Shown piece after piece: positions 1 to 64,000 of a stretch of 64,000 nt of DNA. This stretch comes from Ardenticatena maritima (GTDB taxonomy: Bacteria; Chloroflexota; Anaerolineae; Ardenticatenales; Ardenticatenaceae): positions 248,001 through 312,000 of the forward strand of contig NZ_LGKN01000005.1 of assembly GCF_001306175.1 (NCBI RefSeq), given 5' to 3'. The position numbers were made by a program, and so were the translations under genes. Under the pieces are notes generated by a model, which had not been told where the DNA came from, searched no databases, and was given only the letters and a program-made list of their open reading frames with translations. Position 1 is the first letter of the stretch; each line of letters opens with the position of its first letter.

Positions 1-43
1 TTGACAACCAATGAACCAAGTCTCGACAGGAGGGAAAGAGACG

Positions 44-1387
44 ATGAAACGCCGAACATTGTTGTTGACACTTATTACGTTGTTGCTGGCGGCTATGGCA
101 TTGGCTGCCTGTGGCGGCGGCGAAGAAACCCCGCCTGCAACCGAAGAACCCGCCGCTGAACAACCCGCGGAACCCACACCGACGGAAGAAGCGGCTATGG
201 AAGAACCCACCGCTGAACCCGAACCGACGGCGACCGAAGAAGCCGCGGCTGAGGGTGAAGGCGAAATGGGTCCTCAGCTGGTCATCTGGGCGGACGAAAA
301 CCGCGCCCCTGTGATGCAAGAACTGGCTGAACAATTCAAGGAACAGTATGGCGTCGAGCTGGTTGTGCAGCAGGTCGGTTTCGGCGACATTCGCGAACAG
401 TTCAAGGTCGCCGGTCCGGCTGGCGAAGGGCCTGACATTATCATCGGCGCCCACGACTGGCTGGGTGAATTGGTAGTGAACGGTCTGGTGGCGCCCGTTG
501 ACCTGGGCGACAAGCGCGACAAGTTCCTGGATGCCGCGGTGCAAGCCTTCACCTACGACGGCGAGCTCTACGGCATGCCCTACCTGACCGAAAACCTTGC
601 CTTCTTCTACAACCCCGACCTGGTGCCCGAAGCGCCGCAGACGTGGAGCGAAGTGCGCGAAATCGCCGCGCAGCTGGAAGCCGAAGGCAAGGTGAAGCAA
701 GGCTACGTCCTGCAACCGGGTGACGCCTACCACTTCTACCCGATCATGACGGCGTTCGGCGGCTACGTCTTCGGCCGCGACGAAAACGGTTCGTACAACC
801 CCGAAGACCTGGGCATTGACAGCGAAGGCACGATCGCCGCGGCGAAGTGGCTCGACCAAATGGTCAAGGAAGGCCACCTGAGCCCGGACGTGGACTGGGA
901 CACGATGCACGCCATGTTTGAAAACGGCGAAGCCGCGATGTTCCTCACCGGTCCGTGGGCGCTCAACCGTATCCGCGAATCGGGTGTGAACTACGCCATC
1001 GCGCCCATTCCGGATGAAACGAGCGAAGGCAAGCCGTTCCTGGGCGTGCACGGCTTCATGGTCAGCGCGTTCAGCAAAGACCCGCTCCTGGCGCAAGCCT
1101 TCTTGACCGAATTCGTGGCGACCGACGAAGTGATGCAGAAACTCTTTGATGCAGACCCGCGCCCGTCGGCCTACCTGCCGGTGCGTGAAGCCACCGACGA
1201 CCCCGACATCGCCGCGTTCGGCGTGGCCGGTCAGAACGCTGACCCGATGCCCGCCATTCCTGAAATGGCGTCGGTGTGGGAAGCGTGGGGCAACGCGATT
1301 ACGCTGGTCTTCCAGCAGCAAGAAGATCCGGAGGTTGCGTTCAAGAACGCCGCCGAGCAAATTCGCGCGGCTATCAGCGGCCAATAA
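44..1387 (+). CDS. Sugar ABC transporter substrate-binding lipoprotein (MalE-like)
   Basis: Extracellular solute-binding protein of family 1, likely for maltose or maltodextrin, delivering sugar to the permeases encoded directly downstream. The N-terminus is a lipoprotein signal (MKRR, hydrophobic core, lipobox LAAC with Cys23), followed by a Pro/Glu/Thr-rich linker to about residue 78 that would tether the binding domain to the membrane. The mature part opens with an LVIWAD strand and continues with the typical two-lobe binding-protein sequence. I chose ATG 44 because AGGAGGG (28-34) sits 9 nt upstream; an in-frame ATG at 11 would add residues before the signal peptide. 447 aa is normal for the family once the linker is allowed for. 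Family assignment is firm; maltodextrin specificity is inferred from the MalF/MalG-type neighbours. Confidence 0.93.
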
Positions 1388-1414
1388 GCAGAAGCATACA
1401 CGGAGCGTCGCGCC

Positions 1415-3022
1415 ATGACTCGCGCAACGACTGGTGGGGGGGCTTCCCGCCCCTCCACCTCCCTCAAACTATCCGATATCGCTCTTCGTCTCATTGGGTT
1501 GGCGTTCATTGACGCTGTGGCGGTCTGGCTTCTGACACAAATGATCGCCGACGGCGTCTGGATTTTGGTCACCCTGTTGCTCATCATCACGATTGGCGTC
1601 AACGTCATTTTCTTGCGCCCAGAACTCTACCCCCTGCGCTGGATGTCACCCGGCCTGGCGCTCATGCTCTTGATGGTCGTCTATCCGCTGGTCTTCACGG
1701 TTTACACCGCCTTCACCAACTACAGCGACGGCCACTTGCTGACCAAACAGCAAGCGATTGAGCGCATTACCACCGGCTTGCAGAACATGTACGTGCCGGA
1801 AGGGGGCGTCACGTACTCCTGGGTGGCTTTCCAGGCCGAAGATGGCACCTATGCGCTCTGGTTGACCGACAAAGAAGGCAACCACTACTTCGCCAGACCG
1901 GGAGAACCGATTGAACCGGCAACCGCCGGGGAGGGCATTTTCGGACCACCCGACGAAAACGGGGTTCCAACCACGATTGAAGGCTACACCCGCCTCAACC
2001 GCATTCAAGCGGCGACGAACCGCGACTTGCCCAACATTCAGTTTGGCGTTCCACCCGATGCCGTGCAGATTCGCACCCCCAGCGAAGCGGCCATTCTTCA
2101 GCCGCGATATGTGTACGATGAAGAGTTAGACGCCATCATTGACCAGAAAGAAGGCAAGATTTACTACGCCGATGATGAAGTGGGCTTCTTTGTGAGTGAA
2201 GACGGCGACACGCTCAACCCAGGCTACATTGTCGTTGTCGGCTGGAAAAACTTCGACCGCCTGTTCAACAGCCCGGCCATCCGTGGGCCTGTGCTGCGTG
2301 TCTTCATCTGGACGGTGGTTTTTGCCGCCGCCAGTGTGCTGACAACGTTCGCCCTGGGGCTTTTCATCGCCCTGCTCTACAACGACCCCACCATGCGCGG
2401 GCGCAAAATCATTCGCTCGTTCCTCATCATTCCGTACGCCATTCCCGCCTTCATCAGCATTCTCGTCTGGCGTGGGATGATGAACCCGCAGTTTGGTGTG
2501 CTCAACCGCGCCTTGCTGGACCTCTTCGGCTATTCGCCGCCCTGGTTCTCAGACCCCATGTGGGCACGCCTGGGCGTCATTCTGGTCAACTTGTGGCTGG
2601 GCTTCCCCTACATGATGCTGGTTTGTAGTGGGGCATTGCAAGCCATTCCCAGCGACATTTACGAAGCCGCCGAGATTGACGGCGCAAACATGTGGCAACG
2701 CTTCCGCCACATCACTTTGCCCTTGTTGCTCGTCTCGGTCGGTCCGTTGTTGATTTCCTCGTTCGCGTTCAACTTCAACAACTTCAACATCATCTATCTG
2801 TTCAACCGTGGGAACCCGCCCATGAGCGGCACCCCAACACCGGTTGGGCACACCGATATCCTGGTGACATACGTCTACCGGTTGGCTTTTGCAAGCGGTG
2901 GCGGAAAGGATTACGGCTACGCGTCGGCGATTACCATCATCATCTTCCTGATTGTCGCGAGCATTACGTTCTTCCAATTCCGCTACACGCGCATGTGGGA
3001 GGAGGTTTCCGAAAATGTCTGA
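1415..3022 (+). CDS. malF: Sugar ABC transporter permease, MalF type
   Basis: Inner-membrane permease subunit pairing with the MalG-like protein. Several hydrophobic helices lie in the first 100 residues, followed by a large hydrophilic insert (roughly residues 100-285) between membrane segments. That insert is the hallmark of MalF, whose P2 loop contacts the binding protein. The cytoplasmic EAA coupling loop is visible as EAAEIDGANMWQRFRHITLP (ATPase docking site). The length of 535 aa fits MalF. It lies 27 nt after the binding-protein gene, and its end overlaps the next permease by 8 bp, so the three genes are one operon. No ATPase gene follows. Confidence 0.92.
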   Translation: MTRATTGGGASRPSTSLKLSDIALRLIGLAFIDAVAVWLLTQMIADGVWILVTLLLIITIGVNVIFLRPELYPLRWMSPGLALMLLMVVYPLVFTVYTAFTNYSDGHLLTKQQAIERITTGLQNMYVPEGGVTYSWVAFQAEDGTYALWLTDKEGNHYFARPGEPIEPATAGEGIFGPPDENGVPTTIEGYTRLNRIQAATNRDLPNIQFGVPPDAVQIRTPSEAAILQPRYVYDEELDAIIDQKEGKIYYADDEVGFFVSEDGDTLNPGYIVVVGWKNFDRLFNSPAIRGPVLRVFIWTVVFAAASVLTTFALGLFIALLYNDPTMRGRKIIRSFLIIPYAIPAFISILVWRGMMNPQFGVLNRALLDLFGYSPPWFSDPMWARLGVILVNLWLGFPYMMLVCSGALQAIPSDIYEAAEIDGANMWQRFRHITLPLLLVSVGPLLISSFAFNFNNFNIIYLFNRGNPPMSGTPTPVGHTDILVTYVYRLAFASGGGKDYGYASAITIIIFLIVASITFFQFRYTRMWEEVSENV

Positions 3023-3905
3023 GCGCTCTTTGACCGCCATCCGCCACTCGAAAGCACGCCAACAGCAATTGCTGCGCGTGGTGCGCTGGGTTTTGACAGT
3101 GGTTCTCATTTTCTACGCCATCTTCCCGGCGGTATGGGTGCTTTCGGCATCACTCGACCCGCGCAACTCGTTGGCGCAACAAGCGTTGATTCCTCCCAAC
3201 GCATCGCTTGAAAACTACCGGGCGCTGTTCAACAACCCTGTTCAGCCCTTTGGGCGCTGGATGCTCAATTCGATCAAGATTTCAACCATCACGTCCATTC
3301 TGGCAGTGATGATTAGCGCCCTGGCGGCGTATGCGTTTTCGCGCTTCCGCTTTGCCGGGCGTCGCAACTTGTTGTTGACCATTCTGCTCATTCAGGTATT
3401 CCCCAACTTCCTCGCCATGGTTGCCATCTTTTTGCTCTTGCAACAATTGGGGACCTACATTCCATGGCTTGGGTTGGGCACACATGGGGGGCTCATTCTG
3501 GCCTACCTTGGGGGCGCTTTGGGTATCAACACCTGGTTGATGAAGGGGTTTTTCGACTCCATCCCGCGCGACCTGGACGAATCGGCGAAGATTGACGGTG
3601 CAAGCGATTGGCAGATTTTCTCGCGCATCATCTTCCCACTGGTGCGCCCCATCCTTGCCGTGGTGGGCATTCTCACGTTCATCGGCACCTATTCGGACTA
3701 CATTCTTGCCAGCATTCTGCTGAAAGACCGTGATTCGCTGACGCTCGCCGTGGGGTTGTTCCAGTTGATTGATGGGCAGTATTCCCAGAAATGGGGGCTT
3801 TTCGCCGCAGGGGCGATTCTTGGCGCAGTGCCGATCGTCATCGTCTATCTGCTCTTGCAGGATTACATCGTGGGCGGATTGACGCAAGGCGCTGTGAAGG
3901 GATAA
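3015..3905 (+). CDS. malG: Sugar ABC transporter permease, MalG type
   Basis: Second permease subunit of the maltose-type importer, with about six membrane segments. Its EAA loop reads ESAKIDGASDWQIFSRIIFP. I chose ATG 3015, which overlaps the stop of malF by 8 bp and has GGAGG at 3001-3005 about 9 nt upstream; an in-frame start at 2952 lies deep inside malF and is rejected. 296 aa matches MalG. The gene is last in the operon and is followed by a strong hairpin terminator. The missing ATPase implies a shared MsmK/MalK-type ATPase encoded elsewhere. Confidence 0.92.
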   Translation: MSERSLTAIRHSKARQQQLLRVVRWVLTVVLIFYAIFPAVWVLSASLDPRNSLAQQALIPPNASLENYRALFNNPVQPFGRWMLNSIKISTITSILAVMISALAAYAFSRFRFAGRRNLLLTILLIQVFPNFLAMVAIFLLLQQLGTYIPWLGLGTHGGLILAYLGGALGINTWLMKGFFDSIPRDLDESAKIDGASDWQIFSRIIFPLVRPILAVVGILTFIGTYSDYILASILLKDRDSLTLAVGLFQLIDGQYSQKWGLFAAGAILGAVPIVIVYLLLQDYIVGGLTQGAVKG

Positions 3906-3935
3906 GCCCCACAACAGCACCACGAGACACAAACA

Positions 3936-3966
3936 GAACCGGGCTACGCGCCCGGTTCTTTTGTTG
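3936..3966. terminator. Rho-independent terminator between malG and the convergent hydrolase
   Basis: Perfect 9-bp stem GAACCGGGC/GCCCGGTTC with a 5-nt loop, followed on the plus strand by TTTTGTTGT. It ends the sugar transporter operon. The stop codon of the convergent minus-strand hydrolase (3944-3946) lies inside the hairpin. Confidence 0.88.
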
Positions 3967-4873
3967 TGCTGGACATTGACGCGGAAGACGCCAGCCCCAT
4001 AGCCTCTTGAAGCCACTGCGCCATACGCTCCCAAACAAGGCGGCAGGCCGGATTGAGCACGATACCCACATGCGCCGGCACATAGCCCAATCCCCACGAT
4101 TCATCAATCACCCACTGCTCATATGGACCGCCCCAATGTCGCCACATGGCGCGCGCATTGTCGGGCGTGCAGAGAAAGCGGTCGCGCGCGCCGATGACGT
4201 TCAGCATGGGCTGGCGCGCTCTGGCAATCGCCGCCAGGTAGTCGCGCCCATCCAGCGTCCGCCAGACGCCGTGGCGCGTCCAGTGACAGAGTTGACGATA
4301 GTAGGTACGCGCCTCGTCATCCGTTCCCTGGCGGAAACGGCGCGCCGGCGCTACGCCGAAAAGGTAGGTGAGGGCTGTTGTGGCTTCCATCGCCAGGCGC
4401 TTGCGCCACCACAACACGCGCGACTGTTCCCATTGCCGCGCCCACAAGTTGGCGGCAAACGCCGCCAGCGCACGCACCGGTGTATCGGGGTGAAACCCAA
4501 GATAGCCGGCGGCGACATGCCCAAAGAGCGAATGCCCCACCAGCGCCAGCGGCAATTCGCCCCATTCGCGCTGCATGAACTCGACAAGCGCGGGGGTATC
4601 GCCAAACACCAGGTCATCGTATGACCAATCCACGCGCCGCGAGGCGTGCGGCAGGCTTGCGCCACGCCCGCGCAAATCCACGTTGAGCACCACAAACCCC
4701 GCTTGGGCGAGCGTGCTGGCGACGCCTTGCCCTGGCGGGTGGTCCATAGAGGTGCGGTTCAACATCATGGCATGCCCCACCACCAACGCGCCCATCGGCG
4801 ACGGCGGCACAATGAGGTCGGCTTCCAGTCGCCAGCCGTCCGCGGTGGGAATATGCACGATTGAACGCTGCAT
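3944..4873 (-). CDS. Alpha/beta hydrolase
   Basis: Predicted cytoplasmic serine hydrolase of the alpha/beta fold. The nucleophile elbow is GHSLFGH (Ser in GxSxxG spacing rather than strict GxSxG). An oxyanion-type segment (VVGHAMMLNR) and an early strand with VDLRGRGAS are present, and a C-terminal His in YVPAHVGI could complete the triad. The preferred start is ATG 4873 (AAGGTG nearby), where strand 1 begins; an in-frame TTG at 4939 would add 22 residues and has no Shine-Dalgarno. It follows acpS on the same strand and may be co-transcribed with it. Substrate unknown; esterase, thioesterase or peptidase are all possible. Confidence 0.8.
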   Translation of the reverse strand: MQRSIVHIPTADGWRLEADLIVPPSPMGALVVGHAMMLNRTSMDHPPGQGVASTLAQAGFVVLNVDLRGRGASLPHASRRVDWSYDDLVFGDTPALVEFMQREWGELPLALVGHSLFGHVAAGYLGFHPDTPVRALAAFAANLWARQWEQSRVLWWRKRLAMEATTALTYLFGVAPARRFRQGTDDEARTYYRQLCHWTRHGVWRTLDGRDYLAAIARARQPMLNVIGARDRFLCTPDNARAMWRHWGGPYEQWVIDESWGLGYVPAHVGIVLNPACRLVWERMAQWLQEAMGLASSASMSSTTKEPGA

Positions 4874-4954
4874 GAGAAACACCTTCGGCGGTTCGTTTGC
4901 TTCTTTCGGCACGCCCGACGGCGTTGCGCCGCCCGCCAAGATGACGGTACGGCT

Positions 4955-5320
4955 CTACCCCAACGCGACGACGAAGGCGACAGCGTAGGTCTCGGTGTGG
5001 GAGATGCTGAGGGACCAGGTATGCAAGCCCAGTTGCGCGGCACGGTGCGCCGCCTGCCCATGCAAGAGCACGTGCGGCGCACCGCGTTCATCATTCAACA
5101 CTTCGATTTCTTTCCAGGCGACATCGCCGATACCACACCCCAGCGCCTTGGCGACGGCCTCTTTAGCCGCCCAGCGCCCGGCGATGCTCACCAGTTTGTG
5201 CCCACAGGCGGCGCGTTCGCGCTCCGTGAGGAAGCGATTGAGGAAGCGCTCGCCAAAACGCGCTACCGCCGCTTCCAGCCGGTGCACTTCCACGATATCC
5301 ACCCCTGTGGCCAGTGGCAT
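4955..5320 (-). CDS. acpS: Holo-[acyl-carrier-protein] synthase
   Basis: Transfers 4'-phosphopantetheine from CoA to apo-ACP in fatty acid synthesis; cytoplasmic, acting as a trimer in known members. The N-terminal GVDIVEVHRLE carries the Mg-binding Asp, FLTERER follows, and WAAKEAVAKALG holds the second signature with the catalytic Glu and Lys. 121 aa is the usual length. It starts 5 nt after the upstream M16 gene ends, so it is probably translated from the same message as the peptidase pair. Confidence 0.95.
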   Translation of the reverse strand: MPLATGVDIVEVHRLEAAVARFGERFLNRFLTERERAACGHKLVSIAGRWAAKEAVAKALGCGIGDVAWKEIEVLNDERGAPHVLLHGQAAHRAAQLGLHTWSLSISHTETYAVAFVVALG

Positions 5321-5325
5321 AAGCC

Positions 5326-6651
5326 TTACTCCGCAGGTGAACGCGGGCCGGCGATTGAGAGCACATGGCGACCATGCGCCAGATACGTCTGCACCACCCG
5401 CTGGACATCCTCAGCCTCGACACGCCAGATGCGTTCCGGCAAGCGTTGCAGGTAATCCAGCCCCAGGTCGTAATAGACCATGTTTTTGATAGCGCCCGCC
5501 ATGCCTTCGTTGGTTTCCAATTGCAAGGGCAAAGCGCCAATCAGGTAGAGTTTGTTGTCGGTCAATTCATCTTCGGGAACACGCTCATCCGCCATGCGGC
5601 GAATTTCGGCCAGCGTCGTTTCCACCGCCAGTTGCACATTTTCCGGCGCAACGCCCGCCACCGCCATCCACGGGGCTTTGATGGGGGCTTTGGCACGCCC
5701 TAGCGAACTGTAAGCGTAGTAGGCAAGCCCTTTTTCATCCCGCACGCTTTCGCCCAGGCGTCCCATCAGCCCAAAGACACCCAAAATGCTGTTGGCAACC
5801 TGCGCCGGCACATAATCGGGGTCGTTGGCGGACAACGCAGGCACGCCCAGCACAAAATCGCTTTGGGCTTTGCCCGGCACTTCGGTGAAATGTTCAACCG
5901 CTTGCTCCGGCAACGGGTGCGCGTCCGGCAAGGGGGCGCGCTGACGGTGCGGGCGGTTTTCCCAATCGCCAAACACATCTTCCAGCAGGTCGAGCGCTTG
6001 TTGCGCGGGCATAGCCCCCGACAGGACGATGATGCCGTCGCGCGGTTCGTAGTGCGTTTCAAAAAAGGCTTCGACGTCGGCGCGGGTGATGGGTTCAACC
6101 GTTTCCAGGTAGCCGGATGAGGGCCAGTGGTAGGCGTGCGTCTCAGGATAGGCGAGTTTGTAGAACGCCAGAGACGCCATTGAACGCGGGTCGTGTTCCC
6201 GTTCGCGCAACGCCGTCAACACGCGGTCTTTGACACGCGCGAACTGGTCTTCGGGGAAGGTGGGCGCACGCAACATTTCCGACGCCAGCCGCAACAAGTC
6301 GGGCATATCTTCGGCGAGCGATTTGATGCTCAGCGAGGTCGAGAGCACGCCGCCGGAAAAGGCCAACGAGGCGCTGCGGCTTTCAATCATCTCGTTGATG
6401 GCGTCGTAGTCGTGGTCGCGTGTGCCGCGCGAGAGCAACGCCGCCACGAGGTTGTTCACCCCTTTTTGGGCGGGGGGTTCATCGTGCGAGCCGACGGCAA
6501 ACGAAGCGGTGACATAGACCGCCGGGCTGACAAAGTTTTCCCACGCCAGCAGGCGCAAGCCGTTGGCGAGCGTGCGCGTGGCGATTGTCTCCGGTCCGGG
6601 CAACGTCGAGGGGTCAAGCGGTAGCGTTTCGTGAGATGTCGTCGAACTCAT
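5326..6651 (-). CDS. M16 family peptidase-like protein, non-catalytic partner subunit
   Basis: Pitrilysin-fold protein of the M16B group that lacks the zinc motif: where HxxEH is expected, the sequence reads GVNNLVAALLSRGTRDHDY. In known heterodimeric M16B enzymes such a subunit pairs with an active one and supplies the Arg/Tyr-containing C-terminal half (here about residues 280-345). The start at 6651 overlaps the stop of the upstream active subunit in an ATGA (4 bp), indicating translational coupling and 1:1 production. 441 aa is normal. Homology and lack of the motif are visible in the sequence; the heterodimer is inferred from family knowledge and gene order. Confidence 0.9.
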   Translation of the reverse strand: MSSTTSHETLPLDPSTLPGPETIATRTLANGLRLLAWENFVSPAVYVTASFAVGSHDEPPAQKGVNNLVAALLSRGTRDHDYDAINEMIESRSASLAFSGGVLSTSLSIKSLAEDMPDLLRLASEMLRAPTFPEDQFARVKDRVLTALREREHDPRSMASLAFYKLAYPETHAYHWPSSGYLETVEPITRADVEAFFETHYEPRDGIIVLSGAMPAQQALDLLEDVFGDWENRPHRQRAPLPDAHPLPEQAVEHFTEVPGKAQSDFVLGVPALSANDPDYVPAQVANSILGVFGLMGRLGESVRDEKGLAYYAYSSLGRAKAPIKAPWMAVAGVAPENVQLAVETTLAEIRRMADERVPEDELTDNKLYLIGALPLQLETNEGMAGAIKNMVYYDLGLDYLQRLPERIWRVEAEDVQRVVQTYLAHGRHVLSIAGPRSPAE

Positions 6652-7937
6652 TGGGCGGCTCCTTCTTCGGGAATGTACCAACCAACCGTGCGTTGGCGGG
6701 GTGAGAGGTAGGTTTGCGCCACACGCTGGACATCCTCGCGTGTCACGCGGCTGAAACGGTCAATGAACGAGGTAAACCAGTCGGTATCGGCTATCGTGCT
6801 GGCAAACCCCAGCCAATACGCCTGGTTGGCGACGCTTTCCATGCTGAAAGCAAATTGGGCACGGGTTTGTTTGAGCGCTTTCTGGTATTCTTCTTCGGTA
6901 ATCCCTTCGGCGCGGACACGTTCCAATTCTTCAAACAGGCGATTTTCGACAACCTGCGGGTCGCTTGTGGGGAAAAGCGTCACGTGGAAGGTGTACAGGA
7001 ACGGGTCAATGGTTGGGATGAGCGACGAACTGACGCTGGCAACCAGGCCGCTATCCACCAGCGCGCGGTAGAGGCGTGAGGTGCGCGCGTTTGGCGCAGG
7101 ACCACGCAGGCTGAAACTTTCAGGACCACCCAGCACGGTGTCGAGCACCGCCAGCGCGAACCAATCATCGCTGGTAGCGGACGGCGCTTTGTAGGCGGCT
7201 TGCAGGTAGCGTGTGCTTCCAGGTCCATGCACGGTAATGCGGCGCTCGCCGTTTTGGGGTGGTTCGGTGAAGCGGACAGGCGGCACTTCGGGACCACGCG
7301 GCAAGCGCCCAAAGGTTTCGGCAATGCGGTCAATCATCTCGTTGGCGTTGAAATCGCCAATCGCCACAGCGATGGCGTTGTTGGGCGTGTAATAGGTGCG
7401 GTAATGCGCATACAAATCATCGCGCGTCATGGTGCGCAAGTCGCTTTCCCACCCAATCGTTTCGTGGTGGTAGGGGTGTACGAAAAACGCCACCGCCTGC
7501 ACCGCTTCCGAAAGGCGAAAAGAGGGGTAGTTTTCGTACATGTGGCGCTCGGAAAGAATAACGGTGCGCTCGGCTTCCACCTCTTCGGGCAAGAACGCCG
7601 AATTGACCATGCGGTCGGCTTCGATATCGAGCGCCAGTTGAATGTTGGGCGCCGGCAACACAGCATAATAGGCGGTGAAATCCAGCCACGTCATGGCGTT
7701 GAACATGCCGCCGTGGCGGGCAATCTCGCGGTCAATCGCGCCCTTGGGGAAGCGCTCCGTGCCTTTGAACATCATATGCTCCACCCAGTGCGAGATGCCC
7801 GTCTTACCCTGCACCTCGTTGCGGCTTCCCACGCCATACCAAACCCAAAACGTGGCAACCGGCGCGTGGTGGGTTTCCTTGACCAAGATACGCAACCCAT
7901 TTTCAAGGGTGGCGGTCTGAATCGTGTTCTCACTCAT
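6648..7937 (-). CDS. M16 family zinc peptidase, catalytic subunit
   Basis: Zinc metallopeptidase of the inverzincin type. The HxxEH motif is H50-W-V-E53-H54, with the third ligand Glu expected in the downstream EAERTVILSE segment. ATG 7937 is preferred over the in-frame ATG at 7952 because GAGGA lies about 9 nt upstream of it. 429 aa fits an M16B half-molecule that dimerises with the inactive subunit encoded next. No signal peptide, so it is probably cytoplasmic. Together with the separate M16 gene at 31882-33243, the window holds three members of this family. Confidence 0.93.
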   Translation of the reverse strand: MSENTIQTATLENGLRILVKETHHAPVATFWVWYGVGSRNEVQGKTGISHWVEHMMFKGTERFPKGAIDREIARHGGMFNAMTWLDFTAYYAVLPAPNIQLALDIEADRMVNSAFLPEEVEAERTVILSERHMYENYPSFRLSEAVQAVAFFVHPYHHETIGWESDLRTMTRDDLYAHYRTYYTPNNAIAVAIGDFNANEMIDRIAETFGRLPRGPEVPPVRFTEPPQNGERRITVHGPGSTRYLQAAYKAPSATSDDWFALAVLDTVLGGPESFSLRGPAPNARTSRLYRALVDSGLVASVSSSLIPTIDPFLYTFHVTLFPTSDPQVVENRLFEELERVRAEGITEEEYQKALKQTRAQFAFSMESVANQAYWLGFASTIADTDWFTSFIDRFSRVTREDVQRVAQTYLSPRQRTVGWYIPEEGAAQ

Positions 7938-7973
7938 GGTGTTTTTCCTCATGCGAAGTCATTTTCGGGGGAA

Positions 7974-8010
7974 CCGTGCGGGGCTATGCGGAACACATCG
8001 CCCCGCACGG
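7974..8010. repeat. Intergenic 11-bp inverted repeat downstream of ugd
   Basis: CCGTGCGGGGC and GCCCCGCACGG form a perfect 11-bp stem with a 15-nt loop, just past the ugd stop codon and upstream of the M16 operon. There is no T-tract on either strand, so it may be a factor-dependent terminator or processing hairpin rather than a canonical intrinsic terminator. Confidence 0.6.
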
Positions 8011-8017
8011 GTTTGAT

Positions 8018-9391
8018 TTACTCAGTCGGTGTGGTCGCCGGGGCGGGGCGGGTGTTGCTCGGACGTTCGTCGTGTTCCGTCTTGCGGCGACCGTTGTACC
8101 CACGCCCCATGCCGCGATAGACGAAGCCCAATTCAGCCATTTGCTCAGGCTCGTAAATGTTGCGCCCGTCCACAATAATCGGCTGGCGCATCAGCTCGCG
8201 AATGCGCTTCAAGTCCAGGTGCTTGAATTCGTTCCACTCGGTCAGGATGACAATGGCGTCGCACCCCTTGGCCAGTTCGTAGGGGTCGGCGGCTTGCTCC
8301 ATCCACGGGAGCGCCTTGCGCGCCGTCTCTTTGGCGACGGGGTCGTACCCCTTGACATACGCCCCTTCACGACGGCAGAGGTGCGCAATTTCCACCGAGG
8401 GGGCTTCGCGCATGTCGTCGGTGTTGGGCTTGAACGCCAACCCCAACAAGCCGATGGTCTTCCCGTTGAGATCGTCAAGCAGGTCGCGCAATTTTTGCAC
8501 CACCTCGCGGCGCTTGTCGCGGTTGATTTCCATCACCGCCCGCAGCAGCTGCGGATGACACCCATGCAACGCCGCCATGTGCGCCAGTGCCTTCACATCC
8601 TTGGGGAAGCAGGAGCCCCCGTAGCCGACGCCCGCATCCAGGAAGTGGTGGCCAATGCGCTTGTCGTACCCCATGCCAATGGCCACTTCCTTGACATCGG
8701 CGCCCAGTTTTTCGCAAATGCTGGCAATTTCGTTGATGAACGAAATGCGCGTCGCCAGAAACGCGTTGGACGCATACTTGATCATCTCCGCAGTGCGCAA
8801 ATCGGTCACCATGATGGGCGCACGCAGCGGCAGATAGAGCTGCGCCACCTGCTCGGCGGCTTCGCGGTCGGTTGAACCAAGCACCACGCGGTCGGGATTC
8901 AAAAAGTCTTGAATCGCGTTGCCTTCACGCAAAAATTCAGGATTACTGACCACCCAGAAAGGCACATCATTCTTCTTGTGGCGGTTGACAATATCCGCCA
9001 CCCAGTCGCCCGTCCCAACGGGAACGGTGCTTTTGTTCACAATGATGATGGGGTGGTCCATCACTTCGGCGATACTCTTGGCCGCCATTTCGACATATTT
9101 CAAGTCGGCTTCGCCATCCACCCCTTCGGGCGTGCCCACGGCAATGAAGACGATATCCGAATTGGGGATGGCTTCTTCGTAGGACGTGGTAAACGTCAGC
9201 CGCCCGGCTTGAATGTTGCGGCGCACCATCTCTTCCAAACCGGGCTCGTAAATGGGAATGATGCCCTGCTTCAAGCGTTCGATTTTTTCAGCATCAATAT
9301 CAAGGCAGATGACGCGGTTCCCCAGGTCGGCGAAACAGGTCCCCGTCACCAACCCGACATATCCAGTTCCAATAACGGCAATGCGCTTCAT
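8018..9391 (-). CDS. ugd: UDP-glucose 6-dehydrogenase
   Basis: Oxidises UDP-glucose to UDP-glucuronate with two NAD+, supplying uronic-acid sugar for envelope polysaccharide or glycolipid. The Rossmann motif [10 protein letters not shown] starts at residue 8; the catalytic Cys261 sits in YGGSCFPKD; the central segment [13 protein letters not shown] and the C-terminal nucleotide-binding part ([16 protein letters not shown]) are intact. AGGAGTG precedes ATG 9391. The 457 aa length is typical, with a short Arg/Thr-rich tail. Its neighbours on the same strand are a FAD oxidoreductase and a UPF0104 membrane protein, suggesting a cell-surface glycan module. Confidence 0.95.
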
Positions 9392-9425
9392 GGCTTCACT
9401 CCTTTTGCAACTGATTCATCACGGC

Positions 9426-10769
9426 TCACAACGGCACAACATTCGCAGAATGCTGACGGTTTTCCATTGTATCACCCAATATCATGTGCGCTACTTGACG
9501 CCCCAAACGCACGGCGTAATTCGTGCCACGGTCCCACGGATAGACATGGCTCATGCTCGCAAAGTACAACCCTTCCAGCGGCGTGCGAATGGACGGGATA
9601 TGCGCCGAATGCCCCACCGGCGGCACGGGTTGCGCGTAGCGCGCTTTGAAAAGCCAGACGTTGCGCACCCAATCGGGGCTGTATTCGCGGTTGAAGCGAT
9701 ACAACGCCGCTTCGTACACCTCAAAGAGCGCTTCGGTATCGTATTCAAAGTAGGGGTGGTCGGGGACAAGATAATCGCCCAGATAGACCAGGTGGTCGCC
9801 CCCGTAGTGCGTCGGCTCGATGTAGTTGGTGTGTTCCACCAGCGCCAGCATGGGGAATTCGCGCTTGTCCAGGTTCACCCAGTAGAGGTTGGGGGTCAGC
9901 GGGTGTTGGAGCGCCACGACCATGACAATCGCGCCCAGTGATTTGAGCGCCTGCACATGCGCCAAATACGCACTCGGCAAGTCGGGCGCGATGTGCACCA
10001 ACACAGAGGGCGGCACCGCCGCCAGCACCCGGTCGAAGGCGGCTTCGCCGCCGGCTGTGCGCACACGCCACCGCCCTTCGGGCAGGCGCTGAATATGCGT
10101 CACGGGGGTGTTGGTGTGAATGGTCGCGCCGGCGACACGCGCGGCGTCGGCAAGCGCATTGGCAAACGCCTGAAAACCGCCTTCAAAGTAGCCGAGGCGA
10201 AACGAGCGCGCTTTGAACCGCGCCCAGAGCCACGCCAGATTGACCTCCGCGGCGTAGGGACCAAACTTGCCTTCCAGCAACGGCTTGATGGCTTGCTCGT
10301 AGGCGCGGCGTCCCAAGACGCGCTGCGCCCATTCAGCCGCGGTCATCTGTTCAAGGGCGCGCCAATCGTTCGTGCCATACTTCAAATAGGCCAGCCCCAG
10401 CCCATACCGCAAGCGGTCCGGCAGCGGCATGGCCGGAAAGCGCAGGACGTTCAACGCCGCTTCCAGTGGGTTGCCGCCATCGAGCGGCCAAGCGCGCCCG
10501 TTGTACCACTGGGCGGTAATCGGATTGCGGAAAAAGACCTTCTTCCCAAAACCGATTTCATCCGCCAACGCGCGGATATCGGTATCGCCTTCAAAAATGT
10601 GATGGTAAAAATGTTCAACCGGCCAATCCCAATGCGGCGCTTTGAAGCCCGCCGCCAATCCGCCCACATAGGGCGCTCCTTCAAAAAGCGTCACCTCGAC
10701 ACCATGGCGCGCCAAGTCATACGCCGCCGTCAGGCCGGTAAATCCACCACCAAGAATGGCTATCTGCAT
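9426..10769 (-). CDS. FAD-dependent amine-oxidase-like oxidoreductase
   Basis: Flavoprotein of the protoporphyrinogen oxidase/phytoene desaturase/UDP-galactopyranose mutase superfamily. The N-terminus is a dinucleotide-binding fold (AILGGGFTGLTAAYDLARHG, then VTLFEG), and the C-terminus keeps a second FAD-contact segment (GLYFASMSHVYPWDRGTN). 447 aa. The sequence does not let me choose between a haem-pathway enzyme and a sugar- or lipid-modifying enzyme. The position between ugd and a UPF0104 flippase-like gene makes an envelope glycan or lipid role more likely than haem synthesis, but that is inference. Confidence 0.82.
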   Translation of the reverse strand: MQIAILGGGFTGLTAAYDLARHGVEVTLFEGAPYVGGLAAGFKAPHWDWPVEHFYHHIFEGDTDIRALADEIGFGKKVFFRNPITAQWYNGRAWPLDGGNPLEAALNVLRFPAMPLPDRLRYGLGLAYLKYGTNDWRALEQMTAAEWAQRVLGRRAYEQAIKPLLEGKFGPYAAEVNLAWLWARFKARSFRLGYFEGGFQAFANALADAARVAGATIHTNTPVTHIQRLPEGRWRVRTAGGEAAFDRVLAAVPPSVLVHIAPDLPSAYLAHVQALKSLGAIVMVVALQHPLTPNLYWVNLDKREFPMLALVEHTNYIEPTHYGGDHLVYLGDYLVPDHPYFEYDTEALFEVYEAALYRFNREYSPDWVRNVWLFKARYAQPVPPVGHSAHIPSIRTPLEGLYFASMSHVYPWDRGTNYAVRLGRQVAHMILGDTMENRQHSANVVPL

Positions 10770-10794
10770 TCCTCACCTTCCTTCACCATGAACC

Positions 10795-11790
10795 TCATGA
10801 TGCCAATTCTTCAACTTCCGCACGGGCGCGTGCCACAGAGACGTTTTCGCGCCACAGGTAATACCCTCCCAGGAGCGTGATAGGCAACCACAACGCAGCG
10901 TGCAAGACCAGGGTGTAGCCCGCGGCAATTTCCCCCGGCACGCCAAAGGCTTCCAGCACTTCAATGCCCGGCGCGTCAAACGTGCCGATGTATCCGGGGG
11001 CGGCGGGGAGTGTGGTCGCCAGGTTGACAATCCCATTCATCAGCATGAGCACCAGAAAACTCACATGGAACGGGAACGCATGCATGACAAACCAATACTT
11101 CAACGTTTCCAGCAACCAGATGATGATGCTGGTGATGAAAATCATGAAAACGTCGCGCCCGTTGCGCAGGCTTGCCAAACCGTCAATGAAGCGGTCGAAC
11201 AAGTGATGCGCGGCGTCGTGGAAGCGTTGGGGCACGCAGAGCGCCAGCAGACGCGTGTACCAGGTGCGCGCTGTGTGCGGGCGCATGGCAAGCGCCAAAA
11301 AGAGCACCAATGCGCCAAAAAAGAGCGCGCTGAAAAGCGTGACGATGGCTTCATAACGCGGGTTGAAATTGCTGATGGGCAATGCCAGGAAAACAAAGAG
11401 GAGCATGGTCAGCCCATCGAAAAGGCGTTCAACAACCACCGTCGCCATATTGGCGGACATGCTCACCTGCTCGCGGCGCTTCAAAATGTACGCCCGCAAC
11501 ACTTCTCCCGCGCGCGCCGGGTAAATGTTGTTGCCCATGTAGCCAATGCAGACCACGGGGAACAATGTACGCAAGGGGATGGGCTTGATGGGGCGGAGCA
11601 TGTAATGCCAGCGCCATGTGCGCACCACCACGCCCAAAAAATAAGCGCCAACACCGGGCAACAGCCACCAATAGTTGGCGCCCTGTATCGTGTTCCAGAC
11701 CTCATGCAAGCGTAAGCCGCGCAACGCCAAATAGAGAAAAACGGCGCTGACCAGCAGCCCGATTGCCAATCGAATCCGTTCTTTCGTCAT
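10795..11790 (-). CDS. UPF0104 / lysylphosphatidylglycerol-synthase-type membrane protein
   Basis: Polytopic membrane protein with about eight hydrophobic segments, beginning RLAIGLLVSAVFLYLALRGL. It carries family hallmarks such as YMGNNIYPARAGEVLRAYIL and the C-terminal ATTLPAAPGYIGTFDA. Relatives include the membrane half of MprF and the archaeal AglD region, often called flippase-like. ATG 11790 is chosen over GTG 11802 because AAGGTG lies 9 nt upstream of it. It starts just upstream of the FAD oxidoreductase on the same strand (25-nt gap), so the two are probably co-transcribed. Role in moving or modifying an envelope lipid is inferred. Confidence 0.83.
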   Translation of the reverse strand: MTKERIRLAIGLLVSAVFLYLALRGLRLHEVWNTIQGANYWWLLPGVGAYFLGVVVRTWRWHYMLRPIKPIPLRTLFPVVCIGYMGNNIYPARAGEVLRAYILKRREQVSMSANMATVVVERLFDGLTMLLFVFLALPISNFNPRYEAIVTLFSALFFGALVLFLALAMRPHTARTWYTRLLALCVPQRFHDAAHHLFDRFIDGLASLRNGRDVFMIFITSIIIWLLETLKYWFVMHAFPFHVSFLVLMLMNGIVNLATTLPAAPGYIGTFDAPGIEVLEAFGVPGEIAAGYTLVLHAALWLPITLLGGYYLWRENVSVARARAEVEELAS

Positions 11791-11903
11791 AAACCTGTTC
11801 ACCTTTTACCGGGCACGAGATTATACATTCGCCTCCCCCGACGGCAAAAGCCAGAAAATGTGTGCAGAACCTGTGTAGAACGCCTGAAAAAGCGGCGTCC
11901 CAC

Positions 11904-11936
11904 ACAAAAAACCGACGGGCGATAGCCGCCCGTCGG
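11904..11936 (-). terminator. Terminator of the mutS2-folC-lon operon
   Basis: Read on the minus strand: CCGACGGGCG, 5-nt loop, CGCCCGTCGG, then TTTTTTGTGT. Perfect 10-bp stem 23 nt beyond the lon stop codon. Confidence 0.9.
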
Positions 11937-11959
11937 CTTCTTCCACGGCAGACCGCGGC

Positions 11960-14356
11960 TCATAGGTCCTGCGCCAATTCAATCTCCTCTTCGTCTTCTT
12001 CTTCGTCCGGTTCGGGCGGGCGCAGGGCAATTTCAAGCACCTGCTCCATGCGCTCAACCGACACGATGTTGAGCCGTCGGCGCACGTTGGCGGGGACCTC
12101 CACAAGGTCTTTTTCGTTGCCCTTGGGGATGATGAGCGTCTTCAAGCCGGCGCGGTGGGCGGCGAGGGCTTTTTCTTTCAACCCGCCAATGGGCAGCACA
12201 CGCCCGCGCAACGTAATTTCGCCGGTCATGGCGACATCACACGCCACCTTGCGCCCCGTCAATGCACTGATGAGCGCCGTCGCCATGGTGATGCCCGCGC
12301 TGGGACCGTCTTTGGGGATGGCCCCCTCCGGCACGTGAATGTGAATGTCAATCTTGTCGAAGTCGTCAATGTCAATGCCTAGTTCGTCGGCGTGGGCGCG
12401 GGCATAGGTCAGCGCGGCTTGTGCGCTTTCCTGCATGACTTCGCCCAATTGCCCGGTGAGCGTCAGGTTGCCTTTGCCGGGCATGACGCTGACTTCAATG
12501 CTCAACAAATCGCCTCCCGCCTCGGTCACGGCGACGCCGGTTGCCACGCCCACCTCATCTTCACGCTCGGCAACGCCAAACGTGTATTGCGGCGGTCCCA
12601 GCCAGTGCGGCAGGCGGCGGTCTGTCACCAGGCGCAGCAGATGCTCGCCCTCGGCGTAGCGGCGCGCCAGTTTGCGGAAGATGCTGGCAATGGCGCGTTC
12701 CAGATTGCGCACGCCCGCCTCGTTGGTGTATTCGCGGATGATGCGGCGCACCGCTTTTTCGCTGATACGCACGTCATAGCGCCCCAGCCCGTGCGCCTCT
12801 TTCTGGCGCGGGATGAGGAAGTTCATGGCGATGGTCACTTTCTCGTCCTCGGTGTAGCCCGGAAACTCAATCACTTCCATGCGGTCGAGCAGGGCGGGCG
12901 GGATGGTGTAGAGCACATTCGCCGTGGTGATGAAAAAGACGTTCGACAAATCGTAAGGCACTTCGAGGTAGTGGTCGCTGTATTCGCGGTTTTGCTCAGG
13001 GTCGAGCACTTCGAGCAGCGCCGAAGCGGGGTCGCCGCGAAAATCGTAGCCCAGTTTGTCAATTTCATCGAGCATGAAGACGGGATTGACCACGCCGGCG
13101 TTGCGCATGCCCTGAATGATGCGCCCCGGCATTGCGCCGATGTAAGTGCGGCGATGCCCGCGAATTTCGGCTTCGTCGCGCACGCCCCCCAAACTCACGC
13201 GCACAAACCGCCGCCCCAACGCTTCGGCAATGCTGCGCCCCAGGCTGGTTTTGCCCGTGCCCGGCGGTCCCACAAAGCAGAGAATGGGGCTGGGCATTTT
13301 CTCGCCGGCGAGCTGGCGCACGGCAAGGTATTCGAGAATGCGCTCCTTGGCTTTTTGCAGCGCGTAATGGTTTTGGTCCAGCACTTCGGCGGCTTTTTTG
13401 AGGTCAATCTCATCAGGCGGCGGCGCGCCCCAGGGCAGTTCCAGCAGCCAATCGAGGTAGGTGCGAATGATGCCCACTTCGGGCACCATGGGCGGCATGG
13501 CTTCGAGCCGCCGCAGCTCTTTGAGGGCTTTCTCGCGCACCGTGTCGGGCATGGGGCTTTCCATGATGCGCTGGCGCAGTTCTTCGGCTTCGCCCAGGAA
13601 GGGGTCGCGCTCGCCCAATTCGCGCTGAATGACGCGCAGTTGTTCGCGCAGGAAGTATTCGCGCTGGGTTTTGTCCATTTCTTCCTGCACCTGATGGTGC
13701 AGGTGGTCTTGCAATTCCAGCAATTCCAGTTCGCTGGCGAGCAGAACGTTGAGCCGCTGCAAGCGTTCCACCGGGTTGATGATTTCAAGCAGCTGCTGGC
13801 GGTCGGCGACGGAAAGCTCGATATTGGCGGCGAGAAAATCCGCCAACCGGCCTGGTTCGCTGATGTTGTAGGCAAGGCCGTAAAACCCTTCGGGCAGTTC
13901 GCGGAGCACGACGTATTTTTCGTAGAGCGAGAGCGCCAACCGCGTCAGGGCTTGCACTTCGCGCGTCTTTTCGACGTCCGGTTCGGGGATGGTTTCGACG
14001 CGCGCCATCAAGAAGCCGTCGCGCGGGGGCAAAAATTCCTTGATGCGCACGCGCGAAAGCCCCTGCACCATGACGCTGACGCCCCCGTCGGGCACGCGTA
14101 TTACATTCACAGGCTCAATGAGCGTGCCGACGGTGAACAGGTCGTCCGGTTCGGGCTCGTCAATGTCAGCAGACCGCTGGGCGACCGCCACCACTTCAAA
14201 GCCTTCTTCGTTGAGGTCTTCCACACCTTCAAGGAAAAATTCTTCCATGAACAATGGTGCGTTGGCGCGCGGGAAGACGACAATGTCGCGCAGCGGCACC
14301 AGCACCGCTTCAAAGGTTTCCGGTTTTTCGGGTGGTTGCATGTCGAAAAGGTCCAT
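11960..14356 (-). CDS. lon: ATP-dependent protease La (Lon)
   Basis: Cytoplasmic AAA+ serine protease degrading misfolded and regulatory proteins. The N-terminal LAN domain starts at VPLRDIVVFP; a coiled-coil segment spans about residues 200-290; Walker A is GPPGTGKT (363-370); Walker B lies in VFMLDEIDKLG; the catalytic dyad is Ser686 (PKDGPSAG) and Lys729 (GGLKEKAL). 798 aa is typical for bacterial LonA. The C-terminus ends in an unusually acidic tail (EEEDEEE). It is the last gene of a run mutS2-folC-lon with short gaps (6 and 27 nt). No heat-shock operator is evident directly upstream. Confidence 0.97.
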   Translation of the reverse strand: MDLFDMQPPEKPETFEAVLVPLRDIVVFPRANAPLFMEEFFLEGVEDLNEEGFEVVAVAQRSADIDEPEPDDLFTVGTLIEPVNVIRVPDGGVSVMVQGLSRVRIKEFLPPRDGFLMARVETIPEPDVEKTREVQALTRLALSLYEKYVVLRELPEGFYGLAYNISEPGRLADFLAANIELSVADRQQLLEIINPVERLQRLNVLLASELELLELQDHLHHQVQEEMDKTQREYFLREQLRVIQRELGERDPFLGEAEELRQRIMESPMPDTVREKALKELRRLEAMPPMVPEVGIIRTYLDWLLELPWGAPPPDEIDLKKAAEVLDQNHYALQKAKERILEYLAVRQLAGEKMPSPILCFVGPPGTGKTSLGRSIAEALGRRFVRVSLGGVRDEAEIRGHRRTYIGAMPGRIIQGMRNAGVVNPVFMLDEIDKLGYDFRGDPASALLEVLDPEQNREYSDHYLEVPYDLSNVFFITTANVLYTIPPALLDRMEVIEFPGYTEDEKVTIAMNFLIPRQKEAHGLGRYDVRISEKAVRRIIREYTNEAGVRNLERAIASIFRKLARRYAEGEHLLRLVTDRRLPHWLGPPQYTFGVAEREDEVGVATGVAVTEAGGDLLSIEVSVMPGKGNLTLTGQLGEVMQESAQAALTYARAHADELGIDIDDFDKIDIHIHVPEGAIPKDGPSAGITMATALISALTGRKVACDVAMTGEITLRGRVLPIGGLKEKALAAHRAGLKTLIIPKGNEKDLVEVPANVRRRLNIVSVERMEQVLEIALRPPEPDEEEDEEEIELAQDL

Positions 14357-14383
14357 AGGCCTCTATCTCACCGTTTGACTGTT

Positions 14384-15727
14384 TCAAGGGCGAATATTGT
14401 ACCACAAAGCACGAGCTTCGGCAGCCACAAAGAGCGAGCCGGTGACGATGACCGCGCCGTCTTCACCCGCCATGTCGAGCGCGTTGGTGAAAGCGGTTTG
14501 CACGTCGGGCGCGGGCAGGACAACCGCCAACGGGTCGAGGGCGGCGGTGAGCCGCTCCGCCAACCGGGGGGCGGGCATGGCGCGCGGATGCCGCGCTTGG
14601 GTGGCAATCCAGCCTGTTGCGAAGGGGCGCAGAGGGCGCACAATCGCTTCCACGTCCTTGTCGGCGGAAACGCCGAACACCATCCAGAGGCGGTCCCAGG
14701 AGACGCCGCCGTTGAGCGCCAGGTCGCGCAAGGTTTCGGCAAGCGCCTGGGCGGATGCGTCGTTGTGCGCGCCGTCCACCAGCACGAAGGGGCGCGCGTT
14801 CAACACTTCTGTGCGCGCCGGCCAGCGCACATGCGCCAGCCCCGCCCGCAAGGCGTCGTCGTCCCACGTGAGCGCCCCTTCTTCGCGCACGGTGGTGAGC
14901 GCGGCGACAGCCGTGGCGGCGTTGACGAGTTGATGCGCCCCCAGCAAGGCAAAGGGCAGGTCGTCCCACGCCCACTCGGCGCGCGTGCGATGGCGCAGGG
15001 CGATGGTTTGACCGCGCAGGCTGAGCGCCCGACGCGCCCAAACCCACTCACGGGCAACGTCCACCAGTGGAGCGTTCTGGCGCTGGGCGGCGTTGGCGAT
15101 TTCGCGCCACGCCTCTTCCACTTGCGGCGCCACCACCACAGGACGCCCCGGCTTGATGATGCCCGCCTTGTCGCGGGCGATGAGGGCGTGGGTATCGCCC
15201 AGGATGTGCGTGTGTTCCAGGCTGATGGGCGTGATGATGGAAACGAGCGGGCGGCTGATGGTGTTGGTAGCGTCAAGTGTGCCGCCCAAACCGACTTCGA
15301 TCACGGCAACGTCCACTGCGGCTTCGGCGAACGCCAGGAAGGCGATGGCGGTGATGGCTTCAAAGAAGGTAAGCCCTTCCAGTTGTTCCGCCGCACGGCG
15401 CACCTGTTCAGCGCAATGCGCCAGATACTCCGGCGAAATGGCGCGCCCCGCCAGTTGGATGCGTTCGCGCTCGGTGTGCAGGTGCGGGCTGGTGTAGAGC
15501 GCGGTCTGGTAGCCGGCCGCCCGCAAGACGCTTTCGATGATGGACGCCGTAGAGCCTTTGCCTTTGCTTCCGGTAATGTGGATGGTCGGCACGGCGTCTT
15601 GCGGGTTGTTGAGCCGCGCCAGCAACGCCCGCATGCGGTCCAGTTTGTAGGGGGAACGGGTGGCGGGCGGTTGGCGCTCAAAATCAATCAGAGACCAGAG
15701 CCAGGCGCGTGTTTCTTCGTAAGTCAT
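14384..15727 (-). CDS. folC: Bifunctional folylpolyglutamate synthase / dihydrofolate synthase
   Basis: Adds glutamate to dihydropteroate and to folates. The Mur-ligase P-loop TGSKGKGST is at residues 52-60. Further family signatures are the SPHLHTERERI loop, the omega-loop region GLGGTLDATN, and the C-terminal VDGAHNDASA. 447 aa is the usual length. The gene lies between mutS2 (6 nt upstream) and lon. With folP at 33-34 kb this gives two folate-pathway genes in the window at separate loci. Confidence 0.95.
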   Translation of the reverse strand: MTYEETRAWLWSLIDFERQPPATRSPYKLDRMRALLARLNNPQDAVPTIHITGSKGKGSTASIIESVLRAAGYQTALYTSPHLHTERERIQLAGRAISPEYLAHCAEQVRRAAEQLEGLTFFEAITAIAFLAFAEAAVDVAVIEVGLGGTLDATNTISRPLVSIITPISLEHTHILGDTHALIARDKAGIIKPGRPVVVAPQVEEAWREIANAAQRQNAPLVDVAREWVWARRALSLRGQTIALRHRTRAEWAWDDLPFALLGAHQLVNAATAVAALTTVREEGALTWDDDALRAGLAHVRWPARTEVLNARPFVLVDGAHNDASAQALAETLRDLALNGGVSWDRLWMVFGVSADKDVEAIVRPLRPFATGWIATQARHPRAMPAPRLAERLTAALDPLAVVLPAPDVQTAFTNALDMAGEDGAVIVTGSLFVAAEARALWYNIRP

Positions 15728-15733
15728 AGGCTT

Positions 15734-18151
15734 TCACCGTAGATTGAGTTGCACCACCGTGACGCCGTCGCCCCCTTCGGTTGTATCGCCGGGGCGGAAG
15801 GTCGCCACCAGTGGGTGGTTGCGCAGTTGTTCGCGCACGGCGCGCCGCAACGCGCCTGTGCCCTTCCCGTGGATGATGCGCACAGAGGGCACGCCCGCCA
15901 GGTAGGCGTCGTCCAGGTACTTGTCGAGGACGGGGAGCATGTCATCCACCCGCATTCCGCGCAGGTCGAGTTCCAGCGGCGGGGCTTCGGCGACGCGGCG
16001 CGGCGGCGTTGGGACGGTGGGCGCGGCGTGCTGGGCGGGCTGTTTCTTTTGCGGGCGGCGTTGCACCTCGTCCAGCGGCAGGCGCAGGCGGAACGCGCCC
16101 GCGGCAATTTCGGCTTCGTCGCCGTCCAGCGCGATGACGTCGCCCGTGCGCCCCAACGCGGGCACCCAGACGGTATCGCCAACCTGGATGGGACCGTCGG
16201 GCACGGGTTCTTCGGCGGGTTCTTCATCGGGCAGGGGGGGCGCTTTGAGCGGCGCGAGTTCCTCTTTTTCGATCTGGTCAATCTCGCGGCGAATGGCGCG
16301 CAGTTCTTCTTGCTGGTCGGCGTAGCGCGCCAGCCGTTGCATGAGGTCGCGGATGTGGGCGCGCACGCCTTCCAGTTCGCGGCGGGCTTCTTCGCGCGCC
16401 TGGTTGAGCAATTGGATGCGTTCGTGTTCGAGTTCCGCCAGGCGGCGTTCCAGTTCGCGGCGGGTCTGTTCCAGCGCTTCGCGTTCGCGCCGCACCTCTT
16501 CGGCTTCAGCCTGGGCGGCGTCGCGCGTCTGCTTGATATCGGCAAGCAGGGCTTCGAGTTCGATGTCGTGCGAGGAGAGCAACGCGCGCGCCTGTTCGAT
16601 GATGGCGGGGTCGAGCCCGAGGCGCTGGGCGATGGCGATGGCGTTGGATTGCCCCGGCAAGCCGATGCGCAGGTGGTAGGTGGGGCGCAGGGTTTCCAGG
16701 TCGAATTCCACGCTGGCGTTTTTGACGCCCGGCGTGATGTGCGCCCAGACTTTGAGTTCGCTGTAATGCGTGGCGACAATCGCCCAAATTCCCCGTTCCA
16801 GCAGGTGCATGAGCAGGGCTTGCGCCAGCGCCGCCCCTTCGACGGGGTCGGTGCCCGCGCCCACTTCGTCCAGCAGGACGAGGCTGGATGGGGTGGCGGC
16901 GCGCAAGATGCGCGTGATGTTGGTCAGGTGTGATGAGAAGGTGGAGAGGCTTTGCTCGATGCTCTGTTCGTCGCCGATGTCGGCAAAGACGTTGTCGAAG
17001 AGCGCCACGCGCGAGCCTTCGGCGGCGGGGATGTGCAAGCCGCACATGGTCATCAGCGTGAGCAAGCCCACGGTTTTGAGCGTGACCGTTTTGCCGCCCG
17101 TGTTGGGTCCCGTGATGACGAGGATGCGGAAATCGGGTCCCAGCCAGACGTCAATTGGCACAACCGTCTCCGGGTCGAGCAGGGGGTGGCGCGCCTGGTG
17201 CAGGTTCACCAGCGGCTGGTCGCGCGGCGGGCTGGCGGGGTCGCTCAGTTCGGGTTCGACGGCGCGCAGGCGGTCGGCGTATTCGGCTTTGGCAAAGGCA
17301 AGGTCGAGGTCGGCCAGGGCTTCGACCGTCCAGATGAGTTCATCGCTGTTTTCGGCCACGAGGTCGCTCAGTTCGCGCAAAATGCGTTCGATTTCGTGCT
17401 GCTCGGCGATTTGCAGTTCGCGCCACTGGTTGTTGAGGTCGAGCGTCTCCAGCGGCTCGATGAAGACAGTCGCGCCCGATGACGATTGGTCGTGGACAAC
17501 GCCCCGCACGCGCCCCTTGTGCTCCGCCTTGACGGGGATGACGTAGCGGTCGCCCCGCTGGGTGATGATGGGTTCTTGCAGCCAGCGCTGCATGTTGGGG
17601 TCGCTGATGATGCGGCGCAGTTTTTCCAGCAGGCGGTCGTGCGCCATGGCGATGTCGCGGCGCAATTGGCGCAGTTTGGGGCTGGCGTCGTCGCGCACGT
17701 CGCCGTTGTCGTCAATGGCGGCGGCGATGGCTTCATCGAGGGCTTCACACGGTTCGATGCGGTCGGCGATGCGCGCCAGCGCGGGGTAGTGTTCGCGGTT
17801 GCGCAGGATGAGCGACCGCAAGCGCCGCCCGGCGATGATGGTTTGGCGGATGTCCAGCAGGGTGATGGGCGAGAGCACGCCCCCCTTCTGCGCCTGCTCC
17901 ACCTCTTCGCGGATGTCCCGCGCCCCGCCGATGCGTGCGTTGGGATGGCGGGCGAGCAGGTCGCGGGCTTCGCGCGTTTCCGCCAGGCGGCGGCGGACGG
18001 TCTCCGGGTCGTTGGTCGGCGTCAAAGAGAGCGCGCGTTCACGCCCCGCGGAGAAGGCGGTTAGCGCGGCCACCCGTTCAAGAATTTTGGGCAGTTCCAG
18101 CGTTTCGATTGATTTGGCGTCGAGTCCGTGTGGCATGGTTGTCTGCTTCAT
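15734..18151 (-). CDS. mutS2: Endonuclease MutS2 with Smr domain
   Basis: MutS-family ATPase without mismatch-recognition domains; known members act in recombination control or in rescue of collided ribosomes. The clamp/lever region fills the first 300 residues. The ATPase has Walker A GPNTGGKT and Walker B LVLLDEVGAGTDP, followed by a long Arg/Glu-rich coiled coil (about 510-620). The C-terminal Smr nuclease domain carries LDLRGMRVDD and HGKGTGALRR. 805 aa is typical. Start is either ATG 18151 or ATG 18136; neither has a strong Shine-Dalgarno and I keep the longer form. Confidence 0.95.
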   Translation of the reverse strand: MKQTTMPHGLDAKSIETLELPKILERVAALTAFSAGRERALSLTPTNDPETVRRRLAETREARDLLARHPNARIGGARDIREEVEQAQKGGVLSPITLLDIRQTIIAGRRLRSLILRNREHYPALARIADRIEPCEALDEAIAAAIDDNGDVRDDASPKLRQLRRDIAMAHDRLLEKLRRIISDPNMQRWLQEPIITQRGDRYVIPVKAEHKGRVRGVVHDQSSSGATVFIEPLETLDLNNQWRELQIAEQHEIERILRELSDLVAENSDELIWTVEALADLDLAFAKAEYADRLRAVEPELSDPASPPRDQPLVNLHQARHPLLDPETVVPIDVWLGPDFRILVITGPNTGGKTVTLKTVGLLTLMTMCGLHIPAAEGSRVALFDNVFADIGDEQSIEQSLSTFSSHLTNITRILRAATPSSLVLLDEVGAGTDPVEGAALAQALLMHLLERGIWAIVATHYSELKVWAHITPGVKNASVEFDLETLRPTYHLRIGLPGQSNAIAIAQRLGLDPAIIEQARALLSSHDIELEALLADIKQTRDAAQAEAEEVRREREALEQTRRELERRLAELEHERIQLLNQAREEARRELEGVRAHIRDLMQRLARYADQQEELRAIRREIDQIEKEELAPLKAPPLPDEEPAEEPVPDGPIQVGDTVWVPALGRTGDVIALDGDEAEIAAGAFRLRLPLDEVQRRPQKKQPAQHAAPTVPTPPRRVAEAPPLELDLRGMRVDDMLPVLDKYLDDAYLAGVPSVRIIHGKGTGALRRAVREQLRNHPLVATFRPGDTTEGGDGVTVVQLNLR

Positions 18152-18271
18152 CTCTGCTTTTCACATGCAAAACCCGACGCGCGCGGGCGTCAGGTGGTTG
18201 TGTCAGTTGGAGATTGTAGCATAAGTTTGGAGATGGGGAGATTGGGACGCGCCAACGGGACGCCGTCAACG

Positions 18272-18308
18272 AAAAAAGCCCCGCCAGGGTGGACCTGACG
18301 GGGCTTTT
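18272..18308 (-). terminator. Terminator of the secreted repeat-protein gene
   Basis: On the minus strand, AAAAGCCCCGTCAGG pairs with CCTGGCGGGGCTTTT (one mismatch), followed by TT. It lies 16 nt past the stop codon at 18325. The A-tract on the other side would also make it work in the plus direction. Confidence 0.82.
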
Positions 18309-18324
18309 CGGCGAGACGGCGGGG

Positions 18325-18963
18325 TTAGCGCCCGAACCCGAAGCCGGGACCGCCACGCCCGTGGCCGCCGCGCCCGTGGCCGGGGCCGAATTTGCCGCCC
18401 ACAGCGGGACCGCGGTCGCGCAGTTGGTCGGCGATGTCGGCGCTGATGGCGCCGTCGGCGACGGCCTGGTCAATGGCGGCGTTCCAGGCGGCGTCCATAG
18501 CGTCACGCAGGGCGTCGCGGTCGAGGTCGGCGAGCAGGTCGCGCAGGGTGCCGTCTTCACGGGCGGCTTGCAATTCCTCCACCGTGATACCCAGTTGCTC
18601 GGCGAGCACCGCTTGCGGGTCGAAGTAGTCCTTCATGACGCGGTGCGCGCGGATGAGGTCGGCTTGTTCCTGCGTCAACTTCCCTTGTTCGACGGCGTAG
18701 TCGAGCGTGCGGTCGGCGGCGCGTTCACGCGCGGCTTGCAGTTCGTCCACGCTCACGCCCAACTCTTCGGCGAGGAATTGGTCCATGATGTCGCGCATGC
18801 CGTGGAAGAAGCGCCCCACCTTGCCTGCGACGTTCACGGTTTGGGTGTCGGTGTCGGGTTCTTGCGCGGCCGCGCTGGACGGCGCCCAGAAAATCCCCAC
18901 TGCCAACGCCAGCACACCCAGAACGGCGGCCAATGTGGTTGCGTAGAACAGTTTCTTTTTCAT
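18325..18963 (-). CDS. Secreted helical-repeat protein with Gly/His/Arg tail
   Basis: Exported protein of unknown function. MKKKLFYATT plus a hydrophobic core and an AxA-type site (SSAAAQ) form a signal peptide. The mature protein carries two copies of a helical motif: LAEELGVSVDELQAARE and LAEQLGITVEELQAARE, with intervening QGKLTQEQADLI. This resembles small Firmicutes and Chloroflexota envelope proteins with DUF2680-like repeats. The C-terminus is low-complexity GHGRGG repeats ending in GFGFGR. ATG 18963 is fixed by GGAGGG 6-7 nt upstream; a longer frame to 19119 has no support. 212 aa. The His-rich tail could bind metal, but that is speculation. Confidence 0.82.
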   Translation of the reverse strand: MKKKLFYATTLAAVLGVLALAVGIFWAPSSAAAQEPDTDTQTVNVAGKVGRFFHGMRDIMDQFLAEELGVSVDELQAARERAADRTLDYAVEQGKLTQEQADLIRAHRVMKDYFDPQAVLAEQLGITVEELQAAREDGTLRDLLADLDRDALRDAMDAAWNAAIDQAVADGAISADIADQLRDRGPAVGGKFGPGHGRGGHGRGGPGFGFGR

Positions 18964-19092
18964 CGTGTACCCTCCATCTTGTTGATTTGGTTGGTTGCGT
19001 GCCATCGCTTGGCACTGTTCATGGTAGATGAAGGGTTTGGAGAGGCGGTGGAGAGAATGTGAAAATTGTGTGGAAAGATGTAAGAAGTTTGT

Positions 19093-19127
19093 AAAAAGCG
19101 GCGGTGAAACCCCGCCCACCGCCGCTT
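19093..19127 (-). terminator. Terminator overlapping the stop of the BtuF-like gene
   Basis: On the minus strand, AAGCGGCGGTG, 10-nt loop, CACCGCCGCTT, then TTT: a perfect 11-bp stem. The TAA stop of the BtuF-like gene (19126-19128) lies in the 5' arm. Confidence 0.85.
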
Positions 19128-19917
19128 ACGAGACCGCCAGGCTTTGCGCCAGTTGCAGGGCGTAGGGTACCCCTTCACGCAGGCGCACCCCATGCCACGC
19201 GAGCAGTTCACCATCCACCAGCCGCACGGCCACGCCCTCGCCCAGCGCCGCGCGGACTTCGGCGGCGTGCTCCTCGCGGAAGGGGTACGGCTCGGACGCC
19301 AGCAGCACCACATCGGGGCGCGCCGCGCGCAGCGTCTCCCAATCGAACGCGGGATAGCGCCCCTCAAAGACGTTGACGCCCCCTACAAGCGCCAGCAGGT
19401 TGCTGATGAAGGTCTCCGCGCCGGCGGCCATCCACGGTTCACGCCAGATGACGTAGGCAAAGCGCCAGGGGGGCGGCTGGGCGGCGCGCGCCTCCGCCAC
19501 CTTCCGCTCAATCTCCGCGGCCAGGCGCTCGGCCTGCGCGCGGCGGTTGAGCAGCGCGCCCAGCGTGCGAATATCGGCGACGGCCGCCTCCACCGTCAGC
19601 GGCTCCGCCACCCAGACGGGCACGCCGGCGGCTTCCAGCGCCTCCACATCTTCGCGGCGGTTCTCCTCCCGGTTGGCGAGCACCAGTTGGGGGCGCAGAG
19701 CCACAATGCGCTCGATTTTGGGGTTCTTGGTGCCGCCAATCCACTTATCGGGGGTGATGCGGTCGGCGGGATGAACGCAAAAGCGCGTGTAGCCGACCAG
19801 GGCGTCGCCCAACCCCAGCGCAAAAAGGGTTTCGGTGGTGCTGGGCACCAGGCTCACCAGCCGCTCCGGCTGCTGAATGGGCGCGAAGCATTTGCCGCGC
19901 ACGTCGCACAATTGCAT
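19126..19917 (-). CDS. BtuF-like helical-backbone metal/cobalamin receptor, no signal peptide
   Basis: Periplasmic-binding-protein-like fold of the TroA/BtuF class: LVSLVPSTTETLFALGLGD, a long backbone helix, then LRAARPDVVLLASEPYPF and the C-terminal WHGVRL segment. Known relatives bind corrinoids or haem for an ABC importer. ATG 19917 is set by AGGAGG 8 nt upstream. The protein begins MQLCDVRGKC, with no signal peptide or lipobox, so it is predicted to be cytoplasmic. No permease or ATPase is nearby. It could be an intracellular cobalamin or metal receptor, or an importer component that lost export; the nearby B12-dependent mutase system makes a corrinoid ligand attractive but unproven. 263 aa. 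Confidence 0.83.
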   Translation of the reverse strand: MQLCDVRGKCFAPIQQPERLVSLVPSTTETLFALGLGDALVGYTRFCVHPADRITPDKWIGGTKNPKIERIVALRPQLVLANREENRREDVEALEAAGVPVWVAEPLTVEAAVADIRTLGALLNRRAQAERLAAEIERKVAEARAAQPPPWRFAYVIWREPWMAAGAETFISNLLALVGGVNVFEGRYPAFDWETLRAARPDVVLLASEPYPFREEHAAEVRAALGEGVAVRLVDGELLAWHGVRLREGVPYALQLAQSLAVS

Positions 19918-19944
19918 GGGTCTGCCTCCTGTCTGCACAAGGTC

Positions 19945-22900
19945 TTATCCGTCCAACGCCCGCAGGTTGTTTTCCACAAACCGAATACGGTGGTGGTCGG
20001 GCGGGAGTGTGGCCCTGAGAATGCGCAGCGCCCGCTCATAGCAGGCCCGCGCCCCCTCCAGATCCCCCAGGGCCTGCAGCACACTCCCCAGGTTGTTCAC
20101 ATCGCGGGCCACGTTGGGGTGGTCGGGGCCGAAGACCGCCTCGTTGATGCGCAGCGCCCGCTCATAGCAGGCCCGCGCCCCCGCCAGGTCCCCCAGGTCC
20201 TGCAGCACACTCCCCAGGTTGTTCACATCGCGGGCCACCTTGGGGTGGTCGGGGCCGAAGGCCGCCTCGTCGATGCGCAGCGCCCGCTCGTAGCAGGCCC
20301 GCCCCCCCGCCAGGTCCCCCAGGGCCTGCAGCACACGCCCCAGGTTGTTCACATCGCGGGCCACGTTGGGGTGGTCGGGGCCGAAGGCTGCCTCGTCAAT
20401 GCGCAGCGCCCGCTCATAGCAGGCCCGCGCCCCTTCCAAATCCCCCAGGGCCTTTAGCACATACCCCAGGTTGTTCACATCGCGGGCCACATTGGGATGG
20501 TCGGGGCCAAAGGCCTCTTCATCTATCCGCAGCGCCCGCTCGTAGCAGGCCCGCGCCCCTTCCAGATCTCCCAGAGCCTGCAGCACAAGCCCCAGATTGT
20601 TCACCGCTGCGGCCACACGAGAATGCGATTCCCCCAGGTAATGCTCCCAAATGCGCAACGCTCGCTCATAGCAGGCCTGCGCTCCTTCTAAGTCCCCTAG
20701 GGCATACAACACACTACCCAGGTTGTTCACTGCCGCGGCCATATGGGGATGCGATTCCCCCAGGTGATGCTCCCAAATGCGCAACGCTCGCTCCAAGCAA
20801 GCCCGTGCTCCCGCCAAGTCCCCCAGGTCCTGCAGCACACTCCCCAGGTTGTTCACATCGCGGGCCACGTTGGGGTGGTCGGGGCCGAAGACCGCCTCGT
20901 CGATCCGCAGCGCCCGCTCATAGCAGGCCCGCGCCCCCGCCAGGTCCCCCAGGTCCTGCAGCACACTCCCCAGGTTGTTCACCCGAATGGCCACCTTGGG
21001 GTGGTCGGGGCCGAAGGCCGCCTCGTCGATGCGCAGCGCCCGCTCGTAGCAGGCCCGCCCCCCCGCCAGGTCCCCCAGGGCCTGCAGCACACGCCCCAGG
21101 TTGTTCACATCGCGGGCCACGTTGGGGTGGTCGGGGCCGAAGACCGCCTCGTCGATGCGCAGCGCCCGCTCAAAGCAGGCCCGCGCCCCCGCCAGGTCCC
21201 CCAGGTCCTGCAGCACACTCCCGAGGTTGTTCACCAGCGTTGCGACGTTGGGGTGCTCTTCGCCCAAATGGGCCTCCAAGATGCGCAGCGCCCGCTCAAA
21301 GCAGGCCCGCGCCCCGGCGTAGTCGGCCAGGGCGTGCAGGTGGTAGCCCAGTTCGCTCCACAGGCGGGCGGCGACCTCGGGAGCCAGGGCCTCGCCCCGT
21401 CCTGCCGCGGCGCGCAGGTGGGGCAGCAGCGGAGCAAAGAGGGCATAATCGCCCGTCCGATCCACGTGCTCGTTGGTCTCCCGTGCAAGGTCCGCCAGGG
21501 CTACCAGGAAGGTGTAGCCTTCGTCGGGGGTTTCCTCCGCCAAACGGCGGGCAAACTCCACCAGCAGGGGGTGCACCACCGGGCCTTCGGGGTCCTCCCG
21601 CCAGAGACCCAGTTCCAGCAGGCGGCCCAGCGCCAGCCCGCGGCGCTCGGCGTCGGGCTCCACCAGGCGCAGGATGTCGTCGGGAATGGGCGCGTTGGGG
21701 GCCAGGAAGGCGGCGGCGCGGAAGAGGCGGCGGGCGGTTTCGTTCTGCTCCTGCTCCCGGGAGGCGGTTTCGCCCCGCACCTTTTCATCTTGCAACTGCT
21801 CCCAGGAAAGGGCGAAGGTGGCCCACAGGTTCAGGTCGTGTTCCGTGGGGTTGCCCCATTCGGACTTCCAGTCCTGCATGGAGGGGTGGGCGAAGGGGTC
21901 CTCCAGCCGCGCCAGGTAGTCGGCCACGGAAAGGGTGCGCACGTAGTTCAGGTAGCGGCCGGCCAGTTCCAGCGCCAGGGGCAGATGGCCCAGCCGTTCG
22001 GCCAGGGCGTCCAGGTCGGCGTCGGCGGCGCGCTCGGGCGAGAGGTAGCGGCGCAGAAAGGCGCGGCTTTCGTCGGGGGTGAAGATATCCAGCGGCCGCA
22101 CGTCCAGCCCCAGATCGCGGGGCCACAGGCTGCGGCGGGCGGTGAGGAGCAGGCGCAGGGTGTGGTGGCGCAGGCGGCGCAGGGTCTCGCGGGCGGCGTC
22201 CACCTCTTCCAGGTTGTCCAGGATGACCAGGCGGGGACCGTCCTGCTGCCAGGCTTCCAGCACGCGACGGGCATACGCGGCCAAGTCTTCGCCCGCGCCG
22301 CGGGCCAGTCCCATTTCCTCGCCGTTGCGGGCAATCTGCTCCTCCAGCAGGTCGGGGTCGCGCAGGTCGAGCCAATGCACGCCCCGGAAGCGGTAGCCGT
22401 AGCGGTAGGCGAACTCCACGGCGATTTGCGTCTTGCCCACGCCGCCCAGGCCGGTGATGGCCTGGGTCACCAGCACGGCGGGGGCGGCGGCCGTTTCGCC
22501 GTCGGGGGGCAGCAGGGCGCGCGCCAGGTCGGCCAAGGCCGCCTCGCGGCCGATGAAAGCGGCGTTGCGCCCCAGGGGCAAGTGGGAGCCGGGGGGCAGT
22601 TCGCCGGGCAGGGTGAGGACCGGCTTGAGGGCCTCGGCCTGGGCAGGGTTCAGCGTCACGCGGTTGTGGTGGCCGATGATGATGACGCCGTGATTCACAT
22701 CGCCGTGCACCAGCACCCGCCCCTGCACAAGGGCGTCGCGCAGAGCGTGCAGGTCGTCCGCGGGCGGTGTCTCGCCCTGCGCCAGCCGCGCCAGCACCTC
22801 GTCCAGCCGCGCCAGCACCTGGGCGAAGCCGGCCTGCTGTTCGGCGCGCGCTTGCTGCACCAGGTGAAGCAGGACGGGCAGGGCGAAGTCGCGCAGGCGG

Positions 22901-23325
22901 GCCACCGCGCGCAGGAGCGCCTCGGTGTAGAGGCGGGCGGCTTCGGCGCGGCGCTCCGCGGGCAGGGTGGGCAGGTCGCGGTCGAAGGCGTCGCGCAGGG
23001 TGTCCTCCAGCCCGCGGGCGTCCAGCGCGGCGGGCAGGCGGGCCAGGGCCGCCTGCACCGCGGGCAGCGTGCCGAAGTCCAGGCTGTGAAAGAGGCGGCG
23101 CAGGTCGGCGTCGGGGCAGTTGGCGGGGTCCTGCAACCAGATGCGAGCAGCCTCAGCGGCGGCTTCCAGGCGGCGTTGGGTTTCGGCGTCGGTGAGCCAG
23201 GCGTCCAGGCGGGGGGCGAGTTCGGCCTCAATGAGCGCGTCGGCCAGGACGCCGGCGGTTTCCTCCCCCAGCCAGACGCGGGCCTGGTGTTTCAACAGAG
23301 CCGTCAACAGACGCACCACGGGCAT
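19945..23325 (-). CDS. STAND NTPase: N-terminal helical module, NB-ARC-like domain, TPR array
   Basis: Large signal-transduction ATPase of 1126 aa. Residues 1-200 are Leu/Ala/Arg-rich helices of no family I recognise (a possible effector or recruitment module). Residues 203-223 form a short strand-rich segment with HGDVNHGVIIIGHHNR. The NTPase has Walker A GLGGVGKT (292-299), Walker B LVILDNLEE and a sensor LLLTARR, then a winged-helix-like region. From about residue 656 come eleven TPR-type units of 42 residues (kinesin-light-chain style), ten of them opening VNNLG. The start is supported by AAGGAG 10 nt upstream. The DNA is richer in G+C and uses GCC/CTG/CAG more than its neighbours, a hint of transfer. 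Bacterial proteins of this build include antiphage sensors and regulators; which applies here cannot be told. Confidence 0.88.
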   Translation of the reverse strand: MPVVRLLTALLKHQARVWLGEETAGVLADALIEAELAPRLDAWLTDAETQRRLEAAAEAARIWLQDPANCPDADLRRLFHSLDFGTLPAVQAALARLPAALDARGLEDTLRDAFDRDLPTLPAERRAEAARLYTEALLRAVARLRDFALPVLLHLVQQARAEQQAGFAQVLARLDEVLARLAQGETPPADDLHALRDALVQGRVLVHGDVNHGVIIIGHHNRVTLNPAQAEALKPVLTLPGELPPGSHLPLGRNAAFIGREAALADLARALLPPDGETAAAPAVLVTQAITGLGGVGKTQIAVEFAYRYGYRFRGVHWLDLRDPDLLEEQIARNGEEMGLARGAGEDLAAYARRVLEAWQQDGPRLVILDNLEEVDAARETLRRLRHHTLRLLLTARRSLWPRDLGLDVRPLDIFTPDESRAFLRRYLSPERAADADLDALAERLGHLPLALELAGRYLNYVRTLSVADYLARLEDPFAHPSMQDWKSEWGNPTEHDLNLWATFALSWEQLQDEKVRGETASREQEQNETARRLFRAAAFLAPNAPIPDDILRLVEPDAERRGLALGRLLELGLWREDPEGPVVHPLLVEFARRLAEETPDEGYTFLVALADLARETNEHVDRTGDYALFAPLLPHLRAAAGRGEALAPEVAARLWSELGYHLHALADYAGARACFERALRILEAHLGEEHPNVATLVNNLGSVLQDLGDLAGARACFERALRIDEAVFGPDHPNVARDVNNLGRVLQALGDLAGGRACYERALRIDEAAFGPDHPKVAIRVNNLGSVLQDLGDLAGARACYERALRIDEAVFGPDHPNVARDVNNLGSVLQDLGDLAGARACLERALRIWEHHLGESHPHMAAAVNNLGSVLYALGDLEGAQACYERALRIWEHYLGESHSRVAAAVNNLGLVLQALGDLEGARACYERALRIDEEAFGPDHPNVARDVNNLGYVLKALGDLEGARACYERALRIDEAAFGPDHPNVARDVNNLGRVLQALGDLAGGRACYERALRIDEAAFGPDHPKVARDVNNLGSVLQDLGDLAGARACYERALRINEAVFGPDHPNVARDVNNLGSVLQALGDLEGARACYERALRILRATLPPDHHRIRFVENNLRALDG
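19975..21234 (-). repeat. Ten tandem 126-bp TPR-coding repeats
   Basis: Ten in-frame units of exactly 126 bp (42 codons) inside the STAND gene; a diverged eleventh lies at 21235-21360. Neighbouring units are near-identical in DNA, and the three-unit block 20101-20478 closely resembles the block 20857-21234, six units (756 bp) away. Units at 20605-20856 are more diverged (WEHHLGESH-type sequence). Confidence 0.93.
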
Positions 23326-23364
23326 GGCGCTGCTCCTTCCACTTCACCCTCATCGTTAGGGTGG

Positions 23365-23394
23365 AGTATAGCGCGATTGAAAAAACATGTCATT
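23365..23394 (-). promoter_or_regulatory. Putative promoter of the STAND gene
   Basis: On the minus strand, ATGACA (-35), 18-bp spacer, TATACT (-10), about 40 nt upstream of the start codon. The -35 is one base off consensus. Confidence 0.5.
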
Positions 23395-23425
23395 TCCGCG
23401 GCGGGGCGCGCCCCGCTCCAGCGGT

Positions 23426-23455
23426 TTGACAGAGCCGACCACCACCCCCTACAAT
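23426..23455 (+). promoter_or_regulatory. Sigma-70-type promoter of radC
   Basis: TTGACA (23426-23431), 18-bp spacer, TACAAT (23450-23455). It lies about 85 nt upstream of the radC start. Confidence 0.7.
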
Positions 23456-23539
23456 GGCGGCGTGCATTGCATGCTCACATCGCCTCCGACAGTTCACCAC
23501 GCCGTACCACGCGAACAACCGACCTCAGGAGCCTTCCGC

Positions 23540-24259
23540 ATGTCCTCACAGGATGAACAGGAATACCGCCCCTTGATGATGCGCGACCTGCCGTTTGATG
23601 AACGCCCGCGCGAACGCCTGCTGCAACACGGGCCGGGCGTCCTCTCCGACGCCGAGTTGCTGGCCATTCTCCTGCGCACCGGCGTGCGCGGCATGAACGT
23701 GGTGGCGCTGAGCCAGCACCTGCTGGTGCATTTTGGCGGCCTGCTGGGGCTTTCACGCGCCGACGCGCTCGACATTCAGCAGAGCGCGAAGGGGCTGGGA
23801 CCCGCCAAAACGGCGCAACTGCTCGCCGCGCTCGAAATCGGGCGTCGCCTGGCGCGCCTCACCCCCGAAGCCCGCGCCAAAATCGGTTCACCCGAAGACG
23901 CCGCCCGCCTGCTGATGCCCGACATGATGCACCTGACGCAAGAAGTCATGCGCGTGGTGCTCCTCGACACGAAGAATACGGTCATGGCGGTCAAAACGCT
24001 CTACAAAGGCAGCCTCAACGCCTCGGTGGTGCGCGTCGCCGAAGTCTTCCGCGACGCCATCCGCGCCAACGCGGCCGCCATTCTCATCGCCCACAATCAC
24101 CCCAGCGGCGACCCCACGCCCAGCCCCGAAGACGTGCGCGTCACCCAAAGCATTGTCGAAGCGGGGCGCTTGCTCGACATCAAAGTGCTCGACCATCTGG
24201 TCATTGGGCAGAACCGCTGGGTCAGCCTGCGCGAGCGCGGGCTAGGCGGCTTCATCTAA
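23540..24259 (+). CDS. radC: RadC family JAB-domain protein
   Basis: Member of the RadC/UPF0758 family: an N-terminal helix-hairpin-helix part (LSDAELLAILLRTGVRG, KGLGPAKTAQLLAALE) and a C-terminal JAB/MPN metalloprotease-like domain with the HxHPSGD motif (HNHPSGDPTPSPED). 239 aa, the usual size. I chose ATG 23540 because AGGAG lies 9 nt upstream; an in-frame ATG at 23387 is upstream of the promoter. The historical DNA-repair role is doubtful and the true function is unsettled. It may be co-transcribed with comEC, which begins 27 nt downstream; both may relate to DNA uptake or processing. Confidence 0.94.
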   Translation: MSSQDEQEYRPLMMRDLPFDERPRERLLQHGPGVLSDAELLAILLRTGVRGMNVVALSQHLLVHFGGLLGLSRADALDIQQSAKGLGPAKTAQLLAALEIGRRLARLTPEARAKIGSPEDAARLLMPDMMHLTQEVMRVVLLDTKNTVMAVKTLYKGSLNASVVRVAEVFRDAIRANAAAILIAHNHPSGDPTPSPEDVRVTQSIVEAGRLLDIKVLDHLVIGQNRWVSLRERGLGGFI

Positions 24260-24286
24260 TCGCCCTCATCCCACAAGGAGCGTGCC

Positions 24287-26728
24287 ATGACCTCGCTTCC
24301 ACCGCTGACCGCGGTTGTGGTCGCCTGGTTGCTGGGCATTGTCGCCGCCGCTCACCTGCGCCTGCCGGTCTGGGCGTGGGGGGCGCTCGCCCTCGTCGCC
24401 CTGCTGGGCGCCGGGGCGTATCGGCGGCATGCGTGGCGGCGCATTCATCCCGCGGACATTGTCTTTCGCGTGCACCCCCTGCACGATACGCGCCTGCTGG
24501 CGTTGCTCCTACTGGCGGCGTGGGCGGGCGGCGGGGCGCGTACCGCCTGGGCAACCCCCACGTTCGACAGCGCCGCCCTCGCACGCTACAACGACCTGGG
24601 CGCGCGTGTGGGCGTCGAGGGGTGGGTGGCGGCCTACCCCGAACGGGACGGCACGCGCCAACGCCTGCGGCTGCGCGCCGAAGCCATCACCCTGCCGGAT
24701 GGACGGCGCGCCCCCGTGCAGGGCGATTTCATCGTCTCGCTGGGGCGCTACCCCGCCTACCACTACGGCGACCGTCTGCTGGTGCGCGGTTTGCTGGAAA
24801 CGCCCCCCACGTTCGACGATTTCGACTACCGCGCCTATCTGGCGCGCAAAGGTGTGTATAGCCTCATGCGGCGGGCGTCCGCCACGCTGCTGGAAGAGGG
24901 GCGCGGGCGTCTGTTCTACCGCTTGCTCTACGCCCTGCGCGACCGCGCCTCGGCGACGTTGAACGCCATCACGCCGGAACCGCATGCGGCGCTGCTCAAC
25001 GGCATCTTGCTCGGCATCGAAAGCGGCATCCCCGACGACCTCATGGAAGCCTTCAACCGTACCGGCACCACGCACATCATCGTCATTTCGGGCTTCAACA
25101 TTTCCATCATCGCGGGGCTTTTTCTGGCGCTGGGCAAACGGCTGGTGGGGGAACGCCGCGCCACCTGGCTGGCGGTGGGGGGCGTGGCGCTCTACGCGCT
25201 GCTCGTCGGGGCGGACGCCGCCGTCAGCCGCGCGGCGCTAATGGGCATCCTCTACGTGGTCGCCCTGCACATGGGGCGGCGCAGTCTGGCGCTGAACTCG
25301 CTCGCCGCCAGCGCGCTGGTCATGACCTTGCTCAACCCCTTCACGCTCTACGACCTCGGCTTTCAACTCTCGGCGCTCGCCACGCTGGCGCTCATCCTTT
25401 TCGTGCCGACGCTCACCGCCTGGGTGGAAGCGCGGTTGGCATGGCTGGGGGCTCGCCGCGCCACCGTCATGGCGCTGTTGAACGACGCGCTCATCGTCAC
25501 GTTCGCGGCGCAACTGCTCACCACGCCGCTCATCGTCAGCGTGTTTGGGCGGCTTTCCATCGTCTCGCTGCTCACCAACCTGCTGATTCTCCCCGTGCAA
25601 TCGTGGGTCATGCTGGGGGGCGGGGCGGCGCTGCTGGCGGGGTTGGTCTGGCTGCCGCTGGGGCGCGCGCTGGCGTGGATACCGTGGTTGGGGCTGACGT
25701 GGACGTTTGCCATGGTGGAATGGACGGCGCGCTTGCCGCTCGCCAGCGTGGACGTGGGGCGTTTCGGCACGCGCAGCCTGCTGGGCTACTACGTGGGGCT
25801 GGCGCTCGCCTGGGGCTACGCCACTCAACCCACCTGGCGCGAACGGGCGCGCACACTCTGGCACACTTCCATCGCCCGCCGGCAGACGGTGGGGCTGGCG
25901 GCGCTGGTGGTGTTCGCCACACTGCCCTGGCTGGCGGCGCAACACGCCCCCGACGGGCGTTTGCACCTCTACGCCCTCGACGTCGGGCAAGGCGACGCCC
26001 TGCTCATCATCACCCCCGACGGCAAGCAACTGCTGGTGGACGGCGGCAACGACCCGCAATTGCTGCTCGCGCGCGTGGGCAGGCGTTTGCCGCCGTGGGA
26101 CCGCACGCTCGACGCGCTCATCCTCACCCACGCCGACGCCGACCATTTGGGCGGCTTGCCCGGTCTGCTGGAACGCTACGACGTGGCGATGGTCATTCAC
26201 CCCGGATTGGCGGATACGACCGCGCTGTGGGACGCCTGGGAAACGGCGCTGGCGCAGGAGCAGACGCGCCTGGTGGAAGCGCGGCGGGGGCAACGCCTCA
26301 TGCTGGGGGATGGCGTGCGGCTGGACGTGTTGGGACCGCCGCGCCCCTACGTGCAGAGCGAGCGCGTGGAAAACGACAATTCGGTGGTGGTGCGCCTGCG
26401 CTACGGGGCGTTTTGCGCGCTCTTGACGGGCGATATTGAAGCGCCCGCCGAAGCCGAACTGGTGCGCAGCGGCATGCTGACGCCCTGCGCCGTGCTCAAA
26501 GTAGCGCACCATGGCAGCGCCTCATCCACCACGCGCCCCTTTCTGGACGCGGTGCGCCCCCGGTTTGCCCTGCTCTCCGTAGGGGCGGACAACCGCTATG
26601 GGCATCCCAACGACGCCGTGCTGGACCGTCTGCAACAGGCGGGGGTGCGCGTCTGGCGCACCGACCAGGACGGGACCCTGCACCTGGCGACCGATGGGCG
26701 CACGCTCTGGTTTGAAGCGGAACGCTGA
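24287..26728 (+). CDS. comEC: DNA internalization channel ComEC/Rec2
   Basis: Polytopic membrane protein that passes single-stranded DNA into the cell during natural transformation. N-terminal membrane helices are followed by an OB-like soluble part (about residues 80-200). The competence domain has LLNGILLGIESGIPDDLMEAF and HIIVISGFNISIIAGL. The C-terminal metallo-beta-lactamase-like domain has LDVGQGDALLI, HADADHLGG and VAHHGSASST. 813 aa is full length and all three regions are intact. No comEA or pilus genes are in the window. Confidence 0.94.
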   Translation: MTSLPPLTAVVVAWLLGIVAAAHLRLPVWAWGALALVALLGAGAYRRHAWRRIHPADIVFRVHPLHDTRLLALLLLAAWAGGGARTAWATPTFDSAALARYNDLGARVGVEGWVAAYPERDGTRQRLRLRAEAITLPDGRRAPVQGDFIVSLGRYPAYHYGDRLLVRGLLETPPTFDDFDYRAYLARKGVYSLMRRASATLLEEGRGRLFYRLLYALRDRASATLNAITPEPHAALLNGILLGIESGIPDDLMEAFNRTGTTHIIVISGFNISIIAGLFLALGKRLVGERRATWLAVGGVALYALLVGADAAVSRAALMGILYVVALHMGRRSLALNSLAASALVMTLLNPFTLYDLGFQLSALATLALILFVPTLTAWVEARLAWLGARRATVMALLNDALIVTFAAQLLTTPLIVSVFGRLSIVSLLTNLLILPVQSWVMLGGGAALLAGLVWLPLGRALAWIPWLGLTWTFAMVEWTARLPLASVDVGRFGTRSLLGYYVGLALAWGYATQPTWRERARTLWHTSIARRQTVGLAALVVFATLPWLAAQHAPDGRLHLYALDVGQGDALLIITPDGKQLLVDGGNDPQLLLARVGRRLPPWDRTLDALILTHADADHLGGLPGLLERYDVAMVIHPGLADTTALWDAWETALAQEQTRLVEARRGQRLMLGDGVRLDVLGPPRPYVQSERVENDNSVVVRLRYGAFCALLTGDIEAPAEAELVRSGMLTPCAVLKVAHHGSASSTTRPFLDAVRPRFALLSVGADNRYGHPNDAVLDRLQQAGVRVWRTDQDGTLHLATDGRTLWFEAER

Positions 26729-26743
26729 GAGGCAGGGCGCACG

Positions 26744-26781
26744 AAAAAAGCCCTGTCGGGCGTTGGCGTTCCGACAGGGCT
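26744..26781 (-). terminator. Terminator of the mutase-accessory operon (minus strand)
   Basis: On the minus strand, AGCCCTGTCGG, 11-nt loop, CCGACAGGGCT, then TTTTT. Perfect 11-bp stem 24 nt past the GNAT stop codon. It also sits in the 3' region of the convergent comEC. Confidence 0.88.
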
Positions 26782-26805
26782 GGCGATACCGCAATGAAGA
26801 AGCGG

Positions 26806-27381
26806 CTACGTCAGAAAAAGCCCCATGAAAATGTTATGCGTGTATGTGCCGCGGGGCGTGCGCACCGCGCGGCGCTGGACGGCTTCGACTTCAAACCCCA
26901 GCGAGCGGTAGAGGTGTACCGCGGGGGCGTTGTTGGCGAACACTTCCAACTCGGCTTTCTCATAGCCCACCACGCGGCACCACTCGATGAGCGTTTTCAT
27001 CATCTCGCGCCCCACACCCCGGTTGCGCGCGAACGGCAACAGCCAAATGCTCAGCGTCGCCACGTGAAAATCCTTCTCGCCAAAGCGCCCTGGTCGCGCG
27101 GTTGCCAGACCGGCGAAATCATCTTCCACCTCGGCAACCAGGTAGAGATAGCGGGGCATTTTGAGCGAGACCATAAACTCGTTGGCGACCTGCCCAATGC
27201 TCACGTCTTCAACGCCAATGTGGAAACTCTGGCGCGAGACATACCCCAACCCGCTTGCCGCACGCCAGACATCACGCCGCTTCATGGGGCGCAGCACAAC
27301 CGGCGCGCCGTCCTTGGTGGACGTGCGCACAGGCCAATCAATATGGGCTGCCGGTGGCGTGTGGGTATGCTGTCGAACCAT
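26806..27381 (-). CDS. GNAT family N-acetyltransferase
   Basis: Acetyl-CoA-dependent acetyltransferase: motif A is LSIWLLPFARNRGVGREMMK (R/QxxGxG/A pattern) and motif B lies in AVHLYRSLGFEVEAVQ. ATG 27381 follows the meaB stop by one base and has GAAGGGTG upstream; the longer frame to 27618 lies inside meaB and is rejected. 191 aa. Being last in the operon after the B12-binding mutase subunit and meaB may be incidental. Acetyl acceptor unknown. Confidence 0.88.
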   Translation of the reverse strand: MVRQHTHTPPAAHIDWPVRTSTKDGAPVVLRPMKRRDVWRAASGLGYVSRQSFHIGVEDVSIGQVANEFMVSLKMPRYLYLVAEVEDDFAGLATARPGRFGEKDFHVATLSIWLLPFARNRGVGREMMKTLIEWCRVVGYEKAELEVFANNAPAVHLYRSLGFEVEAVQRRAVRTPRGTYTHNIFMGLFLT

Positions 27382-27382
27382 A

Positions 27383-28333
27383 TCACCCTTCCAGAAGCCG
27401 GTGCGCCGCGGTGTATGGGTCAATGCCGCGCCGTGTAATCTCGTCAAGCGTGCGCTCATACTCGCCGGGCGGCAATTGGCGTCGCAAGCGCGCCACCAAC
27501 TCACGGCGCAAAATCCGTTCGAACTCATTTTCGGCGCGGATACGCACACGGGTTTGCCATTCGCCGCTCTCTTCCAGGTAGCGGCGGTGGGCTTCGATCG
27601 CGTCCGCGACCTCGGCAACGCCTTCGCCGCGCGTCGCCACCGTCGGCAAGATGGGAATCTTCCAATCCGAGCGCGGATGCCCCAAATCGAGCATCATGCG
27701 GAGTGTGCGCATCACACGGACAGCGTCGGGGTGGTCGGCTTTGTTGACGACGAAAATGTCGGCGATTTCGAGCAAGCCCGCCTTGATGCTCTGCACATCA
27801 TCGCCCAAGCCCGGCACTTCGATGACAATGGTGGTGTGCGCTTCGCGGGCAATGTCCACTTCCACCTGCCCCGCGCCCACCGTTTCGATGAAAATGATAT
27901 CGAAGCCCGCGGCGTCCAGCACCGAAACGACATCGCCCGTTGCGCGCGCCAGCCCCCCCAGGCTCCCGCGCGTCGCCATGCTGCGGATGAACACGCCCGC
28001 ATCGCCCGTGTGGTCGCGCATGCGGATGCGGTCGCCCAACAGCGCCCCCCCGGAAAAGGGGCTGGTGGGGTCAATGGCGACAATCGCCACGCGCTTGTCG
28101 CGCGCGCGAAACTCCTTCGTCAAGGCGTTGACGAGGGTGCTCTTCCCCGCGCCCGGCGGTCCCGTCACCCCGACGATATGCGCTTGCCCGGTGCGGGGGT
28201 AGAGTTGCGCGAGAATGGCCTCGCCCACCGCGCCGCCGTTTTCCACGCGGGTAATCGCACGCGCCAGCGCCCGACGGTCGCCTGCTAGCAAGCGTTCAAC
28301 CAGTTCAACGGCTTCCTGGGGTGGCGTGCTCAT
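27383..28333 (-). CDS. meaB: Mutase-associated G-protein chaperone MeaB
   Basis: P-loop GTPase that gates adenosylcobalamin loading into, and protects, B12-dependent acyl-CoA mutases. Walker A is GPPGAGKS (58-65); the Mg/base motifs are visible in [20 protein letters not shown], the switch region in [14 protein letters not shown], and NKAD gives guanine specificity. 316 aa matches MeaB. The ATG overlaps the stop of the B12-binding subunit gene by 4 bp, so the small subunit and its chaperone are translationally coupled. Confidence 0.95.
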
Positions 28334-28803
28334 GCTTCTTTCGCCTCGTCGGTGCTTTCAGCGGCGGCAGGCTCTTCGGGGGGCAGTTTGCCGCGCTTGC
28401 GCAGTTCATCTTTCAAGAAGTCAATAATCGTGCTCATCAACGTGCCGGGACCAAAGACGCCCGCCACACCGTATTGCTCCTTCAAAATTTTGGCGTCGCT
28501 TTCACTGATGATACCGCCGCCAAACAGAATCACATCTTCCAGACCGTTCTCATCCATCAATTTGCGCACACGCGGGAAAATCGTCATGTGCGCACCGCTC
28601 AACAGGCTCAGCCCAATCGCGTCCACGTCTTCCTGAATGGCGGATTCCACAATCATTTCCGGCGTTTGGCGCAAACCGGTGTAAATCACTTCAAAACCGG
28701 CGTCGCGCAAGGCGCGCGCAACCACTTTTGCGCCGCGGTCGTGCCCATCCAAGCCGGGCTTGGCAATCAACACACGAATTTTGTTCAGATTGTTGTCGCT
28801 CAT
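28330..28803 (-). CDS. B12-binding small subunit of acyl-CoA mutase
   Basis: Cobalamin-binding Rossmann-like domain of a heterodimeric acyl-CoA mutase. The DxHxxG motif is D19-G-H21-D-R-G, with His21 replacing the lower axial base; the later SLLSGAH and [13 protein letters not shown] segments line the nucleotide-tail pocket. At 157 aa it is a free-standing domain with a charged C-terminal extension (Glu/Ala-rich). It would pair with the large subunit at 39929-41617. First gene of the operon with meaB and the GNAT gene, under a good promoter at 28890-28918. Confidence 0.93.
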
Positions 28804-28889
28804 GTTGTCAACCCCCTATGCAGTTGTCTCTCATCATCTCGGCGCCATTGCCGTCAAACAGAGGCGAGAGCGGCTCGCGTCGCTGGTGA

Positions 28890-28918
28890 ATTATACGAAA
28901 AAGAAAAGTGCGCCGCAA
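28890..28918 (-). promoter_or_regulatory. Promoter of the mutase small subunit-meaB-GNAT operon
   Basis: On the minus strand, TTGCGG (-35), 17-bp spacer, TATAAT (-10). The 269-bp gap between the divergent genes holds this and the ccmH promoter; I see no operator in between. Confidence 0.68.
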
Positions 28919-28996
28919 TCATGCGGCGAATGCGTCGCCCATCAGCCGCCATTTTTCTGTTTCGTCCAGCGGAACAGGCAACGTGAAACTTTTCAC

Positions 28997-29024
28997 TTGT
29001 ACGTGTGTTCAATTGGATTATACT
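28997..29024 (+). promoter_or_regulatory. Promoter of the ccmH-ccmG operon
   Basis: TTGTAC (-35), 16-bp spacer, TATACT (-10), about 50 nt upstream of the ccmH start, in an AT-rich stretch. Confidence 0.6.
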
Positions 29025-29072
29025 TTTCCACCGACCAAGTCGTCTATCATGAGGCGAAAGAGGCGCGGAAGT

Positions 29073-29558
29073 ATGAAACGCATTTTGCTGTTGATAAGCG
29101 GCGTGCTGGTGCTGCTGTTGGGCATTGCGACCGAAACAAAGGCGCAAACCCCCACCGCCGATGAAGTCAACGCGGTGGCGGCTGAACTCTATTGCCCATT
29201 GTGCGCCGGTTTGCGCCTGGACGTGTGCGAGTTGAAAGTCTGCGAAGATATGCGGCAAGAGATTGCCGAACGCCTTGCCGCCGGCCAAACGCCGGAAGAA
29301 ATCAAAGCCTACTTCGCCGAGCAGTATGGTCCCAAAGTGTTGGGCGCTCCTGAAAAGAAAGGGTGGGGCTGGCTCGTGTGGCTCTTCCCGATTGTGCTGG
29401 CGTTGGCGGCAGGGCTCGGCGTCCTCTGGTGGTGGCGGCAGCGTTTCAACGGCGAACGGCTGTTTCCCACAACGAGCCCAGTAGTGGGCGATATCGCCGT
29501 GGATGATGCCGACCTGGAACGTGTAGAGCGTGAGTTAGAGGCATTGGAGAGCGAATGA
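29073..29558 (+). CDS. ccmH: Cytochrome c biogenesis protein CcmH
   Basis: Membrane-anchored thiol-oxidoreductase of System I cytochrome c maturation, which reduces the CxxC of apocytochrome c. A signal sequence (MKRILLLISGVLVLLLG) is followed by the family core LYCPLCAGLRLDVCE with the redox pair Cys41/Cys44, then EEIKAYFAEQYGPKVL and a C-terminal transmembrane helix near residues 96-115. Unusually, two more Cys (52 and 57) follow the active-site pair. I prefer ATG 29073; an in-frame ATG at 29049 is possible. The 3' end overlaps the next gene by 4 bp. Confidence 0.92.
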   Translation: MKRILLLISGVLVLLLGIATETKAQTPTADEVNAVAAELYCPLCAGLRLDVCELKVCEDMRQEIAERLAAGQTPEEIKAYFAEQYGPKVLGAPEKKGWGWLVWLFPIVLALAAGLGVLWWWRQRFNGERLFPTTSPVVGDIAVDDADLERVERELEALESE

Positions 29559-30106
29559 GCGTTCAAGGCGACGTTTCCCCGAAGCCGACAACGAGCAGCC
29601 GCCCCATCTGGTTTTATGGGGTTGTGGCGGTTTCGCTCGTGGTGTTGGCGTTGCTGGCTATGGCGCTGATACGCACGCAACAAGGGCAGGTGAGCAGCGG
29701 CCCCGCCCCTGATTTCACGCTGGAAACGTTTGAGGGCGAAACGCTGCGCCTCTCCGATTTTCGCGGGACGCCTGTGGTCATCAACTTCTGGGCGTCGTGG
29801 TGTGTGGAATGCTACCGCGAAGCCGACTTGCTTGAGCAAACATGGCGCCGCTACAAGGGGCAAGTGATGTTCATCGGCGTGGACTACGTGGACACGCTGG
29901 AACCGGCGCTGGAATACATTGACCGCTACGACATCACCTACCCGAACGGTATGGACAAAGGCAATCGCATTGCGGATGCGTATCGCATTCAGGGAGTCCC
30001 GGAGACATTTTTTGTGGACCGCGAGGGGAACATCGCGGGGGTGAAAATCGGCCCGCTGGAACATGACGAACTCGAACAGTGGATGCAACGTCTGTTGCAA
30101 GAATGA
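29555..30106 (+). CDS. TlpA/CcmG-type thiol:disulfide oxidoreductase
   Basis: Membrane-anchored thioredoxin-fold protein. One transmembrane helix (about residues 19-38) is followed by a redoxin domain with PDFTLETFEGE, the active site FWASWCVECYREA (Cys83/Cys86) and the cis-Pro region IQGVPETFFVD. 183 aa, typical of CcmG/ResA. The start overlaps ccmH in ATGA, so the two form a cytochrome c maturation pair; it probably supplies electrons to CcmH or the apocytochrome. Confidence 0.93.
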   Translation: MSVQGDVSPKPTTSSRPIWFYGVVAVSLVVLALLAMALIRTQQGQVSSGPAPDFTLETFEGETLRLSDFRGTPVVINFWASWCVECYREADLLEQTWRRYKGQVMFIGVDYVDTLEPALEYIDRYDITYPNGMDKGNRIADAYRIQGVPETFFVDREGNIAGVKIGPLEHDELEQWMQRLLQE

Positions 30107-30139
30107 AACAAGGCGCACGTGGGTGCGCCTTGTTTGTTT
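30106..30139 (+). terminator. Terminator of the ccmH-ccmG operon
   Basis: Perfect 13-bp stem AAACAAGGCGCAC/GTGCGCCTTGTTT with loop GTGG, followed by GTTTC. It starts at the last base of the stop codon. Confidence 0.85.
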
Positions 30140-30168
30140 CTTCACCCAGCGGCGTTTGTGAGGCGGCC

Positions 30169-30426
30169 ATGTTTGCACGCGGTACATCCTGGGCGGATTG
30201 GCTTCTTCTGCTGCTGGCGCTTGTGGTGCTGGCGGTGCTCATCGGGCTGGTGCTGGGCGTTTTGCTGGGGCTTCTGATGAGCCGCCACATGAGCCCGCTC
30301 ACGCTGAGCCTCTTCCTGCTGGTGCTGGGGGGCGGGCTGATGGCATGGCCGTTCTTCGTCGTCGCCGCGCCCCCGGATGAGTACGACGTGTACGACGTGC
30401 CGCCCCACACATTCGACGAACGCTAA
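30169..30426 (+). CDS. Small two-helix membrane protein, function unknown
   Basis: 85-residue protein with two strong transmembrane segments (Leu/Val-rich residues about 10-36 and about 42-64), joined by a short MSRHMSPLT loop and ending in an acidic Tyr/Asp tail (DEYDVYDVPPH). ATG 30169 has GAGG 5 nt upstream; a longer frame from 30079 runs through ccmG and its terminator and is rejected. It ends only 3 bp before the convergent glycosidase gene. I do not recognise a family. Confidence 0.6.
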   Translation: MFARGTSWADWLLLLLALVVLAVLIGLVLGVLLGLLMSRHMSPLTLSLFLLVLGGGLMAWPFFVVAAPPDEYDVYDVPPHTFDER

Positions 30427-30429
30427 CCC

Positions 30430-31785
30430 TCATTCTGGATGAATGACATAGAGGACGACCGCCTCGCCGGGAATATCCACCGCTTGCCCCGATTGCAAAG
30501 TGACGCTGGCAACCTGCTCGGCTGTATGCGCCCGGTCGAAGAGCCATACCTCGGCGGTCGCCTGTTCGACGCCCACAATCTGCAAGGGCACACGCTGCGC
30601 GTCAGCCGCACGGTTGACCACAATCAGCGTCAGCGCCCCATCGGCGCGGCGCGCGGCATAGGCTGAAAGGCGCGGCACGTCGGTTTCGGCCTGTACCCGC
30701 TCATCGCCAAACTGCTTGTAGAGTTGGTAGACGTAGTACGTGGGGCGCACGTCCGTCCGCGCCAGCAAGCCATAGCCGCCAATCGAGGTTGGCGTTTGCA
30801 ACGCAAAGTACGCGACAATCTCCACATCCTCGCGAATCAACCGCCCCAACACATCCGCCCACCACAAGGCGCTGTAAAACGAATCGGGGGTGGTTTCGCC
30901 GCTGCTGGTGTTGCTCCAATAAGAGTTGACTTCCGTGACGGCGATTGGCAAGTCGCGCCCCGTCAGGTCGCGCACGGTTTGGCGCAAAGTGGGGATGATA
31001 TGGTCCCACTCCTCGCTATTGGCAAGCAGTTCGTCGGGCGTCGCTTCTGGGTCGGTCATGCTGCGTGGGAACGGATAGCGGTGGAAGGAGACGATATCAA
31101 TCAAATCGCCGTTGGCGCGCAAAAACTCTTCCATCCACAAGCGCCCCTGCGCGTCGCGCGGGTCAGTCGCCGGGTTGCCGGTGTACTGGTGAATTTCCGG
31201 CCCCATGAGCACGATATCGGGGTCGAAGGCTCGCATGGCTTCGGCAAAGGCGCGCCATTCACGATTGAACCGCTCGGTGTCGTACTCATCGTACAAACTC
31301 GGCTCGTTGCCGATGCTCCAATAGCGCACCTGATAGCCCTGCTCCTTGACATAGCGCATGACCTCAACGGCTTCCTCAGGCGTGCTGTCCAAAAACCGCA
31401 CGCTGATGCTCGGCTCAGCGCCGCCCAACATTTCCGAGACCATCATCAAGCCGTCAATGTGGTACGGTTTGAGGGTGTGGGTATCGCCCCAGTTGCCGCC
31501 GGGGAAGCGCAAAAAGGTAATCCCCGACTGACGCGCTTCTTCCTGCAACGCCAGCGGAATGCTCATCCATGGACCATAGTTGGCGCCATACACGTAGGGG
31601 CTGATTGTTCCCAGCGATATGTGCGGATTGACGTAGATGCTTTGCGGCGCCGGCGTCGGCCAGGGCGTGGGGGACGGCGTGGGGGGTGGGTCGTTCAAGC
31701 CGGCAAGCGGTTGCGAACAGGCGGCGCAGAGCAATGCGAACACAATTACAACACCATGCAGGAACATTCTTTTCTTTGTAAACAT
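30430..31785 (-). CDS. Glycoside hydrolase lipoprotein, clan GH-A-like
   Basis: Predicted surface glycosidase. It has a lipoprotein signal (MFTKKRM, hydrophobic core, LCAAC with Cys23) followed by a Pro/Thr linker. The (beta/alpha)8-type catalytic domain has FLRFPGGNWGD, the acid/base Glu161 in WSIGNEP and the probable nucleophile Glu285 in AVTEVNSYW. That pattern resembles alpha-L-arabinofuranosidases (GH51) and GH39/GH79-like enzymes; the exact family needs a profile search. A C-terminal beta-sandwich follows. 451 aa. AAGGAG precedes the ATG, with a perfect palindrome lying between them. Confidence 0.82.
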   Translation of the reverse strand: MFTKKRMFLHGVVIVFALLCAACSQPLAGLNDPPPTPSPTPWPTPAPQSIYVNPHISLGTISPYVYGANYGPWMSIPLALQEEARQSGITFLRFPGGNWGDTHTLKPYHIDGLMMVSEMLGGAEPSISVRFLDSTPEEAVEVMRYVKEQGYQVRYWSIGNEPSLYDEYDTERFNREWRAFAEAMRAFDPDIVLMGPEIHQYTGNPATDPRDAQGRLWMEEFLRANGDLIDIVSFHRYPFPRSMTDPEATPDELLANSEEWDHIIPTLRQTVRDLTGRDLPIAVTEVNSYWSNTSSGETTPDSFYSALWWADVLGRLIREDVEIVAYFALQTPTSIGGYGLLARTDVRPTYYVYQLYKQFGDERVQAETDVPRLSAYAARRADGALTLIVVNRAADAQRVPLQIVGVEQATAEVWLFDRAHTAEQVASVTLQSGQAVDIPGEAVVLYVIHPE

Positions 31786-31797
31786 GAAAGCGCTTTC
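31786..31797. promoter_or_regulatory. LacI/CcpA-like operator palindrome at the glycosidase start
   Basis: Perfect 12-bp palindrome GAAAGCGCTTTC between the Shine-Dalgarno and the start codon of the glycosidase gene. In the wider TGAAAGCGCTTTCT context it matches the cre/LacI-family consensus TGWAANCGNTNWCA at all but the last base. The placement suggests a repressor that would block a transcribing polymerase. Confidence 0.5.
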
Positions 31798-31811
31798 TCC
31801 TTTCTGTTTTG

Positions 31812-31840
31812 AAAAAGGGGATATGTGCCCACATCCCCTT
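31812..31840 (-). terminator. Terminator of the MBL-folP-M16 operon
   Basis: On the minus strand, AAGGGGA ... TCCCCTT with an inner TGTG/CACA pairing, followed by TTTC. It lies about 40 nt past the M16 stop. Confidence 0.7.
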
Positions 31841-31881
31841 GCATGGCATCAATCAGCCGCGACAACGCTCACGTGATCATC

Positions 31882-33243
31882 TTACGCGAGCCATGTCATC
31901 AGCCGTTCTTCCAGCAACGGCGGCGACAACTGCGGTGCGTCGCCTACCGGTCCCACCAATACCAGTACCATGTTGGACGGCGTGAGATACGTTTGCGCCA
32001 CGCGCTGGATATCTTCAGCCTGCACCGCCGCCAACGCCGCCAACACATCACTCGGCGAGAGCAAAGGGCTGACGCCTTGCAACAACTGCGTGACATACCA
32101 ACCCGCCGCCCGCATTCCCGATTCCAGCCCCAGCAACAAGCGCCCTGTCACGTATTCGCGGGCAAAGATGACTTCTTCGGGGGTTGGGCCTTCGGCCACA
32201 ATGTTGCGCACCTCGCTGGCAATGGCTTCGAGCGCGAGCATGACGTTCGCGGGGTCCACCCCCGCTTCGATGGTCATTTCGCCAAAATCGGAGCCAAACG
32301 AGAGGTACGAACCGATATGGTACGCCAAGCCCAGTTGCTCGCGCACCTGCAAAAACAACCGCGACGCCATGCCATCGCCCAGCAACGCATTCAACAAGAG
32401 CAAGGGGTATTGGTCGGGATGACGCTCAGGAACGGTGCGCACCCCCATCACCAGTTGCACTTGCTCAATGTCGCGGTGAATGCATTGGACATGAAGCCCC
32501 GCAGGCAACGGCTGTGCAGGAAAGGGTTGCTTTCCCGCGCCGCCTTGCCACTCAGCGCTCAACGCCTGCGCCCAGGCGACAACATCCTCATGTTCAACCC
32601 GTCCGGCAACCGCCAGCACACCGTTTTGCGGACCGTAAAAGGTCTGCATGAACGCCAACACGTCCTCACGGGTGAGCGCCCGCACGGTCTCGCGCGTTCC
32701 GGCAATATCGCGCCCAAGCGGATGCCCAGGGTGAAGAAGCGCCATCGCCGCCAGCCCCGCCACTTCGTCGGGCATATCCAGGCTGGCGTTGATTTCTTCG
32801 ATGATGATGGCTTTTTCGTGTTCAACATCTTCCTCGCGCATGAGGGGGTTCATCACCATGTCGAACAAGACATCCAACAAGCGCTCCACATGCTGGAAAG
32901 GCACTTGCCCCCAATAGTTGGTCATCTCGCGCGAGGTGTTGGCGTTCAGAATGCCGCCAACGCCTTCAATCGGCAACACAACATCGCGTGATGTGGGGCG
33001 GGTATGCGTCCCCTTGAACACAAGATGCTCGATGAGATGCGCCACACCGGCTTGCCGATCGTCTTCGTAGCGTGAGCCTACACGCAACGAGAGCACCGCC
33101 ATCACCGACAAGCGATCGGGGAGCGGCACACTGACAACGTGCAGCCCATTGGGCAAGCGCGAATGATAGACCACATGCCCGACCCATTCGTCTTGATACG
33201 TGGTAAAAGTGGTAGAAGAAGAGGTCTGCGTTGTTTTCGGCAT
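31882..33243 (-). CDS. M16 family zinc peptidase (mitochondrial-processing-peptidase type)
   Basis: Zinc peptidase with HxxEH as H69-L-I-E72-H73 and a downstream Glu in HEKAIIIEEINASLD as third ligand. The C-terminal half keeps the Arg/Tyr region (GDGMASRLFLQVREQLGLAYHIGSY). 453 aa; in contrast to the gene pair at 5-8 kb this copy is catalytic and alone, so it would act as a homodimer. It follows folP by 5 nt and belongs to the MBL-folP-M16 operon. Confidence 0.93.
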   Translation of the reverse strand: MPKTTQTSSSTTFTTYQDEWVGHVVYHSRLPNGLHVVSVPLPDRLSVMAVLSLRVGSRYEDDRQAGVAHLIEHLVFKGTHTRPTSRDVVLPIEGVGGILNANTSREMTNYWGQVPFQHVERLLDVLFDMVMNPLMREEDVEHEKAIIIEEINASLDMPDEVAGLAAMALLHPGHPLGRDIAGTRETVRALTREDVLAFMQTFYGPQNGVLAVAGRVEHEDVVAWAQALSAEWQGGAGKQPFPAQPLPAGLHVQCIHRDIEQVQLVMGVRTVPERHPDQYPLLLLNALLGDGMASRLFLQVREQLGLAYHIGSYLSFGSDFGEMTIEAGVDPANVMLALEAIASEVRNIVAEGPTPEEVIFAREYVTGRLLLGLESGMRAAGWYVTQLLQGVSPLLSPSDVLAALAAVQAEDIQRVAQTYLTPSNMVLVLVGPVGDAPQLSPPLLEERLMTWLA

Positions 33244-33248
33244 TGCAT

Positions 33249-34457
33249 CTACCCTCTGCGTCGTACAAGTGCGTCGGTCATACGGGCAACGCGCACCATG
33301 GGCAACACATCATGCACGCGCACAATATCAGCGCCGCGCGCAATGCCAATCGCCACGGTTGCGGCTGTCCCTTCAACACGTTCGTCAGGCGGCAAATCCA
33401 ACGTGTAGCCGATGAAACTTTTGCGCGACGTCCCCAGCAAAATGGGGCGTCCGAGGGCACGAAACGCATCCAGGCGGTCAACGAGTTCCAAGTTCTGCTC
33501 GACGGTTTTGCCAAAACCGACACCGGGGTCAATGATGATGTGTTCCTCAGGAATACCAGCCGCCAGCGCCATCTCAATGCTGGCTTCCAATTCGTCCAGA
33601 ATATCGTTCAAGAGGTGTGTGTACGTAATGCCCTCGTACCGCCCACCCAAACGGGCTTCCTGCACCGCGTTTTTGGGGCGACTGCGGTTGTGCATCACCA
33701 CCACAGGCACGCCGTAGTCCGCCACCACACGCGCCATGTCGGGGTCCATACGCAAGCCCCACACATCATTCACCAGGTGCGCGCCCGCTTCCAGCGCGGC
33801 GGCGGCGACCCGTGCTTTGTAGGTGTCCACCGAAATGGCAACTTCGACCTCGCGCGCAATGGCTTCCACCACAGGCACGACCCGCGCCAATTCGGTTTCT
33901 TCGTCCACCGGCTGCGCACCGGGGCGTGTGCTTTCGCCCCCCACGTCGATGATATCCGCCCCCCATTTGACGAAGAGCCGCGCCCGCTCGACCGCCGCGC
34001 GCACCCAATCATCCTGTTGCAGCAACCCATCGCCGCTGAAACTGTCGGGCGTTGCGTTGAGAATACCCATCACATAGGTGCGTGTGCCCCATTCGCACAT
34101 GAGCGGACCAATGCGCAACGGTGCGGGCGGCGTCGTCAACCGGCGGTGCGTACCGCGCAAGGCGTCCGCCAACGCATCAGCGCCGCGCGCCTCGACCTCG
34201 TCCGCCAGGGCGAGCAAGGCGGCCTGTGTCGTCAGCAGCAAACAGGCGCCGCCACGCGCCCCCTCAGGCGCCAGAACGCTCACGCCCGCAACGGTTGCAC
34301 GGCGCATCACGGCTTCTTCTTCGGGCGTCAATCCCGACACCCACAGGGTGAGTTGGTGGGCGTGCGCCGCTTTTTTTTCGGGCATCGCCCAGCCCTGTGC
34401 GGCTAACTCGCGCACCAGGTCTGCGTGTGTGTGTGCTGCCAATGGACGAATCCGCAT
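33249..34457 (-). CDS. folP: Dihydropteroate synthase with N-terminal extension
   Basis: Condenses p-aminobenzoate with dihydropterin pyrophosphate in folate synthesis. The TIM-barrel core is complete: MGILNATPDSFSGDG, DVGGESTRPGA, VNDVWGLRMDPDMA and the C-terminal GTSRKSFIG. About 125 residues precede the core, whereas stand-alone enzymes are near 280 aa in total; extended forms are known in some thermophiles and archaea. ATG 34457 is preferred (AGGTGG just upstream); GTG 34463 would add two residues. It follows the MBL-fold gene with a gap of 6 nt. Confidence 0.94.
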   Translation of the reverse strand: MRIRPLAAHTHADLVRELAAQGWAMPEKKAAHAHQLTLWVSGLTPEEEAVMRRATVAGVSVLAPEGARGGACLLLTTQAALLALADEVEARGADALADALRGTHRRLTTPPAPLRIGPLMCEWGTRTYVMGILNATPDSFSGDGLLQQDDWVRAAVERARLFVKWGADIIDVGGESTRPGAQPVDEETELARVVPVVEAIAREVEVAISVDTYKARVAAAALEAGAHLVNDVWGLRMDPDMARVVADYGVPVVVMHNRSRPKNAVQEARLGGRYEGITYTHLLNDILDELEASIEMALAAGIPEEHIIIDPGVGFGKTVEQNLELVDRLDAFRALGRPILLGTSRKSFIGYTLDLPPDERVEGTAATVAIGIARGADIVRVHDVLPMVRVARMTDALVRRRG

Positions 34458-34463
34458 AGCCAC

Positions 34464-35102
34464 CTACTTGTAAGAAAGCAAGATGATTTGCGTCTCTTCG
34501 GGCAATTGGCTGCGTGAGCGAATTTTCAACTCCTCTTCAACGGGGACATCCTTCACGCCCATCACTTTCAAAAACTGCTCCACGGGCAACAAGCCCCCGT
34601 CGTACACGTCGGTCTTGTAGTGCATGGGAATGACAATGCGCGGCTCAATCAGGCTAATGGTTTCCGCCGCCATGGCGGGGGTGAGCGCACCGCCGCCCCC
34701 CACCGGCACCAGCAAGACATCCACCTCGCTCAAATCTTCCACCTGCGATTGCGAAGGCACATGCCCCAAATCACCCAGGTGGCACACATTCAACTCATCG
34801 AACCGAATCATGTACACCGTGTTGTAGCCCCGCTCCGCGCCTTTTTTGGTGTCATGGTAGGTGCGAATCCCCGTCACGAAGACGCCCGCCACCTCGTACT
34901 CGCCGGGTCCTGTAATGAAGAAAGGCTCGCCCTGAAACCCGGTGCGGGCGTTGTGGTTCGGATGATCGTGGCTGATGGTCACGATATCCGCGCGCGTCCG
35001 TGGGCGGTTATAGCCCAGCGAACTGGGAAACGGGTCGGTGACAACCACGGCGTTTTTTTCACGAATACGAAAGCACGCATGCCCATACCATTTAATATCC
35101 AT
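34464..35102 (-). CDS. MBL-fold metal-dependent hydrolase (UlaG/UPF0173-like)
   Basis: Metallo-beta-lactamase-fold protein starting MDIKWYGHACFRI. The metal motif reads SHDHPNHN rather than the usual HxHxDH, a variant seen in UlaG-like relatives; later ligands are in CHLGDLGH and IPMHYKTD. 212 aa. ATG 35102 is fixed by AAGGAG 9 nt upstream. It leads the operon with folP and an M16 peptidase. Substrate unknown. Confidence 0.87.
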   Translation of the reverse strand: MDIKWYGHACFRIREKNAVVVTDPFPSSLGYNRPRTRADIVTISHDHPNHNARTGFQGEPFFITGPGEYEVAGVFVTGIRTYHDTKKGAERGYNTVYMIRFDELNVCHLGDLGHVPSQSQVEDLSEVDVLLVPVGGGGALTPAMAAETISLIEPRIVIPMHYKTDVYDGGLLPVEQFLKVMGVKDVPVEEELKIRSRSQLPEETQIILLSYK

Positions 35103-35183
35103 CGGCGTCAAACTCCTTTTGCTTCATCGTCAGCGGCGAACAATGTTCACAGGCTCGCCTTCTCTCGCTTCACATTCGCAAGC

Positions 35184-35211
35184 ATTATACTTTGGTTGAA
35201 AACGCGTTCAA
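35184..35211 (-). promoter_or_regulatory. Promoter of the MBL-folP-M16 operon
   Basis: On the minus strand, TTGAAC (-35), 16-bp spacer, TATAAT (-10). The -35 box overlaps the stop codon of the upstream amylase gene, which explains the short gap. Confidence 0.7.
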
Positions 35212-36671
35212 ACCTGCGGGCGCATGCCATATTGCCAGACGCCCACGCTCCCCGGCGCAAGCCGCAGAGCGGGCAACACACCGTTTTGCACGGTCAGGTG
35301 CTGGCTCCCGCTCCAAATGTCCGTAAAGCGCGCCCCTTCATCCGCCAGGTCGCCCAGCGGCACATCGAACACGGCGGTCTGCGCGCCACGATTGAGCGCC
35401 AACACAAACACCTCATGCCCGGTGAAGCGGGCATACGCCAGCAAGTCCCCTTGGGCGTACAGCGTGCGGTATTCGCCATGACGCAACGCCCCATGCGCAT
35501 GGCGCAAGCGGATACAACGCTTCGTCCATGCCAAAAAGTCGGCGTCCCACGTCTCGCGCCGCCCCCACGGGAACCCACGGCGGTTGTCGGGGTCTTTGCC
35601 GCCTTCCAGGCCGATTTCATCGCCATAGTAGAGACAGGGTGCACCGGGATAGGTCATCTGGTAGAAGAGCGCCAGTTTCAGGCGTGTGGTGTCGCCCTGC
35701 GCCAGCGTGCGAATGCGCGGCGTGTCGTGGCTCCCCAGCAAATTGAGCATGGCGAACGTCGCCGCACGGGGATAATGCGCGAGCAGCGTTTCAATCGAAT
35801 GGGCGAATGCTTCCGCATCAAGCGCGGGAATGGGCGCATACCCAACGCCTTCCACCAGCGCGGGGTCGAGCAGGTCGCCCAAGAAGAAGCCCAAAGCCGC
35901 TTTGGTGAAAAGGTAGTTCATCACGGCGTCGAAACGGTTGTTCAGCCACGGCGTGGCGTCTTCCCAAATTTCGCCCACAATGTAGGCTTCGGGGTTGGCG
36001 CGTTTGACACGTTCGCGGAACGTTTCCCAAAAGCCGGGGGTGGTAATTTCGTTGGGGACATCAAGTCGCCAGCCGTCAATCCCCTGCTCAATCCAGTATT
36101 CCCCCACGCGCCAGAGAAACTCGCGCACATCGGGGTTGTCGGTGTTGAATTTGGGCAACGCCCGCATCCCCCACCAGGCGGCATAGTTGGGTGGGTGTTT
36201 TTCATCGTAGGCGTGCAACGGAAACCCATACACGTAAAACCACGACAAGTAGGGCGACGAAGCGCCGTTTTCCAAAATGTGGTTGAACTGGAAAAAGCCG
36301 CGGCTGGCATGGTTGAAGACACCATCCAGCACAATGCGAATACCACGACGGTGCGCTTCGTTCAGCAGAGCGCGAAACGCCTCATCGCCGCCCAACAGCG
36401 GGTCCACACGGTAGTAGTCGTGCGTGTGGTAGCGGTGGTTAGCCGCCGATTGAAAAATGGGGTTGAAGTAAATGGCGGTAATCCCCAAATCTTGCAGGTA
36501 GTCCAGGCGTTCCAGAACGCCCCACAAATCGCCCCCCTTGAACCCCGTGAACGTGGGTGGAGCATCCCAAGGCTCGAAACGCGGGTTGGCGGGGCTGGCG
36601 GCCCCACGCGCAAAACGGTCGGGGAAAATTTGATAGAACACGGCATCATGCACCCAGGTTGGGGTTTGCAT
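35208..36671 (-). CDS. Alpha-amylase family glycoside hydrolase (GH13)
   Basis: Acts on alpha-glucans or maltodextrins; cytoplasmic, as no signal peptide is present. The start region is VFYQIFPDRFA, the first conserved region LDGVFNHAS, nucleophile Asp204 in WRLDVPNE, acid/base Glu234 in VGEIWED, and transition-state stabiliser Asp316 in LLGSHDTPRI. This set is typical of cyclomaltodextrinase/neopullulanase-like enzymes, but the N-terminal domain of those enzymes is missing (487 aa). ATG 36671 is chosen for GGAGG 6-7 nt upstream; a longer frame to 36803 has no such signal. It likely processes sugars brought in by the MalEFG-type transporter. Confidence 0.92.
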   Translation of the reverse strand: MQTPTWVHDAVFYQIFPDRFARGAASPANPRFEPWDAPPTFTGFKGGDLWGVLERLDYLQDLGITAIYFNPIFQSAANHRYHTHDYYRVDPLLGGDEAFRALLNEAHRRGIRIVLDGVFNHASRGFFQFNHILENGASSPYLSWFYVYGFPLHAYDEKHPPNYAAWWGMRALPKFNTDNPDVREFLWRVGEYWIEQGIDGWRLDVPNEITTPGFWETFRERVKRANPEAYIVGEIWEDATPWLNNRFDAVMNYLFTKAALGFFLGDLLDPALVEGVGYAPIPALDAEAFAHSIETLLAHYPRAATFAMLNLLGSHDTPRIRTLAQGDTTRLKLALFYQMTYPGAPCLYYGDEIGLEGGKDPDNRRGFPWGRRETWDADFLAWTKRCIRLRHAHGALRHGEYRTLYAQGDLLAYARFTGHEVFVLALNRGAQTAVFDVPLGDLADEGARFTDIWSGSQHLTVQNGVLPALRLAPGSVGVWQYGMRPQV

Positions 36672-36854
36672 GCACACCCTCCACAATGGCGTCGGTTGCA
36701 AGAAAACAAAGCCATGGTATGCGGAATGTGGGGGAACGCAAAGTTTGGTATCGTTCCCATTTGTGCCTTTGTTCACAGAGTGGGAGCGGCTTGACGCTTT
36801 CACAAAATTGAGTGTACTACTCCCGCCATTGCGACTTGAAAGGAGTCAAAGCGT

Positions 36855-37910
36855 ATGTCTGCGCACTTGTTTGCGCCCTATACCCTGCGCGGTCTTACGC
36901 TGCGCAATCGCATTGTCATGTCGCCCATGTGCATGTACTCGGCGGAATCCGACGGGTGCGCCACCGAGTGGCATCTGGTGCACTTGGGCGCGCGGGCGGT
37001 TGGCGGCTGTGGGCTGATCATCACCGAAGCCACAGCGGTTGAGCCGCGCGGGCGCATCAGCGAAAACGATTTGGGCTTGTGGGACGACGCCCAGATTGCG
37101 CCGCTGGCGCGCATTGTGGACTTTTGCCACGCCCACGGTGCGGCGGTGGGCATTCAACTCGCCCACGCCGGGCGAAAAGCCTTTTCACGGGCGCGGGGGT
37201 TTGGTCCCCAACCCATCGTCGCCCCCAGCGCCATCCCCTTCGCCGAAGGGTGGGCAACCCCACATGCGCTGACGGTGGACGAAATCGAGGCGCTCATCGC
37301 CGCCTGGCAAGCCGCCGCCCGCCGCGCCTTGCAGGCCGGGTTTGACGTGGTGGAAATTCACAGCGCGCACGGCTACCTGCTGAATGAGTTTCTTTCGCCC
37401 ATCAGCAACCACCGCACCGACGAGTACGGCGGCGATTTGTGGGGGCGCGCCCGTCTCTTGTTCCGCATCGTGGAGGCTGTGCGCGCCGTCTGGCCGGAAG
37501 AAAAGCCGCTTTTTGTGCGCATCTCGGCCACCGATTGGGTCGAGGGGGGCTTGCAGGTGGAGGATTTTGTGCAACTGGCGCCCGAACTGCAACGGCGCGG
37601 TGTAGACGTGATTGACTGCTCGTCGGGCGGCATCACCCCAACACCACCCCCGCCCGACGTCGTCGGCGCAGGCTACCAAACGCCCTTTGCCGCGCGTATT
37701 CGGCAAGCCACAGGTGTGCCCACCATGGCGGTGGGGCTTATCACCGCCCCCGAGCAAGCCGACCACATTGTGCGCACGGGGCAAGCCGACCTGGTGGCGT
37801 TGGGGCGCGAACTCTTGCGCGACCCGCACTGGCCGTTGCGCGCCGCGCACACCCTTGGCTACGACGTGGACTGGCCCAGGCAGTACGAACGCGCCAGACC
37901 ACTTCGCTGA
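36855..37910 (+). CDS. namA: Old-yellow-enzyme NADPH dehydrogenase (YqjM type)
   Basis: FMN ene-reductase reducing activated C=C bonds. It is of the thermophilic YqjM class: Cys26 (SPMCMYSA) is the redox-tuning cysteine, the FMN site has [11 protein letters not shown], and the substrate His pair is in [16 protein letters not shown]. The C-terminal [10 protein letters not shown] and [16 protein letters not shown] segments close the barrel. 351 aa. AAAGGAG lies 10 nt upstream of ATG 36855. Confidence 0.94.
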
Positions 37911-37966
37911 GCAAGACCAGACCCGTATCAAGTCATTCTGAGAGACAGAGAAGGAGGAACAGACCA

Positions 37967-38416
37967 ATGGAACGCACACTTGTCATCGTCAAACCGGACG
38001 GCGTTCAGCGTGGGCTGACCGGTGAAGTCATCAGCCGCCTGGAACGGCGCGGCTTGAAAGTGGTGGCGCTGAAAATGATGAACGTGAGCCGCGAACTGGC
38101 GGAACAGCACTACGCTGTGCACAAAGGCAAACCCTTCTACGATGGGCTGATTGACTACATCACATCCAGCCCCGTCGTGGTGATGATTGTGGAAGGGAAG
38201 AACGCCATCAAAGCCGTGCGCAACACCGTCGGCGCCACCAACCCCGTGGACGCCGCGCCGGGCACGATTCGCGGCGATTTTGCCATGGACATCGGGCGCA
38301 ACATTGTGCACGCCTCGGATGGTCCGGAAACGGCGGCGTTTGAAACGTCGCTCTGGTTCAGCGAAGACGAAATTTGCGCCTACACGCGCAACACCGACAC
38401 CTGGATTTACGAATAA
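37967..38416 (+). CDS. ndk: Nucleoside-diphosphate kinase
   Basis: Balances NTP pools by phosphate transfer through His115 in [13 protein letters not shown]. The N-terminal [16 protein letters not shown] and [21 protein letters not shown] signatures are intact; 149 aa. AGGAGG lies upstream. A terminator shared with the convergent rsfS follows directly. Confidence 0.97.
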
Positions 38417-38430
38417 TCCCCACCGCACAC

Positions 38431-38462
38431 AAAAAAACGCCCCTCACATCGAGGGGCGTTTT
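38431..38462. terminator. Bidirectional terminator between ndk and rsfS
   Basis: AACGCCCCTC, 5-nt loop ACATC, GAGGGGCGTT, with TT on the plus side and a run of A on the left that gives T on the minus strand. Serves both convergent genes. Confidence 0.9.
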
Positions 38463-38477
38463 GCATGGCGTCAAACG

Positions 38478-38855
38478 TTACTGAATGCGCAGCACCACCG
38501 GCGCATCTTCGTACAACGTTTCCAGTTGGTAATAGGCGCGCTGTTCGGGCGAGAACAGGTGAATAATCACATCCACGTAGTCCAGCAAAATCCAGCCGGT
38601 TTCCGCTTCGCCCTCACGATGAAAAGGCTTCGCGCCCACATCTTCGCGCAAGCGGTCTTCAATCGCTTTGGAAAGCGCGCGCAACTGTCGGTCGCTTTCG
38701 CCAGTGGCGATGACAAAGTAATCGGTAATGGGCGAACGCCCACGCACATCAATCAAGACAATGTTGCTCCCTTTGCGGTCTTCCGCAGCATCTACTGCGA
38801 TACGCGCAATGGCGGCCGCATCAGCATCCGTTTGTTGGTGTTTCACGTCTGTCAT
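38478..38855 (-). CDS. rsfS: Ribosome silencing factor RsfS
   Basis: Binds ribosomal protein L14 and blocks subunit joining when nutrients are low. The family core is visible in DITDYFVIATGESDRQ-type sequence (here SPITDYFVIATGESDRQLRA) and the C-terminal GWILLDYVDVIIHLFSPEQR with the conserved Tyr. 125 aa. GAGGTG lies a few bases before the ATG. Single-gene unit with its own promoter and terminator. Confidence 0.95.
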   Translation of the reverse strand: MTDVKHQQTDADAAAIARIAVDAAEDRKGSNIVLIDVRGRSPITDYFVIATGESDRQLRALSKAIEDRLREDVGAKPFHREGEAETGWILLDYVDVIIHLFSPEQRAYYQLETLYEDAPVVLRIQ

Positions 38856-38900
38856 TGCACCTCACTTCATCAATCTGAATGTTCTACCTGAGCGTTGCCC

Positions 38901-38929
38901 ATTTTAGCATAAGAAAGCGCAACGTTCAA
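38901..38929 (-). promoter_or_regulatory. Promoter of rsfS
   Basis: On the minus strand, TTGAAC (-35), 17-bp spacer, TAAAAT (-10), about 45 nt upstream of the start. Confidence 0.62.
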
Positions 38930-38969
38930 CGTCTGCACGGCACTGCAACGTGCCATTGAGCGCAGAGGC

Positions 38970-38998
38970 TTGAATTTTCTCCCTTCTCTCTCTACAAT
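38970..38998 (+). promoter_or_regulatory. Promoter of the 39013 hydrolase gene
   Basis: TTGAAT (-35), 17-bp spacer, TACAAT (-10). The predicted start of transcription is only a few nucleotides before ATG 39013, so the message is nearly leaderless. Confidence 0.65.
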
Positions 38999-39012
38999 GG
39001 AAGCGTAGCCCG

Positions 39013-39855
39013 ATGAAACGTGCGCCAGGAGCCCATGTGATTGGTGAACGCCTCGCCAAACGGAGCAAACAACTGGTTTTGCGCACCATCAACCACGCCT
39101 ACGAGACGCCGCACACACCCTTTCGCGCCACCACCCGCGACGGCGTTTCCATCGCGGGCGTTCATTTGCGCCGCCAAAGCGACACAGTGGTGATCTACGC
39201 TCATGGCTTTCTGAGCAACAAATATCATCGCGCCGTTCCCGCCTTTGTGGAACATCTCGCCACGCATTTCGACGCCATCGCGTTCGACTTCCGCGGGCAT
39301 GGCGAAAGCGGCGGGCGAGCCACCTTTGGCGAACTTGAAGTGCTGGACGTCGAAGCCGTGGTTGCGTATGCACGCCGACAAGGCTACCACCGCATCATCA
39401 CCGTTGGCAGTAGCATGGGGGGCGCGGCGGTTCTGCTGCATGCGGCGCTGTTGGGCGGCGTGGACGGCGTCGCCACCATCGGCGCGGTCGCGCACCTGCG
39501 CTACATGCGGAGCAGCACCGCCTCACTCGGCTTGCGCCTGCTCTTCAAAACACGGCTGGGGCGCGTCGCCGCCGAAATGGGGCGCGGTACGCGCATTGGC
39601 GCACTGCGCATCAGCATTCCGCCTGTGGACGTGGTGCACCGTATCCGCGAACCGGTGCTCTTCATTCATGGGGAATGGGATCCGCTCATCGCGCCTGAGT
39701 CGGCGCTGGCGCTCTACGAGCGCGCTGTTGAACCCAAAACATTGCGTTTGTTGCCCCGCACCGGGCACGATATTCCCATCCTCACGCCGCAGACCGCCGA
39801 CTTTTTGACAAGGTGGATACGTCAAGCCATTCTAGGCGGAGCAGAATGGACGTAA
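39013..39855 (+). CDS. Alpha/beta hydrolase
   Basis: Serine hydrolase with nucleophile Ser134 in VGSSMGGAAV, the oxyanion segment YAHGFLSNK, FDFRGHGESGG, the acid in FIHGEWDPLIAP and the triad His in RTGHDIPIL. 280 aa. Resembles bacterial carboxylesterases or acyl-transfer enzymes. It sits upstream of the mutase large subunit on the same strand (gap 73 nt with its own Shine-Dalgarno), so a thioesterase role in the same pathway is possible but only inferred. Confidence 0.84.
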   Translation: MKRAPGAHVIGERLAKRSKQLVLRTINHAYETPHTPFRATTRDGVSIAGVHLRRQSDTVVIYAHGFLSNKYHRAVPAFVEHLATHFDAIAFDFRGHGESGGRATFGELEVLDVEAVVAYARRQGYHRIITVGSSMGGAAVLLHAALLGGVDGVATIGAVAHLRYMRSSTASLGLRLLFKTRLGRVAAEMGRGTRIGALRISIPPVDVVHRIREPVLFIHGEWDPLIAPESALALYERAVEPKTLRLLPRTGHDIPILTPQTADFLTRWIRQAILGGAEWT

Positions 39856-39928
39856 GCCAACGAGCCTGTTGCGTTGCGTGAAGCGAAGCCCAACAACCAA
39901 AAGATGACATATCACAAAGGAGTGAGCC

Positions 39929-41617
39929 ATGAACCTGTTCAACCAAGAAGCCCTTGAACGCCTTGCCGAACACGAGAAGCAGTGGGAAGAAACCACCGTC
40001 CAGAAAAGCATCTCCCGCTTCCCCGAACGCTATCCCGATTTTAGCACCATGTCGGGTGTGCCCATCAAGCGCCTGTACACCCCGCTCGACCTTGCCGACA
40101 TGGACTACGAGCAATCGCTCGGCTTTCCCGGCGAATACCCCTTCACCCGCGGCATCCACGCCACCATGCACCGCGGCCGCCTCTGGACCATGCGCATGTT
40201 TGCGGGCTTTGGGAGTGCCGAGGAAACCAACGCCCGCTTCAAGTACCTGCTCGAACAGGGGCAAACCGGGCTTTCGATTGCGTTCGACCTGCCCACGCTC
40301 TACGGCTACGACACCGACGACCCACACGCCGAAGGTGAATTTGGCATTTGCGGCGTGGCGTGCAGTTCCCTGCGCGACATGGAAATCCTGCTTGATGGGC
40401 TGCCGCTGGACAAAATCACCACCTCGATGACCATCAACAGCCCTGCCGCCATCATCTGGGCGATGTACATCGTCGCTGCTGAAAAACGGGGCATTCCCCG
40501 CCACAAACTGGGCGGCACCATCCAGAACGACATTCTCAAAGAGTACATCGCCCAAAAAGAATTCATCTTCCCGCCCGAACCATCCATGCGCCTGGTGACC
40601 GACACCATCGAATTTGGCGCGAAAGAAATGCCCAAGTGGAACCCCATCTCCGTCTCCGGCTACCACATTCGCGAAGCCGGCAGCACCGCCGTGCAAGAAC
40701 TGGCGTTCACGCTGAGCGACGGCTTTGAATATGTCCGCTGGGCGCTTGAGCGCGGGCTGGATATTGACGAATTTGCGCCGCGTATCTCCTTCTTCTTCAA
40801 CGCGCACAACGACTTTTTCGAGGAAATCGCCAAATTCCGCGCCGCCCGCCGCATTTGGGCGCGTGAAATGCGCGAAACCTTTGGCGCCAAGAATCCGCGG
40901 TCGTGGTTCATGCGCTTCCACACGCAAACCTCGGGCGTCAGCCTGACGGCGCAACAGCCGCTGAACAACGTCGCGCGCGTGGCCATTCAAGCGCTGGCGG
41001 CTGTGCTGGGCGGCACGCAAAGCCTGCACACCAACTCCATGGACGAAGCGCTGGCACTGCCGAGCGAAGCCGCGGTGACGGTGGCGCTCCGCACGCAACA
41101 AATCATCGCGCATGAAAGCGGCGTCACCAACACGGTTGACCCGCTGGGCGGTTCCTACTTTGTGGAAGCGCTCACGAACGAAGTTGAGCGGCAAGCCTAC
41201 GACTACTTCCGCCGCATTGAAGAAATCGGCGGTGTGTTGCCCGCTATCGAACAGGGCTTCTTCCAGCGCGAAATCGCCGAAGCGTCGGCGCAATTCCAAT
41301 GGGAAGTTGAAACCAAGCGGCGCATTATCGTCGGCGTCAACGAATACACGATGGCCGAAGAAGTCGAAATCCCCATCTTGAAGATGGACGAAGCCGGCTA
41401 TGAGCGCCAGGTGCGCCGCCTGAACGAAGTGCGCCGCACGCGCGACAACCGCGCTGTGCGCCAGCGGCTTGCCGAACTGCGCCAAGCCGCCCAACGCGAC
41501 GACGTCAATCTCATGTACCCCATCATCGAAGCGGTGAAGGAGTACGCCACGTTGCAAGAGATGATGGACGTCCTGCGCGAGGTGTGGGGCGAATATCGCG
41601 AACCGCTGATTGTGTAG
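39929..41617 (+). CDS. Adenosylcobalamin-dependent acyl-CoA mutase large subunit
   Basis: Substrate-binding TIM-barrel subunit of the methylmalonyl-CoA mutase family, 562 aa, without the B12 domain (supplied by the small subunit at 28330-28803). The family core is clear: [43 protein letters not shown] and [15 protein letters not shown]. At the two positions that in methylmalonyl-CoA mutase are Tyr89 and Arg207 (P. shermanii numbering), it has Phe91 (MRMFAGFG) and Gln209 (EYIAQKE). Phe/Gln is the isobutyryl-CoA mutase pattern, so n-butyryl/isobutyryl-CoA is a plausible substrate. Automatic annotation would call it methylmalonyl-CoA mutase. AAGGAG precedes the ATG. Confidence 0.93.
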
Positions 41618-41637
41618 TCGCCTTTGCCAGCCGAAAG

Positions 41638-41671
41638 AAAACGGCACGGGGGCGCCCCCGTGCCGTTTTTT
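41638..41671. terminator. Bidirectional terminator between the mutase and thiB
   Basis: The 26-bp palindrome at 41641-41666 (arms ACGGCACGGGGGC and GCCCCCGTGCCGT) is followed on the plus strand by TTTTT. On the minus strand it is followed by TTTCTTT and so can also end thiB. Confidence 0.92.
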
Positions 41672-41690
41672 CATACCGACGTGTTCCCGT

Positions 41691-42806
41691 TCAGCGCAGG
41701 ACAATCTCGGTCCAGCGTTCGATCCACTCTTCGCGGTGTTGTTCGATTGCTTCCGGCGGAACCACGGCGGGCTTTTCCGCCACCTTGCCATGCTTGACAA
41801 ACACCTCGGGCAATTCCACGTCTGGCCGCGCCGGGAAGACGAACATTTGCAACGGGATATCTTCCTGGAACGTGGGCGAGAGCATGAAATCGAGCAAGGC
41901 TTTGCCCAACTCCGGATTGGCGGCGTTTTTCAGCAAGCCCGCAAATTCAATCTGGCGGAAGCAGGTGTTATCAGCAATGATGGCTTCGGTGGGCGGTTCT
42001 TCGGGTTGCGGGTCGGCAAAGTACACTTCCGCCACCGGGCTGGTCGCATAACTGACCACGATGGGGCGTGTCCCTTCACCACTGCCGCCGCTAAACTGCC
42101 CATAGTAGGCGTCTTCCCAGCCGTCCGTCACCAACACATCGTTGGCGCGCATCTCACGCCAGAAATCTTCCCAGGTGTACTCGCCTTCCGTGCCAAACGC
42201 GCCAATCGTCGCCAGCATAAACGCCAACCCAGGCGATGACGTAGCCGGGTTCTCAACCACCGTCAACCCCTTGTATTCAGGCTTCGTCAGGTCGCGCAGG
42301 GTTTGCGGCTTGGGCAGGTTGTTCTCCGCAAAATACGCCTTGTCAATGTTCAGGCAGACATCGCCCCAATCAATCGGCACAAGGCGATTTTGCGGGTCGA
42401 GTTTGAGGTCGTCAGGAACGTGTTCCAACCCCGCGGGGGTGTACGGTTCTGTAATGTCGGCGTCAATCGCGCGGCTGAAGAAGGTGTTATCCACGCCGAA
42501 AATCACATCGGCGAGGGGGTTTTCCTTGCTCAAAATAGCCTGGTTGAGCGTTGTCCCCGCGTCGCCCCCCTTCACAAATTCGATCGTGGCGTTGTGTTCG
42601 GCTTCAAACGCCGCCAACACCTCTTCGCTCACGCTGAAACTATCGTGCGTCAGCAAGCGAACGACACGCGGCTCGTTCGTCTGCGTCTCGCCGCCGGCTT
42701 CTTCCTGCACTGTCGGCTCCGCCGTCGGCGTGCTTTCTCCGCCGCATGCCGAAACCGCCATCACCAGCACCCACAACAGACTCCACAACCACCATTTGGT
42801 ACGCAT
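41691..42806 (-). CDS. thiB: Thiamine ABC transporter substrate-binding lipoprotein
   Basis: Captures thiamine or its phosphates outside the membrane. The signal ends in VSAC (Cys21), followed by a Thr/Glu linker. The mature sequence has the ThiB/TbpA features VVRLLTHDSFSVSEEVL, VKGGDAGTTLNQAILSKENPLADVIFGVDNTF, VPIDWGDVCLN and WEDAYYGQFSGGSGEGTRPIVVSYATSPVAEV. 371 aa. ATG 42806 has AGGAGG upstream. A TPP riboswitch in its leader supports the function strongly. No ThiP or ThiQ gene is in the window. Confidence 0.95.
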   Translation of the reverse strand: MRTKWWLWSLLWVLVMAVSACGGESTPTAEPTVQEEAGGETQTNEPRVVRLLTHDSFSVSEEVLAAFEAEHNATIEFVKGGDAGTTLNQAILSKENPLADVIFGVDNTFFSRAIDADITEPYTPAGLEHVPDDLKLDPQNRLVPIDWGDVCLNIDKAYFAENNLPKPQTLRDLTKPEYKGLTVVENPATSSPGLAFMLATIGAFGTEGEYTWEDFWREMRANDVLVTDGWEDAYYGQFSGGSGEGTRPIVVSYATSPVAEVYFADPQPEEPPTEAIIADNTCFRQIEFAGLLKNAANPELGKALLDFMLSPTFQEDIPLQMFVFPARPDVELPEVFVKHGKVAEKPAVVPPEAIEQHREEWIERWTEIVLR

Positions 42807-42862
42807 AGAAACTCCTCCTTGCCATACATGCTCGTTGGTCTGCACACGTGGGCTCGCATAGA

Positions 42863-42898
42863 CAACAAAAACACCCGGAAGCATGATGCCGCCGGGTG
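42863..42898 (-). terminator. Attenuator hairpin downstream of the TPP aptamer
   Basis: On the minus strand, CACCCGG, 13-nt loop, CCGGGTG, then TTTTTGTTG: an intrinsic terminator placed between the aptamer and the thiB Shine-Dalgarno. This arrangement means TPP probably stops transcription before thiB. Confidence 0.85.
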
Positions 42899-42907
42899 AA
42901 CCCATTG

Positions 42908-43003
42908 GCACCCTGCTTCCCTCCGCCGGCATGACCCGGATCAGGTTCAAGGGGTTCTCGCCCAAGCGAGTCTCAGCCACTGACGCGGCACCCCCAGCAG
43001 TGG
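42908..43003 (-). promoter_or_regulatory. TPP (THI-box) riboswitch
   Basis: Minus-strand sequence carries the conserved core: P1 arms CTGCT/AGCAG, GGGGTGC, GGCTGAGA, then CCTTGAACCTGATCCGGGT and CATGCCGGCGGAGGGAAGC. All are invariant thiamine pyrophosphate aptamer elements. It lies in the leader of thiB; with the attenuator at 42863-42898 it should repress thiB when TPP is abundant. Confidence 0.97.
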
Positions 43004-43037
43004 TGCATGTTGTCTTCGATTGTTCGTGTGCGCCCAA

Positions 43038-43066
43038 AGTGTATGCGGAGTGATGCAAAGCACCAA
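43038..43066 (-). promoter_or_regulatory. Putative promoter of the thiB riboswitch transcript
   Basis: On the minus strand, TTGGTG (-35), 17-bp spacer, TACACT (-10), about 30 nt before the 5' edge of the aptamer. Confidence 0.55.
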
Positions 43067-43087
43067 ACAGCAACGTAGAGCGAAAAC

Positions 43088-43156
43088 AAAAAGGCCACCG
43101 CTTGCGCGGTGACCTTTTTGTGATGCACCGAGTGGGCTCGCGCTCTCAGTGCATCA
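43088..43156. other. Two tandem hairpins, one terminator-like, between divergent genes
   Basis: Hairpin A (43088-43119) is AAAAAGG-C-CACCGC with a 4-nt loop and the matching arm, flanked by T-tracts on either strand, so it looks like a bidirectional intrinsic terminator. Hairpin B (43121-43156) pairs TGATGCAC with GTGCATCA, plus GAG/CTC beyond one mismatch, with a 12-nt loop. A C8 run follows. They lie in the 250-320 bp gap between the thiB leader and the HerA gene, which diverge, so no known gene needs a terminator here. The pair could be the 3' part of a small RNA. Confidence 0.6.
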
Positions 43157-43321
43157 TCCCCCCCCAACCAACCGTGTTTCTCGGAGGCATGTCCTACTCT
43201 ACCAGAAAAGTATTACAAAGAACATTACAATCGCCACTTTTCGCCGCACAATGACATTGATTTGTCGCATACTTCGCGTATCATACACCCCATCCCAAAC
43301 GGTTTGGCAAGGAGCAAGAAG

Positions 43322-44959
43322 ATGAAGCGCAAAATACTGGGGAGTGTCACCGGCGGCACCTTTCTGGACGGGCTGGACGTTCGCCTGGAACCTGACATCA
43401 ACACCGAGGACGTGCCTGTTGGCAGTTTTTGCGTCCTTGAAGGCGACCGCTACCGCTATTTTGGCACCGTGCAAAACGTGCGCCTGCACGCCACCGACAA
43501 CCGTCTCATGGTCGTGCCGCCGCGTCATCTCTCACCATTCGCCCAGCGCATTATCCGCGGCACAGCGGGATACGCCGTCGCCGAAATCAAGCCGGCGCTG
43601 ATGATCGAACGCCTGCCCGAAAACGCCATCGTGGATGAGGTGCAGCCTCCCCGCCCGGTGAAGACCATTCCCATGCACTTCGCCCACATGGTGGAAGCCC
43701 GCCCCGAAGATTTTGTGCTCGTCTTCGGGGAGGAGCGCGACGACCCGCAATCTACGTTCTTTGCGCTGGGCAAGCCGCTCACCATGGAGATTGACGTCTG
43801 TGTGGACCTGCGCCGCCTTGTCGAACGTTCAACGGGGATTTTTGGGAGCACAGGCACGGGGAAAAGTTTCCTCACGCGCCTTTTGCTGAGCGGTATCATC
43901 TGGAAAGACGTGGCGGTCTCGCTCGTGTTCGACATGCACGGCGAATACGCTACCAGCCAGCAATCCGAAAGCGGCGACTGGGTGAAAGGCTTGCGCGACC
44001 TCTTCGGCAGTAGTCGCGTCGCCGTCTATTCCCTCGATGAAAACAAGACCTCGAACGTGGATGGAAACATCGTCATCGGTCTGAACCACATCGAAAGCGG
44101 CGATATTTTGCTGCTGCAAGATGAGTTGGGGTTGCCCAAAGGCACTACCGAAACCAACATCGCCCAACTTGAACGCGCATTTGGTGAAGGCTGGGTGAGC
44201 GCTTTCCTCGCCCTGGATCCCGAGGAGGTGAAAACATTTGCTGATGAAATCGGCGGGCATGCCGGCTCACTGCAAGCCCTGCACCGCAAACTGACCCGCC
44301 TGCGCAACAAGAGCTACGTCCTCGACAACGCTGACTACAACGCCATAGACCAGATCTTGCGGCTTATCGAAAATGGTCGCCATGTCATCGTGCAATTCGG
44401 GCAGTACAACAGCCTGCTCGATTACCTGCTGGTCGCCAATATCATCACCCGCCGCATCCGCAATCGCTACGAAGAGCAGGTCGAGAAGTTCCTGCTCACC
44501 AAGCAGGACGCCGACAAACCCAAACCATTGGTGATTGTCGTGGAAGAAGCGCACAAGTTTCTCGGTCCCGAAATGGCGCACCAAACCATTTTTGGCACCA
44601 TCGCGCGCGAAATGCGCAAATACTTTGTGACCCTGCTCATCGTGGACCAGCGCCCCAGCGGAATTGACGATGAAATCCTTTCGCAGTTAGGCACACGCAT
44701 CTCCGGTCGCCTCAACGACCAGCGCGACCTTGACGCGGTACTCACCGGCGTTGCCGACCGCGCGACTGTGCGCAGTATGCTCACCACACTGGACACGCGC
44801 CAGCAAGTGGTTGTGTTCGGGCATGCCATGCCCATGCCGGTGCAATTGCGCACACGCCGCTACGATGAAACCTTCTACCAGCAAGTGCGCGGGGGCAAAA
44901 AAGGACCCTCATTGGACGCCCAAGACCTCGACCAGTTGATTGATGACCTTTACGGCTAG
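43322..44959 (+). CDS. HerA-like hexameric ATPase (DUF87)
   Basis: FtsK/HerA-superfamily DNA translocase. An N-terminal HAS-barrel-like beta domain (residues 1 to about 125) precedes the RecA-type core, with Walker A GSTGTGKS (175-182), Walker B VIVVEEAHKFL, and LIVDQRPSGIDDEILSQLGTRI as sensor and arginine-finger region. 545 aa. ATG 43322 has AGGAG 8 nt upstream. Archaeal HerA works with the nuclease NurA in end resection; here no NurA or SIR2-type partner gene is adjacent. The 3' end overlaps a small lipoprotein gene. Confidence 0.91.
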   Translation: MKRKILGSVTGGTFLDGLDVRLEPDINTEDVPVGSFCVLEGDRYRYFGTVQNVRLHATDNRLMVVPPRHLSPFAQRIIRGTAGYAVAEIKPALMIERLPENAIVDEVQPPRPVKTIPMHFAHMVEARPEDFVLVFGEERDDPQSTFFALGKPLTMEIDVCVDLRRLVERSTGIFGSTGTGKSFLTRLLLSGIIWKDVAVSLVFDMHGEYATSQQSESGDWVKGLRDLFGSSRVAVYSLDENKTSNVDGNIVIGLNHIESGDILLLQDELGLPKGTTETNIAQLERAFGEGWVSAFLALDPEEVKTFADEIGGHAGSLQALHRKLTRLRNKSYVLDNADYNAIDQILRLIENGRHVIVQFGQYNSLLDYLLVANIITRRIRNRYEEQVEKFLLTKQDADKPKPLVIVVEEAHKFLGPEMAHQTIFGTIAREMRKYFVTLLIVDQRPSGIDDEILSQLGTRISGRLNDQRDLDAVLTGVADRATVRSMLTTLDTRQQVVVFGHAMPMPVQLRTRRYDETFYQQVRGGKKGPSLDAQDLDQLIDDLYG

Positions 44960-45326
44960 GTGTATGCGTTTCCTGGTGTTGGGGCTGTTGGCGCTGGGGC
45001 TCGTTGCATGTGGCGCGTCGCCGGCGCCAACAGTTGACATCATCGCGCCGGTGAACGGGCAACGCATTCCCACAGGTCGTGAAGTTGGCGTACACGTGCG
45101 CGCAAACGCCCCCCACCCCCTTGACCGCGTTGAGTTTTACGCGAACCGTGAGCTCTTCGCTGTGCTCACCCCACCCCACGCCACGACCACGTTTGAAGGC
45201 GTTGCCTATTGGGTGCCGCCCACCCCCGGCGCGGTGCGGTTCGACGTGCGAACGTTTGATCGGTTTGGGCACGCCAGCATGCTTACCACAGTGGTGGTGG
45301 AAGCCGTGGGGGAACCTCTGCGATAG
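44940..45326 (+). CDS. Small lipoprotein with Ig-like domain
   Basis: 128-residue exported protein. A hydrophobic signal (MRFLVLGLLALGLVAC) ends in a lipobox Cys, followed by a single beta-sandwich domain of the type that starts VDIIAPVNGQRIPTGREV and ends FDRFGHASMLTTVVVEAV, like bacterial Ig or cadherin-type modules. The start is uncertain: ATG 44940/44943 overlaps the HerA gene by about 20 bp, and ATG 44964 lies just after it. None has a strong Shine-Dalgarno; the longer forms give a more usual signal length. Function unknown. Confidence 0.72.
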   Translation: MMTFTARCMRFLVLGLLALGLVACGASPAPTVDIIAPVNGQRIPTGREVGVHVRANAPHPLDRVEFYANRELFAVLTPPHATTTFEGVAYWVPPTPGAVRFDVRTFDRFGHASMLTTVVVEAVGEPLR

Positions 45327-45743
45327 CAAAATGGGCACAAAAAAACGTTGCCGCCCTGGGGGGAGCAGGGCGGCAACCGTCGAGGAGGGGGAACAGCTGG
45401 TGTTTGGTTGTACCGGTCTCAACTCTCTAAACGCCACAAGCGAAATTTTTTGCGCATAAGCAGGCCAATTTTCGCCTTTTTTCGTGTGGAATGAGCGTTT
45501 CAAGCCGCTGCCGGTGCCGCCGCCGCCGTCCACCGTCCACCAGCGCAGGTCGTACCCCCGCCGGACTGGACCAGAGTGAGGGAGACAATCAGAAGCAAGC
45601 CGGCCCATTTGACGGACAAGAGGCGTTTGAACGCTTGCGGACGTGCCTGCTGATGCGCTATGAGTTTCCGCCCTGCTTTTCAGCGGCACAGTCAAATCAA
45701 AACACATCTGCTAGGGAGCATTTGGTGCTGGAGGGGGGGGGGA
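45327..45743. other. Gene-free stretch, left part (remnant-like)
   Basis: No convincing gene on either strand. The plus strand at about 45573-45735 is open with protein-like composition (DGQEAFERLRTCLLMRYEF region), but it lacks a start signal or recognisable family and may be a decayed remnant. A G10 run lies at 45733-45742. A minus-strand terminator (45339-45377) marks the left edge. Confidence 0.5.
45339..45377 (-). terminator. Orphan minus-strand terminator
   Basis: Minus strand: GTTGCCGCCCTG, 7-nt loop, CAGGGCGGCAAC, then GTTTTTTTGTG. Perfect 12-bp stem. Its T-tract points in the minus direction although no minus-strand gene lies to its right for over 700 bp; on the plus strand (after the lipoprotein gene) it lacks a T-tract. 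Confidence 0.8.
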
Positions 45744-45843
45744 GGGAAGAACGGTGGCGATGGTTGCGAGCCCTTTTGTGCGGAAAATAGCCTTGCGGCG
45801 GTTTGTACAGGAGGTGTTTCCTGTTTTCGCCACCGTTCTTCCC
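45744..45843. repeat. 17-bp inverted repeat enclosing small hairpins (candidate structured RNA)
   Basis: GGGAAGAACGGTGGCGA (45744-45760) and its exact reverse complement (45827-45843) flank 66 nt. Inside on the minus strand are ACAGGA/TCCTGT (6-bp stem, 6-nt loop) and GCC-GCAA-GGC (GNRA-type loop). The layout is that of a closed multibranch RNA; a small MITE-like element is the alternative, but no target duplication is visible. Confidence 0.6.
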
Positions 45844-45867
45844 TGTGGGGGTAGGTGTGCATGCACA

Positions 45868-45876
45868 GTATACCAA
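45868..45876 (-). promoter_or_regulatory. Possible extended -10 promoter facing the inverted-repeat element
   Basis: Minus strand TTGGTATACT (TGG plus TATACT), about 25 nt before the inverted repeat. There is no -35 match. It is the only promoter-like signal that could feed minus-strand transcription toward the orphan terminator at 45339-45377. Confidence 0.35.
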
Positions 45877-45904
45877 CTTGAAATGCGCTTGTATAGGTAC
45901 ACGC

Positions 45905-45935
45905 GTACTCAATTTATGAGTACATTTGTACTCAT
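45905..45935. promoter_or_regulatory. GAGTAC/GTACTC palindrome cluster
   Basis: ATGAGTAC-ATTT-GTACTCAT (45916-45935) is a perfect 8+8 palindrome, preceded by a further GTACTC half-site at 45905-45910. The AT-rich setting and regular half-sites resemble a dimeric repressor operator just upstream of the minus-strand extended -10. Confidence 0.5.
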
Positions 45936-45971
45936 TGCTTTTTGTGAATTCTAACTTTTTGAATTGAAAAC

Positions 45972-46014
45972 AAAAAAAGACATCTCCCACTAATTCATGT
46001 GCAGTGGGAGATGT
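45972..46014 (-). terminator. Terminator of the 46075 gene
   Basis: Minus strand: ACATCTCCCACT, 11-nt loop, AGTGGGAGATGT, then CTTTTTTTG. Perfect 12-bp stem about 60 nt past the stop codon. Confidence 0.9.
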
Positions 46015-46074
46015 AAGAGGGGCAAACCGCAGAGTTATCAATCATGCCAAACAGTTGCAGCGCCGTCTTTGGGT

Positions 46075-46707
46075 TCAATACACTCTTTCGCTGACCTTCT
46101 CAACCACATAATCAAACAACGCGCGCCCAAACTGCTCCTGACCTTGGGGCACATTGATGTGCGCCTCAATCACATACGCCCCATTCTGTACCCAAAACAC
46201 ATAGGCTGGGACACCTTCATCATCTACACCCTGCCATGTACGCCATACTTTTCCTTGCCGCTTGAAACCTTCTGCAATTTCGGGTTTGATGATCTCCGCA
46301 TCGCTCACGGCTGATTGCCACCCATATTGGCGCACGGGGTCAGCCATCTTGCTCAATGCAACGCGCGCACTTGCTTTGGAAGGAAAGGCATACACGGCAC
46401 TATTCACTAACGCTACCTGTTCATCCTTCGCGATAACTACCATGTGCGTTGCATCTCCCGTATGCCAGCCACGTAATACCCCATAACTCTCAGGCTGTAT
46501 CGCATTTTCAGAGCCCAATACTTGTACATATCCAAAACCTTTCAAGTCATCTACTTGAAGCAACCATGTAGATAAGATACTCTCCTTTTGTGGTACAAAT
46601 GAGGCTTCTCGTGCCTGCATCAAATTTGCCCGCGTCAAATTTACGCCAAAAGTGACCAACAATATCATACTGAAAAACAAGGTAAACGTTTTCGTTCGAG
46701 TCACCAT
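46075..46707 (-). CDS. Exported protein of unknown function
   Basis: 210 aa. An N-terminal signal or anchor (MVTRTKTFTLFFSMILLVTFGVN) precedes an alpha/beta-looking domain with FVPQKESILSTWLLQVDDL, AFPSKASARVALSKM, and a repeated-strand region (KVWRTWQGVDDEGVPAYVFWVQNGAYVIEAHI). The later part resembles a substrate- or ligand-sensing lobe, but I recognise no family. ATG 46707 has AAGGAGG upstream. Codon use is lower in GC than its neighbours, together with its AT-rich flanks. Strong promoter 230 nt upstream. Confidence 0.75.
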   Translation of the reverse strand: MVTRTKTFTLFFSMILLVTFGVNLTRANLMQAREASFVPQKESILSTWLLQVDDLKGFGYVQVLGSENAIQPESYGVLRGWHTGDATHMVVIAKDEQVALVNSAVYAFPSKASARVALSKMADPVRQYGWQSAVSDAEIIKPEIAEGFKRQGKVWRTWQGVDDEGVPAYVFWVQNGAYVIEAHINVPQGQEQFGRALFDYVVEKVSERVY

Positions 46708-47097
46708 CGGGAATCCTCCTTGTATATGGCAGGTCTGTTCATTGAGGCAGACAGCACCACTCCACTGCACAGCCCAGCAAAAAACAGAATGGAAAGGCGC
46801 TGAGACAATCGGTGATCGCTACATAGGTAGCAAAGAGGGAAAACGGCGTGCCGCGCGGGGAAAATACGAGGCAACAAGAAAGAGCGCTGGTTTTCTACAT
46901 AAACGCCTCCCCAAAATTTCTTTTTGCTATCCGAACGGCAGTATAAACCCCTTGTCGCAGTTGTCAATGGTCAAAAGGGGTAGATATGCGTCGAATAAGT
47001 CGCCCGCCCTGCGTCATTTTGACGAAAATCCCCTTGCTCAATACAGTCCATAGGCGTTCCTCATCAAAACAAAAAACCGTGCGAGAGGGAGGGAGCC
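46708..47097. other. Divergent intergenic region with long leader
   Basis: 390 bp between two divergent genes. Minus side: promoter at 46940-46967 and a leader of about 225 nt for the 46075 gene, with GGGGAGG followed by an ATG-TAG start-stop pair at about 46896-46901. Plus side: a CGTCATTTTGACG palindrome (47012-47024) lies upstream of the 2Fe-2S gene. No gene is supported. Confidence 0.55.
46940..46967 (-). promoter_or_regulatory. Strong promoter of the 46075 gene
   Basis: Minus strand TTGACA (-35), 16-bp spacer, TATACT (-10). Consensus -35 and near-consensus -10, placed about 230 nt before the start codon. Confidence 0.78.
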
Positions 47098-47472
47098 ATG
47101 CCAACCATCAACATTGTCGGATTTGGAACCTGCGAAGTTGCCGAAGGCACTCGCCTCGTCAAAGCCATCAAAGCCTGCGGCGTTGATATCGGGCATCGCT
47201 GCGGCGGCTTTGCACGTTGTACCACCTGCCGCGTCGAATTCATTGAAGGTGAACCCGACGTGATGACACGCGCCGAATACGAAAAGCTCAAAGAAAGTGG
47301 GCTGTTTGGAAAAGTGCGCCTGGCATGCCAGATTGTGGTTGATCGGGATATGACAGTGAAGCCGCTCATGCGCGTCTCTGAACAGGGGTGGAGCGACCCC
47401 GGCCCCGAGCCGGAAGATAGTGTGACACCCGAAGCCGTCTTCATCCCGATTAGCGAGTTGGAACGCGAATAA
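47098..47472 (+). CDS. 2Fe-2S ferredoxin-type protein
   Basis: Small electron carrier with plant-type cluster ligands Cys35, Cys41, Cys44 and Cys77 (C-x5-C-x2-C-x32-C). The N-terminal half has the beta-grasp fold ([22 protein letters not shown]); the C-terminus is acidic and Pro-rich. 124 aa. GGGAGG lies upstream of the ATG. It may belong with the downstream thiolase gene, but the 95-nt gap has its own ribosome site. Partner enzyme unknown. Confidence 0.9.
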
Positions 47473-47567
47473 CCTCAACGGGGCGCGTCTTTATCCCTCA
47501 GAAATGGCGCGCCCCATCACTAACCTTACCCAACACACTCATCGAGCCAATCAAGGAGGAATGGCAC

Positions 47568-48779
47568 ATGCACGAAGACGTGTTCATTGTTGACGCCGTG
47601 CGCACACCCGTGGGACGCCATGGCGGCGCACTGGCAAAAGTACGTCCCGACGACATGGCGGCGCTTGTCATCAAAGCGCTGGTAGAACGTACCGGAGTTG
47701 CCCCGGAGAGCATCGAAGACGTTGTGTTCGGTTGCGCCAATCAGGCGGGGGAAGACAACCGCAACGTTGCCCGTATGGCGCTCCTGCTGGCTGGATTGCC
47801 GGTCACGGTCGGCGGCACAACCATCAACCGCTTGTGCGGTTCCAGCATGGATGCGGTGCATTACGGCGCCCGCACCATCATGGTCGGCGACGCCGAAGTC
47901 ATCATCGCGGGCGGTGTGGAAAGCATGAGCCGCGCCCCCTACGCACTCCCCAAAGCCGAATACGCCTACCCACGCGGCAACCTCACCGCCTACGATACCA
48001 CCCTCGGCTGGCGCTTCCCCAACCCCAAAATGGAAGCCATGTTCCCGCTCGAAAGCATGGGCGAAACCGCCGAAAACATCTACGACCTGACACACATCTC
48101 CCGCGAAGAACAAGACCTGTTCGCCTACCAAAGCCAGATGAAAGCCAAAGCCGCCATCGAAAGCGGGCGCTTCAAAGATGAAATCGTGCCGGTGGAAGTG
48201 CCGCAACGCAAAGGGCCGCCCATCATCGTGGATACGGACGAACACCCCCGCCCCGATACCACGCTCGAAAAACTGGCACGCCTCAAACCCGCCTTCCGCC
48301 CCAACGGCACGGTGACCGCCGGCAACGCCAGCGGCATCAACGACGGCGCGGCAGCGCTCCTGCTTGCCAACCGCGCCCAAATCGAGCGGCAAGGCTTGAA
48401 ACCTATGGCACGCATCGTCAGCATGGCCGTCGCCGGGGTTGACCCGCGTACCATGGGGCTTGGCCCTGTGCCGGCAACACGCAAGGCGCTGGCACGCGCC
48501 GGGCTACGCATCGAAGACATTGACCTGGTCGAATTGAATGAGGCGTTTGCCGTGCAAGCACTGGCGTGCATCCGCGAACTGGGATTGAACCCCGACATCG
48601 TCAACGTCAACGGCGGCGCGATTGCCCTCGGTCATCCTCTCGGCTGTTCAGGCGCACGCATTCTCACCACGCTGGTGCACGAAATGCGCCGTCGCGACAA
48701 CGTGCGCTACGGGCTGGCGACCATGTGCATCGGTGTGGGGCAAGGCATCGCCACCATTGTCGAAAAAGTGGAGGGATAA
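47568..48779 (+). CDS. Thiolase (acetyl-CoA C-acyltransferase)
   Basis: Degradative or biosynthetic thiolase. The nucleophilic Cys90 is in [15 protein letters not shown], His356 in [11 protein letters not shown] and the acid/base Cys387 in [10 protein letters not shown]. 403 aa, complete. AAGGAGG precedes ATG 47568. It may act in fatty-acid oxidation or acetoacetyl-CoA formation; which is not readable from sequence. The GH31 gene follows 6 nt later, an odd pairing for one transcript. Confidence 0.94.
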
Positions 48780-48785
48780 ACAACC

Positions 48786-51050
48786 ATGAAACGTCGCTGG
48801 GGATTGCGGTTCCTTGTTCTGGTGCTCGTGCTGAGCGCAGGGTGGTACGCATGGAACACCTGGCGTATGCGCCCCATCGTCGGCGCGCTGGAAATCGCAC
48901 CAGAATGGCAAACGGGTGCCGCTTTCACACTGGGTGAATTCGACGTGCTCTGGAACGGAAAACGGGGCTTGCTCTCCATCCATCACCACTCGCGCCCCGA
49001 AAAAACGCTCTGGGCAAATGTGCCTGGGCGCGCCTTTGTCGGCGGTGGGGTTGGCGTCGAAGAGGTGCGCGAATCGCGGGGATTGTTTCGCATCGAAGAC
49101 CATCTCCGCACCACCTGCGCCGACCAAACACTCGATGATTTTGCCACAGAAGGCGAACGGCTCATCATCAGCGGACAACTGCGCTGTTCGGACGGGTCGC
49201 GCGTGCCCTACCGCTTCACCCTGACGCCGGACGTGACGAACCATCTGGCGTTTCGTCTCGAAGTCCAGGAACCGCTCAACCGCACGTTTCTCACCTATGC
49301 CAACGACAAAGATGAACACTTCTTCGGCTTTGGGGAACAATTTACCTTCTTCGATTTGAAAGGCCACCGCGTCCCCATCCTGGTGTCTGAACAAGGCATC
49401 GGGCGCGGCAAACAGCCGCTCACCTTCCTAGCCGACCTCACCGCCGGCGCCGGGGGCACACCGTACCACACCTACATCGCCGTGCCACATTATATCACCA
49501 GCAAAATGCGCTCGCTCATGCTGGACAACAGCGAATACGCCGAATTCAATCTGCGTGCCGCAAACATGGTGCAAATTCGGCTCTTTGCGCCGGTCATGGT
49601 CGGCACCATCATCAACGGCGACACCCCAACCGACCTCATTCAGGCGTACACCGCGCGGGTGGGACGCATGCGTCCCTTGCCCGATTGGATTCTCCAAGGC
49701 GCGGTCGTCGGTATGCAAGGGGGCACCGCCCGCGTGCGCGACGTGTGGCAACAGTTGCAAGCCCACGAGACGCCCATCGCCGCCTTTTGGCTGCAAGATT
49801 GGGTCGGGCAACGCACCACCAGTTTTGGCAAACAACTCTGGTGGAACTGGGAACTCGACACTGACCGCTATCCGGAGTGGGAAGCGCTTGTCAACGACTT
49901 GCACGCGCAGGGGGTGCGCGTCATGCTCTACGTCAGCCCGTTCCTGGCGGACGTGAGCGAGAAGCCCAACCACCGCCGCAACCTGTTCGCCGAAGCGCTT
50001 GAAAACGGCTATCTCGTCACCAAAGCCGATGGTTCGCCCTATCTCATCCAAAACACCAGTTTCGCCGCCGGGCTGGTTGATTTGACCAACCCCGACGCCT
50101 ACGCCTGGCTACAAACCATCATCAGCGAAAACCTGCTGGGTATCGGCGCGGACGGCTGGATGGCGGACTTTGGCGAAGCCCTGCCCTGGGACGCGCATCT
50201 CGCCGCCGGCATTCCGGCATCCACCCTGCACAACCGCTATCCCGAACTCTGGGCGCGGCTCAACCGCGAGACGATTGAGGACGCCGGGCGCGGCGACGAC
50301 GTGGTCTTTTTCATGCGGGCGGGTTTTACACGCAGCCCACTCTACGCCACGCTCTTCTGGGAAGGCGACCAGCTCGTCAGCTGGGACGAATACGATGGCA
50401 TCAAAAGCGCCGTCACCGGCTTGCTCTCATCCGGTCTGTCGGGATTTGCGTTCAACCACAGCGACATTGGCGGCTACACCACAATTACCAATCCGCTTCT
50501 CTCATACCACCGCAGCAAAGAACTGCTCATGCGGTGGATGGAATTGAACGCTTTCACAACCGTGTACCGCACACACGAAGGCAACATCCCCGACGCCAAC
50601 GCGCAGTTTTACAGCGACGACGAGACGCTGGCGCACTTCAGCCGCATGGCAAAAGTCTATGCCGCCTGGGCGTTCTACCGCCGCCAGCTGGTGGATGAAG
50701 CCGCCCAAACCGGCTTGCCGGTGGTGCGCCACCTTTTCCTGCACTACCCGGACGACCCCAACGTGTGGCGCATTCGCTACGAGGAATTTCTGGTAGGCAC
50801 AGAATTGCTTGTTGCGCCCGTGCTCGATCCCCAAAAAGAGACGGTGGACGTCTATTTGCCCGCCGGTCGGTGGGTACACGTCTGGACTGGCGAGGTGTAC
50901 GGTTCCCCAGAAACCGGCACGCATGTTCGCGTCTCCGCCCCGCTGGGGTATCCCGCCGTCTTCTACCGCGAAGGGTCGGACGTGGGCGCGCAGTTTGTCG
51001 CCAACTTGCGCGCCGCCCACCTACTGGATGAAAAAGGAGCGCAACCATGA
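48786..51050 (+). CDS. Exported GH31 glycosidase, YihQ-like subfamily
   Basis: 754 aa. The N-terminus (MKRRWGLRFLVLVLVLSAGW) is a signal anchor, so the enzyme is outside or membrane-tethered, unlike cytoplasmic E. coli YihQ. The body follows YihQ closely: QDWVGQRTTSFGKQLWWNW, nucleophile Asp461 in WMADFGEALP, acid/base Asp528 in FWEGDQLVSW, HSDIGGYTT, and THEGNIPD. Of the residues known in YihQ to bind sulfoquinovose, the counterparts of Gln262, Gln288, Trp304 and Tyr508 appear kept, but the sulfonate-binding Arg301 is Gln350 here. A plain alpha-glucosidase, or a sulfoquinovosidase with altered recognition, are both possible. Confidence 0.92.
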   Translation: MKRRWGLRFLVLVLVLSAGWYAWNTWRMRPIVGALEIAPEWQTGAAFTLGEFDVLWNGKRGLLSIHHHSRPEKTLWANVPGRAFVGGGVGVEEVRESRGLFRIEDHLRTTCADQTLDDFATEGERLIISGQLRCSDGSRVPYRFTLTPDVTNHLAFRLEVQEPLNRTFLTYANDKDEHFFGFGEQFTFFDLKGHRVPILVSEQGIGRGKQPLTFLADLTAGAGGTPYHTYIAVPHYITSKMRSLMLDNSEYAEFNLRAANMVQIRLFAPVMVGTIINGDTPTDLIQAYTARVGRMRPLPDWILQGAVVGMQGGTARVRDVWQQLQAHETPIAAFWLQDWVGQRTTSFGKQLWWNWELDTDRYPEWEALVNDLHAQGVRVMLYVSPFLADVSEKPNHRRNLFAEALENGYLVTKADGSPYLIQNTSFAAGLVDLTNPDAYAWLQTIISENLLGIGADGWMADFGEALPWDAHLAAGIPASTLHNRYPELWARLNRETIEDAGRGDDVVFFMRAGFTRSPLYATLFWEGDQLVSWDEYDGIKSAVTGLLSSGLSGFAFNHSDIGGYTTITNPLLSYHRSKELLMRWMELNAFTTVYRTHEGNIPDANAQFYSDDETLAHFSRMAKVYAAWAFYRRQLVDEAAQTGLPVVRHLFLHYPDDPNVWRIRYEEFLVGTELLVAPVLDPQKETVDVYLPAGRWVHVWTGEVYGSPETGTHVRVSAPLGYPAVFYREGSDVGAQFVANLRAAHLLDEKGAQP

Positions 51051-51955
51051 GCCAAACACGCATCCAGTCGCACGATATGCTGGTGCGCCCTGCACGCCGC
51101 GAGGATACCGACGCGATCATGCGCTGGTTGCCGCGTGTCCTGGGCGAGCACGATTATGTGCTGGAAACATGGCACACCTGGTTGGACGACGACGAACCAT
51201 TGCTTGTGGGAGAATTTGAAGGCACACCCATCGCGATTACGCACATGGTGCACATCGCCCCCGATGAGCTCTGGTTGCAGGGCTTGCGCCTCCATCCCGA
51301 CTATCACGGGCGCGGGCTGGGCAAAGCCATGCACGAAGCCAATTTGCGCTACGCGCTCAGCCAACCCGGCGTGCGTGTGGTCTCCTTGGCGACGGCGAAT
51401 GACGTCGTGCGCCACCTCTGCCCCAAAAGCGGCATGCGCTGGTGCGGTGATTGGCTCTTGTACGAAGCCGACGCGCTGCCGGAACAGCCTACCCCGCCAC
51501 CGGCACACCTCACCGCCGAGGATAGCGACACGCTGGAAGCGCTCCTCGCGGCATCGCCGTATCGGCGCACGCATGCCAACCGTTTTCCCGCAGGGTGGAA
51601 ATTCCCGCGCTTGCGCGATGAACTGTTGCGAGAATGGCTAGCCGAAGGGCGCTTCCTGGCTCTGCGCGACACCAACGGGCGCGTGCACGCCGGCGTGGTC
51701 GCCATTCCACCGCCCAACGTTGAAGACGGCGACGCCTGGACGCTCCTGGTGCTGGGTGATACCGAGGGGCTTGTCTGGGCGGGGCGCGTGGTGCGAGCGC
51801 TGGCAGCCAAAGCGGGCGTACAGCGGCTCGCCGCCTTCATCCCCGATGACGCCACCTGGCGCGGCGCTTGGGAACAAGCAGGGTGGCGCTTCAAAGAAGA
51901 GTCGGCGTTTGCGCGTATGAGCGTGTACGAAAAATGGCGAGATTTAGATGATTGA
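51047..51955 (+). CDS. GNAT family acetyltransferase
   Basis: 302 aa. The N-terminal GNAT domain has motif A LRLHPDYHGRGLGKAMHEA and the beta-bulge region VGEFEGTPIAITHMV; a second, weaker GNAT-like half (about residues 170-300, HAGVVAIPP ... LVWAGRVVRALAAKAGVQRL) may make this a tandem-domain protein. The start overlaps the GH31 stop by 4 bp (ATGA). Substrate unknown. Its stop codon lies inside the promoter of the tRNA gene. Confidence 0.88.
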   Translation: MSQTRIQSHDMLVRPARREDTDAIMRWLPRVLGEHDYVLETWHTWLDDDEPLLVGEFEGTPIAITHMVHIAPDELWLQGLRLHPDYHGRGLGKAMHEANLRYALSQPGVRVVSLATANDVVRHLCPKSGMRWCGDWLLYEADALPEQPTPPPAHLTAEDSDTLEALLAASPYRRTHANRFPAGWKFPRLRDELLREWLAEGRFLALRDTNGRVHAGVVAIPPPNVEDGDAWTLLVLGDTEGLVWAGRVVRALAAKAGVQRLAAFIPDDATWRGAWEQAGWRFKEESAFARMSVYEKWRDLDD

Positions 51956-51979
51956 CGCCCAAATTGAGGGCGATATAAT
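51952..51979 (+). promoter_or_regulatory. Promoter of tRNA-Arg
   Basis: TTGACG (-35, overlapping the GNAT stop), 16-bp spacer, consensus TATAAT (-10), with transcription expected about 6 nt before the tRNA 5' end. Confidence 0.8.
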
Positions 51980-51991
51980 GGTACCCGCAAT

Positions 51992-52063
51992 GCCCCCGTA
52001 GCTCAGTGGAAGAGCAAGGTCCTCCTAAGACCTAGGTCGTGGGTTCGAATCCTACCGGGGGCA
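51992..52063 (+). tRNA. tRNA-Arg (anticodon CCT)
   Basis: 72 nt folding as a full cloverleaf: acceptor GCCCCCG/CGGGGGC, D-stem GCTC/GAGC, anticodon stem AGGTC/GACCT with loop CTCCTAA (CCT, reading AGG), T-arm GTGGG-TTCGAAT-CCTAC. The CCA end is not encoded. A T6 run follows directly. Confidence 0.97.
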
Positions 52064-52068
52064 TTTTT

Positions 52069-52965
52069 TCATGCCTCCGCCCGGTTCATCAGCCAAATAC
52101 CCCCCAAAATGCCGCTCGCGCCCACCAAATGAAAGCCGTGAATCCCCTCGCCCAAAAACACAAACGAAAGCATCGCGCCAAACAGAGGCATCAGGTGCAG
52201 AAACACTCCTGCACGATTCGCCCCCAGCACGCTCACACCCCAATTCCAAAAGTAAAACGCGAGCACGGACGCACAGACGCCCACATACACGATTCCAGCC
52301 GCAACCGGCGGCGTCATCTGCACTGTGAGCCCACGCCACCACGCCCAGCCGGCAAGCGGCATCATCAAACCGACCCCCACCACAACCGACGCCGTCAGCA
52401 AAACGGCGTGCGGCAACGTCGCCGGGCGGTGGCGCAACGCATGTGAATAGGCCGCCCACAAGCAGACCGCCGCCAGCATCAACACATCACCGCGATTGAA
52501 CCGCAAGGCCGCCAAAAAAGCCGATGAACCACGTCCAATGATGACCAGCGCCCCCAGCAACGAAACCCCAATGCCCACCCATTGCCGTCCATTCAAACGC
52601 TCACCAAACCAGAAGCGCGCTATCAGCGCAATCGCCACCGGCGTCAGCGAGAGGAAAATAATCGCATTGACAGCGGTTGTCCTCTGCAACGCACTGTAAA
52701 CGCACAATTGAAACAAGACCACGCCGCTGACGCTCAGGAACACCACCAACCGCCGAGCACGCCATACATCTGCACGCGCCCGCCACGTCGCCCGTCCCGC
52801 CAGCGGCAGCAAAATCAACGCCGCCACCACCCACCGCCCCAAAGTGAGCAAAAGCGGGGGCATGGCTTCACGCAACGCCCGTCCTACAATAAAATTGCCC
52901 GCCCAAAACAGTGCCGACCCGCTCAGCGCCAGGAGCGCGAGCGTCGTGGAGGATGGTCGTTTCAT
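52069..52965 (-). CDS. EamA/DMT family transporter
   Basis: Membrane transporter of about ten helices in two EamA repeats: first repeat LALLALSGSALFWAGNFIVGRAL, second from about FNRGDVLMLAAVCLWAAYSHAL. 298 aa, the usual length. AAGGAG precedes the ATG. Substrate (amino acid, metabolite or sugar) unknown. Its 3' end is 5 bp from the convergent tRNA gene. Confidence 0.92.
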   Translation of the reverse strand: MKRPSSTTLALLALSGSALFWAGNFIVGRALREAMPPLLLTLGRWVVAALILLPLAGRATWRARADVWRARRLVVFLSVSGVVLFQLCVYSALQRTTAVNAIIFLSLTPVAIALIARFWFGERLNGRQWVGIGVSLLGALVIIGRGSSAFLAALRFNRGDVLMLAAVCLWAAYSHALRHRPATLPHAVLLTASVVVGVGLMMPLAGWAWWRGLTVQMTPPVAAGIVYVGVCASVLAFYFWNWGVSVLGANRAGVFLHLMPLFGAMLSFVFLGEGIHGFHLVGASGILGGIWLMNRAEA

Positions 52966-53032
52966 GGTTGCTCCTTATACTGTGCACCTGTGAACCAGAC
53001 CAGGGCAACCCATTTTGTACACGGAGGCGCCT

Positions 53033-53689
53033 ATGACAAACCCCGCTTTTGACATTGACGAAGCCATGCGGCGCGTTGAAGCCGCCGTGCGCCCCTTTCC
53101 CAAGGCGGCGCTGTTTGAACTTGCCGAAGAAGGGCATGCCAGCGTCTTTGAAATTCTGGTGGCGTGCATTCTTTCCATCCGCACCCGCGACGAAGTGACG
53201 CTCCCCGTCGCCCGAAGTCTTTTCACCCATGCGCGCACGCCCAACGACATACTCGCATTAGGCGTTGAGGGTGTAGACCAACTCATCCGCGCCGTCTCGT
53301 TCCATGAGCGCAAAGCCGCCCAAATTGTTGCCATCGCACGCCACGCCGTTGAGCACCACAACGGCAAACTCCCCTGCCACCGTGAGACGCTGCTTGCCTT
53401 CAAGGGGGTTGGTCCCAAATGCGCCAACCTGACGTTGGCGATTGCCTGCGGCGAACCGTTCATCGCGGTTGACGTTCATGTGCACCGTATCACCAACCGC
53501 TGGGGCTACGTCCACACCCGCACACCGGAGGAAACGCTCCGCGAACTTGAACATAAACTGCCCCGCCGCTACTGGATTGACATCAACCGCTTGCTCGTCC
53601 CGTTTGGCAAATTCATCTGCACCGGCACACGCCCCAAGTGCGCTCAATGCCCCCTCAACGATATGTGCGCCCGTGTCGGAGTTGCCTAG
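53033..53689 (+). CDS. nth: Endonuclease III
   Basis: DNA glycosylase/AP lyase of base-excision repair for oxidised pyrimidines. The helix-hairpin-helix LAFKGVGPKCAN holds catalytic Lys129, the Asp is Asp147 (AVDVHVHR), and the 4Fe-4S cluster uses Cys196, Cys203, Cys206 and Cys212 (C-x6-C-x2-C-x5-C). 218 aa. ATG 53033 has GGAGG upstream; a TTG at 53015 is rejected. Confidence 0.96.
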   Translation: MTNPAFDIDEAMRRVEAAVRPFPKAALFELAEEGHASVFEILVACILSIRTRDEVTLPVARSLFTHARTPNDILALGVEGVDQLIRAVSFHERKAAQIVAIARHAVEHHNGKLPCHRETLLAFKGVGPKCANLTLAIACGEPFIAVDVHVHRITNRWGYVHTRTPEETLRELEHKLPRRYWIDINRLLVPFGKFICTGTRPKCAQCPLNDMCARVGVA

Positions 53690-53724
53690 AGCGCGAAGAA
53701 ACGCCCTCCGCACGGCAATCGCGC

Positions 53725-53759
53725 AAACAAAAAGGGCACGGTTCGGTTGAACCGTGCCC
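53725..53759 (-). terminator. Terminator of clpC
   Basis: Minus strand: GGGCACGGTTC, loop, GAACCGTGCCC, then TTTTTGTTT. Perfect 11-bp stem about 20 nt after the clpC stop. On the plus side (nth) there is no T-tract. Confidence 0.88.
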
Positions 53760-53780
53760 GTGGCGCTTTACCTCGCTGTG

Positions 53781-56237
53781 TCAGGCGTGTGCGGCTTCCT
53801 TGCGGCGGAACGCCAATTCACCATTTTCGACATCCACCACAATCGTATCGCCTTCGCGGAACTCACCCGCCAGCAAGCGCCGACTGAGCGGCGTTTCCAC
53901 ATGGCGCTGAATCACGCGCTTCAACGGACGCGCCCCAAATTCAGGGTTGTAGCCCTTTTCCGCCAGCCAGTCGCGCGCGGCGTCCGTCAATTCAATCGAA
54001 AGCCCCGCTTCCAGCACACGGTCGGTAAGATACTTGACCTGCAAGTCCACAATCTTGTGCAAATCTTCCTTCGTCAACGCGCGGAAGACGATAACTTCAT
54101 CCACACGGTTCAGGAATTCCGGACGGAACGAGCGCTTCAAGTCTTCCTCGACTTCGGCATTGCGCAACAGGTTTTCGTCGCCGCGCTCACCCACACGGAA
54201 GCCCAACGGGCCGCCACGCTGCATGTAGCGCGTGCCCAGGTTGGACGTCATAATGATGACCGTGTTGCGGAAGTCCACCGTTCGCCCTTGCCCGTCGGTC
54301 AAGCGCCCATCGTCCAACACTTGCAACAGCACGTTGAAGATTTCCGGGTGCGCCTTTTCGATTTCATCAAAGAGCACCACCTGGAATGGACGGCGGCGGA
54401 CCTGTTCGGTCAACTGACCGCCTTCACCATACCCGACATAGCCGGGCGGCGAACCAATCAGGCGGCTGACCGTGTGCGGTTCGCGGTATTCGCTCATATC
54501 CACCCGCACCATCGCGTCCTCATCGTCAAACAGGAATTCAGCCAGCGCTTTTGCCAGCTCGGTCTTTCCAACCCCGGTCGGGCCCAGGAAGATGAACGAG
54601 CCAATCGGGCGCTTGGGGTCTTTCAACCCGCTACGCGCACGCCGAATGGCGTCACTGATGGCGGCAATCGCTTCATCCTGCCCAACCACGCGGCGGCGCA
54701 GGTATTCTTCCATGTGCAGAAGTTTCTCGGCTTCCTTCTGCATCATCCGCTTCACGGGGATACCCGTCCACGCCGAAACAATCTCGGCAACATCTTCGGC
54801 GTCCACCGTTTCATCCAGCCCTTGTTCCGCCCGCCACGCTTCCACAGCCGCCATGAATTCCTGTTCCAGCACAATCCGCTGGCTCTTGTAGGTCGCCGCG
54901 GTTTCGTAATCGCGATTTTGCCATGCCTCTTCTTCCAGCGTCGCCAGCCGGTCAATCTCCTGCTTGCGAGCGCGCAGGTCCAGCGGCATGTTGAACGCAT
55001 CCACGCGCAGTTTTGCCGCGGCTTCGTCCACCAGGTCAATCGCCTTGTCAGGCAACTTGCGGTCGGTGACGTACCGGTGGCTGAGTTTCACAGCCGCCTC
55101 GATGGCTTCATCGGTAATCGTCACGTTGTGGTGCTGCTCATACCGACGCCGCAAGCCCTTCAGCATCTCAATCGTATCTTCGACGCTCGGCTCTTCCACA
55201 AAAACAGGCGCGAAGCGGCGTTCCAGCGCGCTATCTTTTTCAATGTAATTGCGATACTCATCAAGCGTTGTCGCGCCGATGACTTGCAATTCGCCGCGTG
55301 CCAGCATGGGCTTCATCAGATTGCTGGCGTCCATGGCGCCTTGCGCCGCCCCAGCGCCCACCAGGTTGTGCAACTCATCAATGAAGAGGATGATTTCCCC
55401 CTGGGCGTTGACAATTTCGTCCATGGCGGCTTTCAGGCGCTCTTCAAATTCCCCGCGGAAGCGCGAGCCGGCCACCATCGCCCCCAGGTCGAGTTCGATG
55501 ATACGCTTCCCGCGCAAGTGGTCGGGCACATCGCCCGCCACAACCATCTGCGCCAACCCTTCGACAATGGCGGTCTTGCCAACCCCCGCTTCGCCAATGA
55601 GCACGGGGTTATTCTTCTTGCGGCGTGCGAGCACGCGCATCACCCGCAAAATTTCAGCTTCACGCCCAATCACAGGGTCGAGTTTGCCTTCGGCGGCCAG
55701 TTTCGTCAGGTCGCGCCCATACTTTTCCAGCGCCTGGTAGCGCGTTTCGGCATAGGGGTCGTCCACCTTCTGACCACCGCGCATCTCGTCAATCACATCA
55801 TACAAATCTTCGAGATGAATGTTGAATTCGGCGAAGAGCCGCCCCAGCGGCGTCTGTTTCTGCTGCTCCGCCAGGCGGGCAATCCCCAGAAGCATGTGCT
55901 CCGTCGAGATGTACTCATCATCCATCTCGTCGGCTTCCTGGCTCACCAGCAGCGCCAGCCGCTGGACGGACGGCGTGACATAGACTTGTTGCGCCGGTGT
56001 CGCGCCAGAGAAGCGCACTTTGGGCTGGGCTTTCAAAATTTCATCCAGGCGCGCCCGCATCCGCTCCACATCAACATCGAGGCGCTCTAAAATTTGCGGC
56101 ACCAGCCCATCCGGCTGTTCCAGCAACGCCAATAAGACGTGTTCGACATCGAGTTGGGTGTGCTGGTAGCGCAATAAAATTTCCTGTGAACGTGCAATTG
56201 CATCCTGAGCGCGTTCGGTAAAACGATTGAAATTCAT
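53781..56237 (-). CDS. clpC: AAA+ chaperone/unfoldase ClpC type
   Basis: Hsp100 protein with N-terminal Clp-N repeats ([20 protein letters not shown] ...), a first AAA module with Walker A GEAGVGKT (215-222), and a second with [18 protein letters not shown]. The linker between them holds a UVR-like [18 protein letters not shown] segment with only a short middle domain; that and the 818 aa length favour ClpC over ClpB. The C-terminus has no obvious VGF-type loop that I can place, so coupling to ClpP is likely but unproved. GAGGAG precedes ATG 56237. Confidence 0.93.
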
Positions 56238-56295
56238 AGTCTCCTCTGTGCTCTGCTCTCAATTGTTTTGTATTGCAAAATATTTTGTTGGCCAA

Positions 56296-56323
56296 ATTGT
56301 AGTCAGGCAAGGGCGCACGTCAA
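56296..56323 (-). promoter_or_regulatory. Promoter of clpC
   Basis: Minus strand TTGACG (-35), 16-bp spacer, TACAAT (-10), about 60 nt upstream of the start. A CAAAATATTTTG palindrome (56276-56287) lies in the leader and could be an operator. Confidence 0.65.
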
Positions 56324-56333
56324 GAAGCATGGC

Positions 56334-56365
56334 AAAAATCAAAAGCGCCGCACACGTGCGGCGCT
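56334..56365 (-). terminator. Terminator of the wHTH gene
   Basis: Minus strand AGCGCCGCAC, 2-nt loop centre, GTGCGGCGCT, then TTTGATTTTTG. Confidence 0.75.
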
Positions 56366-56394
56366 GGATAGCGGAAAACATGGGCTGTTTGTTT

Positions 56395-56727
56395 TCAGGG
56401 CGACGCTGCCATACGCTGTGTGTAGCGCGCCAGGCGTTCTATGTGCGTTTTGAGGGGGTGTTCGGCAAGCACAAACGTTCCATCCGCCCCGTCCGTCTGG
56501 CTCACCACTCCCATCAACGCCAAATCCGCCAATTCACGCTCGACCAGTGCAGGAGAGACGTGCAAGCGTTCGGCAAGGTTGGCTGCTGTGCATCCTTCCG
56601 CACCAGATTCGGCAAGCGCCAGCAAGAGGTTGAACCGACGTGGTGTTGTGAGCACACGTTGCGCCAATAACAGCCAGCCTATGTCAAGCGGTGTCCAGGT
56701 GGTTGAGGTCTTTTGCATCGTCGTCAT
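56395..56727 (-). CDS. Small winged-helix DNA-binding protein
   Basis: 110 aa. The sequence fits an ArsR/MarR-type winged helix: RRFNLLLALAESGAEGCTAANLAERLHVSPALVERELADLALMGVV, where SPALVERELADL would be the recognition helix and the wing follows. No metal-binding Cys. It lies upstream of clpC with its own terminator, so it may regulate clpC or a nearby gene, but that is inference. The start at 56727 has AAGGGAAG upstream; ATG 56718 is an alternative. Confidence 0.75.
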   Translation of the reverse strand: MTTMQKTSTTWTPLDIGWLLLAQRVLTTPRRFNLLLALAESGAEGCTAANLAERLHVSPALVERELADLALMGVVSQTDGADGTFVLAEHPLKTHIERLARYTQRMAASP

Positions 56728-56847
56728 CGGGGCACTCTTCCCTTCTCAGTACAGTTCTTTGGTACGCATCCGTATCGTAAAGGGAAAAAAGGGGAGTTGA
56801 AATAGGAAAAAGCGACCGACGCAAGGGAAAAGAGTCACTTTCGAGTA

Positions 56848-56882
56848 CAACAAATGTGCCCCTTACGTGGCGTAAGGGGCAC
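56848..56882 (-). terminator. Terminator of the S8 protease gene
   Basis: Minus strand GTGCCCCTTACG, 3-nt loop, CGTAAGGGGCAC, then ATTTGTTG. Perfect 12-bp stem. Confidence 0.82.
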
Positions 56883-56911
56883 AGACGGTTTCCCACACGT
56901 TGGACGCGGGC

Positions 56912-59900
56912 TTACTGCAACGGGCGCAAGTAGTTGAGTTCAGCGTAGCGGATACCCGGTTGAGCGCGCAACGCATCCCGCACAGCGACTTCCTGTCCTT
57001 TGGGCACCTGCACGCGCCATACGCCCGTTGCAAGCACCTGTTCAACCCGCTTTGCGCCGTATTCGCTCAGAAGGGCATCCACCGCGGCTTGTGTTGTGGT
57101 CTCTTCATACGCCACCAAGAGTTCGCCAGACACCCAATTGTTTTCTTGGCGCAAGAGGTCGGGCGTATCTTTGTACACAAAGACTTGCTTGCGCAGCGGC
57201 GCGAACCGGTCTTGCATTGTGGTCACAACCGCATTGGAAACGGCGTTCCCCGCATTGAGCAAGCCGTAGCCGAATTCACTATCCTTGCCCGGCGTGCCCA
57301 AATCGTCAGCCGTGCCGGTAATGAGGTTAGCCACAGCATCAGGGCTCAGACTACTGTTGCGGCTCAAGAGGAGTGCGGCAACGCCGGAAACATGTGCTGC
57401 GGCTTGCGATGTCCCCGATATGGCATTGTATCCTGTCTCCGGCACACCACCTAACGCCCTGGGGTATGTGCTCCACACCCAATGCTGGATAACGGGGTCG
57501 GTGGGGCTACTGGGGTCGCCGCCACCAGCGGCCACGTCCACATAGCTATGCACGCTACTGTACGAGGCACGCTGGCGCTCGTTGGTCACTGCTGCTACGG
57601 CGATCACTTCGGGGATAGCCGCCGGATAGACGACAGGGTTGCCAGCTTCGTACAGGTTACCAGCCGCCGCCACCACAACGGCGCCTTTGCTACGGGCATA
57701 GGCAATCGCATCACGAATCGCCTGGCTATCATCCTGCGAACCAAGGCTCAGGTTGATGACTTTTGCACCATGGTCCACGGCGTACTGGATAGCCGAGGCA
57801 ATGGCTGCATCCGAAGCCAGGCTACTTCCGTCAGCAAAGACTTTGAGCGGCATGATTTTGGCATTCCAGGCAGCGCCAGCGATTCCCTGCCCATTGTTGC
57901 CAACAGCCGCCACAAGGCCGGCAACATGTGTACCGTGACCATTCACATCCTGTGGCACGGCATCGTTGTTTCCAAAGTCCCACCCACTGACCAGATTCGG
58001 TTGCAATTCAGGGTGGTTCAAGTCAACCCCTGTATCAATAACAGCAACAGTTACGCCATTCCCGCTACTTTGCGCCCACGCGGCTTCAAAATTGCTTATC
58101 TGCATATTCCACTGCAACGCATCGTAGTAGGGATCATCGGGCTGGGCAATAGGTTGATACGTGCCATTGACGACCATGGGGAGGTACACGTCGTGCCGAA
58201 TCGGCTCATACGCCAGCTTGACCTGTGAAACACACGCCCCATTGAGCGGCGAGGTCAAGCCCGTGGTCGGGCGATTCTGGTTGATAAGCACACGGTATTG
58301 CGCGTACCGATAGCGCGGGAAGAGCGAACCATCTTCATCACGGATGTTTTGCCCAGGGGCATCATAGTAGCCACCAGCGCCCCCAACACCGCTCCACCGT
58401 GTCCAATTGCCATCGTTAATATCATCCAATGGCGGTGTTGGCGTGTTCCCCAGGCGTACCTGCAAAAGCAAACTGCTGTCGAATTGGGTCGCGCCCCACC
58501 ATTGAATATCGAACCAGACGGCTTCTGAACCGGCATCGAATACCGGCGAAATATACGTCCCCCACGCCTGATACCCCTGATCCAGGGCTTCTTGCTCACT
58601 GTAATAGCCTAGTTTGCGCCCATTGATCAAACAGAGTGGTGTGCCTTCCGCACACGCCATCTCAGAGACGAACGGCGCAGCAAAAATATCACGGTTGGTA
58701 ACAGTCCCGGAGAACGAATCATCGTTGCGGGTATCATCCCACGCAATGGCAAACGGTACCCACGAAGAAGGCGGGTTCAACGATGGTGTAATAACCGTCG
58801 AAACCTGCGTCACAAGTGACGGGCGACGCTGACGCACACCCGCCGGCGCATATTCCTCATAGAGCGTGTTGTAATGCTGATCGTCAGACGCCACGAGCAA
58901 GTCGAGCCGCTTGACGTTATCATTGACGTTTGCGACACCAACGCGTTGCGTAAAGTCGGTAGTTGGTGTGCCATCTTCCGTCAAATTGCTCATACCGGCG
59001 ATATGAATGTCATAATTCAAATCGTCACTACTGCGTCCATCGCTCCACCCGATAAAAACCTGATAGGGGTTGCCGACGGCCACCGTTGGCTCACCTTGCC
59101 AACGCGATTGCATCGGCTCTTCCGTGTTGGAGTCCGGTCCCCAACATGCCGCCGACAAGGGTTCAACTTGGTAAGCGCTGACATTCACATTGCCATACGG
59201 CGTAAACGGGTCGAACTCGGTTTCAACAATGGCACCACCCGCAGCACAGAGCAGGGGGTCATCACCCGTTACCGAAAGCACCGCGTAGTCTGTAAACATC
59301 CAGGCGTAAAAGATATCGGGGTTGCCGTACCGATAATCTTGCCAGGCAACATGCGCCACATTGGTCTGAAGAACGGCTTTACAACTTACCGGTTCGTTGT
59401 TGTCATCCGACATCTGGTAATCCACTTCGACCAACAAGGGAATGGAATCCAAAGCCGGGTCCAGTTGTAAGGCAGTGGTTCCATCGGTATTCATCTGAAT
59501 GTCAATATCAAATGTGAAATAGAGCGGCGCTGGGGAAGGTCGCCCCACTCCGAGGAAGATATCACCACCGTCATAGCGCATATCCTGCCAGACGATGAAA
59601 ACATACACATCGTTAGGTGATGTTCCATACGTCGCAACACTCAGTTGTGGCAAGCGCTGGTCTTGGGCGGTGGCTTCGGGGTCGTCTGTCACGAAGACAT
59701 TCGCACCCCACGTCCAATTGAGGCATCCACCGCTCCCATACGCGAAGTAGATATCATCATTGCCATTACGGCGATCTTGCCAGGCGACAAAAAGGTTTCC
59801 AAACGCATCTACACCAATCGCCGGAGCGGTTTGGTCGGCTGTTGGGTTGACATTGGTATCGTTGATAGGCGCCGGGTCTTCAATCCATGTCGCGCCATTG

Positions 59901-60952
59901 TCAGCGGAATAGGCGTGCCAGATATCAAATGACCCCAAGCGATTATCCGCCCAGACAACGTGATAGGTGCCACAGGCTTCATTGTAGATCAATGAAGGCG
60001 ACCGCTGAACGTGGATACTATCCGCATCTGAGGTGATACGCACAGGCGTCCCCCACGTGCGTCCACGGTCGGTGGAGCGTGAAAAGTAAATATCTGCATC
60101 GGCAGTGCCATTACGCCAGTCTTCCCATACAACCGCGACTTCATCCGTATTGTTGGGCCCTTTGGTCATAATCGGCGCAATTTGCAACCCCGGTTCAGTC
60201 ACCACGGCGTAATCGGGGAAGTAAATATCGCGGTCAAATTCGGGCTGATCGAAATATTGTAACGCATAATTGACCTGCGTCCCTTGCGAACCTATGTAGC
60301 GATCGTAAAAGCGCCCAATCTGCATCAACCCACGAGAATGCGACAAATCGAGGTTCGAGAATCCTTTCTGAAAATCGGCATGGCTGGATTGCTGCCAATA
60401 CGCCGAGGTAATGACTTCAAATTGCGTGGGACCAGTTACGTTGTTTTCTTCATCGCTTTCGACGACTACCCCCGTCGGGTCAATCACCGCATAGACGCTA
60501 TGGTGTCCCGTATCCGTAAAGGCGGTTGAAAAACTCAGCGTCCACACGTTCCCATTGTCCACATACCAGGATTGCACACCCCAAGAATAAGTTGGCGGAC
60601 CAATATCAATGCCCGGCTGCGGGGGGAGCGGTGGGTCAATATACAAATCAACAAAGAAGTTATTGCCGGCAGGGAGATTCACTTCACCTTGGTTCTTGAT
60701 AGCGACCTGAATCACAACTGTTTGGCTCACCACCGGCGTTGTCGGGAACACATTGACATGCGTCACCACCAGGTCTGGCAACGCATCGGGCGATGCCGGA
60801 GCATCGCCCTGAGAGTCGAGGCCTTCTGGTGGCGCGTACGGTGTCGGTGTGGCTCTATCTGGCTGGTCAGCCATGACAAGCGCACGTCCAAGCCCTAAAA
60901 AGAGCGCCAGTACCCCAACAAGAACCAGCGCTATTGTCTTTGTTGAACGCAT
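56912..60952 (-). CDS. Secreted subtilisin-family protease with CARDB and propeller-like domains
   Basis: 1346 aa. A signal or anchor helix (MRSTKTIALVLVGVLALFLG) is followed by a CARDB-type adhesion domain (LPDLVVTHVNVFPTTPVVSQT ... VVESDEENNVTG). A long central region has repeated Trp/Asp strands (WRDW-, WQDYRYGN-, WQDMRYDGG-, WADNRLG-like, about every 60-70 residues), as in sialidase-like beta-propellers. The C-terminal S8 domain has Asp973 (VIDTGVD), His1009 (GHGTHVAG) and Ser1182 (GTSQAAAH; Pro of the usual GTSMAAPH is Ala). ATG 60952 has GAGGAG upstream. Probable surface protease with a recognition platform. Confidence 0.9.
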   Translation of the reverse strand: MRSTKTIALVLVGVLALFLGLGRALVMADQPDRATPTPYAPPEGLDSQGDAPASPDALPDLVVTHVNVFPTTPVVSQTVVIQVAIKNQGEVNLPAGNNFFVDLYIDPPLPPQPGIDIGPPTYSWGVQSWYVDNGNVWTLSFSTAFTDTGHHSVYAVIDPTGVVVESDEENNVTGPTQFEVITSAYWQQSSHADFQKGFSNLDLSHSRGLMQIGRFYDRYIGSQGTQVNYALQYFDQPEFDRDIYFPDYAVVTEPGLQIAPIMTKGPNNTDEVAVVWEDWRNGTADADIYFSRSTDRGRTWGTPVRITSDADSIHVQRSPSLIYNEACGTYHVVWADNRLGSFDIWHAYSADNGATWIEDPAPINDTNVNPTADQTAPAIGVDAFGNLFVAWQDRRNGNDDIYFAYGSGGCLNWTWGANVFVTDDPEATAQDQRLPQLSVATYGTSPNDVYVFIVWQDMRYDGGDIFLGVGRPSPAPLYFTFDIDIQMNTDGTTALQLDPALDSIPLLVEVDYQMSDDNNEPVSCKAVLQTNVAHVAWQDYRYGNPDIFYAWMFTDYAVLSVTGDDPLLCAAGGAIVETEFDPFTPYGNVNVSAYQVEPLSAACWGPDSNTEEPMQSRWQGEPTVAVGNPYQVFIGWSDGRSSDDLNYDIHIAGMSNLTEDGTPTTDFTQRVGVANVNDNVKRLDLLVASDDQHYNTLYEEYAPAGVRQRRPSLVTQVSTVITPSLNPPSSWVPFAIAWDDTRNDDSFSGTVTNRDIFAAPFVSEMACAEGTPLCLINGRKLGYYSEQEALDQGYQAWGTYISPVFDAGSEAVWFDIQWWGATQFDSSLLLQVRLGNTPTPPLDDINDGNWTRWSGVGGAGGYYDAPGQNIRDEDGSLFPRYRYAQYRVLINQNRPTTGLTSPLNGACVSQVKLAYEPIRHDVYLPMVVNGTYQPIAQPDDPYYDALQWNMQISNFEAAWAQSSGNGVTVAVIDTGVDLNHPELQPNLVSGWDFGNNDAVPQDVNGHGTHVAGLVAAVGNNGQGIAGAAWNAKIMPLKVFADGSSLASDAAIASAIQYAVDHGAKVINLSLGSQDDSQAIRDAIAYARSKGAVVVAAAGNLYEAGNPVVYPAAIPEVIAVAAVTNERQRASYSSVHSYVDVAAGGGDPSSPTDPVIQHWVWSTYPRALGGVPETGYNAISGTSQAAAHVSGVAALLLSRNSSLSPDAVANLITGTADDLGTPGKDSEFGYGLLNAGNAVSNAVVTTMQDRFAPLRKQVFVYKDTPDLLRQENNWVSGELLVAYEETTTQAAVDALLSEYGAKRVEQVLATGVWRVQVPKGQEVAVRDALRAQPGIRYAELNYLRPLQ

Positions 60953-60961
60953 AGGCACTCC

Positions 60962-61774
60962 TCAGACGGTGTCTTGGAAGAGTCGGCGCAAACCGGCAAC
61001 GAAGACCAGCAGTGTGCCAAAGCCAATGGCAAGCAACAATGCCATATTTCCGCCCCCTGTATTCGGCAAGCGCGACACAACCGAAGGCGTAACCGAAACA
61101 TAGACGCCCGGCGTGGTAGTAATCAAAATCGGTGTAATGGGGAACAACGTCCCAGTTGGGGAAGGCGTCGGCGTTTGGGTTGGCGTTGGCGTGACAGTGC
61201 CGGTTGGCGTTGGCGATGGGATGGGTGTTGACGTTGGCAACGGCGTTGAAGTTGGTGGTGGCGGCGGCGTTGCTGTGAACGTTGGTTGTGAAGTGGGTGT
61301 CAAGGCAGGTGTTGCGCCCGGCGGGGGTGTGGCTGTTGCCTGACGTTGCAACACCGGGAAGTTGGCTTCGCTCGCCAGCCCTGCAAAAACGGTCACAATG
61401 CGCTCGTTGCCACCACTCGGCGAATAGGCGGTCCCCGTCGTATCAATTTCGACGCGATATTGCCCCGCGGCAACATTCGTAAACAAATAGTTCGGCGACG
61501 CTGTGGTGGTGGTTTGCTGCGCCAACACGGTGTTATCACCCAGCGCATACAAACGCACCAGCACACCCTGTACAGGCGTTTCACCGGGGTCAAATGCCTG
61601 GTTCCCGTTGGCGTCCAAATAGACCGTCCCCTGAATGGAACCAGTCCCGCCTTGCGCCAGTGCAACATCGGCAAAGAAGGCCGCTTGCCCGCCAACACCA
61701 AGCATGAGGAGCAAGGCGCATCCAAGCAAAAAGAGAAGTCGCTTTATGACTGTGGTGTACATTTGTCGTTTCAT
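60962..61774 (-). CDS. LPXTG-anchored surface protein with SdrD-B-like domain
   Basis: 270 aa. The signal peptide is MKRQMYTTVIKRLLFLLGCALLLML to about residue 45. A CNA-B/SdrD-type domain follows (IQGTVYLDANGNQAFDPGETPVQGVLVRLYALGD ... GQYRVEI), then a long Pro/Thr linker. The C-terminus has the sortase signal LPNTG (236-240), a hydrophobic stretch and RRLF. GGAG lies upstream of ATG 61774. It is directly upstream of the S8 protease gene (gap 9 nt). No sortase gene is in the window. Confidence 0.88.
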   Translation of the reverse strand: MKRQMYTTVIKRLLFLLGCALLLMLGVGGQAAFFADVALAQGGTGSIQGTVYLDANGNQAFDPGETPVQGVLVRLYALGDNTVLAQQTTTTASPNYLFTNVAAGQYRVEIDTTGTAYSPSGGNERIVTVFAGLASEANFPVLQRQATATPPPGATPALTPTSQPTFTATPPPPPTSTPLPTSTPIPSPTPTGTVTPTPTQTPTPSPTGTLFPITPILITTTPGVYVSVTPSVVSRLPNTGGGNMALLLAIGFGTLLVFVAGLRRLFQDTV

Positions 61775-61909
61775 GTCAAACAGGTCTCCGCTCTTTGCAA
61801 ATCTGGAGCCAGCCGTATTACGTTTCATTGTACGAGAAGCACAATTCTCGGTCAACAAAAAGTTTATTTTTGGGATATTTTTCTATCAAAAAATTGAAAA
61901 TCAACGCAC

Positions 61910-62692
61910 TTATGGCAATGTTCGCTGCCAATCCACGCGCACCACGGTCACACCACTGCAATCGCGCGGCATGACGAACGCAATTTCATCACTGGCGCGC
62001 TGCCCATCTTCCAGCAGAACAAGGTGCCACGTGCCAGCACGTTCCGGCGCCGGGCCAGGACCCAGGTAGACTTCCCAGTAGCCATCGGCCTGCGTGACGG
62101 CGTCTTGTTGATAGCCGAACTCGTTGAAGACCCGCACTGTGACGCCGGGGCGCGGCGTGCCATTGTTGTTGTACACGTAGCCAAAGAACTTCATTTCATC
62201 ACAGCGAACACCACCCAAGGAATTGATCACGAGATAAAGCGGCATTGGTGTCGGCGTGGGCACGGGCGGTGCGGAACTGCCACCACCTCCCCCAGTGGTG
62301 CGTGGCGGCGGGGGTGGCGGCGACGTGGGGAAGGGTATCGGTGTGTCAGTTGGCAACGCCGTCAACGTCGCCACAAGGTCGGGGGTCGGCGTACCTTCAA
62401 TAGCAATGGCGGTCTCAGTCGCCACAGCCTCGGCCGTCCCCGTTGGCAAGGGGGTTTCAGTCGGTGTTGCTGTAGGCGTTGGCGTCTGGGTTGGTGTGGC
62501 AGTGGGGGTCCACGTCGGCGGCAATGTCGCCACTGGGCGCGGCGTGGGCGTCGGCGGGCGGCGTGCCAACCCAACCGGCGCCAGCATGCTCGGTTGCACC
62601 CAAATCAAGCCAATCGCCATGAGCGCCAGCACCGTCAAGACGGCCATGATCGCAATGCCAATGTTGAGTTGTTCTTCACTCCAATTTTGCAT
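61910..62692 (-). CDS. Membrane-anchored Thr/Pro-rich protein with beta-sandwich domain
   Basis: 260 aa. One N-terminal transmembrane helix (IGIAIMAVLTVLALMAIGLIW) follows a short cytoplasmic part; then come about 110 residues of Thr-Pro-rich linker and a C-terminal domain with VINSLGGVRCDEMKFFGYVYNN ... VTVRVFNEFGYQQDAVTQADGYWEV, resembling a carboxypeptidase-regulatory or CNA-B-like fold with two Cys. Same surface block as the LPNTG protein and S8 protease. Function unknown. Confidence 0.8.
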   Translation of the reverse strand: MQNWSEEQLNIGIAIMAVLTVLALMAIGLIWVQPSMLAPVGLARRPPTPTPRPVATLPPTWTPTATPTQTPTPTATPTETPLPTGTAEAVATETAIAIEGTPTPDLVATLTALPTDTPIPFPTSPPPPPPRTTGGGGGSSAPPVPTPTPMPLYLVINSLGGVRCDEMKFFGYVYNNNGTPRPGVTVRVFNEFGYQQDAVTQADGYWEVYLGPGPAPERAGTWHLVLLEDGQRASDEIAFVMPRDCSGVTVVRVDWQRTLP

Positions 62693-62816
62693 ACGAGGGC
62701 TCCGTGTATGCCTTTTTTCTGTTGAAGTGGCTTATTTACAGGCGCATTTATAATGTATTGTGCCAGAGGTGCCGTGTTTCCGCAACAGACTTGCGTATCA
62801 CCGCCTCATTCTTTCA

Positions 62817-64000
62817 CTATCGAAAGACTTCGTAGGCGTCAATTTGCCCGGTAAAGTAGCCAATAGGCAAGCGCCAATAGCGCAAATTCATGGTATCATC
62901 TTCCTGCATAATCAGACGCAACCGCGCGTCCTCGGTGACCATGCCATTCACATCCGCCAGGCGCACATACAAGCCATCACGTGAGGCGCCGGGGTCGCTG
63001 AAGGTGAGCACCGCATGAAGCCGTGCTTCAAGCCACACACGCTCGGTGATGGCTTGCTCATCCGGTGAGCGGTCTTGCAACGCCAAATGAATTTCCAATT
63101 CACGCTGGTTCCACAACTGCGCGGCAATCAAATCGAACTCGGAACGGCGGGCTTCCCACAGCGGCAAATGCCCTTCACCCAACACACCCCGACTGAGCAA
63201 GCGCATTTGCTGCACCCACCGCCGATAGCGTTCCTGCCGCCCAAACGGGTTGGGTTCTTCGGGGTCGGCCAGCCACGTTTGAATAGCCGCCTCTTCCTCC
63301 ATCAGCGCCGTTTGTAGTTGGTCCCAGGCAGGCGTACCACCTGTTTGCAACGCAAAGCGAATTTCGCGGGCAATTTGCTGGCGGGCTTGTACCCGTTCCA
63401 GTACGAAGGGCGGCCAGGGCGCCGGCGCCGGGCGCGTATCAATGGGCACAGGCTTCACCGTCCCCAGGTCGCGCATGCCAATGGCTTGAAGCGCCTCTTG
63501 CACGGCGGCGACACGCGCCGTTTCTCCGCTCGCCTGATAGCGCTCCATCAACTGTTGCAACAAGGCTTCACGCACCGGCGGCGACATCTCAGGCGCAAAG
63601 CGCGCCAGAATCGAAACTTGTTGCCAGTCGCGCAGGGCGGCGGTACGTTCCCCCAAGCGGTCTAATCCGTCGCCTGTTTGCAGCAACACCTGGGCGCGTG
63701 CGATATCATCAATGTAAGGCGATGCCAACGCGACCTGCCCCGCCAGCACAAACAAGCGCGCTGCGCGGTCTTCATCTTTCTCGGCAAGCGCCTCCGCCAG
63801 GCGCACCAAAAACATCGCCTGTTCGCGATCATCCAAATCGGGCGCAAACAAAGTCAGCGCGTAAGCGGTGGCATACGCTTCGGATGCGAGGGCGGTTTCT
63901 ATGTTTTGCCCATCAGGCACACCACCAATCCAATCAAGGAGCAGCCCCGCATCCACACGCTTCAGTTCCAGCAACCCCGCCGCATCGGTCGCCAGCCAGC
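62817..64000 (-). CDS. Repeat-helical protein of unknown function, 5' end beyond the window
   Basis: The reading frame is open to the window edge, so the gene is truncated; about 393 residues are visible. The region from about residue 30 has Ala/Leu-rich helical hairpins reminiscent of TPR (DREQAMFLVRLAEALAEKDEDRAARLF, DDIARAQVLLQTGDGLDRLGERTAALRDWQ). The C-terminus looks like a small beta domain (SDPGASRDGLYVRLADVNGMV ... YWRLPIGYFTGQ). I do not recognise a family. It is first in the minus-strand surface block. Confidence 0.7.
   Translation of the reverse strand, partial: WLATDAAGLLELKRVDAGLLLDWIGGVPDGQNIETALASEAYATAYALTLFAPDLDDREQAMFLVRLAEALAEKDEDRAARLFVLAGQVALASPYIDDIARAQVLLQTGDGLDRLGERTAALRDWQQVSILARFAPEMSPPVREALLQQLMERYQASGETARVAAVQEALQAIGMRDLGTVKPVPIDTRPAPAPWPPFVLERVQARQQIAREIRFALQTGGTPAWDQLQTALMEEEAAIQTWLADPEEPNPFGRQERYRRWVQQMRLLSRGVLGEGHLPLWEARRSEFDLIAAQLWNQRELEIHLALQDRSPDEQAITERVWLEARLHAVLTFSDPGASRDGLYVRLADVNGMVTEDARLRLIMQEDDTMNLRYWRLPIGYFTGQIDAYEVFR

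Follow-up and report, generated by a model that had tools for sequence, protein, structure and literature searches.

The window analysed here is a 64,000-nucleotide stretch of the Ardenticatena maritima genome. It contains a 748-bp gene-free stretch (45327–46074), as had been described, between an open reading frame with a Big_7 domain on the plus strand (44940–45326) and one on the minus strand (46075–46770). Within this stretch, two arms of 18 nt (45743–45760 and 45827–45844) are 100% complementary and enclose 66 nt. The preliminary description of the locus had noted a perfect 17-bp pair closing a 66-nt interior; the perfect pairing and the interior are as stated, and the pair is 18 bp long. 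The fold was stronger than that of dinucleotide shuffles on both strands (z of -7.8 for the minus strand and -5.5 for the plus strand), with none of 200 shuffles equal to it on either strand. The element as a whole is larger than the 100 nt first assigned to it, and appears to consist of an RNA of ~130–160 nt, read from the minus strand, and a promoter region of ~90 bp.

The body of the putative small RNA occupies 45729–45860 on the minus strand. It is delimited by alignments and by a match to covariance model R2 (45730–45859, minus strand), of which the window copy is itself a part, and its start is predicted near 45860 from the position of the -10 box. In order, the RNA has a C-rich 5' tail, a closing stem (P1; 5' arm 45827–45844, 3' arm 45743–45760), an internal core, and a C-rich 3' tail (45729–45742). 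The core includes the pieces CCGCCG (45796–45801) and AAAAGGGCUCGCAACCA (45761–45777). The ACAGGA/TCCTGT pair reported in the interior is present at 45807–45824 as the hairpin ACAGGA-AACACC-TCCTGT, which carries CACCUCC, a sequence complementary to Shine-Dalgarno sequences. A second minus-strand hairpin, GCC-GCAA-GGC, is located at 45790–45799.

Ahead of the predicted start, the minus strand carries a promoter-like site composed of TATACA (45895–45890), a 17-nt spacer, and TATACT (45872–45867), with one such site found versus 0.4 expected in shuffles. The TATACT is preceded by TG, in agreement with the extended -10 noted earlier. Two operator-like sites lie upstream. Site 2, TGAGTACGCGTGTACCTA (45894–45911), is centred at about -42.5 and has lower symmetry in the sister genus, and site 1 (45917–45934) is a perfect palindrome, TGAGTACAAATGTACTCA, centred at about -65.5. 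Farther upstream, close to where the repeated unit stops, is a conserved A/T-rich piece, AAAAAGTTAGAATT (45947–45960). The upstream gene (46075–46770) is closed by a terminator-like hairpin (45980–46014, minus strand), recognized as an inverted repeat with a T-run seen by eye; its 11-nt loop exceeds the 3–8 nt allowed in our terminator scan, which did not call it. On the other side of the RNA, alignment with other copies places a decayed terminator at 45699–45727, where the scan called none and no T-run occurs.

An orphan minus-strand terminator had also been reported downstream, and it is indeed present, at 45347–45377 with a CUCCCCCC loop. This strong terminator probably does not belong to this RNA, as it stands in a separately conserved stretch that the second Ardenticatena genome (G001) has with no RNA copy nearby. 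It may nonetheless stop read-through from the window copy. The stretch that ends in this terminator (45335–45473, minus strand), with a CCCCCUCCUC run before the terminator, is 86% identical to G001 C49:58839–58978 and lies beside the same convergent gene. The RNA copies found in G001 by covariance model R1 are only on contigs C29 and C45, and none is near the terminator stretch on C49. This stretch may represent another C-rich RNA or the terminator of a gene; it weakly resembles 6C RNA, part of it (45340–45395) scoring 21.6 bits against the 6C model, for which the cut-off is 47. A further piece (45504–45582, minus strand) has one similar place each in G001, G002, and G005 and three in G004. 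It contains SGGGYDLRWWTVDGGG and by eye looks like the interrupted beginning of a gene for a secreted protein. Elsewhere in the window, a TPP riboswitch (RF00059, 81.3 bits) is located at 42901–43005 on the minus strand, upstream of an open reading frame that by eye resembles a substrate-binding transport protein.

The RNA occurs in three near-identical copies in its own genome (G000): the window copy, C5:606866 (C5b), and C4:341326. The other two are 91% identical to the window copy (131-base query), and with flanks 91.7% identical over 242 bp and 94.0% identical over 249 bp. Identity extends past the inverted repeat, to ~45714 on one side and ~45965 on the other. Among the 60 relatives searched, G001 is the sole genome of the same genus. 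It has two full copies, at the ends of contigs C29 and C45, and a truncated third at the end of C56. The C56 and C29 ends are probably one orthologue of the C4 copy, as alignment of the flanks puts the two ends at the two sides of that copy. At the syntenic C4/C29 locus, the RNA and promoter are ~90% identical, versus 78.5% for the flank on one side and 79.6–81.6% for that on the other.

The window locus itself is syntenic with G001 C49 on one flank only (47016–48771, 80% identity), and at this place G001 has the promoter but lacks the RNA. Sequence matching the opposite flank (up to 45473, 79% identity) lies ~55 kb from there on C49, showing that the place has been rearranged. Both a gain at the window and a loss in G001 would account for the missing RNA. 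The decayed terminator of the window copy, along with the absence of the RNA at this one-side-syntenic place, suggests that the window copy may be dispensable.

Diverged copies also occur in a sister genus within the family, represented by G002 and G004. Model R1, built from the five Ardenticatena copies without sister-genus sequences, gave one clear match each in G002 (E 6.6e-5) and G004 (E 2.3e-4) in a search of seven genomes with 150 candidates each, in which the next-best matches had E ~0.05. Both copies lie directly behind the series GTACTCA, 6 or 7 nt, GAGTAC, 3 nt, TGT, TATACA, 17 nt, and -10 box. This layout is outside model R1, and we take the promoter as the decisive point for regarding the two as true matches. 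The G002 and G004 copies share one gene neighbourhood (73.5% identity across 5087 positions of flank), which by eye differs from those of the Ardenticatena copies. Their RNA and promoter are 72.4% identical over 214 positions, no better than this mostly coding flank. Three weak matches were treated as due to chance: one of 31 bases in G022 and one in G002:C37 (E 0.0475), where the promoter was not seen, and one in G017 (E 0.049), which has no convincing operator-like site.

Neither R1 nor R2 found a copy in the family members G003 and G005, whose genomes are 83 and 86% complete. Model R2, which includes the two distant copies, had matches with E below 0.01 only in G002 and G004, both part of the model, in 38 relatives with 90 candidates each. 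A scan for the core pattern, which was exact and misses variants, found 22 loci in 84,980 genomes (one per species). Four of these, from three genomes whose titles name Ardenticatena or Ardenticatenaceae, were matched by R1 with an E of 1e-5 or lower; loci L101 (E 0.45) and L095 (E 3.1) were taken as chance. In two draws of 400 genomes of the phylum, R1 (eight candidates per listed genome) and the promoter pattern (1 of 400), one in each draw, found the own genome only. These draws contain none of G001–G005, are uninformative on the family, and are shallow for the RNA model.

The closing stem varies in sequence and is constant in pairing. Across the seven copies, nine of its 17 modelled pairs are changed on both sides, one on one side only, and seven are invariant. 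The covariance analysis proposed earlier for this locus yields compensatory changes in a conserved fold; the alignment used had been fitted to this structure, and its five Ardenticatena rows are close relatives. Taking the 26 pairs together, pairing is intact in 98.8% of cells, versus 43–58% with partners slid by 1–3 columns, and the covariation score was reached by none of 500 shuffles. Support independent of the alignment comes from folding the copies singly, as the closing stem forms in every one of the seven. Five copies, including the window copy with the most marked fold (z -7.0), had folds equalled by none of 200 shuffles. The least marked folds were those of G002 (z -2.05, equalled by 5 of 200 shuffles) and C45 (z -3.48, 1 of 200, with a shortened query).

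The best-kept letters across both genera are internal: CCGCCG in six of the seven copies (the C4 copy has CCGCAA) and AGGGCUCGCRAYC in all seven. C-rich strands occur on both sides of the stem in all seven copies as well, with a run of at least six C in the 3' tail of each. The ACAGGA/TCCTGT hairpin is identical only within the five Ardenticatena copies; the sister genus has other sequence there and lacks the CACCUCC loop. The GCC-GCAA-GGC hairpin, although present in the window as first described, is not a constant feature, being weakened in the C4 paralogue and absent from the fold predicted in the sister genus.

The promoter layout is likewise common to the seven copies. In each, the consensus scan calls TATACA, a 17-nt spacer, and a -10 box at the matching place; the -10 box is TATACT in the window, C4, C5b, C45, and C29 copies, TAAAAT in G004, and TATAAT in G002. 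Two GTAC-type sites near -42 and -65 precede the promoter in all seven. These promoter calls are consensus matches and not measured starts, and other promoter-like sites were called in some regions. Terminators were called behind the stems of the C4, C5b, and C45 copies, and one is predicted by fold behind C29, where the scan did not call it.

The proposal in the preliminary description that this is a noncoding RNA locus is supported by the covariation of the closing stem, the common promoter, the terminators behind the four other Ardenticatena copies, the lack of a kept reading frame, and the greater conservation of the RNA and promoter than of the flanks at the syntenic C4/C29 locus. Instead of a free RNA, the element could be an untranslated region (a leader, for example) belonging to the next gene, or could encode a small protein, but we consider these readings improbable. 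The five Ardenticatena copies do have an ATG at the predicted start, but the frames agree for 10 codons only and then diverge or stop. These breaks between copies make a protein gene unlikely. A leader would fit with the occurrence of the same promoter before protein genes elsewhere. It fits poorly with terminators placed directly behind the stem and with downstream genes that differ among copies (by eye, for example, htpX-like and ribosomal L25-like). The sister genus is the most favourable case for a leader, since the scan called no terminator behind the RNA in G002 or G004 and the next gene then follows. However, in both genomes a strong promoter-like site of its own, TTGACA-16-TACAAT (11 of 12 positions), precedes that gene directly behind the RNA (L110:5232–5259 and L089:5691–5718, minus strand). 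With no terminator called and this site following, the sister-genus RNA could be read into the next gene.

The preliminary description had kept open a decayed mobile element and had suggested a search for the repeat elsewhere in the genome. In such an element, a MITE or similar repeat, the inverted repeat would be a signal of mobility rather than the stem of an RNA. As in MITE- and REP-type elements, an inverted repeat is present and the copies are dispersed, three near-identical ones in the own genome, and the absence of the RNA at the one-side-syntenic place in G001 would also suit mobility. Against this, the copies are few, the unit runs ~115–120 bp past one arm such that the inverted repeat is not at its ends, and the unit has its own promoter and mostly its own terminators. 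No target-site duplication was seen by eye at both ends of three copies (the upstream end of C29 is a contig end). One copy keeps its site in both Ardenticatena genomes, another does so in both sister-genus genomes, and the stem covaries. The mobile-element explanation is thus weakened, and we regard it as very improbable. For a plasmid or phage origin, 72,556 plasmid records and 50,697 phage records were compared, and none matched; records of the own or very near genomes may have been left out of these sets. An exact 18-mer match in viral contigs was set aside, as the surrounding stretch (700 of 6007 bases inspected) was otherwise unlike by eye.

The tandem operator pattern occurs at seven places in the own genome and ten in G001. 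It was found in none of the other 58 listed relatives, and a reversed control pattern was found nowhere. A more degenerate operator site is located at C5:120035. The promoter also occurs without the RNA, before genes for secreted or membrane proteins. On G001 C9, it stands alone at five places; behind most of these, the encoded proteins have by eye signal-peptide-like starts, and one is a peptidase M23 protein. On G001 C49, a PLDc_N membrane protein is encoded further downstream of the promoter, past seemingly broken sequence. In the own genome, the genes downstream of the promoter alone encode by eye small membrane proteins and a lipoprotein-like protein. Because the same promoter stands alone before such genes, the RNA seems to be part of a regulon with them. 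At G000 C4:414447–415800 (L027), near-identical small membrane protein genes are arranged in tandem behind one shared promoter.

Candidates for the regulator were considered. The operator resembles a cyanobacterial LexA box. LexA control was not supported: the lexA genes of G000 (L118, C9:358031–358570) and G001 have GAACATTTGTTC upstream, a palindrome of the Gram-positive type of box, and not GTACN4GTAC. The lexA of G002 has a GCAC/GTGC-type palindrome upstream (by eye), and in the 235 bases upstream of the G004 lexA there was no palindrome of the kinds searched for. Control by BlaI/CopY was likewise not supported, as PF03965 had no match in G000.

The element matched no Rfam family at gathering score; the two matches in the window, the TPP riboswitch and a tRNA, lie elsewhere. 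Up to E 5, its sole match was to a microRNA model (19.9 bits, cut-off 168), which was taken as chance. The G002 copy was compared at gathering score only. The RNA thus appears to be a new family of a known kind of RNA. Within the portions of the literature covered by a limited search (Ardenticatena small RNAs or transcriptome, C-rich sRNAs, and Chloroflexi small RNAs), we did not find this RNA described, nor, in the part on Ardenticatena, any account of small RNAs of the genus, and searches for the operator and for combined C-rich sRNA terms found nothing.

Several known RNAs nevertheless resemble it in part. The Qrr sRNAs of Vibrio occur in several near-identical copies per genome with one promoter type; the RNA described here is also multi-copy and near-identical with one promoter type, and differs in having no Rfam match. 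6S RNA (RF00013) has a long closed stem and a similar size class, both shared by this RNA, although the 6S covariance model did not match it. A separate 6S RNA is located at L037:1189–1364 (minus strand; 51.8 bits, cut-off 46.4), ~4 kb from the C4 copy. The 6C/B11 sRNA of actinobacteria (RF01066) is alike in having C-rich unpaired stretches that could pair with G-rich ribosome-binding sites. The architecture differs: 6C has two hairpins with C-rich loops, whereas here a single long helix closes around a core and the C-rich parts are tails, and the 6C covariance model had no match to this RNA at gathering score or up to E 5.

Taken as one explanation, and one that we consider probable, the locus encodes a regulatory small RNA that acts in trans by pairing with mRNAs and is under control of a dimeric regulator at GTACN4GTAC sites. 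Transcription of the minus strand would start from the sigma-70-type promoter TATACA-17-TATACT. The regulator would bind both GTACN4GTAC-type sites, whose centres are near -42 and -65, and would adjoin the -35 box; this spacing and position make an activator likely. In the transcript, the long closing helix, drifting in sequence with its pairing maintained, would enclose the core (CCGCCG and AGGGCUCGCRAYC) and leave C-rich single strands at both ends. The near-identical copies would raise the dose in Ardenticatena, and action in trans is suggested by the different neighbours of the copies. The C-rich strands or the CACCUCC loop would then pair with G-rich ribosome-binding sites of mRNAs encoded elsewhere, perhaps from genes within, or opposed to, the regulon that shares the promoter.

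Such pairing is the likeliest mode of action, our first choice by analogy with mycobacterial B11, whose C-rich unpaired stretches are reported to pair with G-rich ribosome-binding sites (PMC10470900). We carried out a crude anti-Shine-Dalgarno test on the 40 long open reading frames of the window, of which 38 have a Shine-Dalgarno-like start and 37 were used. Mean pairing energies at these 37 starts and at coding controls were, respectively, -9.51 versus -10.98 kcal/mol for the 5' tail, -8.53 versus -8.98 kcal/mol for the 3' tail, -10.81 versus -12.9 kcal/mol for the core, and -9.87 versus -8.08 kcal/mol for the loop. For the C-rich tails, pairing with the 37 starts was thus no better than pairing with the coding controls. 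The loop alone prefers starts, partly by construction, as the starts were chosen for Shine-Dalgarno likeness. A less probable alternative is that the RNA binds a protein through the core presented by the helix, as a sponge, scaffold, or cofactor, rather than pairing with mRNAs. This would agree with the core being best kept across genera and with the helix preserving its pairing and not its sequence. However, the C-rich tails are also kept, in all seven copies, and the RNA neither matches an Rfam family nor is the 6S RNA of this genome, which exists separately.

A wider and more speculative role can be envisaged, which we put forward as a doubtful extension. The RNA may be the old core of an undescribed Ardenticatenaceae regulon, in which the regulator at GTACN4GTAC sites would switch on the redundant RNA copies along with secreted, membrane, and cell-wall-acting proteins. 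The circuit would resemble those of multi-copy quorum-sensing RNAs, with the C-rich strands tuning translation of this surface programme. The covariation of its stem and its fixed core make the RNA suitable for entry as a new family. A multi-copy RNA with a recognizable promoter offers a way into a regulon that includes secreted and membrane proteins, and bears on the possible use of regulatory RNA by a Chloroflexota bacterium.
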